64,000 nucleotides of DNA from Eremomyces bilateralis CBS 781.70 (taxonomy: Eukaryota; Ascomycota; Dothideomycetes; Eremomycetales; Eremomycetaceae), in NCBI RefSeq assembly GCF_010015585.1, contig NW_022985067.1, positions 1,334,621 through 1,398,620 of the forward strand. Reading direction: 5' to 3'. Shown in pieces: positions 1 to 64,000 of the stretch (position 1 is its first letter; each line of letters starts with the position of its first letter). The notes beneath the pieces are model-generated. The model was given only the letters and a program-made list of their open reading frames with translations, was not told the origin of the DNA and made no database searches. The position numbers and the translations under genes are program-made.

Positions 1-3000
1 AGGCACCAAAAAGCGAATGTCTGGCACGATGCGAAGATCGTACCGCGGAAGATAGATGAAGGGAAAGACGACGAGGGGAGGACGATGGCGTGGAGGCGAG
101 TAAGGTGACGAGAGAGGAGACGAGAGAGCGAAGACTGGAGGAAGAAGAAGGTGATCCAACAATGCAGGACGCACAGCCAAGCAGCAAGGGAAAAGGTCTG
201 GCTCTGTCATCGCTCGCCGAGCTGCTGCGGGCTGCTGATGCGGGTCGCTGGCAGAGCCAGTAGCGGATCTCTTAGTGGCCAGCCCTGTCTGGGGGATACA
301 CACTCCTGGGACGCTCAGACGCCTGACGCCGAGACTGAAGCGCTGGGGGCGATAGTGGAGGGCAGCTGGGCGGGTGTGGGTGACAGGAGAGAGGCGGAGA
401 CTTACGGTGCTTGTTCAACAGGCCAACGGGATCAGGAGTTACAGGGTGACAGGGTCTGAATGCGAATGGATGCAATCATGCAGGAAGGAATCCGGCGAGG
501 CTAAAGCTCGTGAATCGGTTGGCTCTCTTGCATGGCAGATTCTCGGTCTTCGGAATCTTTATACGAATTTCCTATGATTGTCGACATTCGTGGGAGTATT
601 CCGTAGTTGCGGGATTCAAGTTCGTAAGGGTTTGGAGAGTGCCCACTCAGGAGCTCCAGTCCCCATCTTACTTTTCCTCTACCGTGGTGGTGTGGTCTGT
701 GTAGACCCAGGAGCGGAGCTAGATCGTACCTACTATGGATGTTCGTGGTACTCGGGAAGTGGTCGACCAGATGTCCGTTATACGAAGGAGATCGCCGACC
801 TGTCGCTTTTCATGATTACCTTCGTTTCCATGTTTGAAGTCTGAGCAATGCTATCAGGTAGAAGTCCAGGAGAGGCCTTCTTTCCTCCTCCATCATGTGA
901 TGCGACAAAGGCGACCTTGAAGCGGATCACGATCACTGGTACCAAAGCCAGCCAGACCTAGTTCGAGGCCTGGGGGTCACTTGATGGAAACCCTGAGTAG
1001 GAAGTCCGTTGCACACTTCAAACGCTCGCTCGTGGGGCTGTACGTAACTCGAGAGCAATCTGGTTGGAGAGCGGTTTTGCGACCTGGTTTCGTGTGGAGG
1101 GTGAGCCTTGTCTCCTTCGTCCACTCGTCCACGCATGCCGTAGATGCATCCCTCCCTTGAGACTCTAAATTTGGGGTTCGGCGATGCACGCCGCCTTCGC
1201 AGTTTCCACCTGCAGCTGGTCGAACGACTAATTATACTGCTGTACAAAGATGAGACAGGAGCTGGCTGTTTCTTCATGCCTTGATGTATATTCAACAAAG
1301 ATAGGTGGTTGATATACAGTTACTAGTATGTATAGGACTTAATATTTGGCTCGAGAGAAATGAGATATACAGCTTCGCAATGATACTGGTAGGATTGCAG
1401 TATTGTGCAGTTTGCACGAGGCGCCTGGTTAAACAATGACGAAGGAATCAGGAACCCAGCCTTGACCCTGGTGTCCGGGCATCAGTCATCAGCAAGTTGA
1501 CAGTCATCTGTCATAGCCGTCCCGTGGTCCACTCGTTCCGAATGTTCGCACTGAGACATCACTAAGAAACGGTACGGTACTTGCCTTTTGGAAAAATCCT
1601 GACAGAGCTAATTACCGCACTGGGTAATGCTTACAACTGGGTCGTGGCTATGCTGGCTTCCTTCTCGTCAAAAGATGCCAGTTTCTTCGGCCTGTCTGGC
1701 AAGTGGCAACATCCGAGTCGATGGTCAGCTCATGTCCGTTTCACGAATCGGCGAAGAAAGGGGGATGCATGAATCGCTCACCCCGTCCCCGACGCCAATC
1801 TGCAGTGCATCGAAGCGCGGACTGCAGACCTCGTGGCAGGAGGATTCCTCAATCCCGCCATCCACTTCGGAATAATAGCCTAATTAATTATGTCCGATTG
1901 ACCTCCATTTCGACGCGAGATCCGGTGTAGCATTGGCCATTGACTTTTCGCAGTTCGTGCCCCCGTACGGAGTAGTGTCGATGGAAATCGGGCGTTATTC
2001 TGTTTAGGATGCGATCTAGTACGATTAGTGTCGACTAGCAAGCGTTCCCCCGCGCGTGCATCACGCCGGGAGCACACCCGAGGATGGCTAGGCCAGGCGA
2101 GAGGCAGAGCCGGTCAAAGTCGAGACCACAATTTGATGGTTGACAGTTCAGGGAAGATCCCAAGCGGTTTGTTGTTGCCTTGTTGGTCTGAAGCTCTCGA
2201 GAGACGAAGAGAATCGTGTGTACCTGAGAACTGAGAAGCAGATGGTTTATCGTCACTTGGTCATCATAACCATGATAATGCTCTCCCTCCAAGCTCGGGA
2301 TTCCTCTTATCAGAACCGATTTCATCAGCGCTTAGATCCGGTAAACGACTTTTGTCGGCGACTTGTCCAACCAGCAAGTAGCAATATCGCAGATTCACAC
2401 AATGGCAGCGAGCCAGCGAGCCTTCCACTCATTTCATTGGCCAACTACAATGGTACGGAAGGTTTTCCTTTTGGTTTCACAAGGCACCAGCAACTCGGAG
2501 ACCTGCAAAGTCCCTGAATATGATGCTGTTCACCACGAGTGTTCAGCGATTCCGTCGCCTGACTCCCAGCCTCCCAAGTCTGTGGCGTAAAGGCGGCAAT
2601 TGAGGCGTCCATTGTTCCCATCAGTTCCCGGCGCTCTCCCAGGGCATTCACCGGCAGCCGAAGCCGGTGGAAGGGAGCGTCCAAGTATTTGAATTTTGAA
2701 ATGATCGACGTCCTGGAAAGGCCCGCTAGACTGCTAAGCAAAGAGGATAAACGTACCATAAGGCATAAAGTCTCCGAATAAGCACCCCCAACTTTCATCG
2801 ACAAGGTAGTGCTCCTCGCCCACCCCACCCGTTGGCCGTCTGCTTCCGTGCCTTGCAGCCCTGGAGCGCACCGCGTCCGGCCGGACGACCGACTTTCGCG
2901 TGCGTGGACGCCGCTGCCGGCGAACTGCAGCTGAATGTTGTACTTTTCGGTTCTTTGGAACGTCGGGAGACACGGTGACCGTCGGGGAGAGAAATGAACA

Positions 3001-4467
3001 TGGGAAATTTGGCAACGCACCCGTCGGCGGAATGGTGGAGTCACATCGCCAGGTTACGCGGTGCCTTGATTTGTCCACGACAGCTGGTCGCACGCCGGCT
3101 GTTGTACGAGCTGGATTCCTGCCATTCGCTCGATCAGGACGATGGGCAGATTTCTCCTGAGCGATCATATTCGTGGTGGTCCCGAAAGCTCCAGCAGGAC
3201 CGTTCGAGAGGTGTTGGTGACGTACTCCGTACTTTTTTGTAACTCCAGAAACTCTCACAGCACAGCCTCCTTGCAGGCCTTGGCGTAAACTATACGCGTC
3301 GATTCTTAGTGATCGATACGCCGTGGTATCGTTTCAGCTACTAAATCTTTGTAAAATTGATGCCTTATCGATCATGCTGATGCTGATGCAATGCAGAAGC
3401 TGGTGCCATGAACATTATATGACAATCTTAGCCAGAGAGAAAAAAAGTATAGCTATGCGTTAATTGCTAAATGGGTATCTCTTATCGAATCACTATCAAC
3501 TGTCTTTATCTTACGAGTTTGCGCATAAATCTTCTCATAACTGACTGACGTCCCCACCCTGCATCCCTCTCATCCACTATCTTGGCCGCCTCTACTTCCG
3601 CAGTTCCACTCATGTCGTCTGCGAGCTCTTTGCCAAAGAGTTAGTCGATATCATTCCAGCAGGATCGCGGACGTATAGAACAAATCCATCGGGTGTGGTC
3701 CCCAGCCAGGGAGCTCATAATCAAGGAGCTCGGGACGGACTTCCTATTCTATCGTGTCGGGAAGAGCCATTTTAGTGTGAAAATAAAAAAATACGAAAGC
3801 GATAAAAGTTGAAGATTACATTGATTGTTTGCCGGACTGCAGCACAAGAGGATGGTTAGGGGTAGTCACCATGCGTACGCGCGCTAGAGATAGAGCAGCG
3901 TAGAAAGACCATGCTGTATATTCTCAGTACCGTATGGTTGACATCCGCTACAGTTTACTTTCAGCCGTCCTGGCTCGATGAGCAGAATTTTGGACGATGA
4001 AGGTACGGAAAAGTATTTCTTAGTCCTTGAGACTTCGAATCGGCTACAATATTCGTCAGTCTTACTCCAGCAGACACCTCACTTTACAAGATCTGCAGCT
4101 GGATCATGGACCCTTGAGGCTTGAAGAGCATCCTACTATAGATAGGTATTGTACAAACGGGACGGAGTACCGAACCACCTACTACGGTATCCAAGGCCCA
4201 CAATGCTTCCGTTCTGCCCTAATTATCCAGTATCAATCCGTCATACTGGTACATTGTGGAGCATAAGGCCACACATGTAGCAGTGTATCCTTCGATTGCG
4301 ATGCATGTCTAAGTATCTAGAACTCCTGATGAGCCCCTGATTTGAATGAAGGATTCACCGTCGATCCAGGGAATTCTCCCAGGATCACTCCCAACGCCCA
4401 ACTCTTCACTGACGCTCCACATTCTCCGATGACATGATGCTTCAACTGTAGCTCTCCTCTCCAGCCA
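1..4467. other. gene-poor stretch with one weak coding relic
   Basis: I see no gene I can support here. Open frames are short, lack recognisable motifs and are not joined by plausible introns. The one hint of coding ancestry is on the minus strand at about 3515-3760. There, two frames read like a conserved protein tail (a GTTPDGFVLYVRDPAG stretch, then ELADDMSGTAEVEAAKIVDE ending in RKLVR before a stop at about 3516), but they lie in different frames and have no start. This is best read as a decayed gene fragment of unknown family. Confidence 0.35.
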
Positions 4468-5484
4468 CTACCGCAGCGCATCCCGAATCTCAACCGTCAC
4501 AACTCCCTTCTCCGGACCGTAACCCAGAAACCTCACGCTTCTCATGTCTTGAACCACCCAATCTGCTCCGGCCTGCACCAGCTGTTCCACCGTATGCGTC
4601 GTCGCCAATGCAACCACCTTGAACCCCGCCGCTTTCCCAGCTCTCACCCCCGCTGCTGCATCTTCCAGCACCAGCACCTCCCCGCCACCACCCACCCTCA
4701 CCACTCCATCTCCATTCTCCACCCCCTCCCCACCATCCCGTCGTAGCCCCAAACTCCTCGCCGCCATCGCATACCCCTCCGGGCTCGGCTTCCCCTCCGC
4801 CACATCCTCCGCCGTGACCAAGCACCGCGGGTGCGCGAGCCGCAGCACGTCGAGCCAGCCGGTGACCAGCGGCTTCGTACCGGACGTGATGATCGCCCAG
4901 GGCGCGGCGACGGATTCGAGGGTCTCGAGCAGCGCGCGGGAGCCGGGGATCTCGACGGCCGAGGAGCCATAGAGGAGGGGGATCTGGGCTTCGGCGTGGG
5001 TGATGTCTAGGTCATTAGAACTTTAGGGTTAAGGAGGGGGGGAGGGGGGGTCGGTGTGAGAGGACGGTGAAAGAGTGGTGTTGATGGGGGTTAGGGGGAA
5101 TGGATCCCAGGGGCCTTACGTACACTCCCAATTCGCTTTTGACTCGTCGTAGATTCGCAGCACATCGATTGACCGTCGTCCATGGGAGGTCTCCAAAATA
5201 ACGTTCGGGTCGATTCCTAGCTCTTTGCCGATTCTGACCCCATCAGTCAGCGCCTACAGGCTATTTCGTGGTGTTCCGCAGATGAGCGATTGTGCTGCTC
5301 CGCTTACTTATGCCAATGCTGTACGATCGCGGGCGTCGAATCTATGATCGTGCCGTCCATGTCGAATAGCTGCAAAAGGTCAGGAAGGAGGAGTACATGG
5401 TAGCCTTGAGGGCTTTCTAGCTTTCAGACGTACTAGTCCCGTGAAGGCATGCTCCTCAGGAGGGGCTGAGAACGATCCGGCCAT
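4468..5484 (-). CDS. HAD-family sugar/glycerol phosphatase (GPP1/DOG2-like)
   Basis: Predicted to dephosphorylate a small phosphosugar or polyol phosphate, as yeast glycerol-1-phosphatase GPP1/2 and 2-deoxyglucose-6-phosphatase DOG1/2 do in the cytosol. Four exons are readable: 5434-5484, 5308-5369, 5124-5233 and 4468-5006. All introns are GT..AG, and together they give 253 residues, the usual family length. HAD motif I is FDMDGTIIDST, with both catalytic aspartates, at residues 19-29. It is followed by ELGIDPNVILETSHGRRSIDVLR, characteristic of GPP/DOG enzymes, then motif II (AIITSGTKPLVTGWL), the motif III lysine (EGKPSPEGY) and motif IV (VLVLEDAAAGVRAGKAAGF). The start is the ATG opening MAGSFSAPPEE. 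The segment between motifs III and IV is enriched in Gly and Val. The exact substrate (glycerol phosphate or 2-deoxyglucose-6-P) cannot be told from sequence. Confidence 0.9.
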
Positions 5485-6101
5485 CTTGAATCGGAGGGAC
5501 ACGAAAGTGCTGATAATGAAGGGTGTACGGAATAGAAATTAAGTCTGGAAGATCATGTAGAGCTGAGACCGTCCCAATGAGCTCTTTATGAAGATTTCCC
5601 TCGTCTATCAAGTCTAATGGTGACTAAGGGGCAAAAGGCTCTGCCGTCGCATTTAATGTTGGTCGCCTGGATGTCGGAAGGGTTTCCCTTTCGGGCATTG
5701 CATCCAGACTATGACAGCACCACAACAATCCTCTAGCGTAGAAGGCAAGGGAGCACTAATATGAATTAATAGTCTTCGCTCTGGATGTCCTCTTCCAGCC
5801 AAAGTTAACAGAGAGTCGTATAACTATGTAATTATCGACTTCAATTATTAAGAGTGAGAGTCATACTTCAGGAAGGGTAATGATTGAGTTTCGGTGCTCA
5901 GAAGATACTGCCATGCAATTAGGTCCCCCAATTTATGAGGTTGTCTAGGACTATATACGATATTTGAACTGGAACAATCGAAGCTGATCGATATGCTTAG
6001 AAAGCGTTGCTTAGATCGGGTTCTGAAGCGTCTCAAAAAGATTTCCTAAGCCAAACTGGTCAATTTTCCGTACCCACTCACCACCAAGCATGCTCCGATG
6101 T
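5485..6101. other. intergenic, no feature seen
   Basis: This lies upstream of the HAD phosphatase on its 5' side and should contain its promoter. I found no coding frame with motifs and no repeat. Confidence 0.4.
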
Positions 6102-7270
6102 TCAACCCAAACAATGAGTATACCAGAAAGCCCTCTTCGGCCTGATCAGGTGCCAGACGCTCATCGGAAACAGCCCTCCGCTCACCGCGGTGAAGATTGC
6201 GAGGCACACAGAGCTGAAGCGGAAATACATGCCGGCATTGGAGTTTAGTAACGCAAACTGGAAGTTGAGTGTGCTGAAGATGATCACGTTGGGCATGATG
6301 CGGTCGGCTATTGCGGTGCTGGGGGAACTCGAGTTCAACAAGGACCAGTTGAAACCGGTGAGGACGGTGGTGCAGAGAATGAGGGCGTGGAAGAGGGCCA
6401 ACCTGAGGTATTCTTCGACCGCTGCGGAGTTCATGATCAGCTTTAATACTCTATGAGTACGGTACTACCGCGTGCATACAATATCGAAAACCGGACTTCT
6501 TGAGTGATCAAAGTTATAATTGTCTCCAGCGGAGTCACTATACGAGCAACACCGAAGATGCACGATCAACTTCAAGTTCTATGTAGGGACGACGGTAGGG
6601 TCGGTGGATGCGTGCCCGTCGGTTCCCGGACCTCGTGGGTGATCAACGTTATCAGCGCCGTTCTTGACCAAAACACGAGAACCAAGCCTTGGGTGAATGT
6701 CCAGGCGGCGGAAAGGAGGAAGAAATTTCGTAGATGTCCTGTCGGCTGGATTAGCATTCATAAACATATAGGCATCAGCACAAATGCTTACATCCATAAC
6801 GACCCAAACCAATCCATTGATATCCCGGCCCGTCTGTCCGACAAACCTTAGATTGATGTGTGTGGACGTGAAATGATCAATAACGCTTAAAGGATTTATC
6901 AAATGGAATATAGAGATGACAGGTAGGAAGTGACCTCCCAGGCCTCAACCGAGAGGTCCACTGGAGTACGACGGGGACATGTTGTCTTCGTCGGCGGCCA
7001 TGTAGCAACATCAAAGGATGCCATATCTCCCCTCAACGCATAACAAAATAGCATGGAGAAAACGAGAGTAAGACGAAGAGGTGGCGGAATGGCGCTTCCC
7101 ATTGGGGGATCTTCCATATCGATACGATATGCCATGCGGATATGCGCTGTTGAGCTACCAGGATTAGAGTTGCATATCATAATGTCATTGTGCTTGTGAT
7201 GGTGAAATCTTATGTGATCGGCAAATGTTTTCTGCCATGGGGATTCTGATAGGTATTCCATGTATTCCAA
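6102..7270 (-). pseudogene. uncertain multi-exon membrane-protein gene or remnant
   Basis: I do not recognise this as a family with confidence. On the minus strand, several frames in succession carry hydrophobic segments that look like membrane helices. In transcription order they are PPPLRLTLVFSMLFCYALRG (about 7030-7090), FFLLSAAWTFTQGLVLVFW (about 6665-6730), then LRLALFHALILCTTVLTGFNW and VIIFSTLNFQFALLNSNAG, ending in FRFSSVCLAIFTAVSGGLFPMSVW (about 6140-6410). The frames differ and I could not build one clean spliced model. The R-L-FSMLFCYALRG start faintly recalls fungal wax-synthase/Tri7-like membrane acyltransferases, but the typical downstream motifs are absent. It may be a decayed gene, or a real gene whose introns I could not resolve. 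Confidence 0.3.
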
Positions 7271-7950
7271 ATCGGCGATTTTGGGATGAGTAGCGTATTC
7301 TTGAATGAATCAGACACTGTTCGGGAGTCAATTGGAAGACGGGCGACATGCGATGCTCGCAATATCACCACTAAATTCTCAATTCTCATATCTGACATCT
7401 GCATCGTCATGCGGGGCGCTGTTCCTGACGTTGGAACTCGTTGGGATTTTATCAGTCCAGGCCTTCAGGGTCAGGTAGGTTGAGGAAGATGAGTGTTGAT
7501 GTGCGAAAGACAATATTGATGACAATATTCATGACGGGAGGAAATCTTCATTCTAAGAATCCAGGGTTTAACTAGACAGCGGCATTGCCGGTCAATTGTC
7601 CGCTTCCAACCTTATTAACTGAGTTGCGTAACCTTTCGTAACCTTTCTCGTCTGGGTCTGGGCCGTCGGTTTTCTATTGAGTCCTTTTGGTTTGCCTTTC
7701 TCAATTGATCTATCTTCCATTTGTATTCTAAGCTACCTGGACCGGATTGAATTGAGACGTCAGAATTTCATCCGCTCGCGATATCGTCATTTACATGTCG
7801 CGCCACCAACATCCGCGTCTATTGTTAATTCTCAGAGGCACATTGCTACTCAACCCCCAAGTCCCATCCTATTGTCTCAATTATACCTCGTAATTGTAGC
7901 GATTGCTACCGCGTCGTCGCCGAAGCGTCGATTCCTATCAATTCCGCCAG

Positions 7951-10900
7951 ATGCCCTCCAAACCACCGCCGACGAACTCCCACCGATTCGATCACTCCTC
8001 CGCCTCTCCCGCATCGTCTCATCGATACGCACAAACGCTCGACTCGTCGACCCTAGACGACCGGTCTATTGCTGGAGAAGATGACGACCTCGACGGTGGA
8101 TCTGTGTCCGGATATTCTCGGGGAAGGACTGTGAACCGCAGGAAAAGAAGCCATAGCACGGCGAGTCTCGGCGCACAGTTCTTGAGCACAAGCTACGGGG
8201 GAACTGAGAAGAGGCCGACGAGGAGCTATCTGCATAGTGCAAGCCATGGACCTGATGGTAGGTATACCATATTTTGATTTTGGCGGCCTGAGCGTGGGTG
8301 CGATTTAGATCGGGACGATACACCTACTGCGTATATTCGTGTTCTGTGCTGACCACCGCCTGCTAGAACCGCTACAATTCTCCTCAGAAGGCGTTCGCAA
8401 ACAGACGCAAGAACTCGCATCATGGGCCCTCGGCGACTCACCCTCCCAACCCCCGCAACTAGAAGCTCTATTCGATAACGATCCCGAACGGTCACACCTC
8501 GACGTGGGGACTAGCGGCGATTCCTTACATCCCGAGGTCATCGAAGAAGAATCGAGCCAGGACGAGACGTCGACGGAGGGGTCGTCGATACCAAAAAGCC
8601 GATTAACGGAATTGATAAGGGGGGAAGAGTCGGCCGCACAACAGGAACCCCTTGAACAGAACGATCGAGCCAGCACCCGCAGCGAAGTAGTTTCCCGCTC
8701 AGGTCGTCGGAAAGACTCAGGGGAGACAGCTCCGCTACTCCCGAAACGTCGAGTCTCCGAAGACGCGTCGACAGACTACGGCACGAATGGGCACGGGCAG
8801 TACGTGGAAGGAGGAGAGCAGCTTAAACGCAGGGAGAAAAAATATCCAACTTGGGGAAAAGTGAAGGGGGACGTAGTAGACGTCCTTCGAACGCTGACGG
8901 AGCCGAAGAGGTGGAATGGGAGGGCGATGCTGCAGAAAGGGGTGATGGCGCCCATAAAGACGTTACCCGCAGTCTTTCTGGGCTGGCTACTGAATGTGTT
9001 GGACGCATTGAGTTATGGTGAGTTTGATTCGTCCAGCACGGTGGACGTATAACTTCAGACTATGAATCCGCCTCGACGGCCACTTTCCCTCCGCTAGGGC
9101 CTGTCGAAGTCGACACCTTCAGCTAATGTTTCATAGGCATGATTCTATTTCCCCTCGGCCATCCGTTCTTCGAAGACACTGGCCCGGATGGTATCTCCAT
9201 GTTCTTCGTAAGCTGTATCGTATCACAGTTAATTTATTCCTGCGGCGCCTCATCGTTCCGAGGAGGCGTCGGTTCCGAAATGGTTCGTCCTCCATGCGAC
9301 CGGACTCATACAATCAACACACTAATAGGATCTAGATCGAAGTGGTCCCCTTCTTCCACAAAATGACATACTTAATCCTCGCCCACATGGGCCCGGATGC
9401 TGAGCGTTCAGCCGTTGTCGCGACCGTCATCACATCCTATGCTCTCTCCTCCATCGTCACTGGCCTCATATTCTTCTCCCTCGGCGCCCTCCGGCTAGGA
9501 TCGCTGGTTTCCTTCTTCCCCCGAAGCATCCTCACCGGCTGTATCGGCGGTGTGGGCATCTTCCTCTTCATAACTGGCATCGAGGTGTCTGCTCGATTGG
9601 ACGGGAACCTGAGCTACAACCTCGAGACGGCCCAGGAACTGTTCAGTGCCAAAACCGCGCCGCTGTGGATCGTGCCTTTGGCCCTGGCTGTCCTCCTGCG
9701 TGTCCTGAAGAAAGTACGGGATCACGAGGCATTATTACCGGGATTCTTTATCGCTATTGTCGTCATCTTCTACATTGTCGTCGTGGCCACGCCCAGCTTG
9801 AACCTGGATAAAGTGCGGAATGCTGGCTGGGTGTTCGAGCAGCCCGGGAGCAATGTCCCCTTTTGGAGATTTTATACCTACTACAGTAAGAACCCAAGAT
9901 CCTTCAGGTCTTTTTGTTTGCTCGACAGTCTACTCACTAAACACCCGCATTTGCAGAATTCAACCAAGTCGACGTAGCCGCTCTCACTCGGACCATCCCC
10001 TCGATGTTCGCCCTCTCCTTTTTCGGCATCCTCCACGTGCCGATCAACGTCCCCGCTCTCGCCATCGCCGTCGGCGAAGACGATGTTAACGTGAACCGCG
10101 AATTGATCGCGCACGGCCTGAGCAACACGATCAGTGGGGTCGTCGGGAGCATCCAAAACTACCTCGTGTACGCCAACAGTGCCATATTCATCCGAAACGG
10201 CGGGGATAGTCGCCTGGCGGGACTCCTCCTTGCTGCTGCGACCGGGGCGACGTGGATTGCGGGACCGGGGCTCGTGGGATACATTCCGGTGATGATCGTT
10301 GGCGCTCTAATTTACTTTTTGGGCATCGAACTAATGGAAGAGGCGTTGTGGGATAGCTTTGGAAAGACGCATATGCTGGAATACATAATGGTGAGTCGCG
10401 TTATACTTTGAAGAGGCGCAAGGCCATGATACTAATAAATATGCAGATTGTTGCTATTTCTCTAATAATGGGCTTCTACGACTTTGTTGTCGGCGTTGTT
10501 ACTGGCATTGTCCTTGCCTGTCTCATCTTCGTCGTTCAGACCTCTCAAGTCTCCGCCGTCCGCGCTACTTACTCCGGCGTTGTCGCAGAATCGACGGTAC
10601 GACGCCATCCCCTCCAAAGACGGTTCCTCCGAGAAGTGGGCTCCCAGGTCTACCTTGCCAAACTGGCCGGCTACCTTTTCTTCGGCACCATCGTCGCGGT
10701 CGAGAACCGAGTCCGCGAGCTCGTCGACGAGGAGCGCTTCCTCCAGAAGCCTATCAAATACTTCATCTTCGACCTCCAGCACGTCACCGGCATCGACTTC
10801 AGTGCTGCCGACGCCTTCAGCCGCATGCACCGCATCCTCCGCCGCCGCAATGTTGAGATGCTCCTCTCCGGCCTCAGTCCCTCCGGCACCGTCGGCCGCT

Positions 10901-11073
10901 CCCTCACCATGGTGAAGCTCCTCGATGAAGAGCACGCCGACCCGGAGTACCCGCCCCCCCGCGTCTTCGAGGACCTCAACAAAGCCCTCGAGGCCTGCGA
11001 GAACGAGCTCCTCCTCGCCTTCCGCGCCCGCCACGAGGCCCTCTCCGCCGCCCAACAGCCCACATCGCCCCAC
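7951..11073 (+). CDS. SulP (SLC26-type) transporter with STAS domain, YGR125W/Vsb1-like, 3' end in assembly gap
   Basis: A multi-pass membrane transporter of the sulfate-permease family. The closest yeast architecture is YGR125W/Vsb1, a vacuolar membrane protein with a long hydrophilic N-terminus. Exons: 7951-8257, 8367-9017, 9137-9282, 9336-9885, 9957-10390, and 10447 into the N run; every junction keeps frame. Residues 1 to about 290 are Ser/Glu-rich and soluble. The transmembrane core follows, starting at ALLPAVFLGWLLNVLDALSYG-like sequence with MILFPLGHPFF, and the family segment LSFFGILHVPINVPALAIAVGEDDVNVNRELIAHGLSN. The STAS domain is seen in IKYFIFDLQHVTGIDFSAADAF and in RNVEMLLSGL. 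Family members often carry a cyclic-nucleotide-binding-like C-terminal region; that part would lie in the gap. The ATG at 7951 is the first in frame. The substrate is not predictable from sequence. Confidence 0.92.
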
Positions 11074-11733
11074 NNNNNNNNNNNNNNNNNNNNNNNNNNN
11101 NNNNNNNNNNNNNNNNNNNNNNNNNNNNNNNNNNNNNNNNNNNNNNNNNNNNNNNNNNNNNNNNNNNNNNNNNNNNNNNNNNNNNNNNNNNNNNNNNNNN
11201 NNNNNNNNNNNNNNNNNNNNNNNNNNNNNNNNNNNNNNNNNNNNNNNNNNNNNNNNNNNNNNNNNNNNNNNNNNNNNNNNNNNNNNNNNNNNNNNNNNNN
11301 NNNNNNNNNNNNNNNNNNNNNNNNNNNNNNNNNNNNNNNNNNNNNNNNNNNNNNNNNNNNNNNNNNNNNNNNNNNNNNNNNNNNNNNNNNNNNNNNNNNN
11401 NNNNNNNNNNNNNNNNNNNNNNNNNNNNNNNNNNNNNNNNNNNNNNNNNNNNNNNNNNNNNNNNNNNNNNNNNNNNNNNNNNNNNNNNNNNNNNNNNNNN
11501 NNNNNNNNNNNNNNNNNNNNNNNNNNNNNNNNNNNNNNNNNNNNNNNNNNNNNNNNNNNNNNNNNNNNNNNNNNNNNNNNNNNNNNNNNNNNNNNNNNNN
11601 NNNNNNNNNNNNNNNNNNNNNNNNNNNNNNNNNNNNNNNNNNNNNNNNNNNNNNNNNNNNNNNNNNNNNNNNNNNNNNNNNNNNNNNNNNNNNNNNNNNN
11701 NNNNNNNNNNNNNNNNNNNNNNNNNNNNNNNNN
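11074..11733. other. assembly gap (run of N)
   Basis: Six hundred and sixty N characters. The STAS-transporter reading frame runs into it from the left with no stop, so the C-terminus of that protein is hidden here. The long open frames that appear across the gap are artefacts of N. Confidence 0.99.
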
Positions 11734-12988
11734 TTGACGGCAAGAGTTGGTTGTGTGGAATATGTACAATTTGTTGGAAGATGCCGGTTTCTAGCAGGGA
11801 TTGGATTGAGATTTGAGAGGGTTTATTTTCACGATATACGGTCTCTGGGTTTCATAGTTCAAAATACCCCTTTAGATACAGGTTAAATAGCGTCACCGCA
11901 TGTAGAACAATTGTCCAACAATCAGGAGGCCGCGGCTCTAGTATACCTTCTCCTCTAAGCAACATGTCGGGGGCGCCTTTTGTCCGGGAAACGCGATGTT
12001 AATAAGGAAAAGAAATATCACACATCATTGCACCCGACGTTTCAAGTATTCACCACTTCCATTAAGGTATCGTATTATTACAGGTTTTCCTCCACTGATC
12101 TCTGTTCATTCCACTTCCACCACTCAATTCCCGCCGCCGCAAAAGAGCCACTCACCCTGCTTGGATAGAAGTACACAATATGAACCACCGAACGAGCGAA
12201 TTTCGGCCACGCAGCCGCGCCAGACCATCTTTAACGCCATGAAGCACACGAAACGCCCATCTTCCCAGTGCGCAGGAGGCGAATAACGTACAGTACATAT
12301 GAAGACCGCTCTCCGTTCCGGTTCAGCGAGTGATGAGGAAGGAAAGGAAAAAAAATGGAGTGAGTGAACGACGGAGGCGAGGACGTCGCAACGCCAACCG
12401 ATCCGTCAAAATATGTCGGTCGAAGTAAAAAAGAAATCCGCTCTATCAACAACTCGGGCGCCTTGAGAATAAGACGACCCGGAAACGAAACCGATGTGCT
12501 CCATGCAGATGCAAAGTAAGGTAAGTAGGTAACGCTCGCTGCGTCAACCAAATATCGATATTTCGGAATCCGTGAACGGTCCGTGAAAGGAAAGAAAAAC
12601 GCGATTGCGCGCCCATCGCCCGCTTGAAAACGACGCGGAGAAAACGAATCGAACCCCTCTAAATGCGGGATGAGGATCGCAGGGAAAAAGGAGTATGAAG
12701 AGTAGAATGCTGCAGTCTAATGCGATCCGCTCGATGCACGAAAGGTATCTGATCTAGAAGAACGGGAAAATATGGGTAAGTATATGGTGACAAACAAAGG
12801 AAAAGTTGCGAAAATTGAGACGCGGTGAATGGCCGTTCCGGCCACTTTGGTGGGTTACCCCCCGAAAATGTAGCCCGTAAATCTGTCCCCCAAGGAATTT
12901 TGATGCCCAACGCCTCGGATATCGGAAGGAATGGAGTCCGCCCGCCCAGATGCATCGAGAACCTCGTGCTGCTCGAACCTTCGATCCG
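11734..12988. other. intergenic between convergent genes
   Basis: This lies between the 3' ends of the SulP transporter (+) and the Ime2-like kinase (-), so it should hold both 3' untranslated regions. I saw no motif-bearing frame and no repeat. Polyadenylation sites cannot be placed confidently. Confidence 0.45.
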
Positions 12989-15661
12989 CTACCGCCACAT
13001 CGGCCCATTGAACAGACTCGCCGCCGCCGTGGCCGCAAAGCCGTCATCATCATCGTATGGCGGCGTCGGCCATTTCGGATTCAAGTCGACCTTGCGCTGC
13101 GGTTGGACGATGTCGACGGGTTTGCTTGACGCGTTTCGGCCCTGGGGGAGGTTCAGGCCCATGTTTCGCGGACCGGAGGGACCGTTTGCGGAGGGCGAGG
13201 GGGTGAGGTACGAGTAGTTGTTGCTCGGTGGGTGGTAGGTCGGTGTCTGGTGGGAGGGGGCGTTGGAGGGGACTACGCGGACGGAGGATTGATGCTGGAG
13301 GGGGGCAGGGACGCGATGGACGGGGTTGTGAGGGTTGGGCGTGAGGTTGGGGGAGTTGAGCATTGAGTGTGGGTTGAAGGAGGTGTAGGCAGCTGGTGGT
13401 GGGGTCGGCGCCACGGGCGCGGGTGAGGAGATTTGCATTCGAGAGGCAGCGGTGTGTGCTGATAGTAGCGCCTCGTCTAACAGTTCTTCTTCTTCGTTGG
13501 GGGTCTCATACCGGCCATTGCCTGGGACGTGTTTAGAAACCTGACGTTGTGGTGGCCGGCGAGCTCTTGCATTAGGAGGGGTCCCATCCGCGCCGTCCGG
13601 GGTATGGAGTGAGCCAGTGTGATTAGAGTTGTGTCGCTTTAGAAGTGAGGCGGCGGAAAGTCGATGCTTTTGAGCGGTCGGTGTCGATTGGTCCATGCTC
13701 GACCGAACATTCTGCAGGGCTTTATCAAGCTCGGTGAAATTGGCTTGCGGCTGAACGGCGGCGTTGCTCGAGTCCACGATCATCGAGCCTCGATTGCTAG
13801 CCATGTTGGACCAAGGAGCGCAGCCGGCATTGGCTTCGATGTCATCCGAGTTCGGAGACGGGGGCGCCTGGTGCTTCCCAGAGAGCCGTCGAGCTCGTTT
13901 TCGCAGATGTGAGAAGAATCCTTCTCTATGGGTCGAGGCTGGCGATGCGACTCCGCCGCGTTGGCCATTGAGCGCGCGTTCCGCCTCTTGCCGGTGAATG
14001 TCGGCATAGTGGTTCGTTTGCGAAGCAACCGACAATTGTCTTCCGATCTTCTGTTTGGATTGCTGGGCTTGATGTGTACGGGCATTTTTTGCCTGAGCAG
14101 TGACGGCGTTTGACAGAGGCGATATTGGTCGAATGGACGGGAGGATCGGGATTGGGGCGGCGTGAGACGGCAGTCCGTTTGCCCATGTTGCTCGTTTGGA
14201 GTTAACTCCTGCTGCTTTCACTTGAGGGGCTGCTGGCGGCTGCGTCGTTACAAATTCCACATCCGGAGTGGTTTGAGCGGGAACGGGCGTCGGCCTCGGC
14301 GATGCCGTTTGTGACATGACGGATGGTTGTGGTACCGTCGGTGCACTTTCTCGTGCAACATAGGATTTCCGGAACCAAGATGTCTTCGCCGACAACCCTG
14401 GTACGGTGTCCTTTAGGTTTGTCGAGGACGTGTCGGCGTGCTTACGGCCAAGCAATTTCGATGATGACGATGTTTTTGGTCGCAACGGATCGATCGCATC
14501 TTGGAAATATTCGTGTTCCAGAGCTTGACGTGACGTGGGACGAGCTTTCGGATCCCACATCAAGCACCAGGTCACAAACTCGGCAAGACTTGAGGGCCAC
14601 TGCGGAGGTTGCAGAATCGATTCTAATGAATGGGGGGCCATCTACAAAGGCGTCAGTGTGAATTGTGACACCCACATGGACGAAAACGAACCTTTGGGAA
14701 CTGGAAGCCCAATTTCTGTGCGAGCTTGACTCCTTCCTTCCACTCACCACCACCAACGCGCACTCCTTGCTTGTTGACCCAGGCTCCAGGGCTACCCATA
14801 ATCTCGCACACCCGCCAGACTTGGTCGACCTCATTGCTTCCTGGAAACAAGGGCTTCAGCGTCGCAATTTCCACCGCCATCGCACCGATTGCCCAGATGT
14901 CTACGGGTGCAGAATATTGTCCGGCTCGTAGTAACACTTCAGGTGCTCGGTACCATCTTGTTGAGACGTATGTAGTGTAGGCAAGTTTTGAATGAGTTTC
15001 GCGGGCCAGTCCAAAGTCGGCGATTTTGATGGTGTACGCAGGAGGAGTTGAAGGAGGAGTGACGAGGGCAGAATACCGCTTGAACGCGCTGCCAGAATCT
15101 TGAGGGGATGATGTCGACACGAGAATATTCTCGGGTTTGATGTCACGGTGGAAGAAATGGTGATCGTGGATGTGCTCCAAACCGGAGATGATTTGGAACA
15201 GGACGCTCTTGACGCTTGCAGGATCTAACTGCTTATGATCCCGGGATTTCATCAGCTGGTAGAGATTCCCATCCATGTACTCCATCGCGATATGAAGCTT
15301 CTTCGTCAACGGATCGAGAAAGATGTCGAGGGCAGGGACCAAGTGAGGGTGGTTCGGGAGAGTTTTGAGGAAAATGACCTCTCGAAGATCCAAACACTGA
15401 TTGAAACTATCGAATGTCTTCTTCATCGTCTTGATGGCCACCTGTATTGTATTAGAACACGATCTTGTAACGATCGAATACCATATATACCATAGTGTTC
15501 CGTCGAGCGATGTGGGCGCCAGCGCTCCGCACTCGAGCAACTGCAACGCTTCCGAAACTGCCATCTCCGATATCTTTGATGACTTCGAACTTGTCGTCCA
15601 GGCACACAGCGCCGCTGGGTTGCGCGTAGCTCCGATATGACGCGTCGTATGCGACCGTCAT
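12989..15661 (-). CDS. Ime2/MAK-type serine/threonine protein kinase (ImeB-like)
   Basis: A CMGC-group kinase of the RCK/MAK branch. Fungal members (yeast Ime2, Aspergillus ImeB, Ustilago Crk1) regulate sexual development, light response or morphogenesis. Three exons (15491-15661, 14692-15441, 12989-14641), with introns of 49 and 50 nt, give 857 residues. The glycine loop is IGDGSFGSVAVAR (about residues 30-42), the ATP lysine is in VAIKTMKK, the catalytic loop is HRDIKPENIL and the magnesium loop is DFGLARE. The activation segment contains the MAPK-like TxY motif (TTY) before VSTRWYRAPEVLLRAGQYS. The remaining 470 or so residues are a disordered Ser/Pro/Gln-rich tail, as is usual in this family. 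The start is the ATG of MTVAYDASYRSYAQ. All catalytic residues are present, so the kinase should be active; its cell role is inferred from family only. Confidence 0.93.
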
Positions 15662-18600
15662 CTTGGATGATGTTAGGGATATGTCGAGTATAGTTAGGGC
15701 GACTGGAGGTCCGAAAGACGATAGCTCTCAGCTTGTGGGAGCGTGACGAGTTCCAGAGACCTTCGCGAAGCTGCTTGCTTATCGAGTATATCCCATGGCC
15801 AGCAACTAAGAAGTGTGACAAAGGAGAAGTTTCGGAAGGAGGGAGGTCCTTGAGGAGTTGATCGTCTTCCTTCGAAGCTCAAAGTGTCAACGGTCCACAA
15901 GGTGTCAATGCCGATTAGAGAACCAGAACGACGGAGCGAACAGGGTCCAAGCTGGCTAACCGGACGCTTAAAGCAAATAGTAAAAGGAGTGACGGCCTGA
16001 CGGTGATGGCTGATGAGCAAGAGCAAAGGTATTGGTGAAGTGGTGAACCGATGATCCAGGCGAGGAGTGACCTGGCGACTGGCGTGGAGATTCTGGTCCA
16101 GGACCACGGAACGGGTCAGGAAGCACAGAGACAGAGGCGTTCAGCGATGGGGCATGCGGATTTAGAGCGACAAGGACCGTCCAAGGATATCGAATAAAGT
16201 CATCAAACGAACGTCGCGGATGGCTTCCGGTCCATGGTAAGGAGGGAGTGGCTTGGAACGGTTGTGATAGCTCCTAGGAACGTGCGTTGGATCGCAAGCG
16301 TGATCTCAACAGATTTAAGCCTTTTCGTTTCTGAATAGGGTGTTAAAACTGAAAAGATGCAAGTCGATCGTCGGTCTTGGGAATCTTAAACGGAAAGAAG
16401 AGCAGCGTGATTGACGGGAGTCGAGCGACGGTCAGGTCACTATTGACGATTGACGATGGACAATAGGACCGGTGTGAAAGGGTCGCATAAGGTACGTACC
16501 CAGTAGTGAGACAGCAGCCAGCTCATCGAACTTCCCTTTGGCCGTCCGAGTCGGGTTTCTTTGAGAATGGACCAAGGAGAGATTGGATGAAAAACCGGAG
16601 GTGCATTTGCCAAACCCAAAGAGGCTCACGTCTCCAGTTCACTTCGCAGGTGGGCGGTGGGCATGAATCATTCCCGCACAATTTCGGGTAGGTTTGAGGG
16701 TTTGAGATAGGCTGGGTGCACTGACCGCGTCTTCCCTGGATTGCCGTTGCATGAGGGACGAGCCAGAGAGTGTGGAGGAACTTTTGGCGGGACTTGGAAT
16801 CGTCCCTTAATTTTTGGGAAAAGGAGAACGCTTGAAAAGAAAAGAGATTGCGGCGTTTTAGAAAGTAATATTGCGGTTTTGCGGAGCTTCTGGAAAGACA
16901 GGGGCGGCGTGGGACCTGAAGGGGATGGGATGACCGGGGTCACAGTGAACTAACTGAGTGGAGAGGCTGAGGAACTGGAGGTGTTCCCCCAACACTCTAA
17001 CTCCAAGGTGCTGACTACTGCGAGCGCTACTCGCTGGCGGCGGGGATATTGTTGTTTAGCATCAGATAGGACTTAATTAGGAGGGCGATATTGGGTAGGA
17101 TTTGCGGGAGGAGTGGAGAGAATGAAGTGGAGGAGGAATCTCTTCGAAGGTGGAAGTTGAAGTTGGTGTGATGCCTAAGCTGCCTAACATGCCTTATATC
17201 AGCCTGATATGAGGGTCCAAATCAGGAAGTGAGGGACCGACAGGCGGATTTTGAAGGAAGGAACGACCAACCGACGTATGCGTATATCCAACTCATAAAT
17301 CATAATTCCAGTGACTCTGACGATTTCATTCGCCAATATTATTAAGATATTTATTGTCGCTTGTAGTACATGTACACCGTAAAGGATTGCTGCGGGTGCC
17401 GAAGATTATTCGGTAACTTCGCCAGGAGAATGTCGATCTGGTCGGTGGTCCAGCCCATGTCGGGGATGGGCATTGGGAAAATAGGGGGTGATGAACTAAC
17501 TGGAGAGACGGCCCTATCCGCTCTTCCGGCCGCAAGCCATCCTCTCGACCTCTCTCCTCCCTCCTTGCAGCATCAGGCCGGGAGACACGGACCATCACTT
17601 CGGCCACTCAAAGTTTGGTGCTCCGTAATACTAACACTGCCGCCTGCCCCGAATCTGCTCGTGCTGGGCTTTGTTTACTTTTTTGGCATCTTTAGTACGC
17701 GATTATTGGTTCTTATTTCGAGACATGCTGCTTGTCCCCGTCACTGTCATCTATGATTCTCCAGAGCCTGCGGCAGATAGCCCCTTTTGGCACATAAACC
17801 GAGTTATGTCCACCAGTATCGTAATCTTACTGGGCCCCATAACGTGACCCGCTTGCTTTTGCCGGTCGAAACTAACATTGGGTGCAGATTTGAGTGCAGG
17901 ACTGCAGATGTACCAGGCATTTATCCGCATCAACGAGCCTATCGCGAACGATTCTGATGGGAAGTCGCCAACTATTGGGCACGATTTTTGGGAAATTCTC
18001 TAATTACTGCAGCTTCGGGAGACAACACAGCAAAGCATTATTCTGGATTCACCGCTTTCAATAGCCCATCGGTCGAACAAGCATAATGTGTTTCTAGTAG
18101 GGATCATCAAGAGGGCAGTATCATGGTGCAACCTCCAAAACCCGTTGGGCGCGGTCCGTACCTGCAATTCGTCATTTCCCGTCGGTGCCAGAAAATGAGA
18201 AAATTAGGCGCATCCTGGTTCGTGCTCATCGCGGTCGTTTCCCGCGTGTTTAGTGTTCACATCATCACCAATTCACAAGTGATAAATAAACTCGAGGCGC
18301 AATTTCAGGGACGATCCAACATCGAACAGGGCCTAACAGATTCCCTGGAGACCGGAGATCACCAAGATGGCGAGGTCGTGTCATACAGTGCATTCTTACC
18401 AGCCTTTACCACCTTCCAATTTCCAGCATTTAAAACGAATCAATTTTTTTTTCTTCTCCCGTGTGTCAATGCGGCAGGAAAATTGATCACCGAGACGCGG
18501 TTATTCTAATGCATTGCCCTTGATGTTGCGAGTTGCCTCGGACCAAGCTTCAATGGACAACGCACAACAGTGACATGCGACAGCCGACAGCTATCATCAG

Positions 18601-21400
18601 ATCACTGATCGTGTAAGACGCGAGTGGTAGGGTCATAATTCGTAGGGTGATATCGGAGACTCAAGGAGGCCACGACAAAAGTGAGCGCCGAACGGTCACC
18701 GTCAAGGACACTGCCAACTCGGAGGCTGCCACGTTTCCCCCTATTTGCGGCTCTATCATTGGTTCATCCTACGTGCCTTCCTCACTACCCACAACACGCC
18801 CAACCATACGAACGCGAAATTCTCCCCTTACCTCACCATCTTCGTTGGTTCCGCTATTGTGTATCTATCCAACGACCTCCCTCCGAGTAAAAATACCAAA
18901 CCCAGAGAATCCCGCCGTGTTACTTCACTGTTCATCGCCGATATCACCCAGTACCGAGCAGCCCTGAACACTTTTTTTCCGCTGGAACCCATCCCTGATC
19001 AGGATCTCACAAATCCCTTGTTTTCGTACCTGAAGCTAACCCAAGCTTAACCATTGGCTCAGGACCCCCCCCTACGCCCGACCTTGCGGCTCTGCCGCCC
19101 ATTGGCTAGGTTCCCCTAGGCCCTCGAGTCGCCCTGACGCGGTCGCGTCACCCCTGGCTGCCACCAACGTGCTAGATGCGACGCTGGGTGCTCTGGGCTT
19201 GGCGTTCAGGTCTTCAGGATCACTGCGATCCTTCGCAGTGGCCTGGCTGGGGCTGGAGTTGGTTTCTCTGTTGGGGGTTGGCAGCACGCCAGCACCAGAC
19301 GATGATGCTGCAGTCCGGCAGCCGCAAGAGAGCGGGAGAGCATCACGCATGTCGCACGCGGACTGGTGGCGGGGGACGCGTTTGGAGCGGCGGGTCAGAG
19401 GAGGAGGGAATCGTCGCCAGGCCTATCCTCCCGCCCGACAGATTGGTTCCCTAATCCCCAGCCACTATTGAGGGACCGAAGGAAGCAGAGCTGGGGTGTT
19501 TCTGACTCGGGCATCTCTGATCCCACTGCTCACATCACCAATCAGTATCCACTGCGGCTGTTAAAAGCGGTTGAAAGTACAGGTAAGACAGAGAAGCGTG
19601 ATCTGTAAATTTCCAAAGTATGCTTGCTGAGCTGCTGTTGAGATGGGTCAAAAAGCTCACTTGTGTGTCCCGATTTTTTGGGGAAGTATTCCGTATCCCT
19701 TCGACCGCTGAAGCATGCTGCAGTTCTGCGACTCCATCAGCCGCAAGGGCATGTTGGACCAATTCATATTCGGAGTCCGACAACGACACCTTGCGCTTAT
19801 ATTTAGAGTTCGACTACCTTCACGCGAAATCCCGAATATCAAACACGTCCGATCCTGTAGTACAATGTTTATCCAACATCCCCAATACTGTCAGCTCGCT
19901 TTCCTCCATCCCTCCGGCACCTGAAACGCGAGCGTCACAGTTCCGTTTCGAGCGTCCGCCCCTTTTCACCACTCGTCCATCAACTTATGGAAATCATGAA
20001 CCGAATACTTCGGGGTTATATCTTTATTGCTATAGGAACGCATAATCCAGGCAGTATTGACACAGTTGAGGATGTCTCAGCCCCCAGCTCCGAAGAAAAT
20101 GCAGCAAATCTGCTCACCTTGACACCATGATGAGGACCGGATGAACCCACCCATTGGGGTTGAAGGACTGTTGTTCACCGGTACGGAACATATTGCGCCA
20201 TGTGTGATGTCTACTGCGGCGCTGGAGGCATCGGCCTTGCGGAATTCCTCATGAATTGAGTCTCTGCCGGAGCGAAACAGGGAACGCTTGCGGTCGATGG
20301 CTGATCTATCTTTCTAGTCGCTCTAACATCAGCTGATATATCCGGTACAAGTGAAGGTTCGCAGATCCGTCCTGGCTTATCATTTGAAATCCTCTTAGCA
20401 TGCTACGACGGTCTCGAACTTTGCTATTCTACGGAAGCAACCGAGACCGAGGAGAATGCTACGGGTATATTTTAGAGACATCATCGCAAAAAGAATAGGG
20501 GCAAAGTCTCTGGCTAACGCAAGGTTTAACACAGAAGAATCGATGACGAAGCAAAGATCAGTCTAATGTCCTATCCTCGATCCGTTGAAGCCTTCTAACG
20601 GCTGTTTCAACCTTCAAGTCTCAACGATAGGCGTCTAAAACATCGGTACGTGAAGACTTAAGTACTAAGTATATAGTACTACCTACCTGCAACAAATGCA
20701 TTGTAATCATGAATCCAGATTGTCAAATCACAAATAGCACAATTGGAAGGGAAATGCTCGTCCCAACTCCCGACCCTCAAGGACTTCAAAACTAAAAAAA
20801 AAAAAGCGAAGGAGTTGCTGGTCGGAATATACCAAAGGAATTTAAGCCACAGGATCATCATCTATGCGTGGTTGATGAGTTGGGGAGTAGGCGATCCTCA
20901 TCATCCCCAACTTTTTCGCAAGGCTATGCCACACCAGCCCAGATATCCTATTCATTCATGATCCTTCAATTGCATCAATGCATTGCAAAGTGTCGAGGCG
21001 ATTCCATGTTTCAGCCCCATCCCTAATGTTTCGCATCCAATTTATGGCATTGGAAATGATGAACTCTGCTCGTTTTAAAAAAAAATAGCAGACCGCCGTA
21101 TCGTTGCGATGCCACTGTTTCCATTCGACAACTAGGTCTGTTGCTACAGTATCTTTCATCAATAAGAGTACTCGTGCTTGAGCGCAAACACGTTCCTCCA
21201 AGTTAAGGAATGCTATTCAGGAGACGGTTGCCTTCGATACCTCAGGTTCGTTGAATTCGTCAGCTCTCGCCGGCCTTTTTGAGCCTCGCGGATTCGTGTA
21301 TCAGGACGCTCCCTCAACTTGAAAGAAAGAGCTAGGAAGAGGTTTAGAAGGACCGCCATTCACAGGCTACATCTGTCCAGCCTATTTTATTGGAGTTAGA
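15662..21400. other. long gene-poor stretch
   Basis: This contains the promoter side of the Ime2-like kinase (long upstream regions are usual for developmental kinases) and about 4 kb with nothing I can annotate. Several open frames exist (for example 18123-18509 + and 19535-19789 -). None has a domain, a run of matching exon joins or a clear start context. The part at about 19060-19450 is visibly richer in G and C than its surroundings. I saw no tRNA, terminal inverted repeat or long tandem array. Confidence 0.4.
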
Positions 21401-21459
21401 GGAGTTAAGAAGGAGTCATGTTTTTGGTCCCACGAGCGGCGTCCACGACTTCATACGAC

Positions 21460-23731
21460 AGAGCTTTCTCTCCTCTCTCATGATAATGCTTCAACTGCAT
21501 ATGCTCCTTCTCTTGCACCCGACAATCCTATCCGGCCGCTGTCTCGTCGTTCACGATGGCGTCCTGCTCGTCTCACCGGTTGGCGCTTTACTGTCCTGAC
21601 CGGGTTTTTCGCAACCTCTGCGGTTTTCCTCAGCAATCTCATCCTGACCGTTTGGGCCATCTACTCTCGCTCGAAGTTCTCTGACGTCAATGCCGGCAGG
21701 TATATCCTCTATGAGGGGTCCTGCACGGATATCCGGCCGATAAATACCGTCACTCATTTAATCATCAACTTCCTGTCGACTGTGCTGCTGAGCACAAGTA
21801 ATTTTGCGATGCAGTGTCTGTCCGCGCCGACGAGACGGGAGGTGGATAGAGAGCATCAACGAGAGAAGTGGCTGGATATCGGGGTGCCAAATGTGCGGAA
21901 TCTGATAAAAATAAGGTGGACGAGGAGGTGGATGTGGATACTACTAGGATTCTCCAGCCTACCACTACATTTGTTCTACAATTCCACCGTATTCCCTTCC
22001 ATCTCTGCCAACAAGTATGTAGTCTTCTTTGCCAATGAAGCCTTTGCAGACCCCGAATCCGGTGCAGTCAACAATCGTCTCCCGAACCGAGACCGCCGTT
22101 TGGTACCCCTAGTTGACACCCTCCGTCAAAAGGTGATTGACGGCAGCCTTGAACGACTGGATCCTCTGGCCTGCATAAATGCATATGCCCAGCAATTCCA
22201 GACCGCGCACCAAAACGTCGTCCTTATCGAATCCCACCCCGAAGGCGCATTGAACTCCACCGAGTCAACAGTCACCCATGGGCGGGAAGTCGAGCCCGTC
22301 TCTATGCGCGTCAGTTTCGCGAAGAACTGCGTCCCGGATGAATATTCGTGGATCTGCTCTGGATCCGTTCGCGATTCTAATTCGGATCCTTGCGAGAATC
22401 CATGCCAGGACTTGATAGGAAAGGTCAAGGACAGCCCGGACACGTGGGACCCGCTCATAAAGGGTCCAACGTGCTGTATTGCCTTGCGGAACCGGTGGAA
22501 GAGCGGTGCAAGTTGCAGTTCAGCTTGCAGATCGCGATCCTAGTGATTGTGCTGAACTTTGTGAAATCGGTGCTGTTGCTAGCGTTGGCGTACGGGGTTA
22601 GAGAGTCGCCGCTGATGACTATTGGAGATGCGGTTGCGTCGTTTTTGCAGAAGCCGGATATCACTACGGAGGGCATGTGTTTGTTGAGCAAACACGAGAT
22701 TATCAAGCCTGGTCGCGTAGGACTTTCTACCGAGCCGAGGATGGCGAGGCTGAAGTGGGAGCCATATGTCAAAGGTGCAAGTATAAGCCGGTGGGCGTTT
22801 ACTATTGGAATGTGAGTGGAAGACACTGATGACCTCGTTTCTAGACATTACATGCTAATGCTGATTTAGATGCACCTTTGCCCTTATCGTCTGCGCCAGT
22901 CTTCTTGGACTGGGCATCAAGCAGCTCCACGGCCCTCATACTCCCTCCTTCATCTTCTCGCTCGGGCTCGGTGCTATATCCCCCTCAACCTTAATCACAG
23001 GCTGGGACATCCCTTCTGCAGCGGTCGCTGGCCTTATCGGAAATATCATGGTCGCCAACTCCCCTCAACCCATATTTTCTTTTATCTACTTTACTTGTAA
23101 CGGATTGATGACGTCCGTCGCGATGGCAGCGGAATGGGTTAGTTACTCTACAGACAGGAAAGGCCTGCGAGTGAGTAGCAAGGGCCAAGGGGCACAAAGA
23201 AGCAGGTACTTCTTGCAGTTGCCATATCGCTATTCTCTACCCTTGATGGTGGCCAGCGGTCTACTACATTGGCTTATCTCGCAGAGTCTATTCCTCGTCT
23301 CCGTCGAGCACTACGGTATCGAGCTCGGTACCATGTCGGGGTCATCTAGCAGGGTCAATGAAGGCCGAATTCATCTTGAACGTTCAGATCTCGTGACGTG
23401 CGGATACTCACCGCTGGCGATTTCATTGTCTATCATTGCTGGGGGTCTCTTGATTTTTGTTGCCCTGTATGTTGGGAGCAGGAGGATGCCTGCCACTGGG
23501 ATGCCGGTCGCGGGAAGTTGTAGTCTTGCAATTGCGGCAGCCTGCCATATGGCGAGGAGGGATGCTACTGGCGATGTGAAAGGCGATGATGACTTGGGGA
23601 GCAGCACGGCAATAGAACCAGTGCAGTGGGAAGTGGTCTCCGATAATATAGAGAGGGTGGGACACTGTGCGTTCTTGGCTGAGCCGGTATCAACTCCTCT
23701 CCAAGGCGGTTTGTATGCCGGTAGTAGTTAG
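21460..23731 (+). CDS. DUF6536 fungal multi-pass membrane protein (5' end unresolved)
   Basis: A fungus-specific integral membrane protein of unknown function. The DUF6536 signature opens with LTGWRFTVLTGFFATSAVFLSNLILTVWAI (split here as helix 1) at about 21575, then YILYEGSCTDIRPINTVTHL, then the strongly conserved CLSAPTRREVDREHQREKWLDIGVPNVRNL. After these come SLPLHLFYNSTVF and ERCKLQFSLQIAILVIVLN. An intron at 22812-22869 is clear. A second (22367-22434, 68 nt, ending GGACAG) restores the frame between CSGS and PGHVGPAHKGSNVLYC; without it, a frameshift must be assumed there. The C-terminal half has about six more helices and ends at TAG 23729-23731. No in-frame ATG precedes the first helix, so an upstream exon, or a lost start, must be assumed; the start given is approximate. 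Confidence 0.82.
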
Positions 23732-24374
23732 ATAGCATAATTATTCTACATCTTATCGCCATAAGCTGTAGATAAACTAGTGGACAGCCAGATGTGGTCC
23801 TGTCAGGGGTATCCATAATGCATCCGGACCCTAGTATATTTAGACCATCTCCAATGGACGAGATTAATGGCCCTGAAGCATACTTCCAGGCTCCAAAAGT
23901 TCAAATCTTATCGGATCTGATTATCATAGAAATGGTTTATATTTTGTGAATCGACGGTTGATGATTGATGTGCTTTTGGAGGATGAATGACTCATGGAAT
24001 CTCGATGCTTGCACCGCTCCACCAATTTTCCTCGAGTCAGCCACGATAACTGGATCCCTCAGCTCCTTAACGACGTCAATACCTAACATCTACAGCTGAA
24101 GAAGCTAGTTTCGGGGTTCACGAGTAAGCGCACGCGATGATGAGGTTTAACACTTATCATCAGTCTTGGCAAGGCAGTGTCAACTATGGTATCACACGTC
24201 ATTCGGTCTAGGCCAGGGCGGGCAGCAGTGAACTGGTCTGCGAACTCAAGAATCACATATCACTATCTTCCCCGGCTTCGAGCAGGTAGTGCCGGCCTCG
24301 CCTCGATTAAGAAATCTAGAAGTAAGAGAATTTGTACTGCTCCCTAGTCATCGTTTCAGCGCCAGCACGTCCAG
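23732..24374. other. intergenic between co-directional genes
   Basis: No coding frame or repeat recognised. The last 100-200 bases should be the promoter and 5' leader of the SRPK-like kinase. Confidence 0.4.
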
Positions 24375-25948
24375 ATGCCTTTCAGACCGTTCAGGCAGTC
24401 CCGACTCAAATTTCCTATTCGGGTCACTCGTCCTCAATCTTCTGTCGCAAAATCCCTTTCCTTAGAGGTTCCTATAGAAGAGGAGCGTCTGCCCTTCTAT
24501 AAATGGAAGGATTACTATCATCCAAACCCGGGTGACGTATTGAACAAACGGTATAAGCTCAAGGTTAAGCTTGGATGGGGAACTTCATCCACTGTTTGGT
24601 TGGCACAAGACATCGGCTTGTCAGGGACCTTTCGACCCATTGGCCTACGATATGATGACTGACTGGTCGGCAGTTGTAATCGGACAACAGGGCCCGAATC
24701 TGTTGCCATCAAAATCAGTACGAACAACGTTGAAGACGAAGATGCACACCACGAGCTTGATATCTCTACTCGTATCGCTCGTACTAATCCACATCACGAG
24801 GGACGCTCCGCTTTACTGGTCGCAGACGACCATTTTACCATTGATACCGCAAACGGATCGCACGTTTGTCTTGTTTTTGAACCGATGAGGGAGTCGATTT
24901 GGCTTTTCAAAAGAGGGTTCAGCAAAGGCAACGAGCTCACACCAAGCATTGTACCGCTTTTCAAAACATATCTTCGCATAGTCTTAAGTGGTCTTGACTA
25001 TCTGCACTCGGAATGCAAACTCATCCATACGGGTAACCTCCTCGTTCCTCTTCCATGAGTCCAGCTAACTAAGTCCAAAAGATCTGAAACTGGACAATAT
25101 CTTAATGACCTTTGAGGACAGGCCAGCCATTGACCGTTTCATCCAGGCTCAAACCGAGAATCCGATGGCCCGAAAGGTCTTTACTGATCATACCGTGTAT
25201 CGCTCCCAGAGAAATTTTGGAGACATCAAGTGGCCATCAGGTGTCAGAAATATGATGCCAAAACTGGCAGATTTTGGCGTTGCACAACGAGGAGACCAGC
25301 CGGGACGATTGATTTTCCCTATACAGCCAAACCATTGCCGTGCCCCTGAGGTTCTTCTTGGTGCTGGGTGGTCATACAGCGCGGATATATGGAATTTCGG
25401 GATCATAGTAAGCCTGAACCGATGACCGTCCGCTATGCTTCGCTAATAGACATAGGTATGGGACCTTCTTGCGGGCACAGAACTGTTCCTGGATCCCAAG
25501 AGGACTGGGATATCTTATAGCGCTGCTCATCACTTGGCCGAGATGATCGCTCTCCTCGGGCCCGCACCCGAGTCACTGATTCAACGGGCGAGGTCCCTAC
25601 GGCGTTGGAGATGGCATGAGGAAATCCAAAATCCCGAGGGTAAGCTTTGCAAGAATGTAGCAGAATTTTTCGGCGGACCCTTTTACTCTAGCGATGGTAT
25701 GTTGAGCCATAGCACTGCCCCTCCCAAACCATTTACTCACTTTAGCAGGCGAGTTCCTCCACGATAGTCTAATCCCTTCTCAGCGCGTATGGGTAGATGA
25801 GGTCCCGAAATGCATTCTAGATGAAGATAAAACCCGCTTCTTACGCTTCATAAGGAGGATGCTCTGCTGGGACCCGGATGCTAGACCGACCGCGAAAGAG
25901 TTGGTCCACGACCCCTGGTTGGATGTTAAAGTCCGCCCTGATGATTAG
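24375..25948 (+). CDS. SRPK-like serine/threonine protein kinase
   Basis: A kinase of the SRPK branch. Classical members phosphorylate SR-type splicing proteins, but filamentous fungi carry many divergent paralogues of unknown role. Five exons (24375-24619, 24674-25032, 25082-25407, 25456-25696, 25749-25948) join in frame to 456 residues. The pre-kinase motif FYKWKDYYHPNPGDVLNKRYK leads into the glycine loop LGWGTSSTVWLAQD. The ATP lysine is in SVAIKIS. The catalytic loop is HTDLKLDNIL, with the HTD form typical of SRPKs. The metal loop is LADFGVAQ, and APEVLLGAGWSYSADIWNFG marks the P+1 loop and helix F. The first intron has an unusual donor (GTCAGG) but a good CTGAC branch site. The spacer between the HTD and DFG motifs is short, as in the fungal paralogue group rather than in Sky1/SRPK1. 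Catalytic residues are intact. Confidence 0.88.
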
Positions 25949-26626
25949 GCGGCGAACAGGCTAATCTAGTTTCCGCTGTGATTCTGGGAGGGCGTACATT
26001 GCCCTCTGGAGCATGATAACAATAAAAGTCCTCAGATGTTTCCGTTTGGCATGGGGATAGTTCAAATATCAGGGGGCCGAACCTCTGGCCTAGGAAATCA
26101 GCTATATGTTATCTGAAGAGACTTTTCATTCAGAAAATCAATCAAGCACTCCTCTCCTTCCCTTGTACACCTAAAGGTAATAGAAGTACGGAGAACTCCG
26201 CATCACACTTTGCACTTCAGCCCACGTCCATTTTGATGTCGAGGATCGATTGGCCTTACGTAATCAAGGCGATAACGTGTTACGTGATAGGGTGACAGCT
26301 TGCCAAGCTGCCATCTACTTGGAGGATTCTGCATCAGCATCAGCTTCATGTTTGCTTCTGCTTCAGCTTCTGCTTCTGCTTCATTTGCCAGGCATTAAGG
26401 CCGCAAGGCCGTAATATGCTCCCTCATTTGGCACCACTGAAGACGTCACACAAAAGTTCCGGTCAAGAGAAGAGTTCCGAATATACGTACGGAATTCCTA
26501 AAGTTTCCTAGCGTGTGTGATTGCTCAAGTGCTCTGATTTTCCTCTTTTTCAGTTGTGTGCCGGATCCGCTCCGAGAATGCCTGGATCAGAACTAAAATT
26601 GATCTAAGAGATCGACCGTTACAAGC
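25949..26626. other. intergenic with a short pyrimidine-rich simple repeat
   Basis: At about 26325-26390 there is an imperfect TTCTGC/TTCAGC hexamer run, preceded by CATCAG trinucleotides. It is followed at about 26397 by a short palindrome, AAGGCCGCAAGGCCGT. A similar GGCCGCAAGGCC palindrome occurs at about 36164. Both are probably repeat relics. The remainder is the promoter region of DBR1. Confidence 0.5.
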
Positions 26627-28424
26627 ATGGACGAACCGCGAAAGGCGCTCCGAGTAGCATACGAAGGCTGCGTACGACTCCCGTTTTCTGGCCACAGGGA
26701 CATGTACTGACTGTTCTCAGGGCCATGGAACACTCGATGCCATCTACGCTTCTACGGAGAAAGCCTGCGAGGCGAAAGGGTGGGATGGGATAGATCTGTT
26801 GATTATTGGAGGGGATTTCCAAGTATGGCATTGAACACCCCCACTCGAAGCAAGATACCAATTCTGACGCATGCAGGCCGCTCGCAACGCCGCCGACATG
26901 AATACCATGGCAATGCCCCCGAAATACCGCACCATGGCCGACTTCCACCGCTACTACTGTGGCGAGCGAACCGCACCCTACCTCACCATCTTCATCGGCG
27001 GCAACCATGAAGTGAGCAACTACCTTCAGGAGCTCTTCTACGGCGGCTGGGTGGCACCAAATATCTACTTCATGGGGAACGTGAACGTGGTCAAGCTCGC
27101 CGGCGTCCGCATCGCGGGGTTGTCGGGGATCTGGAAAGGGTATAGCTACAACAAGCCGCATATCGAACGGCTGCCGTATAACGACGGCGAAATGCGGAGT
27201 ATTTACCATGTGCGGGAAGTGGATGTCCGGAAGCTGCTGAGGATACGGGAGCCTGTGGATGTTGGCATTAGTCATGATTGGCCCCGCGGGGTGGAATGGC
27301 ACGGCGACTGGGCGCAATTGTTTAGGAAGAAGAGCCAGTTTGAACAGGAGGCGAGGGATGGCACGCTGGGGAGCGTGGCGGCGGAGAAGGTGCTCGATCG
27401 AATCCGGCCGAAATACTGGTTCAGTGCGCATATGCATATCAAGTTCGCCGCGATCGTCAAGCATCAACCTGGCGTGGCGTCGCTGGGAAGCCGGTGGAGC
27501 AGCAAGGGACAGAGCCATGAGGCGAAGGCGGGTCCTGCGACTGCGCCGGTAAAAAACGCGGATGAGATCAACCTAGATCTTGGAGACGAGGACAATAAAG
27601 CCACTAGCGGTAACCCCGATGAGATCGACCTGGACATGGACGATGAGGACGCGGCGCCGAAGCCTGATGTCCCCAAAGATCCAACTACCACCAACGATCC
27701 CGATCTTGTTCCAGATTCCGTTCGGGCCGAGCTTCCTGAGGCCTTCCAGAAGAAACCGCAAGAGGAACAACAAGAGAAATCGAGGGCATGGTCGCCTCCT
27801 CCACCGGAGATCTCGAATCGCGCCACGCATTTCCTTGCTCTCGACAAGTGTTTGCCTGGTCGACATTTTCTGCAGCTCCTGGAGATTCCAACGAGCGAGG
27901 ACATTGCCGATGAAAAGCCTCGACTCGAGTACGATCCAGAATGGCTTTCCATTGTCAAGGCCATGGCCTCCGAGACTACGATCGGCGAAGGTGCCGAAGT
28001 CCCACCTTTCTTGGGCAGCACGACATACTACGAACGCATCGACGAAAATCGACGATGGGTGAGCGAGCACGTCGGTGACACAAAGATATATATTCCGGAG
28101 GACTTCAGCATCACTGCACCGGTTTATGATCCAGAGATGGGCGAGCGGACCGGTGAGATGCCGCGGGAGTACACGAACCCTCATACCGCAGCGTTTTGCA
28201 AAATGCTGGAGATTGAGAATGTCCTCGATGCGACTGAAGAGGAGAGAGAGGAACGGTATCAACGAGGCCCGAAGCCTGATGATGGCAGAGGTGGACGTGG
28301 AGGAAGAGGGGGTAGAGGAGGGTTTGGTAGGGGGAGAGGGAGAGGTGGAAGGGGACGGGGCGGGGGTGGATTTGGCGGGGGAAAAGGTGGTGGATGGCGA
28401 GGGAGAGGACGAGGAGGATACTGA
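26627..28424 (+). CDS. DBR1: RNA lariat debranching enzyme
   Basis: Hydrolyses the 2'-5' branch bond of excised intron lariats in the nucleus, feeding intron turnover. Exons 26627-26671, 26721-26822 and 26877-28424 give 564 residues. All metallophosphoesterase motifs are visible: EGCGHGTLDAIY (metal-binding Cys/His, residues 14-25), LLIIGGDFQAARN, IFIGGNHEVSNYL, GIWKGYSYNKPHIERLPYN, ISHDWPRGVEWHGD and WFSAHMHIKFAA. The C-terminal DBR1 domain contains FLALDKCLPGRHFLQLLE. The tail after about residue 520 is a run of Arg-Gly-Gly repeats, an RNA-binding type tail common in fungal DBR1. The motif-I segment starts AYEGC where many orthologues have AVEGC. The start ATG is followed directly by the conserved core, with only ten preceding residues, which fits the family. 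Confidence 0.97.
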
Positions 28425-29178
28425 ACGTGCGATGTGATACGGATATGATCGGTGAAACCGGACTACTTATGACATTATGGCGTTATATACCCCATCGCAT
28501 CTGGGCAATGCATCGGCTCGGCACCAAAAAGTGCTTTCGGGACATCATGGAATGCGCGGCTACGTTTTAAACAAGCGAATTTCTTCATGGATTCTAGACA
28601 GTCCATCTACAGTGGCATCCACCGACCTCCACTACCAAAGGAAGCGTTGTTCTCCATGACGACACGACGATGCCATGACAAGTCAAACTGACGTCCTGCT
28701 CTCTCGTGATAATCGCCTCGCTGGAATGCGAAATCCGGAAGGATCCGAAACACAATCGATGTATTTCATTCAAAAAATAGCATTAACTTCTCACATAAAA
28801 AACATCTTAACATTGAACTTGATACCAATTTGATGTTAAGGGCTCTATCACCAGTTTTACTCATTTGAATCCATATTCTTCACTAGGATCATCCAAACGG
28901 AGGTGTCGATCTGCAGAGAGTGAACGACGTCATTGGCTGAGTCGATTGTTGTAACAGTAGCTCAACAGCCAGCTTGGGAATCTCCCTTCCTGGGCTATCG
29001 TCATCCTCACCACTACACTCAGCGCACACTTCTTCTGCAGTGTCGGAGTCGGAAGTATTTTCCACATCTTCTTTTGCTCCTCAAGGGGTATCTGCTCGTC
29101 ATCTTCGGTCCATAGGCATCCGAATCCCACGAGTCCTCCCCAGACCGTCCACAGTCATCATATATTCAAACCGCAACG
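28425..29178. other. intergenic, promoter of the eisosome gene
   Basis: This holds the DBR1 3' end and the upstream region of the PIL1-type gene. Pyrimidine-rich stretches at about 28980-29060 (CTTCTTCTG- and CTCCTT-type runs) are of the sort often seen upstream of highly expressed fungal genes. No coding frame is supported. Confidence 0.45.
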
Positions 29179-30541
29179 ATGCATCGGACCTATTCTATGC
29201 GCCAGTCGCGCGCCCCGACGGCGCAGCAGCTGCAGAACCCCCCGCCGCCGCCCTCGACGACGAAGGGTAGCCGGCTGTTTGGGAAGAGTAACATCGGTGC
29301 GTGCTCCATCCCCCACACCACGCGGATGCGCCGCATCCGCCTGAGACGGTGGCTCCGGCCTTCCCGTGTCGGTTCAGAATGCTAATGGATCATGTCTCCG
29401 CAGGCCACCAGTTCAGGCGAAACACCGCCGGAGCGTTCGGGCCCGAGCTGGCGAAGAAGCTGTCGACGTTGGTGAAGATGGAGAAGAATGCGATGCGCAG
29501 CATGGAGTTGGTCGGGAGGGAAAGAATGGAGGTCGCGGTAAGTCGACGATGGTATCAAGCCCGGTCAAGAACATGCGAGGCTGATATGCACACTAGCAAC
29601 AACTGTCCATCTGGGGCGAAGCGTGCGATGACGATGTCTCCGACGTAACCGACAAGCTTGGGGTCCTGATATACGAGATTGGCGAATTAGAGGACCAGTT
29701 TGTCGATCGATACGACCAATATCGTGTGACGCTCAAGAGCATTCGCAACATCGAAGCATCCGTTCAACCCAGCCGAGACCGTATGTACCTTTTCTCCCCA
29801 CCAGCCCGCAGCAAGTCCCCAAGAAACGCCCACTGACACCACCCGCAGGCAAGCAGAAAATCACGGACCAAATCGCCCAGCTCAAATACAAAGAGCCCAA
29901 CTCCCCACGCATCGTCGTCCTCGAGCAGGAGCTCGTCCGCGCGGAGGCCGAGTCCCTCGTCGCCGAAGCCCAGCTGTCCAACATCACCCGCGAGAAGCTC
30001 AAGGCCGCGTTCACCTACCAATTCGACGCGCTCCGGGAACATTGCGAGAAATTGGCGATCATCGCCGGGTACGGGACGCATTTGCTGGAGTTGGTCGACG
30101 ACACCCCGGTGACGCCCGGGGAGACGAGGAATGCATATGACGGATACGAAGCGAGCAAGGCGTGAGTCGTTCCTAGCCCACCATCCATCAGGAAGAGAGA
30201 AATGCAGAAAAGCTGACGTGACGATTTGATACAGGATCATCCAAGACTGCGAGGACGCCCTCACCAACTGGGTCCATCAGCACGCCGCCGTCAAATCCAG
30301 CCTCTCCCAGCGCTCCCGCACCCTTTCCCAGCGCCGGAAGCACCGCAACCGCCAACATGAGGCGGTCGACCTCTCCGGCCAGGACAATCCGCACGCCGAC
30401 CGCGAGTCGGGCATCTGGGTGCCGGCATCCGACCACCCGGGTTCGGACTACGCGGACGAGGATGAACTGGGAGTCGGGTATGGGAAGGGTGTGAACGGGG
30501 AGACGAGGGGCCGGGAGGAGGAGAGGGCGATTGTGGCGTAA
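29179..30541 (+). CDS. PIL1: eisosome core component, Pil1/Lsp1 BAR-domain protein
   Basis: Assembles into filaments beneath the plasma membrane and shapes eisosome furrows through a BAR domain that binds PI(4,5)P2. Five exons (29179-29296, 29404-29537, 29597-29780, 29849-30161, 30235-30541) give 351 residues. The N-terminal segment MHRTYSMRQSRAPTAQ is typical of filamentous-fungal PilA, followed by SRLFGKSNIGHQFRRNTAGAFGPELAKKLS. The BAR core contains KMEKNAMRSMELVGRERMEVAQQLSIWGEACDDDVSDVTDKLG, QFVDRYDQYRVTLKSIRNIEASVQPSRD and LVRAEAESLVAEAQLSNITREKLKAAF. The tail from about residue 270 is charged and disordered. Both Pil1 and Lsp1 orthologues look like this, so assignment to PIL1 over LSP1 is by overall resemblance. 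Confidence 0.95.
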
Positions 30542-30897
30542 GGGGCATTGGATGGGAGCGGAGGTGTGCGAGGTGAGATAGAAAGTAATTTGCAGATGGG
30601 CGGCAGCTGAGAGTTGAAGGGGGCTTCATCAGGCGACCCTCTGGGATAGGTCAACTTACGGAGCACAGGAATTTGGCAATTTGGGCGGGGGTTGGGGCGG
30701 TGGTGTTCATTGTGCACATGCCTGAAAACAAATCTACCCTCTATCAGGGAGGGCTGGTTGGGAGTTCGTTGGCTTTGTGTGTGTATTTGTACATCGGATA
30801 TTAGTAATTCTGTAATTGCATTGAGTTGTGCGACCCATACATCGCCGTGTCATGAACCTTGATCTCACTATCCATCTGTATTAGCAAATCCGTGTGT

Positions 30898-33800
30898 TCA
30901 AAGGTATTGTCTATTCGCATTTCTATCAATTAAAGGACTTTTATATATCCCTCTGAAATCCCATATTCCCTCCCCAAAAATCATCCTCTTCAACGCCTCC
31001 CGATCCCCACTCTCCTCCACCAACCCCCTAAACACCCCTCCTTCCTCCCTCCTCAACAAATCCCCCGACAACCCAAACTCTACGCTCCGCCCCTCACTCA
31101 TCACCAAGGTGCGATCGAAGTCCGCCACCGTGCTCAACCGATGCGCGATCACCAGCAGCGTGCACCCCTGGAAGTTCTCCCGGATGCTCTGCTGGATCTT
31201 CGTGTCCGTCGCCGTGTCCACCGCGCTCGTCGCCTCGTCCAGCACCAGGATCGACGGCCGCGACACGAGCGCCCGCGCGAGGCAGAGGAGTTGGCGTTGC
31301 CCTTGGGACAGGTTGTGCCCCGATTCGGAGATTGGGGAGGTGAGGGAGTGGAAAATATTGGTGGTGGGGGTGCGTGGTGTGCTAGTGCCGGAGAAGGTAG
31401 CGGATGAGGATGATGATGGGTCATCGGCGACGGGCGTGTCGATACCGCTGCTGCTGATCAGATGCACCCGCTCCAGTGCGTCTTGCAGCTCCCAGTCCTC
31501 GTGCTCCTCTAACGGATCGAGGTTCGACCGGACCGTCCCGCTGAACAGAACCGGGTCCTGCGGGATGATCGCGAGCCGGCTGCGAAGGTCGTGCAGCTTC
31601 ACCTTGCTGATGTCGATGCCGTCGATCGTGATCGTCCCGGCTTTCGCCTTGAGGAAGCGGAACAGCGCAAGGGTCAGCGAGCTTTTCCCGGCCCCAGTGC
31701 GCCCCACGACTCCGACACGCTCCCTCGCCTCGATGCGGAATGACACGTCCTTTAGCGAGTCGGGGAGATCGTCCGCGTATGCGACGCTGAGGTTGTCGAC
31801 TTCGAGCGCGCCGTCGGACGGCCACGATGCCGGCACATCGACGCCCGTTTCGGGCTCTGTGTCGAGTTCGCAGTATTCGACAATGCGTTCGGTGGCGTTC
31901 ATGCCGAGCTCGATAACGGCGGCCTGCCGGAGCATCGTGGTGACAGCCCTGCTGTACTGGACCGTGAACGCGAGAGCAAACCCTGCGAGCGCGGCGTCGA
32001 TGTTGTGGATGGTGACTATCAGTACAGAGACGAGTAGGGAAAATGCGGCGCCGATGAGGGAGAGTCTGAACGTAAGCCAAAAGTTAAGCAGCTGCAGGTA
32101 CCAGTGTGTCTTTACGTAGTTGTCGATGTGGGCGTTCATAGTGGTCATGAAGCTGGGGGTCATGTCGTACGTACGAATCGTAGCGATGCCGGCAAGGGCC
32201 GAGCCGAAGAGCTCGAAGATGGGAGACTTAGCGACGCTTTCGAGGCGTCTTAATTCGCGAGCGTCAGCGATGTAGTACAGTGAGTAACGGAAGCAAAGGA
32301 TAAGCAGCGCGACGGCGAATAGAAGGAAGATCGGCGATATGAAGGCACCCGCCGTGATGATGCCGACAACAAGCATAAAGTTGTGGATCCCGAATGAGGC
32401 CGACAGGGCGAGCTTAGAGTCAACAACTGTGAAGTCGGAAGAGAAGCGGTTGAGGATGCGGCCGATAGGGACAGTATCCAGCCAGCGCAGTTTTGCATGC
32501 AAGATATTGGACAGCATGCTTTCGAACATGGTGCGACTGACTCGGATAGGGCCAACGTAGAATATCAGGAACCGTAGCACACCTTCGAAGCTAATAGCGA
32601 AGGAAACACCGACGTATAGGTAGAGGTAGAAAAGGGTATTGGGATCGGTACCCTTGGTTTGCGTTTGGCGTTTGTGCCCTTGGAGCAGCAGATCAGGTAC
32701 AGTATGTGATCCTTAGCGTGTGCTGCGTTTTTGGTCCAGAGACGGAGGATCCAGGACCAGTGATATGGTAGTTAGTGATGGATCTGAATAGTATCGGGTC
32801 AAAAAGACTTACTCGTGTAAGCAGCATGACTTCAAAGAAAATATATGTACTGAGGAGTACTGTCCAAAACCAGAACCCTCCATTTGCGCGGAAGTATGTG
32901 AGATACACCCGCCATTTGACCTATCCAACTTCACGTGTCTCTTCTTCAACGAACTTCCGCGGCGTGGCATCCAACTTCCTTAGATGATGAGAGCCATCTG
33001 GAGGTTCGGACTGGTGGCTCTTAACTAGTATCAAATTATGGTCCCCGACGTACTCCTTCCGTTGGCCTCCAAGCTCCCTAGCGCCATTGTGATAAGGTTC
33101 GTCAATAAACTCATTGCCAGGAGAATCGTCTAGAGTCTCAGTATCGGCCACCACAGGAGTCGCACCACATCGCTTAATCATTCCGTCCCCAAGAATAACT
33201 TCATACGCCATCGTGCCATAAAGCATTGACACATGATGAGTCGCAAGGATCCTAGTTCTTCCTTGCGCGAGCTCCCCGGTAAGTGCTTCATTAAGCAAGT
33301 GTCTTCCGGTGGTAGCGTCAACTGCTGTGAAGATATCGTCTAGGAGAAGGATGTCAGCACGGGAATACAGTGCTCTAGCTAAGCTGAGACGCCACTTTTG
33401 ACCTCCCGAAATATTGATTCTAGATGTTCCAATCTCAGTCTGGTCGCCGTCAATTAAGAAGGAAATATCCTTCTCGAGAGCACAATATTTCACGACTTTG
33501 TTGTACCTCTGTTCGTCGAAGGGGAGTCCAAACAACACGTTGTCTCGGAAAGACATATTCTCCAGCCATGCTTCTTGACTAACAAATGCCATTGAATTCG
33601 GCAGTATCCAGTTACTCTTATTTGCTCTCTGGTCGAATCTTTCGTGATAAGGGAGACGGGGTGGAAGAACTAGATTGCCCTCAAGCACCTCGGCCTCTCC
33701 TTGGATGGCTGCGAGTATCAGGCTCTTTCCAGAACCGGTCGACCCGGCTATAACAGAGAGCTGATTATTTGGAAACTTCAGTGTCACATCCTTTAGCCTG

Positions 33801-35772
33801 AACGTATTTGGGTCGACTTCATCCGCAGGCCAGGTAATTGTCGCACCCGTCATCGCGATTGAGTCGCCTGGGATTGCAACGTTTCTCTTTTCATCGGATT
33901 CCAGGTATTCACTGACTCGTTTCAGACTGACAGCGCAGTTCAGAAGGTTCGTGATCACCTCTAGAATCATCACAAGCGTCATTTCGATGCTAGACATAAT
34001 AGAAATGGATGTAAAAACAACAGAGGGAAGGAGACTGTCATGTAGCAGTGCGTACACTGAGATCGACGATGCTGAGAGTAGTACTGGGCCCACGATCCAA
34101 CAGAAAACAATGAAACAATGAAACACAAACACGTTCCATTGTGCGCGCAGTTCGCCTTCTCTTGATTCTCGGATTCTGCGGTACCACTGCCCTTTGGTGG
34201 CCGAGAACTTGATTTGCCTGATCCCGTTCAAGGCTTCGCTGACGACCGCAACCTTTCGGTCTCGGTGGGCCATCAGCTGGCCCTGAGCATTGGTGTATTT
34301 CTTCGCGGTGTGTGCATTCAATGGCGCGAGCAGGACCAGGGTTACCAAGCCCGCAAGGAGCGCCTGCCACCCGATTAACGATAGGAGGAAATAGAATGAT
34401 GTGGCCAAACGAAAGGTGATGCCCGGGAGAAACATGTTGAACTTTGCGAAGTCGGCGATACGGGAAACATCGACACCAACCAAATTGATGGCGGATTGTC
34501 TGCTGGCATTGACATTCTCTTCTTCCGACTCTTCTTTCGCGCCCGTTCCTTTTGTATCGTCGTCGCTCTCTATATCTGTGCGTTTTGTACTAGCAGATTT
34601 GACGTCCTTTTTCCTTAGCGACTTGCCGAATACCAGGGCGGAGATTTGGGCCCGGATTGGCGTGGTTAGTCGATTAAAAGGAGGTGAACCACAGTTGGAT
34701 ATTCGCAACGTTGGCTAAAATCGTAAACAGGCCAAGCATGGCGGCCCAGAAAGTTGCTTCTTTGGTCGAGTTGATCCCAGCCTCTCTCCTCTCCAGTGTT
34801 TTTATCAATCTATACAAAGCGTACTGTGGTAAAAACATGAGCAGAGCATCAAGCAAGGCATAGGCATACTGCAGAGAGAACGCGACGGAATGCGATCTGA
34901 TTAGATGCGTGGCAAGAGACTTGCTGCCCTTGATTTGGTAAAATGCGTCATAGAGATCTCGTGCCCGCGTGTGATGATCCATCACTGGCAATATGTCGAA
35001 GGAGAGTCGTTTCCCCTTCACCGGTAGCCGAAGGACTGACTCGGACCACGAGTGGGTAATTTGATAGAGAATCGAAACAGTCCATTGCTCATCGACCGTG
35101 TGTCCATTTCGATAGACATGTGGGCGCCTTGGGTAAGTAATGCAAGCGGACATACCGAGGAGATGCGCCGCAGTGTATGTCCCCACCACCGCAGTCGAGA
35201 GCTTGTTGGGGCCTTCTTGATGTTTCGAGGCATCTATAACTAAGGTCCTAACTATAGATATTGAATATATCGGTTGCGAAGAGTACGACGAACGCAATTG
35301 CCTCGACTGCTGCATAGTTGAAGCGTGCCACGGGATGTCTCTCGAAGACGATATTGCAGAATCCGATAAGAAGTAAGATCGAGATGCCAAATGTGAGCTA
35401 TTCTGCCACTAGGAAAGAATTTGTACTAGCACTTAAAGTGGTGATTATGGCCGTCGCAAGAGAAACTGCGACCAATAGAGTGACAGTAATCCCCAATATA
35501 ATGTTTTGTAAAACAGTCGAATACCGTTTGATGGATTCGGCGGTAGCTTTGCCATCGGCGTCTTGGTAGTCTAAAGTAATGCTAGCTTTGGAACGTTGTG
35601 ATTTGACAACTGATCGGACGAATCTGCCGACAAAAGGTATCGCTATAAAAGTGCCACAAGTGAAAAGGAAATGCTTGCAATACTCTAACGAGCTGGTTCG
35701 GCATCTTTGTCGATGCTGCCAGGAAACTTCGCAGCATTTGGAAGGTAAAATGCTCTCACTAGTGGAAGTCAC
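30898..35772 (-). pseudogene. ABC-C (MRP-type) full transporter, interrupted by stops and frame changes
   Basis: The architecture is that of a fungal multidrug-resistance-associated transporter: TMD0-like N-terminus, TMD1-NBD1-TMD2-NBD2. NBD1 has Walker A GSTGSGKS, signature NISGGQKWRLSLARAL and Walker B ILLLDD. NBD2 has Walker A GRTGAGKSS, SRLAIIPQDPVLFSGTVRSNLDP, signature NLSQGQRQLLCLARAL and Walker B ILVLDEATSAVD, with the switch His in VIAHRLST. Reading from the 5' end, the frame is broken several times. There is a TAG at 35398-35400 between helices and a frame change at about 35240. A second frame change lies at about 34690 (LWF to TPIRAQISALVFGKS) and an in-frame TAG at 32921-32923 (EETREVG then VKWRVYLTYFRANGG in the same frame). 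A third frame change follows the GTAAGT donor near 32815, at about 32720. No ATG opens the first segment. Some breaks could be undetected introns, but the 32921 stop separates residues adjacent in homologues. I treat it as a pseudogene with long intact domains. Confidence 0.8.
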
Positions 35773-37653
35773 CCTACTACCTCCTTATTAATATTTTATT
35801 TAGACTACGGCCTAGTTACCTTGATGATATCAATTCTACAAGAATTGAACCATTTATCTCCACAACTTTCCACCATTGCGACTGGCTATAGATTTTAGCG
35901 TCTGACTCGATGAGAAGCGGTAGCCGAAGTAGGAGATGTTAGGGGCTTTATCCTTGTATAGGAGGTAGAGTTGCAGTAGAGATTAGATCAGTCAGGCGGA
36001 TGGTATATTGATGATTATGTTCCGATTTTGTAAAGGCTCAAACCTCGAAGGGTTTGGTATGGCTGGAACGCTGTTGATTTGCTAAAGAGAAAAAGGAAAA
36101 GATCTCTTTCACTGGCGATCTGCTATTTTACATCTGTGGGGAAACGGTCTTCCTTCTGCCTTAGGCCGCAAGGCCACAACGCACAGACTGGGCAAAGCCC
36201 AAGACTGTCACAGATTTACTGCATATAATTAGAGGAGATGGAGCAAGTGTGTTTCACGAGAGGAGCTGAGCTAAGCATCATTATAAGATGGTTATTCTCA
36301 ACACCTCCATCTCCGTCCGACCGCCGGACGGATTAGTATCTAAGAGATGGAGTATACTCATGCTAAGTGTACCCTTTATATCTCGACCCAGCGGAAAGAA
36401 GTCCATATCCATGATTACAAGCCCATTCACTACCATCACACCGCATATCAATCTGGTCGTTGCTCGTGGTGCTCTTAGCATGCTCTGAGCATGTTCTATC
36501 CACCAGACCGCTTGACCCAAAAATACTATGCAGCTCAAGTTGGGTTTGACATTAGCCGTTGAGGGGGAGTACCTGATAAGGGCATTGGGCTGGAATCGTG
36601 ATCGTGCTCGCGTTGGTTTTGACTTCATTGCTGACGTGGAATATTCATAGAGGGGACGATATCGCGTCAATTATGCGCGTAATAGCCTTCACAGTCCACG
36701 GCTGATAATGAATCCAAGTAAAAGGTGAACAGTTTCTGACATGAGCTTAGCTTCTGCTCCCGTCGAAGTTGCAGCGTCACTGAACAACCCACTAGGAATG
36801 GTAGCAAGATACGCGTAGGAGTTGCGAATATAGCAATGAGCACACGGGGTTACGATGTGTCGCTTTGCCACAGTGGGATATAGTGAGTTGGGTCCAAATA
36901 TAATATCGCACATTTGCTTCACTCCAATGGGGTGTTGTGCAAACACACAAAGGCAGTCACAGATGTGATCACCTTGGAGAAAAGAGTATTCAACCTGGAA
37001 ATCCTCATTTGGGATCCTTAAATAGGAATAAACATCGTCTTCGTCAATCAGACTCGGACAGGGATCCTCTTTTGGCATCAGGGAATAGAGGCGGGAAGGA
37101 GAAAGGACGGGAAGAAAAGAAAGAACACGGGTTGTATAATATTGTGGTTGACAGGAAAGCAGGGTTGAGGTAGGTTCATATTCGACAGGATGGCTGAAAG
37201 GCTTAAGGAGATATATCATCTCGAGCGACGCGCCTTTGCAGACCCGACGGAGGATATATCCGAGTTACTGCGGACCAACTCGGACTCTCACATTTCCCAT
37301 CCCCAAGTCTAGGTGCATTGATCGGAGCCAATATCTGTCTCTTTGCCATTTGGAATGACGGCGACCTAGGATATATATACCCAACTTGCTCGTAATAATC
37401 GATACACATCTCCTCGACACATGAGATATCCCTTGGAGCACAGGATCCACATGATCAGCTTCTGATTCTCTTTGCACAGGATTGTCAGCAGGAACAGCGT
37501 AATATAACCTTTTAAACACATACATCTGCATCTTCAACGTAACTGAGCCCGACGTTTCCACCTTGCTCACCTCGGCCAGCTCAATCATCGTCGTGCACCG
37601 CGCAAGCTCCTTGCTCCTGCGTTTTCAAGAACGATCCAAATCCCCCTCGGCCC
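35773..37653. other. intergenic with unsupported open frames
   Basis: The longest open frame (36689-37219, minus, 176 codons) has a plausible composition in its middle (LIDEDDVYSYLRIPNEDFQVEYSF) but no family I recognise and no clear start. At about 36160-36200, a TTAGGCCGCAAGGCC palindrome and an adjacent TGGGCAAAGCCCA palindrome look like repeat debris. Confidence 0.4.
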
Positions 37654-38011
37654 TCAACTATGCTTCGTCGTCCCAATGACATCGCCCCGCACCGCCGTCC
37701 AATCGATCTTCGAATCGATCTCATCGTCCACGAGCCCGCATATCACGACATTGTCGCCTCTGATGAGATATAGCCCATGCTCGACTTCTGAGCTGGGCTC
37801 CGGGTCGTCGGCGGGTCGGATGACGCGCTCAACGGTCTCTTGTAGGACGAGGTTCGTCTGTTGGTCGCAGGAGAAGAGGACGCCGATTAGGGTGCGGCCG
37901 TCGACGGTGATGACGCAGACTTTCTCTACAGGGCGGTGTTAGCTGTTGCTTGGAGACAAGAAGTAGGGCGGTGGATGTGGACTTACTGTTGATGTAGGGA
38001 GAGAGCGACAT
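37654..38011 (-). CDS. LSM8: U6 snRNA-associated Sm-like protein LSm8
   Basis: A subunit of the nuclear LSm2-8 ring, which binds the 3' end of U6 snRNA and acts in pre-mRNA splicing. Two exons (37987-38011 and 37654-37925) flank a 61-nt intron with a GTAAGT donor and CTGTAG acceptor, giving 98 residues, the normal length. The protein opens MSLSPYINKKVCVITVDGR (Sm1 start), continues LIGVLFSCDQQTNLVLQETVERV, then has the Sm2 motif LYLIRGDNVVICGLVDDEID with the RGDNV signature of LSm8. The ninth codon is split by the intron, which is why the exon-1 frame alone looks unrelated beyond MSLSPYIN. All Sm-fold landmarks are present. Confidence 0.96.
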
Positions 38012-38585
38012 TATTGTCGTGAGTGCGGCGACGTTGTACCAAAATATACAAAGACGTCAAAGGAGACCGGTCGCTATCGATTCATTTCGAGTATGACAAG
38101 CTGTGAGGGTTGAATGCAGCTTGCAGTTTGGAGAACTGGTTGGAACCTTAAATTGTTGAAGCATAATTACAAGTTCAGGGAGCATTCGACGTCAAAACTT
38201 CTTGTGGCCCGAGCTCCTTGTCGATCGATTAATTATTTAATTGGGTATAATTCATTGATCGTTGATGAGTTCTTGACATCTTGTCATCTTGAGCTTTTGA
38301 TCTTCACCTCACAACCAAACTTCACAACATCATCAATTGGTGTCGTGATACTACACTGTCGCTCCTCCTCTTCTTTACTGGAGTTTCCTCGCGAACAATC
38401 TAGATGGAGGACTAACTGTACAAATATCTCAATCATCAGGATGTTCCATCCCAACCACGTTACAAATGGCTTCGTTATTCGTAAACATTAATTACGCGAT
38501 ATACCGACCAACGCCTCTCAATGCTCCATCGCTAATGCAATACTCTACCACTCCCGCAAGCCCTTGATGCTCAGACAAACAGACT
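38012..38585. other. intergenic upstream of LSM8
   Basis: Presumed LSM8 promoter, then AT-rich sequence up to the edge of the hAT relic. No gene supported. Confidence 0.4.
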
Positions 38586-39720
38586 TAGAGCTCGGCACGG
38601 ATCGAGTTCGCGGATACACCAGCCATATCCGGATAATATCCGATCCGCGAAACTTTTGTATCCGTATCCGATCCGTGAAATACACGGATAGAGAATTCCT
38701 ATCCGGATAAATATCTGTATCCGCGCATATATCCGTGAAACCCATGAGGCTATCTGTAAAAAATCTCTTAAATTACCCTGCAGCCTCTCAGAGCATCAAC
38801 ATACAGGGATATATCACCAATGTCTTCACCAGGTTCCTTTCTAAGCTTCTCCTAGCGAGAGCCTCGGGCCCTACGACTTAACTATCATGACCTAAACGAT
38901 GGAATAGACAAGGAGAACTCGGAGTACAACGGCGGTGCTCTAGAACCGGTGGATCTTAGTATCACGGCGTCATCGGTATCACAGGATAGTTTAATGTATT
39001 CTACAGATTCTATTTCTTACAATTCTCTAGAGCAACCACTAGGGAGCGTGTTGCGTATCAATCGTGATGGCAGGAACAGGAAGAAGTATAAGAGCTGGGT
39101 TTGGGCCTTCTTTTCAACCGATAACAGATCAAAACTGGTTGGTTATATAAGGTCAGGATGTCGCTGGTTATCGAACGAAGGCCTCTTACAGGGCTCTACG
39201 AGTAATCTTATCCGCCATTTATCGACAACTCACGGAATCACCCGCGCTTAACAAAACAACGTGCTCGTTCTGCCAAATTCCCTCGCTAGCTAGGTCTCTT
39301 CGACTTCGGCTTCGGATTCGGTAGCGGATTGCTTCGAAGAAGCTCTCCTTAAGTGGGTCGTTGTTAATAAGATTACATTCTCTTCCGTAGAGAGTCAGGC
39401 CTTCCGAAATGTGCTAAGAGTGGCAGTAACATCAAGTGATCCCACGAGCTCCGCGAGAAGCGTAAAACGAAGCCTTAAGAGGCAGTTCCTAGCATCCCGG
39501 CAAGCCCTTATTACAGAGTTGGCCAGCACATGCAACACCATCTCGCTATCCACGGATGCTTGGACGAGCACGAATAACATCTCAATAGTAGCGATCATCA
39601 GTTCATGGTTACAGTCGCGAGCAAATTCGGTTTCCGGTTTTGCATTTTGGATTATTCTCAGCGCACGGATGCCTTCCATACGCATTAGTAGAGTACCTAC
39701 GTTGTCTTAAAGCTAAACAG
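38586..39720 (+). mobile_element. truncated hAT transposon with N-terminal transposase relic
   Basis: A probable left terminus starts TAGAGCTCGGCACGGATCGA at 38586. It is followed to about 38740 by many ATCCG/CGGAT words in both orientations (the subterminal repeats that hAT transposases bind). Downstream, coding relics appear in order. One at 38949-39251 has a BED-finger-like pattern: KSWVWAFF, a single clear Cys in RSGCRW, then GSTSNLIRHLSTTHGI. A second, at about 39330-39640, contains EEALLKWVVVNKITFSSVESQAFRNVL and the first catalytic region, SLSTDAWTSTNNISIVAIISSWLQ. They are in different frames, and the C-terminal half of the transposase and a matching right terminus are absent. The element is dead and 3'-truncated. 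Confidence 0.75.
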
Positions 39721-39906
39721 GGGTTGAGCTGAAGCTGACCTTAAAAGAACGCTGTTAAAATGCAGAGAGTATGGTGAAAACGAAAGGCATTTGACCGTCA
39801 AAGAGGATATATCACGTGGCACATAAAACCGACGATTATTACCAATCCGAGACCGTATGGAATATACAGCAGATTGATTTCAAAGCAATAGAAGTTCTTG
39901 TCTATA

Positions 39907-41668
39907 TTATACAGAATATATAAGAGCGTGGATGACTTTAGACAGTGGGCGGCGGGAAGGCTGAAAATGATATAGCGCGGAAGGATAGGACATCAGCAGC
40001 TTGACGACACCCTCGCGCCCGTTCTCGGCCGCCCACCACAGCGGCGTCTGACCGTACTTATCCTTCGAGTCGACGTTGGCCTTGGCCTCGAGCAACAGCT
40101 TGACGATGCCCTCCTGCCCAAAATATGACTCTACCATCAGAATTCTTGTGAACTGTGGATTGGAGTGCCACTGGTGAGCCATCGACCAGTATACATCGAA
40201 CCGACTCTTGAACCGCTGGGATCGGGTATCGCAGACTCTAGAAACCAAGTGCAACATTTGCTCGGTTGCGCTATGCTGTGCTTTTCGGTAGTGGGCAGCC
40301 CAGGAACCTACGGCATAATCTAAGTAGCCGTGTTTGACTGCGGCAGAGATCTGATCTGTCGCTCTATCAAATTCAGTTAACGAAAGATATATAAGGCATA
40401 CTCTGGCCATAAGGAGCTCAGAATCCGTTGGAACAAGAGAATGTTTCCATCCAATAGCAGCGGCCTCACTCTTCGTGAGAAGGAATTCTTTTGCGGTTTG
40501 ATGGATCAGATAGACGTTTCGATCTACTACGGTCACAAAGAGCCCGCAGAGTTGTCTTACCGACGCTTCAAACCTCGCTTATCGTCAAGGTCAGGTTCAA
40601 GGTCGTTGTAGGAGCGATGATGGTCTTCTATATCTAGAGCGATGTTCATTTCCTTTAGTGTAAGAGGCCTGGTTGCTCCAACAACGATATAGAGCAATTT
40701 CCGTGCTTGTGGTCGATCATCCTCCTCCATTTTTGTAAGAATCGCTTCGTATGCTTCATCAACCGTGGACGGAAGGCCACTGATAACAGCCTTCAATTTC
40801 CGACTTGTCGGTCGAATCATTTTGCGAATGATATCGAAAATGAGTGTTACCCTGAGGTATGTTCGGTGACATATTGTTAATAGCTCTGTTTCGAGATTTG
40901 ACTGTTCTGAATTATTAAGCTTAAGCTCAGACCCGAATTGAGATACTCTCCATTTAATAACTTGGTTGATCTCATGACTGATTTTATCTGATTCTTGCTT
41001 GCCGCGCAGCCGAATCGTTGGAAAGTTAGAAGTAAGATCGGTGAATCGCCGTTTGATGTCTGGGTAAGGATGACTAGTGACACATATTTTGAGTTGAGAC
41101 GTATTGTTTCCGGAGATTGCTTGCTGGTAGAATGAACTGAGAGCGGTAATAATCTGATACTGCCCTGCTTCTGCGCATTCGTCGAGGGCATCTAAGACGC
41201 AAAAGACTTCTCCGGTATTCCGATCAGCCACGGTTTTTATTAGAATACTCCAGAGTGTATGAGATGGTTGAGAAAGTTTATCTCCATTAGCAGCGAAATC
41301 CAACATAGTATATTTGATAAGTGTTGGTTTCCGCCGAAAGAGCTGGTGGAGTAGTGCCGCAAGCGCTGTAACTGCACTTTTCTGTACGTCGTCATCTTTG
41401 AAGAAGAAGTAGCAAGTTGTGTGACCGTCCGTGTTTTTAAGGTCGCCGGCAAGAGATTTAGTGAAAACCGATTTTCCGCATCCAGGATCCGCAGATATCC
41501 AAAGAAGACTTGAGGAGCTGCTGTCTTTCCAGTTTCGGAAATTGTCATGATGGAGAACCCACTGGCAGGTATCTCTAAGTCGGCTAGAATTCCTGTCCTT
41601 GAACTGCTTGTAGTCGAAAGTCGAAGTACGCAGGGCTTGCATACAGTTCCGTTCCTTGTCGTTCCTGC
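39907..41668 (-). pseudogene. NACHT-ankyrin (NLR-like, STAND) protein, 5'-truncated and frameshifted
   Basis: Fungal NLR-like proteins are signal-transducing NTPases linked to non-self recognition and regulated cell death. The NACHT module starts at RNDKERNCMQALRTSTFDYKQFKDRN (split across the junction at about 41668). It has Walker A in ISADPGCGKSVFTKSL, Walker B in VFCVLDALDECAEAG, and the winged-helix-like region ending RPLTLKEMNIALDIEDHH. The frame stops at 40557 (GLKRR then stop). The homologous continuation, VRQLCGLFVTVVDRNVYLIHQTAKEFLL, resumes at once in another frame, so a single-base-type frameshift lies at about 40560-40585. The C-terminus has only about two ankyrin repeats (GQEGIVKLLLEAKANVDSKDKYGQTPLWWAAENGREGVVKLLM), then non-ankyrin sequence to a stop at 39907. 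Any N-terminal effector domain is missing: upstream of codon RND the sequence becomes a transposase relic. Probably non-functional. Confidence 0.82.
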
Positions 41669-42435
41669 TCGGCCGTCTGCTGATACAGCTTCGATTACTG
41701 AGACCTATTCTCGATTTTCTTTGGACTTGACGTATGTATGGCTCTTCTTTCGCCTTTTAGGAGAAGTATGAACAGGGACAATTACTCTCCCGTTGGTTCC
41801 ACAGCCAAGGGAGAGGCCATGCTCGTCGAAATTCCACTGGTTTGAGATCTTGATGTTGTACTCCGCGCAGACACGCAGATATGTATCAAAGAACGCTTGG
41901 ATCCTCTCTTTCGAAGCTTCATTGACGCGGGCAGCCTCGATTGATCGTCCCACTACTGTATTTACCTCCGGATTGCGTCGTAGAAATCCCTGAGTCCAAT
42001 TGATACCGCAAGGGGTAGTATCCCCATTTTCTCGTGCAATTGCCTCAGCCATTTGGCGTACTCTTGCATGGGAGGGGGCTCTGGCAGCGAGATCTTCTTC
42101 CTGGATCATTCGACCAGCCATTTTTCCTGCTCGGGAGATAACTTCTGAAGTTTCTTCGAACTATTTTGATGGGAATCGTTGCCGTTGAGTCTGTCCCGGA
42201 GTGTAGATCTCTGGATACCGTACGCATCCGCACATTTATTCAGCGAGTCAAATTCTTGGTCATGGAAAGCATTGATAGCTTGTTGGTCAGCCTCTTCATT
42301 AATACGAGTCATCCTGATAATATTAGATGGTGTTGTTGAATTTATTTCATTGATCAAAAGCGCTCTACGTATCTACGTATTATCTTAAGGGGTGCACGGA
42401 AAGTGGGTTGCACGGAAAGTGGGTCCGTTGACTTA
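41669..42435 (-). mobile_element. pogo/Fot1-like DNA transposon relic (N-terminal transposase only)
   Basis: The 5' end near 42390-42430 carries two tandem copies of GCACGGAAAGTGGGT, as in the terminal repeats of fungal pogo-type elements. The minus strand then encodes an HTH segment (FDSLNKCADAYGIQRSTLRDRL, then LQKLSPEQEKWLVE) and the CENP-B-type HTH (APSHARVRQMAEAIARENGD). After these come GINWTQGFLRRNPEVNTVVGRSIEAARVNEAS and the start of the DDE domain (NQWNFDEHGLSLGCGTNGRVIVP). The frame is broken near 42106-42121. A TAG at 41705-41707 replaces the tryptophan expected in KSKENREWVSVIE. The element ends abruptly at SADGR, about 41669, where NLR coding sequence begins, so the C-terminal DDE half and the other terminus are gone. 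Confidence 0.78.
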
Positions 42436-42818
42436 TGCGAAGAGCGCATAGGGCATTGATAACGGGATCATGTCATTTTTGCTTGCGTATGTCTCAAATG
42501 GCTCTGAACAGTGGCTGCTTCTGTGTAGAATACCCCAATCGAGCAAAGATCACGGATGAGAGAGAAGAGCGATGTATTGGATGTATCTAAAATACAGTGT
42601 GAAGTATAGGGACGTGGTGGTCAAACCACTCGAGATCCAGCCTCAAATATGATGTGTTTATCGCCTCTGCCCCCCAACAGAGCATAAGAAGTAATCTCGA
42701 GCTATCTAGGTCCATCTCTGATGGAAACAAGATGGATTACATAAGGAAAGGGGTAAGGAATGTGAGTAGGAGATGAGCGAGGCAACAGTCCTGTGGCGTA
42801 AGCCCCGTAAATTCGACA

Positions 42819-44686
42819 CTATTTGCCTCCACAGCCAATATCCGGTGGGCCGCCCGAATCCACCACTGCCTGTCTCACACAATTCCATTGTTGTGCGCCA
42901 ACCGGGAGGTGACCGTAGGCATACCACTCCAAGTTATCCTTATCCGACTCCTCCCTGTATTCAAACTTCCATGCAGTAACGACGCCACATCTCCGCAGAT
43001 TGGGCAGCAATTTGTCCTGGCCATAATCGCCTTCCGCCCAAAGTCCTCCATGGATAAAAAACTCGGCGTGCCAGAATTTATACCATACATCGCACGTGCC
43101 GGGTAATTTTGCGGGGATTGGGTCTGGGCGTGAGCGCGCAGGCTCAACGAGGTACGTATAGATTTCTTTTTTATCTTTGGTAAAAGCGTACGCGCCGCCA
43201 TGCTTCCAGTTTGTTGATGTGTCACAACCGTGGAAGATCTTAGACATGGCGCTGTTACATTGCCTTTCGACCTCGTCCGAGGGTAGGGTGCCATCACTTG
43301 TTCGATGGAGTTTGAACCGGACCTGCCCTGGTAACCCTTCGTCGTACTCGTGTTCAATCCTGCCACTAGAAAATGGCTTGTACTCGGCAGCTACCTTGTG
43401 GCAGAAGTCTTTAATAAATTTGTCCTGGCTCTTGTCGACGTATTCATTGTCGTAGCCGAAACATTGTAATTCCTCATCTAATGGTTCTTTCTTCGCTGGA
43501 GGGGGGAGGAATCCGAACTTTGACGTGAAAAAGACAGCTGGCAGTGTGTCAGTGCTACTAAAGCCCCAGCTTATATAAAGATACGTACCGTTAACGAACT
43601 GCGTATAGCTGTCTGCATTTTGAACTACATCCTCTGTCCTCGCCTTGGCCTTCAAAACCCAGTCAGCAATTAGGGGAGCCGTGTAGGCCCGCTCGCCCTG
43701 GTAATATTTATCAGGAACTATGTCCCCAGTCAGCTTTAATCAAATCAGGATCATTAGCCGCCTTACCATGCGGTCGGTCCGCAGTGATGAGGTTGATATG
43801 CATCATCTCATGGAGCATCTTGCCAGCATCGTTCTGACAGCCAAATTAACGCTTGTAAGCACGAGCATGTCGATATGGTTTACCTCGAGATAGTCCATAG
43901 AAACCGCCTTAAAGTCGCTGCTTGTGGGCCAATACCTCGCCACCTCGCCAGGCGTAAGCGTCAGAAAAAATGGCTCACATAGAACAACGTCGTAATGCCA
44001 TCCTCCTAGAAAATGATAGGTATTCTCGGCATACCCGGCGACCACCCTAAGAAATATAAGTGCTTGAATCTGTAAAAGTTATCGCCAGGAACACTCACTG
44101 GTTCGCCCCTCCGGGCTTTTTCTTACATGTACCGCTGATATCCGTGCAGTGGACATCCTATAGAGCTAGATCAGTTGGATGATACCATCCCAATGTGAGC
44201 TATAAAATAACAAGAATTTCCCTTTAGGAAAGCTAATACGTGAAAATGTAATGAGTAACGTGAGAGTGGAAGGGAGGACACCAAATCATCTTACTAACTC
44301 ACAATAACCCTACTAAGAAACGGTACTCTCCCATCTAACAATGTAATACTTTGCAAATTTGCATGTACCCTCTGTGCAAACACGTTCTCTTTGTACTTTC
44401 CATCATTTGGAATAGCCAGATATGTTGCTGCAGCCTCACCATGCTTGCCCTCATCCCACCATTCCTTTAACGCCAGCTTTGCCATCGTACGAGCATTTTT
44501 CACGGCGCTAGCAACCTTCTGATACCGGTTAACATCTTTGAGCTGGCTATCCGGTTTACGGCAGGCATCCTCGATCCGGTAAGGAATGAAGTCTTCGCGT
44601 TTTTCGAGAGCGCTTCTGATAGGGGTAATAGGAGGAGGGATAGCCAGGGCTACCAAAGGTAGAATAAGAAACAAGAAGGTACGCAT
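42819..44686 (-). CDS. secreted HExxH metallopeptidase (fungal putative-peptidase family)
   Basis: Likely an extracellular zinc metallopeptidase. Six exons (44303-44686, 44099-44157, 43884-44046, 43767-43833, 43589-43717, 42819-43537) join in frame to 506 residues; each intron is GT..AG and the fourth is only 49 nt. The ATG at 44686 opens a signal peptide, MRTFLFLILPLVALA; the frame extends further upstream only with non-ATG codons. After a possible pro-region comes GYAENTYHFLGGWHYDVVLCEPFFL. The zinc-binding helix is KMLHEMMHINLI (HExxH) in exon 4, followed by a candidate third-ligand region, ERAYTAPLIADW. Cysteines in VHCTDISGTC, ELQCFGY and DVGC-like positions suggest disulphides. The C-terminal 235 residues are a domain I do not recognise (HAEFFIHGGLWAEGDYGQDKL). 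The general layout recalls lysine-specific/deuterolysin-like fungal zincins; exact family uncertain. Confidence 0.85.
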
Positions 44687-45761
44687 CTTGAAGGCGCGTA
44701 CGGGGAGCACAGCGATAAATAAAGATAAGTAAACGAGTGAGTAGAGACCGGAGGGTTAAATTGATACAACGAGCTGCTATGGTTCTTATATATTTCAGTA
44801 GACACCATCCTCCTTCGGGTCCCGCAATTTTTTGGGGTAGTGTTGTTAGTGAGAAAGTAGTATGCCTGTCGCAGTGTCGCTCGTCCTCGAGCAAGCGCCT
44901 AGGAAACTTGTCTCACACTGCTGTGAGCCCCGAATGCGGGTACCGTCTCGTTTGGGGCTCTCTTACGTTCTAGTGGCTAGTGCTGTAGTGGCAGTAGTGC
45001 ATATAAATAGTGTCACAGACCATCTGTGTTTCTTGGCATTTCTGTAGTCTTACTCCGTATACCCCTTTTTCTTGAGACATTTATACACTTCTCATATTTC
45101 CCTTTCCTCCTGGTTGTTAGGTCCTGATCATGTGTTAAGGGAGAGTTGAGTCTTGTATAATTCACAAAACAGGAGCATGGTGAAAGAGAAGCAATGTGTT
45201 ACTGGCGATGGGCAACATATAAACAATCTTCTTGCAATTCTTCCTTCTTTCTTCTCTTTTTCTATAGTTTTGGTTTGCCGAATAGCTAGGAAGTTGAACG
45301 TGATTCTTTCCAGATCGTGTCAGGTCCCGTTTAAAATTTCCAAGTCCCCATATTTGCTGACAGAAACCCTCGTAGATCGTTAGCGTCACACAAACCACTC
45401 AGTCAAAAGGAATACCCCCTTGATGGGGGCCAGTTTAGCTCTTTTGACACTAGTTATCATTCATGATCGAAAGGAACTCCTGCGTCATAGAAACTAGTTC
45501 TTCTTAGGTTTATTTGGGAGATTAAATGAAATATAATACGCTGAGTAGTCACAGTAGAAGTGAACGACCCATATGTCAAGATTGAATGCTTCCTCTATTT
45601 GAATATGGTCTAAATAGACCTTTTCGAATGGATAGCTTCTTCTCCATGTCAGAACTCGTGAAATTTACTGCTGGGCCTGTTCAGGTTAGCATTTAGCTTT
45701 AAGAACAGATTGTTTGATGTGTGGTTCAACGACCCAGAAGGCGCCACGTTTGATTACTTTG
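44687..45761. other. intergenic, promoter of the metallopeptidase plus unassigned sequence
   Basis: No gene seen. At 45398-45455 there is a potential hairpin, with arms GTCAAAAG and CTTTTGAC enclosing CCCCC/GGGGG; it could be repeat debris. Confidence 0.4.
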
Positions 45762-46048
45762 TGTTATGGTCCCGGGCCCTGTGGCCTGGGCCCTTGAGTA
45801 TGGCTGATGCCACAGGGATGTGGCTAGAGGATGGCATGGAGGATTATCAAGGAGATAGTCATATCAATATGGGAGCTATGTGTTAGGATGGAGTTGTGTT
45901 AAGGAGCTGTGTTGAGCTGTGTTAGGATAGCAGAGAGAAGAGTTTATATCTCGTGCACAGAGGCGCTGGGAGATTTCTTCCTTCTCTCTCTTCAGTTTAG
46001 ATTAATGGAACTTGGTAATCGCAGATCTTGCGCATCCAGACCGTGTCA
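45762..46048 (+). mobile_element. solo LTR, degenerate copy 1
   Basis: Begins TGTTATGGTCCCGGGCCC and ends ACCGTGTCA, the TG..CA ends of an LTR. It shares its ends and much of its interior with the copy at 46250-46467, including CTTCAGTTTAGATTAATGG and CTTGGTAATCGCAGATCTTG. It also carries a GTGTTAAGGAGCTGTGTT internal repeat. No 5-bp target duplication is visible, and no internal retrotransposon genes flank it. Confidence 0.7.
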
Positions 46049-46249
46049 TAGAAACCGCGTAGTTATAACTAGTTATAGGTAATATTACTAAGTTAGATAC
46101 CGTAATGCTAGGACCTGAAGGAGTATCGACGTGAATATTAATAGTACCTTGTAAGAGTCTCACTGTAGTGAATCTCCAATCGTGAGGCAAACATTGAATT
46201 GTTGTTAACTACTCGTCTTTTATGTTTATGGGCAATATTGGGCATGACC

Positions 46250-46467
46250 TGTTATGGTCCCAGGCCTGTGGCCTGAGCCCTTGGGTGTGGCTGGTGGATT
46301 GCATAGGGATTATCAGAAAAGCAAACATAGTTACACTGCATTAGGGCAGCAGAGGGGAGAGTCGCTACTTCGCACACAAAGGCGCCAGGAGATTCTCTCT
46401 TTCCCTCTCTTCAGTTTAGATTAATGGGACTTGGTAATCGCAGATCTTGCGCATCCAAACCGTGTCA
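46250..46467 (+). mobile_element. solo LTR, copy 2, with 5-bp target-site duplication
   Basis: Begins TGTTATGGTCCCAGGCCTG and ends CGTGTCA, and is flanked by the perfect direct repeat TGACC (46245-46249 and 46468-46472). It is related to the copy at 45762-46048 and to the inverted copy near 62198-62350. It is shorter than copy 1, lacking about 70 bp of the middle. Typical product of recombination between the two LTRs of a Ty1/Ty3-type element. Confidence 0.85.
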
Positions 46468-46639
46468 TGACCCTGTCGCATTACGCGTGGATGCTGACTA
46501 AGTAGATAGACTGCATAAATTCAGTTATAGTAGAGACAATGCAGGAAGTTATTGACGATTCCTATTATCTTCCAAAAGGATATCTATCTTGAGTGAAAAG
46601 ATGGTGATATCAAAATACATAGGATATGAAATGAGTGAT

Positions 46640-46695
46640 CCAATTTGGGTTTAGCGTAGGGGTAATACGGATGACAGGCGTCTTGCGACAGACCC
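46640..46695 (-). repeat. fragment of LTR-like repeat family B
   Basis: Read on the minus strand, it contains TGTCGCAAGACGCCTGTC and, further on, ATTACCCCTACGCTAAACCC. It matches the better copies at about 52508-52626, 57250-57360 (minus) and 59093-59210. Degenerate. Confidence 0.6.
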
Positions 46696-46840
46696 AAGGT
46701 TGGCTGCACCGTGCACTCTTAGTCGAAAGTTCATCTTAGGGCTGAGAGTGGGACTGATGAATTGCACGATCCGGACCAAAACAGATATGTATTGGTGAAG
46801 GTCTAAACTGAGCTAATGCGTATGTCTGTGGAGAAGATAT

Positions 46841-47331
46841 TAGGGCTGGACACGAATATTCGACTATTCGTATTCGTACGAATATTCGTAGTCGAATACG
46901 AATAAAATTTAGAATTTCCGCTTACTAATATTCGTACGAATAATATTCGCATTATTCGTAATTATTCGTAATTATTCGTCTATCTCTGAAGCTATTTCCA
47001 TGTATCTCGCATCGGAGAGATGGTCGACAGAGAGCTTTAAGCTGGGGTCACTTGGCTTGCTGAATCGTCAGGAGTGATCAATTCGACGCTATTGATATGC
47101 TTTGTATCTCTTAGAGCTCAAATCCTCCAGATCGTGTTCGGGTAAACAAAAGTCGCGACTGTTGGGCATTCATTCATTGGCTCGGCTTTTGCCGAATAAG
47201 TCTTGGCATTATTTACGAATATTCGCGAATAATACGAATAAAACGTCTCAAAACTTAGTCGAATACGAATAATCGTTCAAGAGGAAAAGTCGAATACGAA
47301 TAGCCAAAATCCTTATTCGTGTCCAGCCCTA
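46841..47331. mobile_element. non-autonomous hAT element (MITE), 491 bp
   Basis: Terminal inverted repeats TAGGGCTGGACACGAAT and ATTCGTGTCCAGCCCTA bound the element. It is flanked by a perfect 8-bp duplication, GAAGATAT (46833-46840 and 47332-47339), the hallmark of the hAT superfamily. The interior has many ATTCG/CGAAT words in both orientations near both ends and no coding capacity. The termini differ from those of the adjacent autonomous element, so another transposase must have moved it. Confidence 0.93.
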
Positions 47332-47350
47332 GAAGATATGGAGATACAGG

Positions 47351-50088
47351 CAGGCTGGCTAATCGAGGCGTCGCGAGGCGTCGCGAGGGATGACTAAGCG
47401 CCTCGCCTCGCCTCGCCTCGATTGCATACTAAACCGCCTCGCGACGCCTGCTGGAACCATGGTTGAGCGTACCAAAAGATGAAATTCCGTAATCCTGTAT
47501 GCCATACAGAGGTCGATATCACGGTGAGGAGGATGGTGAAGACGGTGGTGGTGAAGATCGCATACTATATTCTCCTAGCTAGACTCCTCCTCCTCGTCGT
47601 CGTCATTATCCACCGCTAGATTCGCTTGTGAGAAGACGATCTTCTCGAGATCAAGATCACTAATAATACCATTTCTAAACCAATGCTGTAGACACACCAA
47701 CTTCCTCAACGTCTTCGCGTTCATACGGGCTCTCTCTGTGTCCAGGAGTCGCCCACAGGAGGACCATATCCGCTCCATATCCGCGGCGGATGCTGGAGTG
47801 GCAAAAAGGTCCATAGCGATCCTATAGAGAGCTGGAAATCGCGTACGATTAGCAATCCACCATTCCATAGGGGCCTTCATCTTCTCCTGAGGCTCGTTGA
47901 GATATTCAGAAACCTCATCCACGGAGGAGATTTCCTGTGGTTCAAATCCAGGCCCCCAAGAACCTAAGAAGTCCTGGTAGGCGCTCCGCACGGTATGATC
48001 CGTTGACGAAGAGCTCTCTGGGACGGATATATCTTGCCGTAACGTGGCGACAGACTCACGTAATTTAGTAATGACTTGAGCCGTGCTAGGGTTTTTCGGT
48101 TCCTTGAGATCGAAGAACCTTTTCTTATATCGTGGATGAAGCAATACCGCGAGCATATACGCAGGAGTCTGCGGGTCCCTCATTTTAAGTTGGTATTTCA
48201 TCGCCTTAGAGAGGGCTCTCTGTAGAGGCGATGCGAGCTCCTGGAGAACCGGTCGCCTCGGTATCTCCGCGATCAAAGAGACTAAATCTTTCACGATCAA
48301 GTGGATAACGAGGTAAGATTCGAAAAGAGCTCCTTCAGCACCATCCTCAGCGTTACTTTCTAGGATTTTGGAGCGAATAAGGAAGGGGTGGTAAATCGCT
48401 TGGAGCTCTTCTAGAACAGCCCAATCAGCCCCTGTAAGCCCCTGGAGAGAGGCGTGTCTTGCGCAGTACTGATCAATTGTAGCGCGTAAACGGAGAGCAC
48501 GACTAATCGAGTCGTATCTTGTATTCCACCGTGTCTGGTTTTCACGGATAATACGGAGAGGCTGATCGCGACGTCGCTGAGATTGATCGACCATACCCTC
48601 TAAAATAGTGGTTTGGATCGTCAAGAACTCTTGCTCACGTTTCGAGCTACTTTTGATATGGGTAATGATAGACTTGAGGCGTTCAACGGAGACCACATCG
48701 ACATTCGTTGGAAGCGTAGGACTTCGAAGATTCTGTCCTGGATGGCCAGGAATGCCACTGTCCTGCGTACATTGAAGGCCATCTGACTCGTCGTTGTCCG
48801 TGCCAGCCAAATGGTCGGTAGATAGCTGTTTGCATATCAAATTAACGATATGATAGGCGCATCGTAACCGTTTTCCAGAGACCGGGATATTAGTAATATT
48901 TCCAAGCTCTTCTACCGCCGTGGTGTTATTATCTGCGTTATCAGACATCAAGTAAGCGATCCTTTCCTTGATCTTATACGCCTGTACGGTGTTTTTCATG
49001 ATCCGTGATAGATTTCGCCCTGTATGAGCTCCTTGAACCTCTTCCACAGTGAGGAGGGTATTCCGTTGGCGTGGTGTTTCACCGCCGGAGATGAAATGGG
49101 CCTCGATACCAAAGAAGGGTATATCGGTCGCAGACGTCCAGATGTCATACGACAACGAAATCTTGCTGGATGCACGCGAAAGTGTATGGGACACAAGAAC
49201 AAGGCATTCTTCGTATACCTTGGCCACCCTATTGTATACGGATTGGTGGTTCTTTACTCTGAGCTGTGGATCTCCACCGCTCAAAGATTCCATCAATCCG
49301 TTGTGTGCCACAGAAGAGGCCTGGCGAAATGGTATACCGTCGAGGATCACCCATTTTAAATACGCCGCATTGACATTCAAGAGCCCATTCCGGAGAGGCA
49401 GAGAATGGTGATGGAGAGCCCACGATTCACGAGATCCAGGAGGGATTACCTGTGATCCACGGCTCAAGAAAGAGTGATCTCTTATAAGATGGTCTCGTGC
49501 AGACGACGTCGCGCCGACCCTATAGAGCTTTAAATCGAGGTTGGATCGAGCCCTTCGCCAACAGATATAGCAGACCCAATATGGAATATCTTCCTCCTCG
49601 TCTACTCTGCGAGCGACGAATCCCCAGTCCCATACAACGCTTCGCTTTCGCGGGCTAGATAAGCGATGATACTCTTTCACGAGGGAGAGACCGTATTCAC
49701 GGAGAAACTCTGGATCAGGCGTGAAATCTCCTATTCCGCCGGGGTCAGGAGCATACTCAGAAAAAGAGGAGGAAAACGATGGTAGAGACGACTGTAAAGA
49801 CGACATATTGATATCGATTCTATACGTTGAGAGTAATCTTGATATTATACATATATTGACTTTGGATTTGACCAAAACCTCCTCAATATTCATGACTCCA
49901 GCTGGAATGTTTAATGAGCTCACCAAATCCCATAGAATCTGGGTCACATCCAGAAGATACGGACTGAGATGATGAAAGATTGGTAGAATAGGACCAAATG
50001 GGTCTAGCGAGACCTTTCCAACCCGCTTATTAATTATCCGAAGATATACCGACTGCCTCGCGACGCCTCGCCTCGATTAGCCAGCCTG
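47351..50088 (-). mobile_element. complete autonomous hAT transposon, 2738 bp
   Basis: Ends are CAGGCTGGCTAATCGAGGCG (47351) and its inverted copy ending ATTAGCCAGCCTG (50088). The flanking 8-mers GATACAGG (47343-47350) and GATGCAGG (50089-50096) match at 7 of 8 positions. CGAGGCG/CGCGAGG words are repeated within about 90 bp of the left end and 40 bp of the right end, as hAT subterminal binding sites are. It contains one long transposase gene on the minus strand. Confidence 0.93.
47575..49806 (-). CDS. hAT family transposase
   Basis: A single uninterrupted reading frame of 743 codons from the ATG of MSSLQSSLPSFSS (49806). An upstream in-frame ATG at 49893 (MNIEEVLVK) is also possible. An N-terminal BED-type zinc finger is seen in WVCYICWRRARSNLDLKLYRVGATSSARDHLIRDH (split here for reference: WVCYIC and DHLIRDH). 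The first catalytic Asp is in SLSYDIWTSATDIPFFGIEAH and the second in YLMSDNADNNTTAVEELG. The third acidic residue lies in the C-terminal dimerisation region ASAADMERIWSSCGRLLDTERARM, which ends LRKLVCLQHWFRNG. The C-terminus is acidic (DNDDDEEEESS). With intact ends and all motifs, the element may still be mobile. Confidence 0.95.
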   Translation of the reverse strand: MSSLQSSLPSFSSSFSEYAPDPGGIGDFTPDPEFLREYGLSLVKEYHRLSSPRKRSVVWDWGFVARRVDEEEDIPYWVCYICWRRARSNLDLKLYRVGATSSARDHLIRDHSFLSRGSQVIPPGSRESWALHHHSLPLRNGLLNVNAAYLKWVILDGIPFRQASSVAHNGLMESLSGGDPQLRVKNHQSVYNRVAKVYEECLVLVSHTLSRASSKISLSYDIWTSATDIPFFGIEAHFISGGETPRQRNTLLTVEEVQGAHTGRNLSRIMKNTVQAYKIKERIAYLMSDNADNNTTAVEELGNITNIPVSGKRLRCAYHIVNLICKQLSTDHLAGTDNDESDGLQCTQDSGIPGHPGQNLRSPTLPTNVDVVSVERLKSIITHIKSSSKREQEFLTIQTTILEGMVDQSQRRRDQPLRIIRENQTRWNTRYDSISRALRLRATIDQYCARHASLQGLTGADWAVLEELQAIYHPFLIRSKILESNAEDGAEGALFESYLVIHLIVKDLVSLIAEIPRRPVLQELASPLQRALSKAMKYQLKMRDPQTPAYMLAVLLHPRYKKRFFDLKEPKNPSTAQVITKLRESVATLRQDISVPESSSSTDHTVRSAYQDFLGSWGPGFEPQEISSVDEVSEYLNEPQEKMKAPMEWWIANRTRFPALYRIAMDLFATPASAADMERIWSSCGRLLDTERARMNAKTLRKLVCLQHWFRNGIISDLDLEKIVFSQANLAVDNDDDEEEESS

Positions 50089-50096
50089 GATGCAGG

Positions 50097-50525
50097 TGTG
50101 TCCGTGGATCACGTGACACTGCCACAGGGACGAACCTGCAGCCTCTTAAGGTACCGAAGCATCTTGTGCTTGAAACCAGTCATTATTGAGTTGAGGGAGT
50201 GCGTGGCAGGTAGGCACATCACGTGGGATGGGTGGGAAATGTCGAAATGATTGGGGCTTGGACATTTGACCACATACTGTCAACGGAATGAAGATGGGCG
50301 ATTACGGACTCTGACCAACCACCGGAACGTTTGCGGCCCGGCGAGCACCCCGCTTCCTCTGCATTACCCCAGATCTCTGGAACGTGTAGGTAGCTCGGGC
50401 AGTTGACGATGGAGCTTAGCTCCGGTAGGCTTTATATAAGAAACGCCTGCTCAGCTTAACGCGCGGCGCTTTCGAAGTCCTTCTTACCAGCCCATACCGC
50501 CGTTCAACTGACGAAACCACTCAAA
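50097..50525. other. promoter region of the FAD monooxygenase
   Basis: Lies directly between the hAT element and the monooxygenase start. A TATA-like TTTATATAAG is at about 50430, some 95 bases before the ATG, and CACGTG-type words occur at about 50110 and 50220 (ATCACGTGA, ATCACGTGG). These may be regulatory sites; that is inference. Confidence 0.45.
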
Positions 50526-52169
50526 ATGTCGGCGAAAGATATGAGAATCTTTCCCCCTAGCGGGATCGAGATGCTGATCGTTGGTGGCGGGATTGCGGGG
50601 CTCACTTTGGCGATCGAGTCGTACAGGAAGGGCCACAAAGTGCGCGTGATTGAACGACGAGACAATTTCGACGGCCTTGGTATGATACCTTCTGATCTGC
50701 ATAAGCCAAGTTGCTAACGATGGTCTGCGGAAAGGGGATATCTTCGGTATCAGTGGTCCCGCCTTCCGGAGTCTGTTGAACTGGCCCGGGTTTTATGATC
50801 GGCTGCTTTCTCAAGCGCTGAGACCGGAGATCCATTTCTATAAATATGACGGCTCGTGGATTTACGACATGCCCGGTTTAGAAGTCAACGGCAGACTCCT
50901 CGGGTTCATGCTCAGTCGAGCCCACATGCATGACGTATGTCCGCTTCTTGGAGACCTACTTTCTATTCGGGCTAATCCCGGATAGTGTCTGTTTGAATAT
51001 GCGAAAGAACTGGGAATACCTATTACGTTTTCCCAGCAGGTCGTCGAATACTCCGAAGACGCGGAAAGAGGTTTCATAAAGCTTTCGGATGGGTCGGTGC
51101 TTAGTGCAGACATTATTGTCGCCGCTGATGGAGTTGGATCCCAATCACATACTCTGATCTCCGGCCGCAAGACACAGCCTATTAGTAGTGGGTATGCCTT
51201 ATACCGAGCCACCTTTAATCTCCAGGATGCGCTAGCAAATCCTGCCGTCAGGGCCTTCTGGGGAGACAAGCCGGAGTACGTTAGTATCTTTATCGGGCCT
51301 GATGTGCACATCGTCATGGGAAGAAATGACGCGAGAAATACCATGTGCTGGTTGCTAACCCACAAAGACACTGACAATACCTCGCGGGAGTCGTGGTCTG
51401 CTACGACCAGGGCCTCCAATGCGCTGAAATTCGTGGCCCCTGAACTTGGTTGGACAGAACACATCCGCGCGCTGATCAGATCGACCACGAATGACGAGTG
51501 TATCGACTGGAGGCTCATGTGGCGCGATCCACAGCCGGTATGGCACTCTCCCCGAGGCCGTGTGATTCAGGCCGGGGACTCGTGCCATCCCTTCTTACCA
51601 TCATCGGGGAGCGGAGCGGTGATGGCTATGGAGGATGCGTACTCGTTGGCAGCATGTTTGCAGCTTGCCGGAAAAGAGGGAATTTCTTTGGGAGTCCGGG
51701 TACATAACAGGCTGCGGTGAGTCTCCATCCAAGATCATCTTTATTCGGCGGCAACAGGCCGCTTCCCACGATAGTTACTGATGATGGGAATGTTAAGTTT
51801 CGAGCGTGTTGCGTGTGCCCAAAAGATGGGATTCAAGGCGCGTCACACCTGGCATCAGGGAAACTGGGACGAGATCCATCGAAACCCAGCGGCGGTACTG
51901 CGCACCATGTACGTACTGACCAGGAACCTACATCGCGACGTCTACACATAGATTGACCAACGTTTAGGGGGAAATGGCTCTTCATGCACGACGCAGAGGG
52001 CTATGCGTACGAGAACTTTGGCAAGTGCCTCGGCGAGATTCTGAATGGTGCCCGTTTCGAAAACACCAACATTCCTCCGGGGTACATGTACAAGCCATGG
52101 ACGGCACAGGAGCTAGTGGACAAGAGTGCTGCTGGAGAAGATATCTTGGATGAAGGGGACTGGTCGTGA
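50526..52169 (+). CDS. FAD-dependent monooxygenase (salicylate hydroxylase-like, group A)
   Basis: A flavoprotein hydroxylase of the kind that decorates aromatic or polyketide substrates, or acts in aromatic catabolism. Five exons (50526-50679, 50735-50934, 50986-51716, 51798-51908, 51968-52169) give 465 residues. The Rossmann FAD motif MLIVGGGIAGLTLAIESYRKGHKVRVIER is at residues 16-44. The DG motif is ADIIVAADGVGSQSHTL, and the GD motif RVIQAGDSCHPFLPSSGSGAVMAMEDAYSLAACL is at about residues 320-353. The tail (NIPPGYMYKPWTAQELVD ... LDEGDWS) is the usual ending of fungal group-A monooxygenases. All motifs are intact. The substrate is unknown. Such genes often sit in secondary-metabolite clusters; an aldo-keto reductase follows 1.7 kb downstream in the same direction. 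Confidence 0.92.
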
Positions 52170-52507
52170 GGCTCACCTTTGCTTTCACACGGTTGCGGTG
52201 ACCTCGTAAGAGGCATGGCTCGTCGGGACTGTAGATCAACGTTATACCGAAATAGGGAGGGCCAAACCAAAGAGGAGAACAGAGACGGGGCACGGCGAAA
52301 AGATTTGTCGAGCGACAGGCGTTGACAGCAGTTATTATATGAAAAGGTAGAGGCAGTCTCTGTAGCAGAGCCATAGCGTTTGATAGCATCGAGGCATAGC
52401 AGTTGCGAATGTCTAAAAGCCCCAAACTGAGAGCTGAAAGTCCAAAATCAGATCCCCCCAAAGTTTTGTCTGATTTGGGACCTGAAGCAGGGATCCAGCG
52501 TGGTGGG

Positions 52508-52626
52508 TGTGTCGCAAGATGCCCCTGTTGGTTTCTACTGCCACCTAACATTCCTTTCACTGCCCCCTACCCCTGGGCTAGGCCTAATCAGGACTCTTCA
52601 GTCTTCTCTTATGTATTTAAGTTATC
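52508..52626 (+). repeat. LTR-like repeat family B, copy 1
   Basis: Starts TGTCGCAAGATGCCCCTG, continues ACTGCCACCTAACATTCC and CTACCCCTGGGCTAGGCCTA, and ends in a TATA-like TATGTATTTAAG. The same order of words is found at 59093-59210 and, inverted, at 57250-57360 and 46640-46695. The TG start and embedded TATA-like word suggest an LTR promoter region, but the right end is not defined. Confidence 0.6.
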
Positions 52627-52692
52627 TTCATCTGGCTACTAGCTGGGTCTCTTTTCCTAGACAATAGGAATCGTTAATACCAATTTGCGTTA

Positions 52693-53096
52693 ACGTATTC
52701 CACAAGCGAGCGGCGCATACAAGCGAGCGGCGCACCCCCTTTTACTAACAAATTCGGTTTCAATATCTCAACAACCACTGAATAATATAACCTGAAAACT
52801 TGGAATTATGCTTTCCTAGTCATTCCTAGCTTCATATTAAAATATCAGAGCACTAGCTTGTATAGATATCGAGATACCTACTTCTTGACAAGATTTATGG
52901 GCCAAACCTCTATATCTTTATAAATGTTCGTGCCAGAGCTCTGAAAATTCAATAGTAAGCTAGGAATGACTAGAAAAGTATGATTCCAAGTTTTCAGGTT
53001 ATATTATTCAGTGGTTGTTGAGATATTGAAACCGAATTTGTTAGTAAAAGGGGGTGCGCCGCTCGCTTGTATGCGCCGCTCGCTTGTGGAATACGT
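52693..53096. mobile_element. pogo/Tc1-type MITE, 404 bp, with about 140-bp inverted repeats
   Basis: The arms start ACGTATTCCACAAGCGAGCG and are inverted copies of each other. The first 110 or so bases look identical; the next 30 differ at a few positions. TA dinucleotides flank both ends (52691-52692 and 53097-53098), the Tc1/mariner/pogo target signature. Each arm contains two direct copies of ACAAGCGAGCGGCGCA. No coding capacity. The near-perfect arms imply a recent insertion. Confidence 0.92.
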
Positions 53097-53844
53097 TAGT
53101 TATTGCGGTGTTAACTAACAATCCTTACGTTAGGAAGAGCAATGAGGTAGGGAATACAACGTCACACCAGAAGTCCATAAGCTGCTCGGCAGCATCAGGC
53201 CATCAGCAGCCTTAGGCCCTTAGCCTAATCCCTGATGGACGTGCCAGCCTAAGGACTGGGCCGATTTGAAGAAACCGGTCCGAACGTGGTGTATCAAACA
53301 CTCCAGTTTCCACTGTGGCCAATCTGGGCTCCCTTTCAACGTGTAAGGCGCGTTCAACAGGTTCAGGTTGTTCATTGCCTGTCGGATTTATCAGTGCTTA
53401 CCTCCGTGCGCCGAGATGGCCTGCTTGGAGGCGGGGTTAGTTATGAATTTAAAAGTTGGTCAACCCGCCAACCTCACCAGCATTGGCTCAACCGTCCTGA
53501 AACCAGTGGAACAAGCGTATGTAGACAGTTGGGAGATGGCGGATTTAAGTGACTAACCCGGGGGTTCTTCACGTATTTACGACTCTTGGAGGCAGAGGAC
53601 CAAGTGGCTTGCCCATCGGCGGGTCCCACACACCGGCGCCGTCTAAGCGTCGGAGGATTGCAATGGGAGATACGTAAGGCACAAACGTCATACCCTCACC
53701 CCACTGGTTTCGCAAATAATTACCAGCAGAACGCGAGAGCAGCTATAAGAGTGAAGCCCTCCGACTAAAGAAGAACCGTCATTTTTCAGTGCCAGGTAAT
53801 ACACAATCAAAAGCACATCACTAACTCCGATTCTTGAAGACAAA

Positions 53845-55160
53845 ATGGTGCATGTACTTCCCTTCGACAATATTCAGGTTCCCTCACCAGGCTTCGGTGC
53901 CATGGGTATCAGCTTCGGCCTGGGAAGCAACCTTACTTTGGAACAAGCCGAACCTGTGCTGCTCAAAGCCATTGCGCTAGGTTGCACGTTTTGGGATACG
54001 GCAGTGAGTCTGAAAATCATGGGTTCAGTGGATTCAATGCTAGAAGTTTCTGACGTATCCAAACGAGGTGGCATATCAAGCAGGTGTCAATGAGAAGCTT
54101 CTAGGAGATTTTATCCGGAAACACAATGTCCGCGACAAAATTTTTAGTGAGTAGAACAAGTTTCCAAATGTGTTGAAGAAAAACGCTCACATCTTATGTT
54201 GGTAGTTGCGTCAAAATGCGGCTTCGATGTCTTCGGTACCGGCAAGGTGACCAACTCTGCCGCTCACATCAAAGAATATATTGAGGGCACGATCAAAAGG
54301 CTCGGTTTCGCCCCGGACCTCTACTATCTTCACCGCATTGATCCCAGTATGTTCAGTGCGAACGCTCAACAAGTATCTATTTGCTAAGTCGGTCGCGTGT
54401 AGACACCCCGCTTGAAGAGTCTATTCCAGCTTTAGACGAGATCCGAAAGGCTGGACAGACCAAGTACATTGGTCTTTCGGAGTGCTCAGCAGCTACCTTG
54501 CGCCGGGCGAACTCGAGTAAGGCTATCGTGATTATGTCGGATACGTACCTCGGGCTAAGTTAAATCACAGTCGCTAAGATTGATGCTGTCCAAGCGGAGT
54601 ACTCGGCCTTTGAGACTCTTCACGAGACAGACGGATTGATTGATACGGCTCGAGAGCTGGGTGTGGCTTATGTTGCCTACAGCCCTCTAGGGCATGGATG
54701 GCTCGTCGATGACTTCCGGTACAAGACACCAGACGACTTTGCTCCGGATGATTTCCGCAGATCAGGTAAGCTTGTCTTGAATGGCCGACCCAAATCTATC
54801 CATGCCTCATGTTCCCAAGTCGACAGGCGCCTTTGTTATTTTTGGCAACTAACATTACTTTCAGTACCTAAATTCCAAGGCGAGAACTTCTACAGAAATA
54901 AGGCAATTGTTGAGGAACTGAAGAAGCTTGCTGTAAAGAAGCGCTGCTCTACACCCCAGGTTGCCCTCGCGTGGGTTGCCGCTCAAGGCATGATCGCGAT
55001 TCCTGGTACGACTAAAGCCTCCAGACTGGAAGAGAACTGGGCGTCGAGAGACGTAGTGTTGTCGGAGGAAGAGCTCAAGGAGGTACGGGCCCTTGTAGAC
55101 TCTGCGAAGCCTCATGGAAACCGATATGCTCCTGCTCAGCAGGCCATGGTGGGACATTAA
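53845..55160 (+). CDS. aldo-keto reductase (pyridoxal reductase/YakC-like)
   Basis: An NADPH-dependent oxidoreductase of the TIM-barrel aldo-keto reductase family; the AKR13-type layout suggests an aldehyde or ketone substrate. Six exons (53845-54003, 54068-54146, 54206-54346, 54403-54516, 54571-54765, 54865-55160) join to 327 residues. The catalytic Asp and Tyr regions are [20 protein letters not shown] (Asp present; the aligned Tyr is in VAYQAG). The Lys is in FIASKCG and the His in [13 protein letters not shown]-binding segments follow: [18 protein letters not shown] and [14 protein letters not shown]. The last intron is the longest. The start ATG precedes the usual first strand ([18 protein letters not shown]). 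Intact; physiological substrate unknown. Confidence 0.92.
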
Positions 55161-55300
55161 TTAACTACCCGATTCCGGGCTTGGAAGGAAGGCTTCTTGA
55201 GGCACTGAACGAGCTGCGAGATATTAAAGGCGCCATTGGGTTGACAGAGCCTTCAACTCCAGCACGTATCGACGGTGGTGGGATTCGTTTGGCTAGCTTA

Positions 55301-55675
55301 TCACAATGATGGTTCAATCACCCATTTCCTAGGTGGCTCGTAATCCCAGTTCTCTTTTTCGTTTTCCTGAAAGGCGTCGATACGCTGTACCCATCGCAAT
55401 TGGGTTCGCTCTGAAACGCGCTGAAGCACCCGCATTCGCTTAGCTTCGTTCATCTCAACTAGGATTTGCCCACGACGGCGGTTCGACTTAAGGCTATCTA
55501 GGACCGGCAGTAAGTCGTGGCTTCTTAGAGATAAGACTACGTGTGTAGACATTGCGACAAGGGCGTCAAGCAATTTTCCTCGGTCGCTTTTGCCCATATC
55601 TGGAACAGCATTCTGGCACGATTTGAACTTATTCAAAGCCGTAGTAAGAAAAAGGGTTGCGTCTTCGCTGTCCAT
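55301..55675 (-). CDS. hypothetical small protein, 124 residues
   Basis: I do not recognise this protein. It opens with ATG (MDSEDATLFLTTALNKFKSCQ), ends in TGA, and has a helical, charged composition with no signal peptide or membrane segment. The end WDYEPPRKWVIEPSL has several tryptophans and prolines. It lies 140 bases from, and convergent with, the aldo-keto reductase. A second frame just upstream (55736-55976, minus: MAPPRRRRFAQPADDLEAKKAREEKAL) may be an unrelated remnant or an upstream exon. The gene is plausible because of its composition and clean start and stop, but it has no independent support. Confidence 0.4.
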   Translation of the reverse strand: MDSEDATLFLTTALNKFKSCQNAVPDMGKSDRGKLLDALVAMSTHVVLSLRSHDLLPVLDSLKSNRRRGQILVEMNEAKRMRVLQRVSERTQLRWVQRIDAFQENEKENWDYEPPRKWVIEPSL

Positions 55676-56083
55676 ATTTAACGAAGTGAGCTAGGAATTG
55701 AGAACAGGTCGTTTGAGTCGGCTGTACTTATATGCCTATGTCCAGTAGCAGGATGCCAAAAGTGGCCCCTCATTCTGTTCCCGAGACACAACACTGTGGG
55801 GCCCTTCTAGAAGACGTGGACGCAGCCAGCCAAAATCGTGTGCAAGTCCGCGATGATCCAGATCCAATCCGGCACAGTCCTGAAGGGCCTTCTCTTCTCT
55901 GGCCTTCTTTGCCTCTAGGTCATCGGCAGGTTGAGCGAACCTTCGCCTCCTTGGAGGAGCCATCCTGACAGTACGAGATTTGATTGAGAAGAAGTAAAAC
56001 GGACTGAGGCCGACAATGTGGGAAGAGGAACCGACAATGCACGAAGAGGACTGAAAAAGCGCGAAGTGTAACCGACCAAGCAC

Positions 56084-57815
56084 GAAGAGGAGCCGTCCAC
56101 GCTCTTATCGAGGAGCCCTTTCGGGCACCACCATCCCTCCCCGGGCGGGCCCAGCAGGGAGGCAAGCTCCCAACGCCGGCACCACCATGGTCTCAGCTAG
56201 ATAATGGATGCAGATACGGCAACTCGCTAATACGCCGCGGCAGCGTGAAGGGCGATGTGGTGCCTCTGGGATGATGAGGAGCGAGGCTCGACGTTAGAAC
56301 AGGAATGCCAAGGTAGTCAGGATGCTTAGTCATATCTTAATAATCTGCTGAAATATTTTCGGGACGCTCGAAAAATCAAACACCGCAGATTTCTGCGGTC
56401 CTTGATGTTGGATCGACCCGAATAGATGCAAAGTCTATCGATCCGGTATGATCCCTTGGCGCCGCAAGTTCCGAGTCGCGGTATTTTTCCAACGTAAAAC
56501 TTACACGGACCCGCGCTGACTAACTGCACTACCTATATGCAACAAAGTGTATTGCAAATGATCCCACGTTCAGAATGCACCCACTTAACATGATTCGTCT
56601 CAAAACGACGTAATATGAGCGAAAAGCAAAGTCAAGATAGCGCCACATACGTAGATATATCAGCCACAGACGATAGGAAACAGACTAATAGAGTGATAAG
56701 TAATATCCCCTGCTTCCGAGATTTCTGACAGTTAGAGAGACTTGACCCCCACAGACTTGGCGAAGTGGCGCGGGATACACTAGGCTAGAATGCAAAGTAT
56801 TTATTACTTATGTCAGATACTTGACGTTTTGCGCTAACCTGATTCGTGTCCTAAACATGATCGGAAGTACCTCCCTGCGTGGCGAACTTTGATGTGCAGC
56901 CGGACACAACGCTAATAATGACTTTCAAGCACCTCGGTAGCACTGTAGAGCTCGAATTGAGCGCTTTTATAAGTTTCAGGAACGACAAGAGATCGATGTT
57001 GTTGCTGTGGTGGGGAAACTCTATTGCACCATGAAGCTGCACTCCGCAGAAAACAGGCGACCAACGGCCATGCCAGGCGAATTTCCAGGAGACGCTTGGT
57101 GTAGATATTAAGTAGTAGCAAGAAAGCACGATTTATATAAATTCATTAAATTACAATTGCGTTTGCGGATTTTACATCGCTTTGAAGAGGAAGTATCTCG
57201 CATTCGCTCGGCACACAGGGAAGTTCGACACGCAGGGAGGGAGGTTAAACAGTTAAAGATGTGTAAATACAGAGGAAAGGTCTGAACAGTCCAAAATAGG
57301 CTTAGCCTAGGGGTAATGGGCATAAAAATGGAAATAGACAGAGGCATCTCGCGACATGATGCGCTGTCATGGTTGGGAATACGGGGTCGCGGGTAGGAAA
57401 CCGGAGGACACCGAAAAACAGAGATATCCTGATCTCTGACATCTTATTCAACATGTCTGCCATTAATTTCGGGGCAGAGAAGCCTTCATGTGAAGTAAAG
57501 TCCGCAGACACACCGATTGTTAATCTAGTAAAGACTGAAGCTAGAGGCCTTCTCTTACGGGTGATTTCTCTCCGGCTGCATCGGGCCCTGCAATGGAGGG
57601 CTCAACTAGAGCCTTTCGAAGGTGAGAGTGGCTGACCTAGATTACGGTAACTGGAGCCTTTTTGGGCTCCGCAAGAACGCAATATATCATATTCGGTCCA
57701 TCCTTTCGGCGTCCCATTCGGACACCGTCCTTGACCCTACCGAAAACGAAAATTTCTTCTAATAAATAGCCCTCACGCAACAGGCAAACCTTTTGAAACT
57801 CAGCACGCGCTAGAC
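56084..57815. other. intergenic with repeat fragments
   Basis: No gene supported. It includes the inverted copy of repeat family B (57250-57360) and otherwise unassigned sequence. The last 50 bases are the 5' leader of the pseudokinase gene. Confidence 0.4.
57250..57360 (-). repeat. LTR-like repeat family B, inverted copy
   Basis: On the minus strand: TGTCGCGAGATGCCTCTGTC, then CATTACCCCTAGGCTAAGCC, TATTTTGGACTGTTCAGACC and CTGTATTTACACATC. This is the same order as at 59093-59210. Because the repeat is partly open in one frame, its translation (PITPRLSLFWTVQTFPLYLH) resembles the one from the 59-kb copy (PVTPRLSLFGTTQSFPIYLQ). The resemblance reflects DNA homology, not a protein family. Confidence 0.65.
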
Positions 57816-58883
57816 ATGGCTTCCGAGATTGAGAGATTGAACCGCTACACACTTTTCGTTGATGATTGTAGCGACAACGATCAAAGGCCTCGCCACCACA
57901 ACAGCCTGAAGCAGACTCAGCCATATCCAACCAAGGAAACCACAAAGAAGAATCGCTTGAGTTCTGACGAGACCAGCCAGCCTAATAAAGCGCCTCCTCG
58001 TCTTCTGGCTAAGAATCTTTTTGGCAACATCCTAGTTCCCGTGGTACCTGGTTCTCCATGGGACAAGTATGAAAAGAAGTGGCCTCGTGAGTTAGCCGGT
58101 AAGGTTGCAATTGCTGTCAAATTACCTGCTGGGGAGAAAGAGTTCATTGTTAGAAGCCTCTCGGGGGAAGATATTGAGAAGAGGATTCTCACCATTCGTC
58201 AATTCCACCACGAGAATCTGATAAGAACTTACGAGATATTTGCGTGCCAAGATGCCTTTTATCTTATCTCAGAACCCATGTGTATATCTCTTATACATGT
58301 TTGTCGTTGCCCACGATATCCCGAGGAGCAGCAACTAGTAGCCATCGTCAAGCAGGTAAGAATCTTTCCAGTAGCGACTTTCACCTGCAACTGACAGTAA
58401 CAAGTCCTCAATGGTATTTGCTTCCTAACGTCGGAGAACCTGGCTCATAATGCATTAACACTATCCAATATCCTGATAAATGCTGAGGGATCAGTCAAAA
58501 TAGGTATGGTTAACACATCATGATTGACATTTCAATGCTAACTCGCAAGCAGCAAACCTTGAGAATTGCGAAACTGATGACGACTGTGGACAAAAGAATG
58601 CGGCATCCTTAGGTCGTATCATGATGATACTCATGGACAAGGACAGAAAGGAGGGCAGTGAGCTGGGTTTGACTACACCGGGCCGGTGGTCAGAAATTGC
58701 CGTGAAATTCTTGTCTATGACGATCACATCGACGCCGAACGATCTCAAACAGGTATATTGCTAGGCCTTCATCTTATAAGCACCTACTAACCTCTGTAGC
58801 ATGGTTTTATGAAGATAAAGTGGAGCGAAGCGAAACTGAAGTTGTTTGTATCGTATGTCCAAATCAAAGCGAAAATGGACTGA
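57816..58883 (+). CDS. divergent kinase-fold protein (pseudokinase)
   Basis: A PAK/STE-like kinase fold lacking key catalytic residues, of the type expanded in filamentous fungi and of unknown role. Exon 1 (57816-58355) encodes a disordered N-terminus, then NILVPVVPGSPWDKYEKKWPREL, VAIAVKLPAGEKEFIVRSL (candidate beta-3 Lys), IRQFHHENLIRTYEIFACQDAFYLISEPM. Later exons give VLNGICFLTSENLAHNALTLSNILINAEGSVKI and ANLENCETDDDCGQKNAASLGRIMMILMD. The HRD Asp is replaced (HNALTLSNIL) and there is no DFG motif. The first splice junction is not clean: the obvious GTAAGA donor and CAAG acceptor leave the frame one base off before VLNGIC. This may therefore be a frameshift or a non-obvious splice. Ends at TGA 58881-58883. 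A pseudokinase or a decaying gene. Confidence 0.65.
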
Positions 58884-59751
58884 GCTCGCCTGGAAAGGAC
58901 TTTATACATAATGTCGGCAACAAGTGGATTGATTTGTTTGAGGGATATTGAATCTGGCTATACCTCCAGTGACATGTTTGCAAAGTATCATTCTGTGACC
59001 TGAGATGGGAGTTGTTGAACGATACATTGCACAGATCGCGTCCGAGGTTTTCCCGCCGTGAAAATGAATCCCATGAGCAAATGAGGACTGAGGTGTCGCA
59101 AGATGCCCCTGTTGTTTTATACTGCCACCTAACATTCCTTCTTCTGCCCGTTACCCCTAGGCTAAGCCTATTTGGGACGACTCAGTCTTTCCCTATCTAT
59201 TTACAACTGTATCAGGCACGCCTAAAGGCTTTTTCTCGCTACGCTGCCCTTCATCTTCCCGTGACAAAGACACCAACAACATCTATTACACTTTGATCCC
59301 TGCATAACCGAATGAGAACACTTATATTCATCCCTAAGATCCATTATAACCTGCTCCACTAAATTGCTCGATGTGCGAGGTCACTATGATTCACGTGATG
59401 CAAATTGTCAGGCACCAATTTGGAAAACATTTAACTGTGGGTGCCTTGTTCTGTGGGTGTGGCAAGTGGAGCCGAGGGTGCGTTCAACTGCTTCCCTGTA
59501 AAGAGGAAAGACGGATACCCGGGGCTGTGATCGCCGACCTCGTAGCCTAGACCGGGCGATGGCTAGGCAAGTCGATAGCAAGCGATGTGCTCGGCAATGA
59601 AAAAGTCTTGACAGTGACCTCGGTACTTACCCCTTCGGAAGAGAGCCTCCGATATGATGCGCGAATAAAGTAGTAAAGTATTTCGTTGCCATTGCACGGC
59701 CAAGATACGTTTAATTTATTCTACACTGCTATTCATACTCATCGAGGAAAC
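58884..59751. other. intergenic, promoter of the acyl-CoA oxidase
   Basis: Includes repeat family B copy at 59093-59210. The rest has no coding signal that I can support. Confidence 0.45.
59093..59210 (+). repeat. LTR-like repeat family B, copy 2
   Basis: TGTCGCAAGATGCCCCTG, ACTGCCACCTAACATTCC, TTACCCCTAGGCTAAGCCTA and CTATCTATTTACAACTG occur in the same order as at 52508-52626. It lies about 540 bases upstream of the acyl-CoA oxidase start, in the same direction. Confidence 0.65.
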
Positions 59752-61854
59752 ATGGGTGACTTCTCGGATGAGCTCCGACCCGCAGAACCGCAAGGACCAG
59801 GTATCCTCGCCAAAGAACGCAGCAGATCCAACATCAATGTCGATAAGCTCGCGCGGCATCTGTTGCATCGCGACGGCTTCCTTGAAAGACAGGAGAGGAT
59901 TCTCAAGATCATCGAGAACCGGCCGTACTTTTCGAAACGGAATCAGCTCAATCTTGCCCGACCCGACCGTTATCATCTGTCACTAGCTCGTTCTAAGGAG
60001 TTGCGCCGTCTCGCTCTAGAGCACAATTGGGACTCCGAGGACTATGGGATGGCTTCGCGTCTGGTGGGCGAAGTGTCGCCATATGCAATTCATACTGTCA
60101 TGTTTATGACCTCGATCCGCGAGCAGGCGGACGAAGAGCAATACAATGAATGGTGGCCACGCACGCAAAGCTGGGAAATAATTGGTTGCTACGGGCAAAC
60201 AGAGCTAGGTCACGGTAGCAATGTCCGGGGAATCGAGACCATTGCGAAATACAATTCAGAGACTAAGGACTTCACGATACACAGCCCAACGCTGACTGCG
60301 GCAAAATGGTGGAATGGGTCCCTTGGACGAACCGCAAACCATGCCATTATTGTTGCCCAGCTTCTATTACCTGATAGAAACGGAAGATATAAGTCCTATG
60401 GTCCACATCAATTCGTCGCTCAAATCAGAGATATGAAGACGAACAAGCCTCTCGAGGGTATCGTCATTGGCGACATTGGCGCTAAAGTCGGCTACGCTGG
60501 CATGGACAACGGCTACATGCTCTTCAAGAACTTCAAGATCCCTCACAAGGCTTTGCTCTCCAAGTACACACGCGTCACCATCGATGGCACTTATATCCAA
60601 CCTGCAAACCCTGCCATCGTCTATGGAAGCATGACTTTTGTCCGTGCAAGCATTATCATGAATGCACGAATGACACTTGCGAGAGCGACTACGATCGCTG
60701 TTCGATACTTATCTATTCGACATCAGTTTGTGGATCGAGATGAACCAGATAAACCGGAGCGAGCCGTGCTGGACTATCCTTCTGTGCAAATCAGAATTCT
60801 GCCTCTCGTAGCTGCGACATATGCTTTGCACTACACTGGCGAGGCGATGTCCAGCCTATATTGGGAGACCCGTGCCGACATCGAGAAGAATGGCGACCTG
60901 TCTCGTCTTGCCGAGCTGCATGCAGCTTCTTCCGGTCTTAAGGCAGCGTGCACAATTATCACGGCCGACGGAAGTGAGATCTGTCGACGAGCACTTGGCG
61001 GTCATGGCTTCAGTGGCGCAAGTGGCATGATCCCGCTCAATACCGATAATCTCGACAGTCCAACTGTGGAAGGTGACAGTTGGATGATCTCTCAGCAGAC
61101 TGCCGCATATCTCCTGAAGCGCATGACCTCAGCAGTTAGTGGAAAGAGCTCAGAGCCAATGGATAGTCAATTCATTGCTTATTTGAAGGATCGCAGCTCT
61201 GTAGCTAACTACGACATCTACGACAAGGAGGAAGACATCGTCCGTGCCTTCAAGGACCGTGTCTCATATTTGTCGTACAAGCTATACGAGCGACGCATTG
61301 TCCAGAAGCATTCGTGGACAGATCTTATGGTCGAATTGCATCGCCTTGCAATCGTGCACTCGGAAGCCATCTTGGTGGAGAACTTCTACGAAGCAGTTTT
61401 CAAGGGTAACATCACTCCTGCGGTTGAGGGGACCGCGATCCCGGTCTTGCAGGATCTGTTTAGGCTCTTCTCTCTGACGACCATCGATAGCCGGACCACT
61501 GAGTTCCTGTTGTCGGGTGGTCTTTCAGTGCAGCAGCTCCAGGCATTGACGCCCACCATCCTCGAGCTGATGAAGAAAATCAGGCCGCATGCTGTGAAAC
61601 TGGTCGATGCATGGTCCATCCCAGATTATCTGCTTGACAGCGCGCTAGGCAGGCAAGATGGGGATGTCTATAATGCAATGTGGAGGAGGGCACATTTAGA
61701 GAATCCTCTCAATATACAAACATTCAACCCAGACTTTAGGACGGAGGAGATTGTTATTGGAGAGGGTGCGGAGAACGCAAGGAAGAGAGTGGAGAAGTTG
61801 GCACTAGGTGTATATGGGCACGAACAACGGGATTGTGAACGATCGAAGCTTTGA
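59752..61854 (+). CDS. peroxisomal acyl-CoA oxidase
   Basis: Catalyses the first step of peroxisomal beta-oxidation: FAD-dependent oxidation of acyl-CoA to trans-2-enoyl-CoA with release of hydrogen peroxide. One exon of 700 codons from the ATG of MGDFSDELRPAEPQG. Landmarks: the N-terminal alpha domain (LARHLLHRDGFLERQERILKII), the flavin-binding strand region IIGCYGQTELGHGSNVRGIETIAKY and AKWWNGSLGRTANHAIIVAQL, and GDIGAKVGYAGMDNGYMLF. These are followed by CRRALGGHGFSGASGMIPLNTDN and the catalytic glutamate in SPTVEGDSWMISQQTAAYL. The protein ends RSKL, a canonical PTS1 signal. Length and motifs are normal. Lack of introns contrasts with its neighbours. It could serve general fatty-acid breakdown or trimming of a secondary metabolite side chain; the context does not decide. 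Confidence 0.96.
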   Translation: MGDFSDELRPAEPQGPGILAKERSRSNINVDKLARHLLHRDGFLERQERILKIIENRPYFSKRNQLNLARPDRYHLSLARSKELRRLALEHNWDSEDYGMASRLVGEVSPYAIHTVMFMTSIREQADEEQYNEWWPRTQSWEIIGCYGQTELGHGSNVRGIETIAKYNSETKDFTIHSPTLTAAKWWNGSLGRTANHAIIVAQLLLPDRNGRYKSYGPHQFVAQIRDMKTNKPLEGIVIGDIGAKVGYAGMDNGYMLFKNFKIPHKALLSKYTRVTIDGTYIQPANPAIVYGSMTFVRASIIMNARMTLARATTIAVRYLSIRHQFVDRDEPDKPERAVLDYPSVQIRILPLVAATYALHYTGEAMSSLYWETRADIEKNGDLSRLAELHAASSGLKAACTIITADGSEICRRALGGHGFSGASGMIPLNTDNLDSPTVEGDSWMISQQTAAYLLKRMTSAVSGKSSEPMDSQFIAYLKDRSSVANYDIYDKEEDIVRAFKDRVSYLSYKLYERRIVQKHSWTDLMVELHRLAIVHSEAILVENFYEAVFKGNITPAVEGTAIPVLQDLFRLFSLTTIDSRTTEFLLSGGLSVQQLQALTPTILELMKKIRPHAVKLVDAWSIPDYLLDSALGRQDGDVYNAMWRRAHLENPLNIQTFNPDFRTEEIVIGEGAENARKRVEKLALGVYGHEQRDCERSKL

Positions 61855-63174
61855 GATTCGTGAGGTGGTTACAGATGCCTGGATCTCGCAGCATTTTGAA
61901 GCGCTTTCTCCTGTTGTTCGTCCGAACCTACATTGACGTGTGAGTTACAACGTTATAGGGCTAGCGATTCTTCATTCCCAAAATTGCCCATTATTCTCCA
62001 CTAAAATCATGAACTTGGTGTTGTTGAACAGGATGACAACACGATATAAAGTGTGCAGCCATCGAGTCACTGCATCATAGTCAAGTGCTATACCTCCAAG
62101 GTCTCGTTGCCTATTCGATGAAACCAGTATTTTGTGAACTCCCCGATCGCTGGCACTGGCTGTTCATGGTTGTCTTGATACTGGGGTTTCCACCCTTGTG
62201 AAACGGTTTGGATGCGCAAGGTCTGCAATTACCAAGTTCCATTAATCTAAACTGAAGAGAGAGAAGGAAGAAATCTCCCAGTGCCTCTGCGCGCGAGATA
62301 TACTCTTCTCTCTGCTATCCTAACACAGCTCCTTAACACAGCTCCTTAAGTGATCTCGCGATTCCTACCGGGTGAACACCAACTCATATTACAGGATATT
62401 TCGATTTTCCTAAAGCATAACTGTCGCATTTCGCGGGGGTGATGATTAAGCACGTTCGCTGCTTTGGCTCAGTTGCTTTAGAGTCATAACGCAAGTTGGT
62501 ATTGACGATTCCCATTTTCTCCTCAAAAGGAGATCTAGCTAGCAAAACAGTTGAAGATAACTAAGTTAGTTAACCCTTTTGCTAATACTGTGTGGGGTCA
62601 GAGTAATCCGGTCAAACCCCTGTTTCTCACTCCACCACAAAATGCATCAATATAAATCAATCGATACATTACTAAAATACGGCCGAGGGTCATAAATGGA
62701 CCCAAGGGGTGCGCAGCGTAGGGAGCAGAACCTCCCAAGTTTTAACAGCATAATTACCCAGTCACAGTTTGCTGATGAAGTCCTGAACCTTTGCGGCCAA
62801 TCACAGCGACTTTTGATCTGACCGTGTGCTTGATTCATTCATCTGTGTATCTTGTATCATCATTGCCCTTGGGCGAACAGAGTCAAGCACACGCGCTTAT
62901 TAGTACTGGTTTCATCGGTAGCTAAACCACTTATAATGAAATAAACAGCAGATGATATACTATAACTAGTTGATTTTGATCTATCTACGCAGACTCCATT
63001 CAGGAACCTTGAGTGCCGGACGGGTTAGACCCTGTTGTAGGTATATCGATCTCACTCGCAAGTAGCAGGGACGACCTCCGAGATGGAGAGGATGATCGGA
63101 CAGGAAGTTAAACACGTCGTAGAGGCGGTGGCATGAAACCGACCGCGAATTGCTGAGGATCCTGTATAGACACA
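61855..63174. other. intergenic with repeat relics
   Basis: Apart from the inverted LTR relic and a second repeat word, nothing is recognised. The segment 62420-62545 (CTGTCGCATTTCGCGG ... TATTGACGATTCCCATTTTC ... AAAAGGAGATCTA) matches a similar order at 46470-46590, directly after solo LTR copy 2. Both sites therefore share flanking repeat sequence. The copies are on opposite sides of, and inverted with respect to, their LTR pieces. Confidence 0.5.
62198..62350 (-). mobile_element. LTR relic, inverted copy 3 of the TGTTATGG family
   Basis: On the minus strand it reads TTAAGGAGCTGTGTTAAGGA, then TAGCAGAGAGAAGAG, then CTTCAGTTTAGATTAATGG and CTTGGTAATTGCAGACCTTG, finishing GCATCCAAACCG. This matches the right-hand two thirds of the copy at 45762-46048. 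The left LTR end is missing. Confidence 0.7.
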
Positions 63175-64000
63175 TTAGCCATGCTGCGCAAGGAGTAGAC
63201 GGTATGTAGTATGTACGGAGGACGCGACGTGATAGAATGCCCGCCGAGCGACATCATTGTTCCTGGCTTGAGTTGTAGCAGTTTCCTGCATGCGCAATCG
63301 CGGTAGATCAAACGATTCTTCGAATAACACCCCTTTCAGCGACTTAACACGCGAGACAGCTACATAAGTTAATCCCGGCGCAAAGTCCCGCTTATCAGCG
63401 ATGTTTAACACTGCCTTTTCAAGTGTCATTCCCTGGCTCTTGTGGATGGTGATAGCATACGCTAGAACCAATGGAAACTGGGTACGCAGGCAGGCGACAG
63501 AACCGTGAACGAAGTCTCGGCGGGACCGGAATATAGGCACGAGCTTTTCGCCGTTAACCTCCCGAAAGGATGGACCATTATAGCTATCGAACGCAACCAA
63601 TAATGCCGTAGGAGGCGACTTCCGGGGATCTTCAACGTCCGCTTCCCAGGCCATGTCGCGTACATTACCCATAGTACCGTTTACCAATCCTCGTTCGGTC
63701 CAGATATTCTCGGTAAGCATGACACGGCAACCAATAGATATAGGGAGGATGTTCTGCAGGTTACCAGCTTGTTCGGTAGTGGCGCTCGCTGCATCTTTCC
63801 CCTCATTAGTTGCAATCATCAGGACAACTGGTCGGCCACTTTCGCGCATCTGTGTATGGTTGAATTGAATGACGTCTGCCTTTTTGGCGTAGACGTGAAG
63901 GGTATCTTGGAAGCTTTGGACGTCACTGGGCGAGAGAGTAGAAGCAACTCGCGTGGCAAGAAGGCGCCAGTTATCAACCGTGACATTCCCGGTTCGTAAG
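63175..64000 (-). CDS. PIF1-like ATP-dependent DNA helicase, C-terminal part (runs off the window)
   Basis: The reading frame is open from the right edge to the TAA at 63175-63177. It starts within RTGNVTVDNWRLLATRV and ASTLSPSDVQSFQDTLHVYAKKADVIQFNHTQM (split here), then helicase domain 2: QNILPISIGCRVMLTENIWTERGLVNGTMGNV, LLVAFDSYNGPSF, motif V LAYAITIHKSQGMTLEKAVLNI and motif VI APGLTYVAVSRVKSLKGVLF. Walker A and B must lie beyond position 64000. PIF1-type helicases of this form are dispersed in many copies in fungal genomes, some as Helitron-derived genes; the absence of a visible Rep domain here does not decide between a host gene and a Helitron piece. The frame has no internal stop, so it could be functional. 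Confidence 0.88.
   Translation of the reverse strand, partial: LRTGNVTVDNWRLLATRVASTLSPSDVQSFQDTLHVYAKKADVIQFNHTQMRESGRPVVLMIATNEGKDAASATTEQAGNLQNILPISIGCRVMLTENIWTERGLVNGTMGNVRDMAWEADVEDPRKSPPTALLVAFDSYNGPSFREVNGEKLVPIFRSRRDFVHGSVACLRTQFPLVLAYAITIHKSQGMTLEKAVLNIADKRDFAPGLTYVAVSRVKSLKGVLFEESFDLPRLRMQETATTQARNNDVARRAFYHVASSVHTTYRLLLAQHG

What the first reader, a model, noticed from the sequence alone, without database searches (positions are those of the whole stretch)
46833..50096. Two hAT-type elements from different families inserted 19 bp apart, both with 8-bp target duplications
A 491-bp hAT MITE (46841-47331, duplication GAAGATAT, perfect) is followed after only 19 bases by a complete 2738-bp hAT element (47351-50088, duplication GATACAGG/GATGCAGG). 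Their terminal repeats differ (TAGGGCTGGACACG versus CAGGCTGGCTAATCG), so two transposase systems chose almost the same spot. This may mark an insertion hot spot or an open-chromatin site. Each set of termini and duplications is read directly from the sequence.
Basis: partly seen in the sequence, partly recalled or inferred. Interest (0 to 1): 0.75.

Follow-up and report, generated by a model that had tools for sequence, protein, structure and literature searches.

The report
Transposon that lands beside E-box motifs
Two unrelated jumping genes do sit 19 bases apart here, but the surprise is that the copies of the larger one found in this genome lie in one orientation about 12 bases from a short regulatory word (CACGTG), as if guided there by a bound protein.

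Summary
A 491-bp hAT MITE (46841-47331, perfect duplication GAAGATAT) and a 2738-bp hAT element (47351-50088, GATACAGG/GATGCAGG) are separate insertions 19 bp apart, from two families with different transposases. The window lies in a 26.6-Mb fungal genome.

In element orientation an E-box lies on the same side (the transposase 5' end) in 9 of 9: CACGTG in eight, CACCTG in one. Spacing from the duplication is 12 bp in seven and 13 bp in two; one copy (C23) lacks a clean duplication and its 12 needs a 2-bp shift. Two copies have a second CACGTG on the other side, both at 11 bp. CACGTG occurs once per 6.4 kb genome-wide, so eight of nine by chance is about 1e-27. The MITE's family has none within 40 bp of 35 insertions.

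So the larger hAT is most likely an oriented, motif-directed inserter, perhaps docking on a bHLH factor bound there. A hot spot shared with the MITE is not shown. No empty allele or second species could be examined.

The parts
46833..46840 (.). left target duplication of the MITE, GAAGATAT
46841..47331 (.). family-C hAT MITE, 491 bp, 18-bp perfect terminal inverted repeats TAGGGCTGGACACGAATA
47332..47339 (.). right target duplication of the MITE, GAAGATAT (perfect)
47343..47350 (.). left target duplication of the hAT-A element, GATACAGG
47351..50088 (-). hAT-A element, 2738 bp; transposase read on the minus strand, so its transposase 5' (right) end is at 50088
47575..49947 (-). transposase open frame, 790 aa, Dimer_Tnp_hAT PF05699 (E 8.9e-19); BED-like C-x2-C-x23-H-x4-H spacing seen in an alignment of three
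50054..50055 (.). junction at which 44-45 bp of right subterminal repeat, present in the three other long copies, is missing
50089..50096 (.). right target duplication of the hAT-A element, GATGCAGG (one mismatch to the left one)
50109..50116 (.). TCACGTGA E-box (core CACGTG 50110-50115), 13 bp beyond the right duplication; the proposed targeting signal
50220..50225 (.). second CACGTG, 300 bp upstream of the next open frame; no role shown
50526..50717 (+). open frame with FAD/NAD-binding oxidoreductase matches, taken as a first exon; the insertions lie upstream of it

Best explanation
The larger element (family hAT-A) is a cut-and-paste hAT transposon whose strand-transfer complex is placed by an E-box. 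A dimeric CACGTG-binding protein, most likely a host bHLH factor of the Cbf1 kind (recalled, not identified here), docks on the side of the transpososome that holds the element's right end, so the element joins DNA about one helical turn (12-13 bp) from the motif with its right end towards it. In the window this put hAT-A 13 bp from CACGTG at 50110. The MITE 19 bp away is an independent insertion by a different hAT family with ordinary relaxed specificity. SHOWN: insertions, families, duplications, the spacing, the side, and the absence of the rule in family C. INFERRED: that a protein bound at the motif does the guiding, and that it is a host bHLH protein rather than the transposase's own zinc finger. 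UNKNOWN: the order of the two insertions.
For: In element orientation (set by blastn) an E-box lies at 12 bp (7 copies) or 13 bp (2: window and C9) beyond the duplication on the right side in 9 of 9 paired-end copies: CACGTG in 8, CACCTG in 1 (C61). Their 300-bp flanks share no match over 24 bp (best E 0.008; C23's right flank was only 67 bp), so they are separate sites, not one repeat. CACGTG occurs 4130 times in 26.6 Mb; at least 8 of 9 by chance is 7.7e-28; leaving out C23 (7 of 9) is about 1e-23 by my arithmetic from that rate. In an agnostic 6-mer scan CACGTG is the top word (8 of 9); 500 draws of nine random window sites never exceeded 3. The 7 copies with an E-box on one side only all have it on the right. 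Family C: 0 of 35 insertions within 40 bp. The four non-autonomous copies (C4, C6, C9, C13) obey the rule too, so selection for transposase expression is not needed.
Against: Only nine insertions, one genome. C23 has no clean duplication: measured from its terminal repeat the spacing is 14, and 12 only if the duplication is shifted by 2 bp. C61 has CACCTG, not CACGTG. Sister families do not share the rule clearly: B has CACGTG at 10 bp in 1 of 4 copies and CACATG at 16 bp in another; D has none within 36 bp of 12 flanks. No host factor was identified or tested; the structure model of the transposase was unusable (mean pLDDT 42.7). CACGTG is clustered here (112 pairs with 20-45 bp between, 12 for the reversed pattern), which raises the local rate, though not by the orders needed.
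Confidence: 0.6

Rival explanations
1. The hAT-A transposase itself reads CACGTG: spare BED zinc fingers of a ring-shaped multimer (as in Hermes) that are not used on the right end grip the E-box in target DNA.
For: C-x2-C-x23-H-x4-H spacing near the N terminus is kept in two distant relatives. In Hermes the left end takes several BED domains and the right end none (abstract and passages of PMC10368747), an asymmetry that could give one-sided insertion. The four hAT-A MITEs carry an internal TCACGTG about 86 bp in from the right end.
Against: The ends of the four long copies are built of CGAGGCG-type repeats and those copies hold no CACGTG at all (L001-L004), so the finger's own end sites look different. 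Pfam gives no zf-BED match even at E up to 5.
Confidence: 0.25
2. Open promoter chromatin is the real attractant: both families insert in nucleosome-free promoters, and CACGTG is merely common there.
For: A review lists DNA accessibility among target determinants (passages of PMC10512250; that Hermes favours nucleosome-free DNA is recalled). CACGTG is clustered. The window site lies upstream of an oxidoreductase-like frame.
Against: Openness predicts a broad spread on both sides, not 12-13 bp on one side in 9 of 9; family C, 35 insertions, has no CACGTG within 40 bp. Whether the nine sites are promoters was not tested systematically.
Confidence: 0.08
3. The site is a shared hot spot used by both transposase systems.
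For: 19-bp gap; 0.0005 to 0.005 such A-C pairs expected. An A copy (C9) and a B copy (C5:745524) also sit immediately behind the same 34-bp word.
Against: Only one close A-C pair among 9 A and 35 C copies; family C shows no common flanking word; picked after the fact.
Confidence: 0.15
4. The E-box is part of an older repeat into which hAT-A inserts, or belongs to the element.
For: C9 and C5:745524 share about 34 bp of left flank.
Against: Perfect duplications at 7 of 9 sites place the element ends inside the E-box; 300-bp flanks show no shared repeat.
Confidence: 0.02

Closest known systems
Hermes (hAT, Musca domestica)
   Same: hAT chemistry, 8-bp duplications, C-terminal dimerisation region matched by sequence, unequal ends
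   Different: Hermes target preference is nTnnnnAn within the 8 bp (passages of PMC10368747 and PMC10512250); the passages seen mention no fixed outside motif or orientation
Tf1, Ty1, Ty3 and Tn7 (recalled, no call)
   Same: integration placed by a DNA-bound host or element protein; Tn7 is also oriented
   Different: retrotransposons or a bacterial system, not eukaryotic hATs
Pokey piggyBac in rDNA (PMC3849761, start of abstract in a listing)
   Same: a eukaryotic DNA transposon with a specific site
   Different: targets rDNA, not a dispersed regulatory motif at fixed distance and side
Transposon calling cards (PMC9428926, start of abstract in a listing)
   Same: insertions mark where a transcription factor sits
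   Different: a laboratory technique; here the pattern is natural
hAT MITEs (general knowledge)
   Same: the 491-bp family-C element is an ordinary member
   Different: nothing essential

Membership tests
hAT superfamily (hAT-A element) | 8-bp target duplication | tested here: met
   perfect in 7 of 9, one mismatch in the window copy, unclear in C23
hAT superfamily (hAT-A element) | hAT C-terminal dimerisation domain | tested here: met
   PF05699 E 8.9e-19; four Hermes-type chain sequences matched
hAT superfamily (hAT-A element) | short terminal inverted repeats | tested here: met
   30 nt, 87% complementary, starting CAGG
hAT superfamily (hAT-A element) | N-terminal BED zinc finger | tested here: inconclusive
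   Cys/His spacing invariant in three sequences; no Pfam zf-BED match
hAT superfamily (hAT-A element) | transposition activity | not testable with these tools
   the other three long copies are 99.78-99.82% identical to the window copy over 2715 bp, which suggests recent movement only
hAT MITE (family C, 491 bp) | no transposase of its own, ends shared with a transposase-coding partner | tested here: met
   13 copies of 2.57-2.67 kb share the ends; PF05699 in 10 of 13
hAT MITE (family C, 491 bp) | 8-bp duplication with nTnnnnAn bias | tested here: met
   30 of 35 perfect; T at 2 or A at 7 in 32 of 60 positions, p 2e-6; the window's GAAGATAT has the A at 7 only
factor-tethered integrators | fixed spacing to a factor-binding motif | tested here: met
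   9 of 9 at 12-13 bp, with the C23 and C61 caveats
factor-tethered integrators | physical contact with the factor | not testable with these tools
   needs protein work

The most novel reading that the evidence does not exclude
A eukaryotic hAT cut-and-paste transposon has evolved oriented, fixed-distance integration beside a transcription-factor site by docking its transpososome on an E-box-bound bHLH protein: a natural calling-card transposon, whose insertions record where that factor sits and bring its own promoter end next to an activator site.
Probability: 0.45. Interest if true: 0.88.

Novelty: new variant of a known kind. Interest (0 to 1): 0.7.

Why it matters
Cut-and-paste transposons of eukaryotes mostly choose targets loosely (general knowledge). 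A hAT that lands at one distance and in one orientation from a six-base regulatory motif would be a natural targeting system, would make the question of how cut-and-paste transposases choose sites directly testable in yeast, and would show how such elements could repeatedly rewire promoters.

Tried and rejected
Empty site: the joined flanks found only the window locus itself. Relatives outside this genome: none in viral contigs or prokaryote genomes; the protein search gave three distant hits, with 7995 candidates scored. The species was not identified: a lariat debranching enzyme elsewhere in the window is 46-55% identical to the best 120 listed of 3101 hits, whose named top rows are fungi such as Aureobasidium and Westerdykella (their class, Dothideomycetes, is recalled). 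Structure: too poor to search with, so no fold search was made. The chromatin, shared-repeat and 'E-box belongs to the element' readings were set aside for the reasons given under rivals.

Rows dropped before counts. Family A: of 21 terminal-repeat matches, 17 are ends of the nine copies; four single ends were left out: C34:10729, C3:918927, C7:820563 (no CACGTG in the 52 bp before the 8-mer) and C31:61710 (CACGTG at 12 bp, but not classifiable as hAT-A). A looser search (38 matches) showed no further paired copies by eye. Family C: of 79 end matches, 70 are the 35 pairs; nine single ends were left out. Family B: 4 paired copies used of 16 matches at up to 2 mismatches; one of the four (C31) has no clean duplication, and a B-like end at C12:179010 was seen on one side only, without CACGTG. 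Family D: 12 ends used of 14 matches; only 2 of its 5 paired copies have a perfect duplication, so its insertion edges are less sure.

Paper searches in which no listed title or abstract start describes an E-box-directed or oriented hAT: no paper; one each; 12 of 15 listed; 12 of 21; 3; 11; 12 of 43. I opened passages of two papers only. The library lacks most subscription journals, so absence from print is not established.

Full report
OBSERVATION. The two insertions are as described: MITE 46841-47331 with perfect 8-bp duplications, three bases, then the duplication and body of a 2738-bp hAT element ending at 50088. The hAT has an open 790-aa transposase frame on the minus strand with the hAT dimerisation domain. 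The window is part of contig C1 of a 26.6-Mb genome in 62 contigs. A protein elsewhere in the window is closest, among the best 120 listed hits, to fungi such as Aureobasidium and Westerdykella, so the host is probably a filamentous ascomycete; the species is unknown.

FAMILIES. Family A (window hAT): nine paired-end copies, namely four long ones (2738, 2782, 2782, 2783 bp; the other three are 99.78-99.82% identical to the window copy over 2715 bp), four of 294-365 bp, and C23 (2545-bp span, only partly fetched). Family C (the MITE): 35 paired-end copies, at least 8 of 491 bp identical, and 13 of 2.57-2.67 kb, 10 of which carry the hAT domain. So two transposase systems are involved. Duplications are perfect in 7 of 9 (A) and 30 of 35 (C) copies. 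Family C follows nTnnnnAn (32 of 60 positions, p 2e-6), the pattern reported for Hermes (passages).

THE E-BOX RULE. Reading family A flanks, CACGTG stood 11-13 bp outside the 8-mer repeatedly. After setting every copy in the orientation of the window element by blastn, the right side (transposase 5' end) gives: window 13, C61 12 (CACCTG), C5 12, C16 12, C4 12, C6 12, C9 13, C13 12, C23 12 (14 if measured from its terminal repeat; that copy has no clean duplication). The left side has CACGTG at this distance only in C4 and C6, both at 11. The 7 copies with one E-box have it on the right. Read outward, the core is preceded by T in 7 of 9 and followed by A in 7 of 9 (both in 5), so TCACGTGA is the commonest full form. 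CACGTG occurs 4130 times in the genome, so at least eight of nine at 12-13 bp on one given side is 7.7e-28 by chance. Motif and spacing were noticed first and tested afterwards; allowing for every 6-mer, side and offset (about 1e5 choices, my arithmetic) leaves it overwhelming, and nine random window sites never exceeded 3 in 500 draws of an agnostic scan. CACGTG is clustered here (112 pairs with 20-45 bp between, 12 for the reversed pattern), which cannot supply the needed factor.

CONTROLS. Family C: no CACGTG within 40 bp of any of 35 insertions; in the joined empty site the window MITE would lie 24 bp from the E-box, now separated from it by the hAT. Sister family D (12 flanks; 2 of 5 paired copies with a perfect duplication): CACGTG only at 37 and 41 bp. 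Sister family B: one of four copies at 10 bp on the right, another with CACATG at 16 bp, a possible weaker form of the habit. The 300-bp flanks of the A sites share no match over 24 bp.

MECHANISM. Fixed distance plus fixed side means that something bound at the motif holds the transpososome in one geometry (inference). A host bHLH dimer is favoured because the element's own ends contain CGAGGCG-type repeats and the long copies no CACGTG. Direct reading by BED fingers is the main rival; in Hermes one end is bound by several BED domains and the other by none (abstract and passages), so a built-in asymmetry is available to either model. The four A MITEs hold an internal TCACGTG about 86 bp from the right end; its meaning is unknown.

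THE 19-BP NEIGHBOURS. The E-box accounts for where the hAT is, not for where the MITE is. Chance expectation for an A-C pair this close is 0.0005 to 0.005. The order of insertion cannot be told, since neither duplication is interrupted. A paralogous empty site was not found. The window hAT has lost 44-45 bp of right subterminal repeat and has one mismatch in its duplication, so it is slightly decayed.

NOVELTY. In nine paper searches no listed title or abstract start describes an E-box-directed or oriented hAT; the library is partial and not every match was listed. [quoted passage not shown] I rate this a new variant of a known kind.

Noticed in passing
G000 C9:544890-544965 and C5:745450-745523 (L006, L097): A family-A MITE and a family-B element sit directly behind the same 34-bp word AGCTCATCTGAGAGTGGGCCGACCTGCAGCCTC; four more near-copies of its 21-base core were found, three of them followed by CACGTG, CACATG or CATGTG within 24-63 bp: perhaps a promoter module.
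   Followed up: partly
G000 C4, C6, C9, C13 hAT-A MITEs (L041, L045, L047, L049): Internal GTATCACGTGTTG about 86 bp in from the right end in 4 of 4, absent from the four long copies.
   Followed up: partly
G000 C1:1004159-1006756 (L062, L063): A 2573-bp family-C element seems to be inserted within the first 25 bp of the end of another family-C copy (judged by eye).
   Followed up: no
G000 C32:145062 and C12:235707 (L128, L131): Two family-D ends have the same flanking sequence, as if in copies of one repeat (judged by eye).
   Followed up: no
G000 C31:61710 (L059): A lone end similar to the hAT-A terminus with CACGTG at 12 bp; not classifiable.
   Followed up: partly
window 40557-41642 and 42819-43655: Frames with Nephrocystin-3/NACHT-type NTPase and fungal lectin matches.
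   Followed up: no
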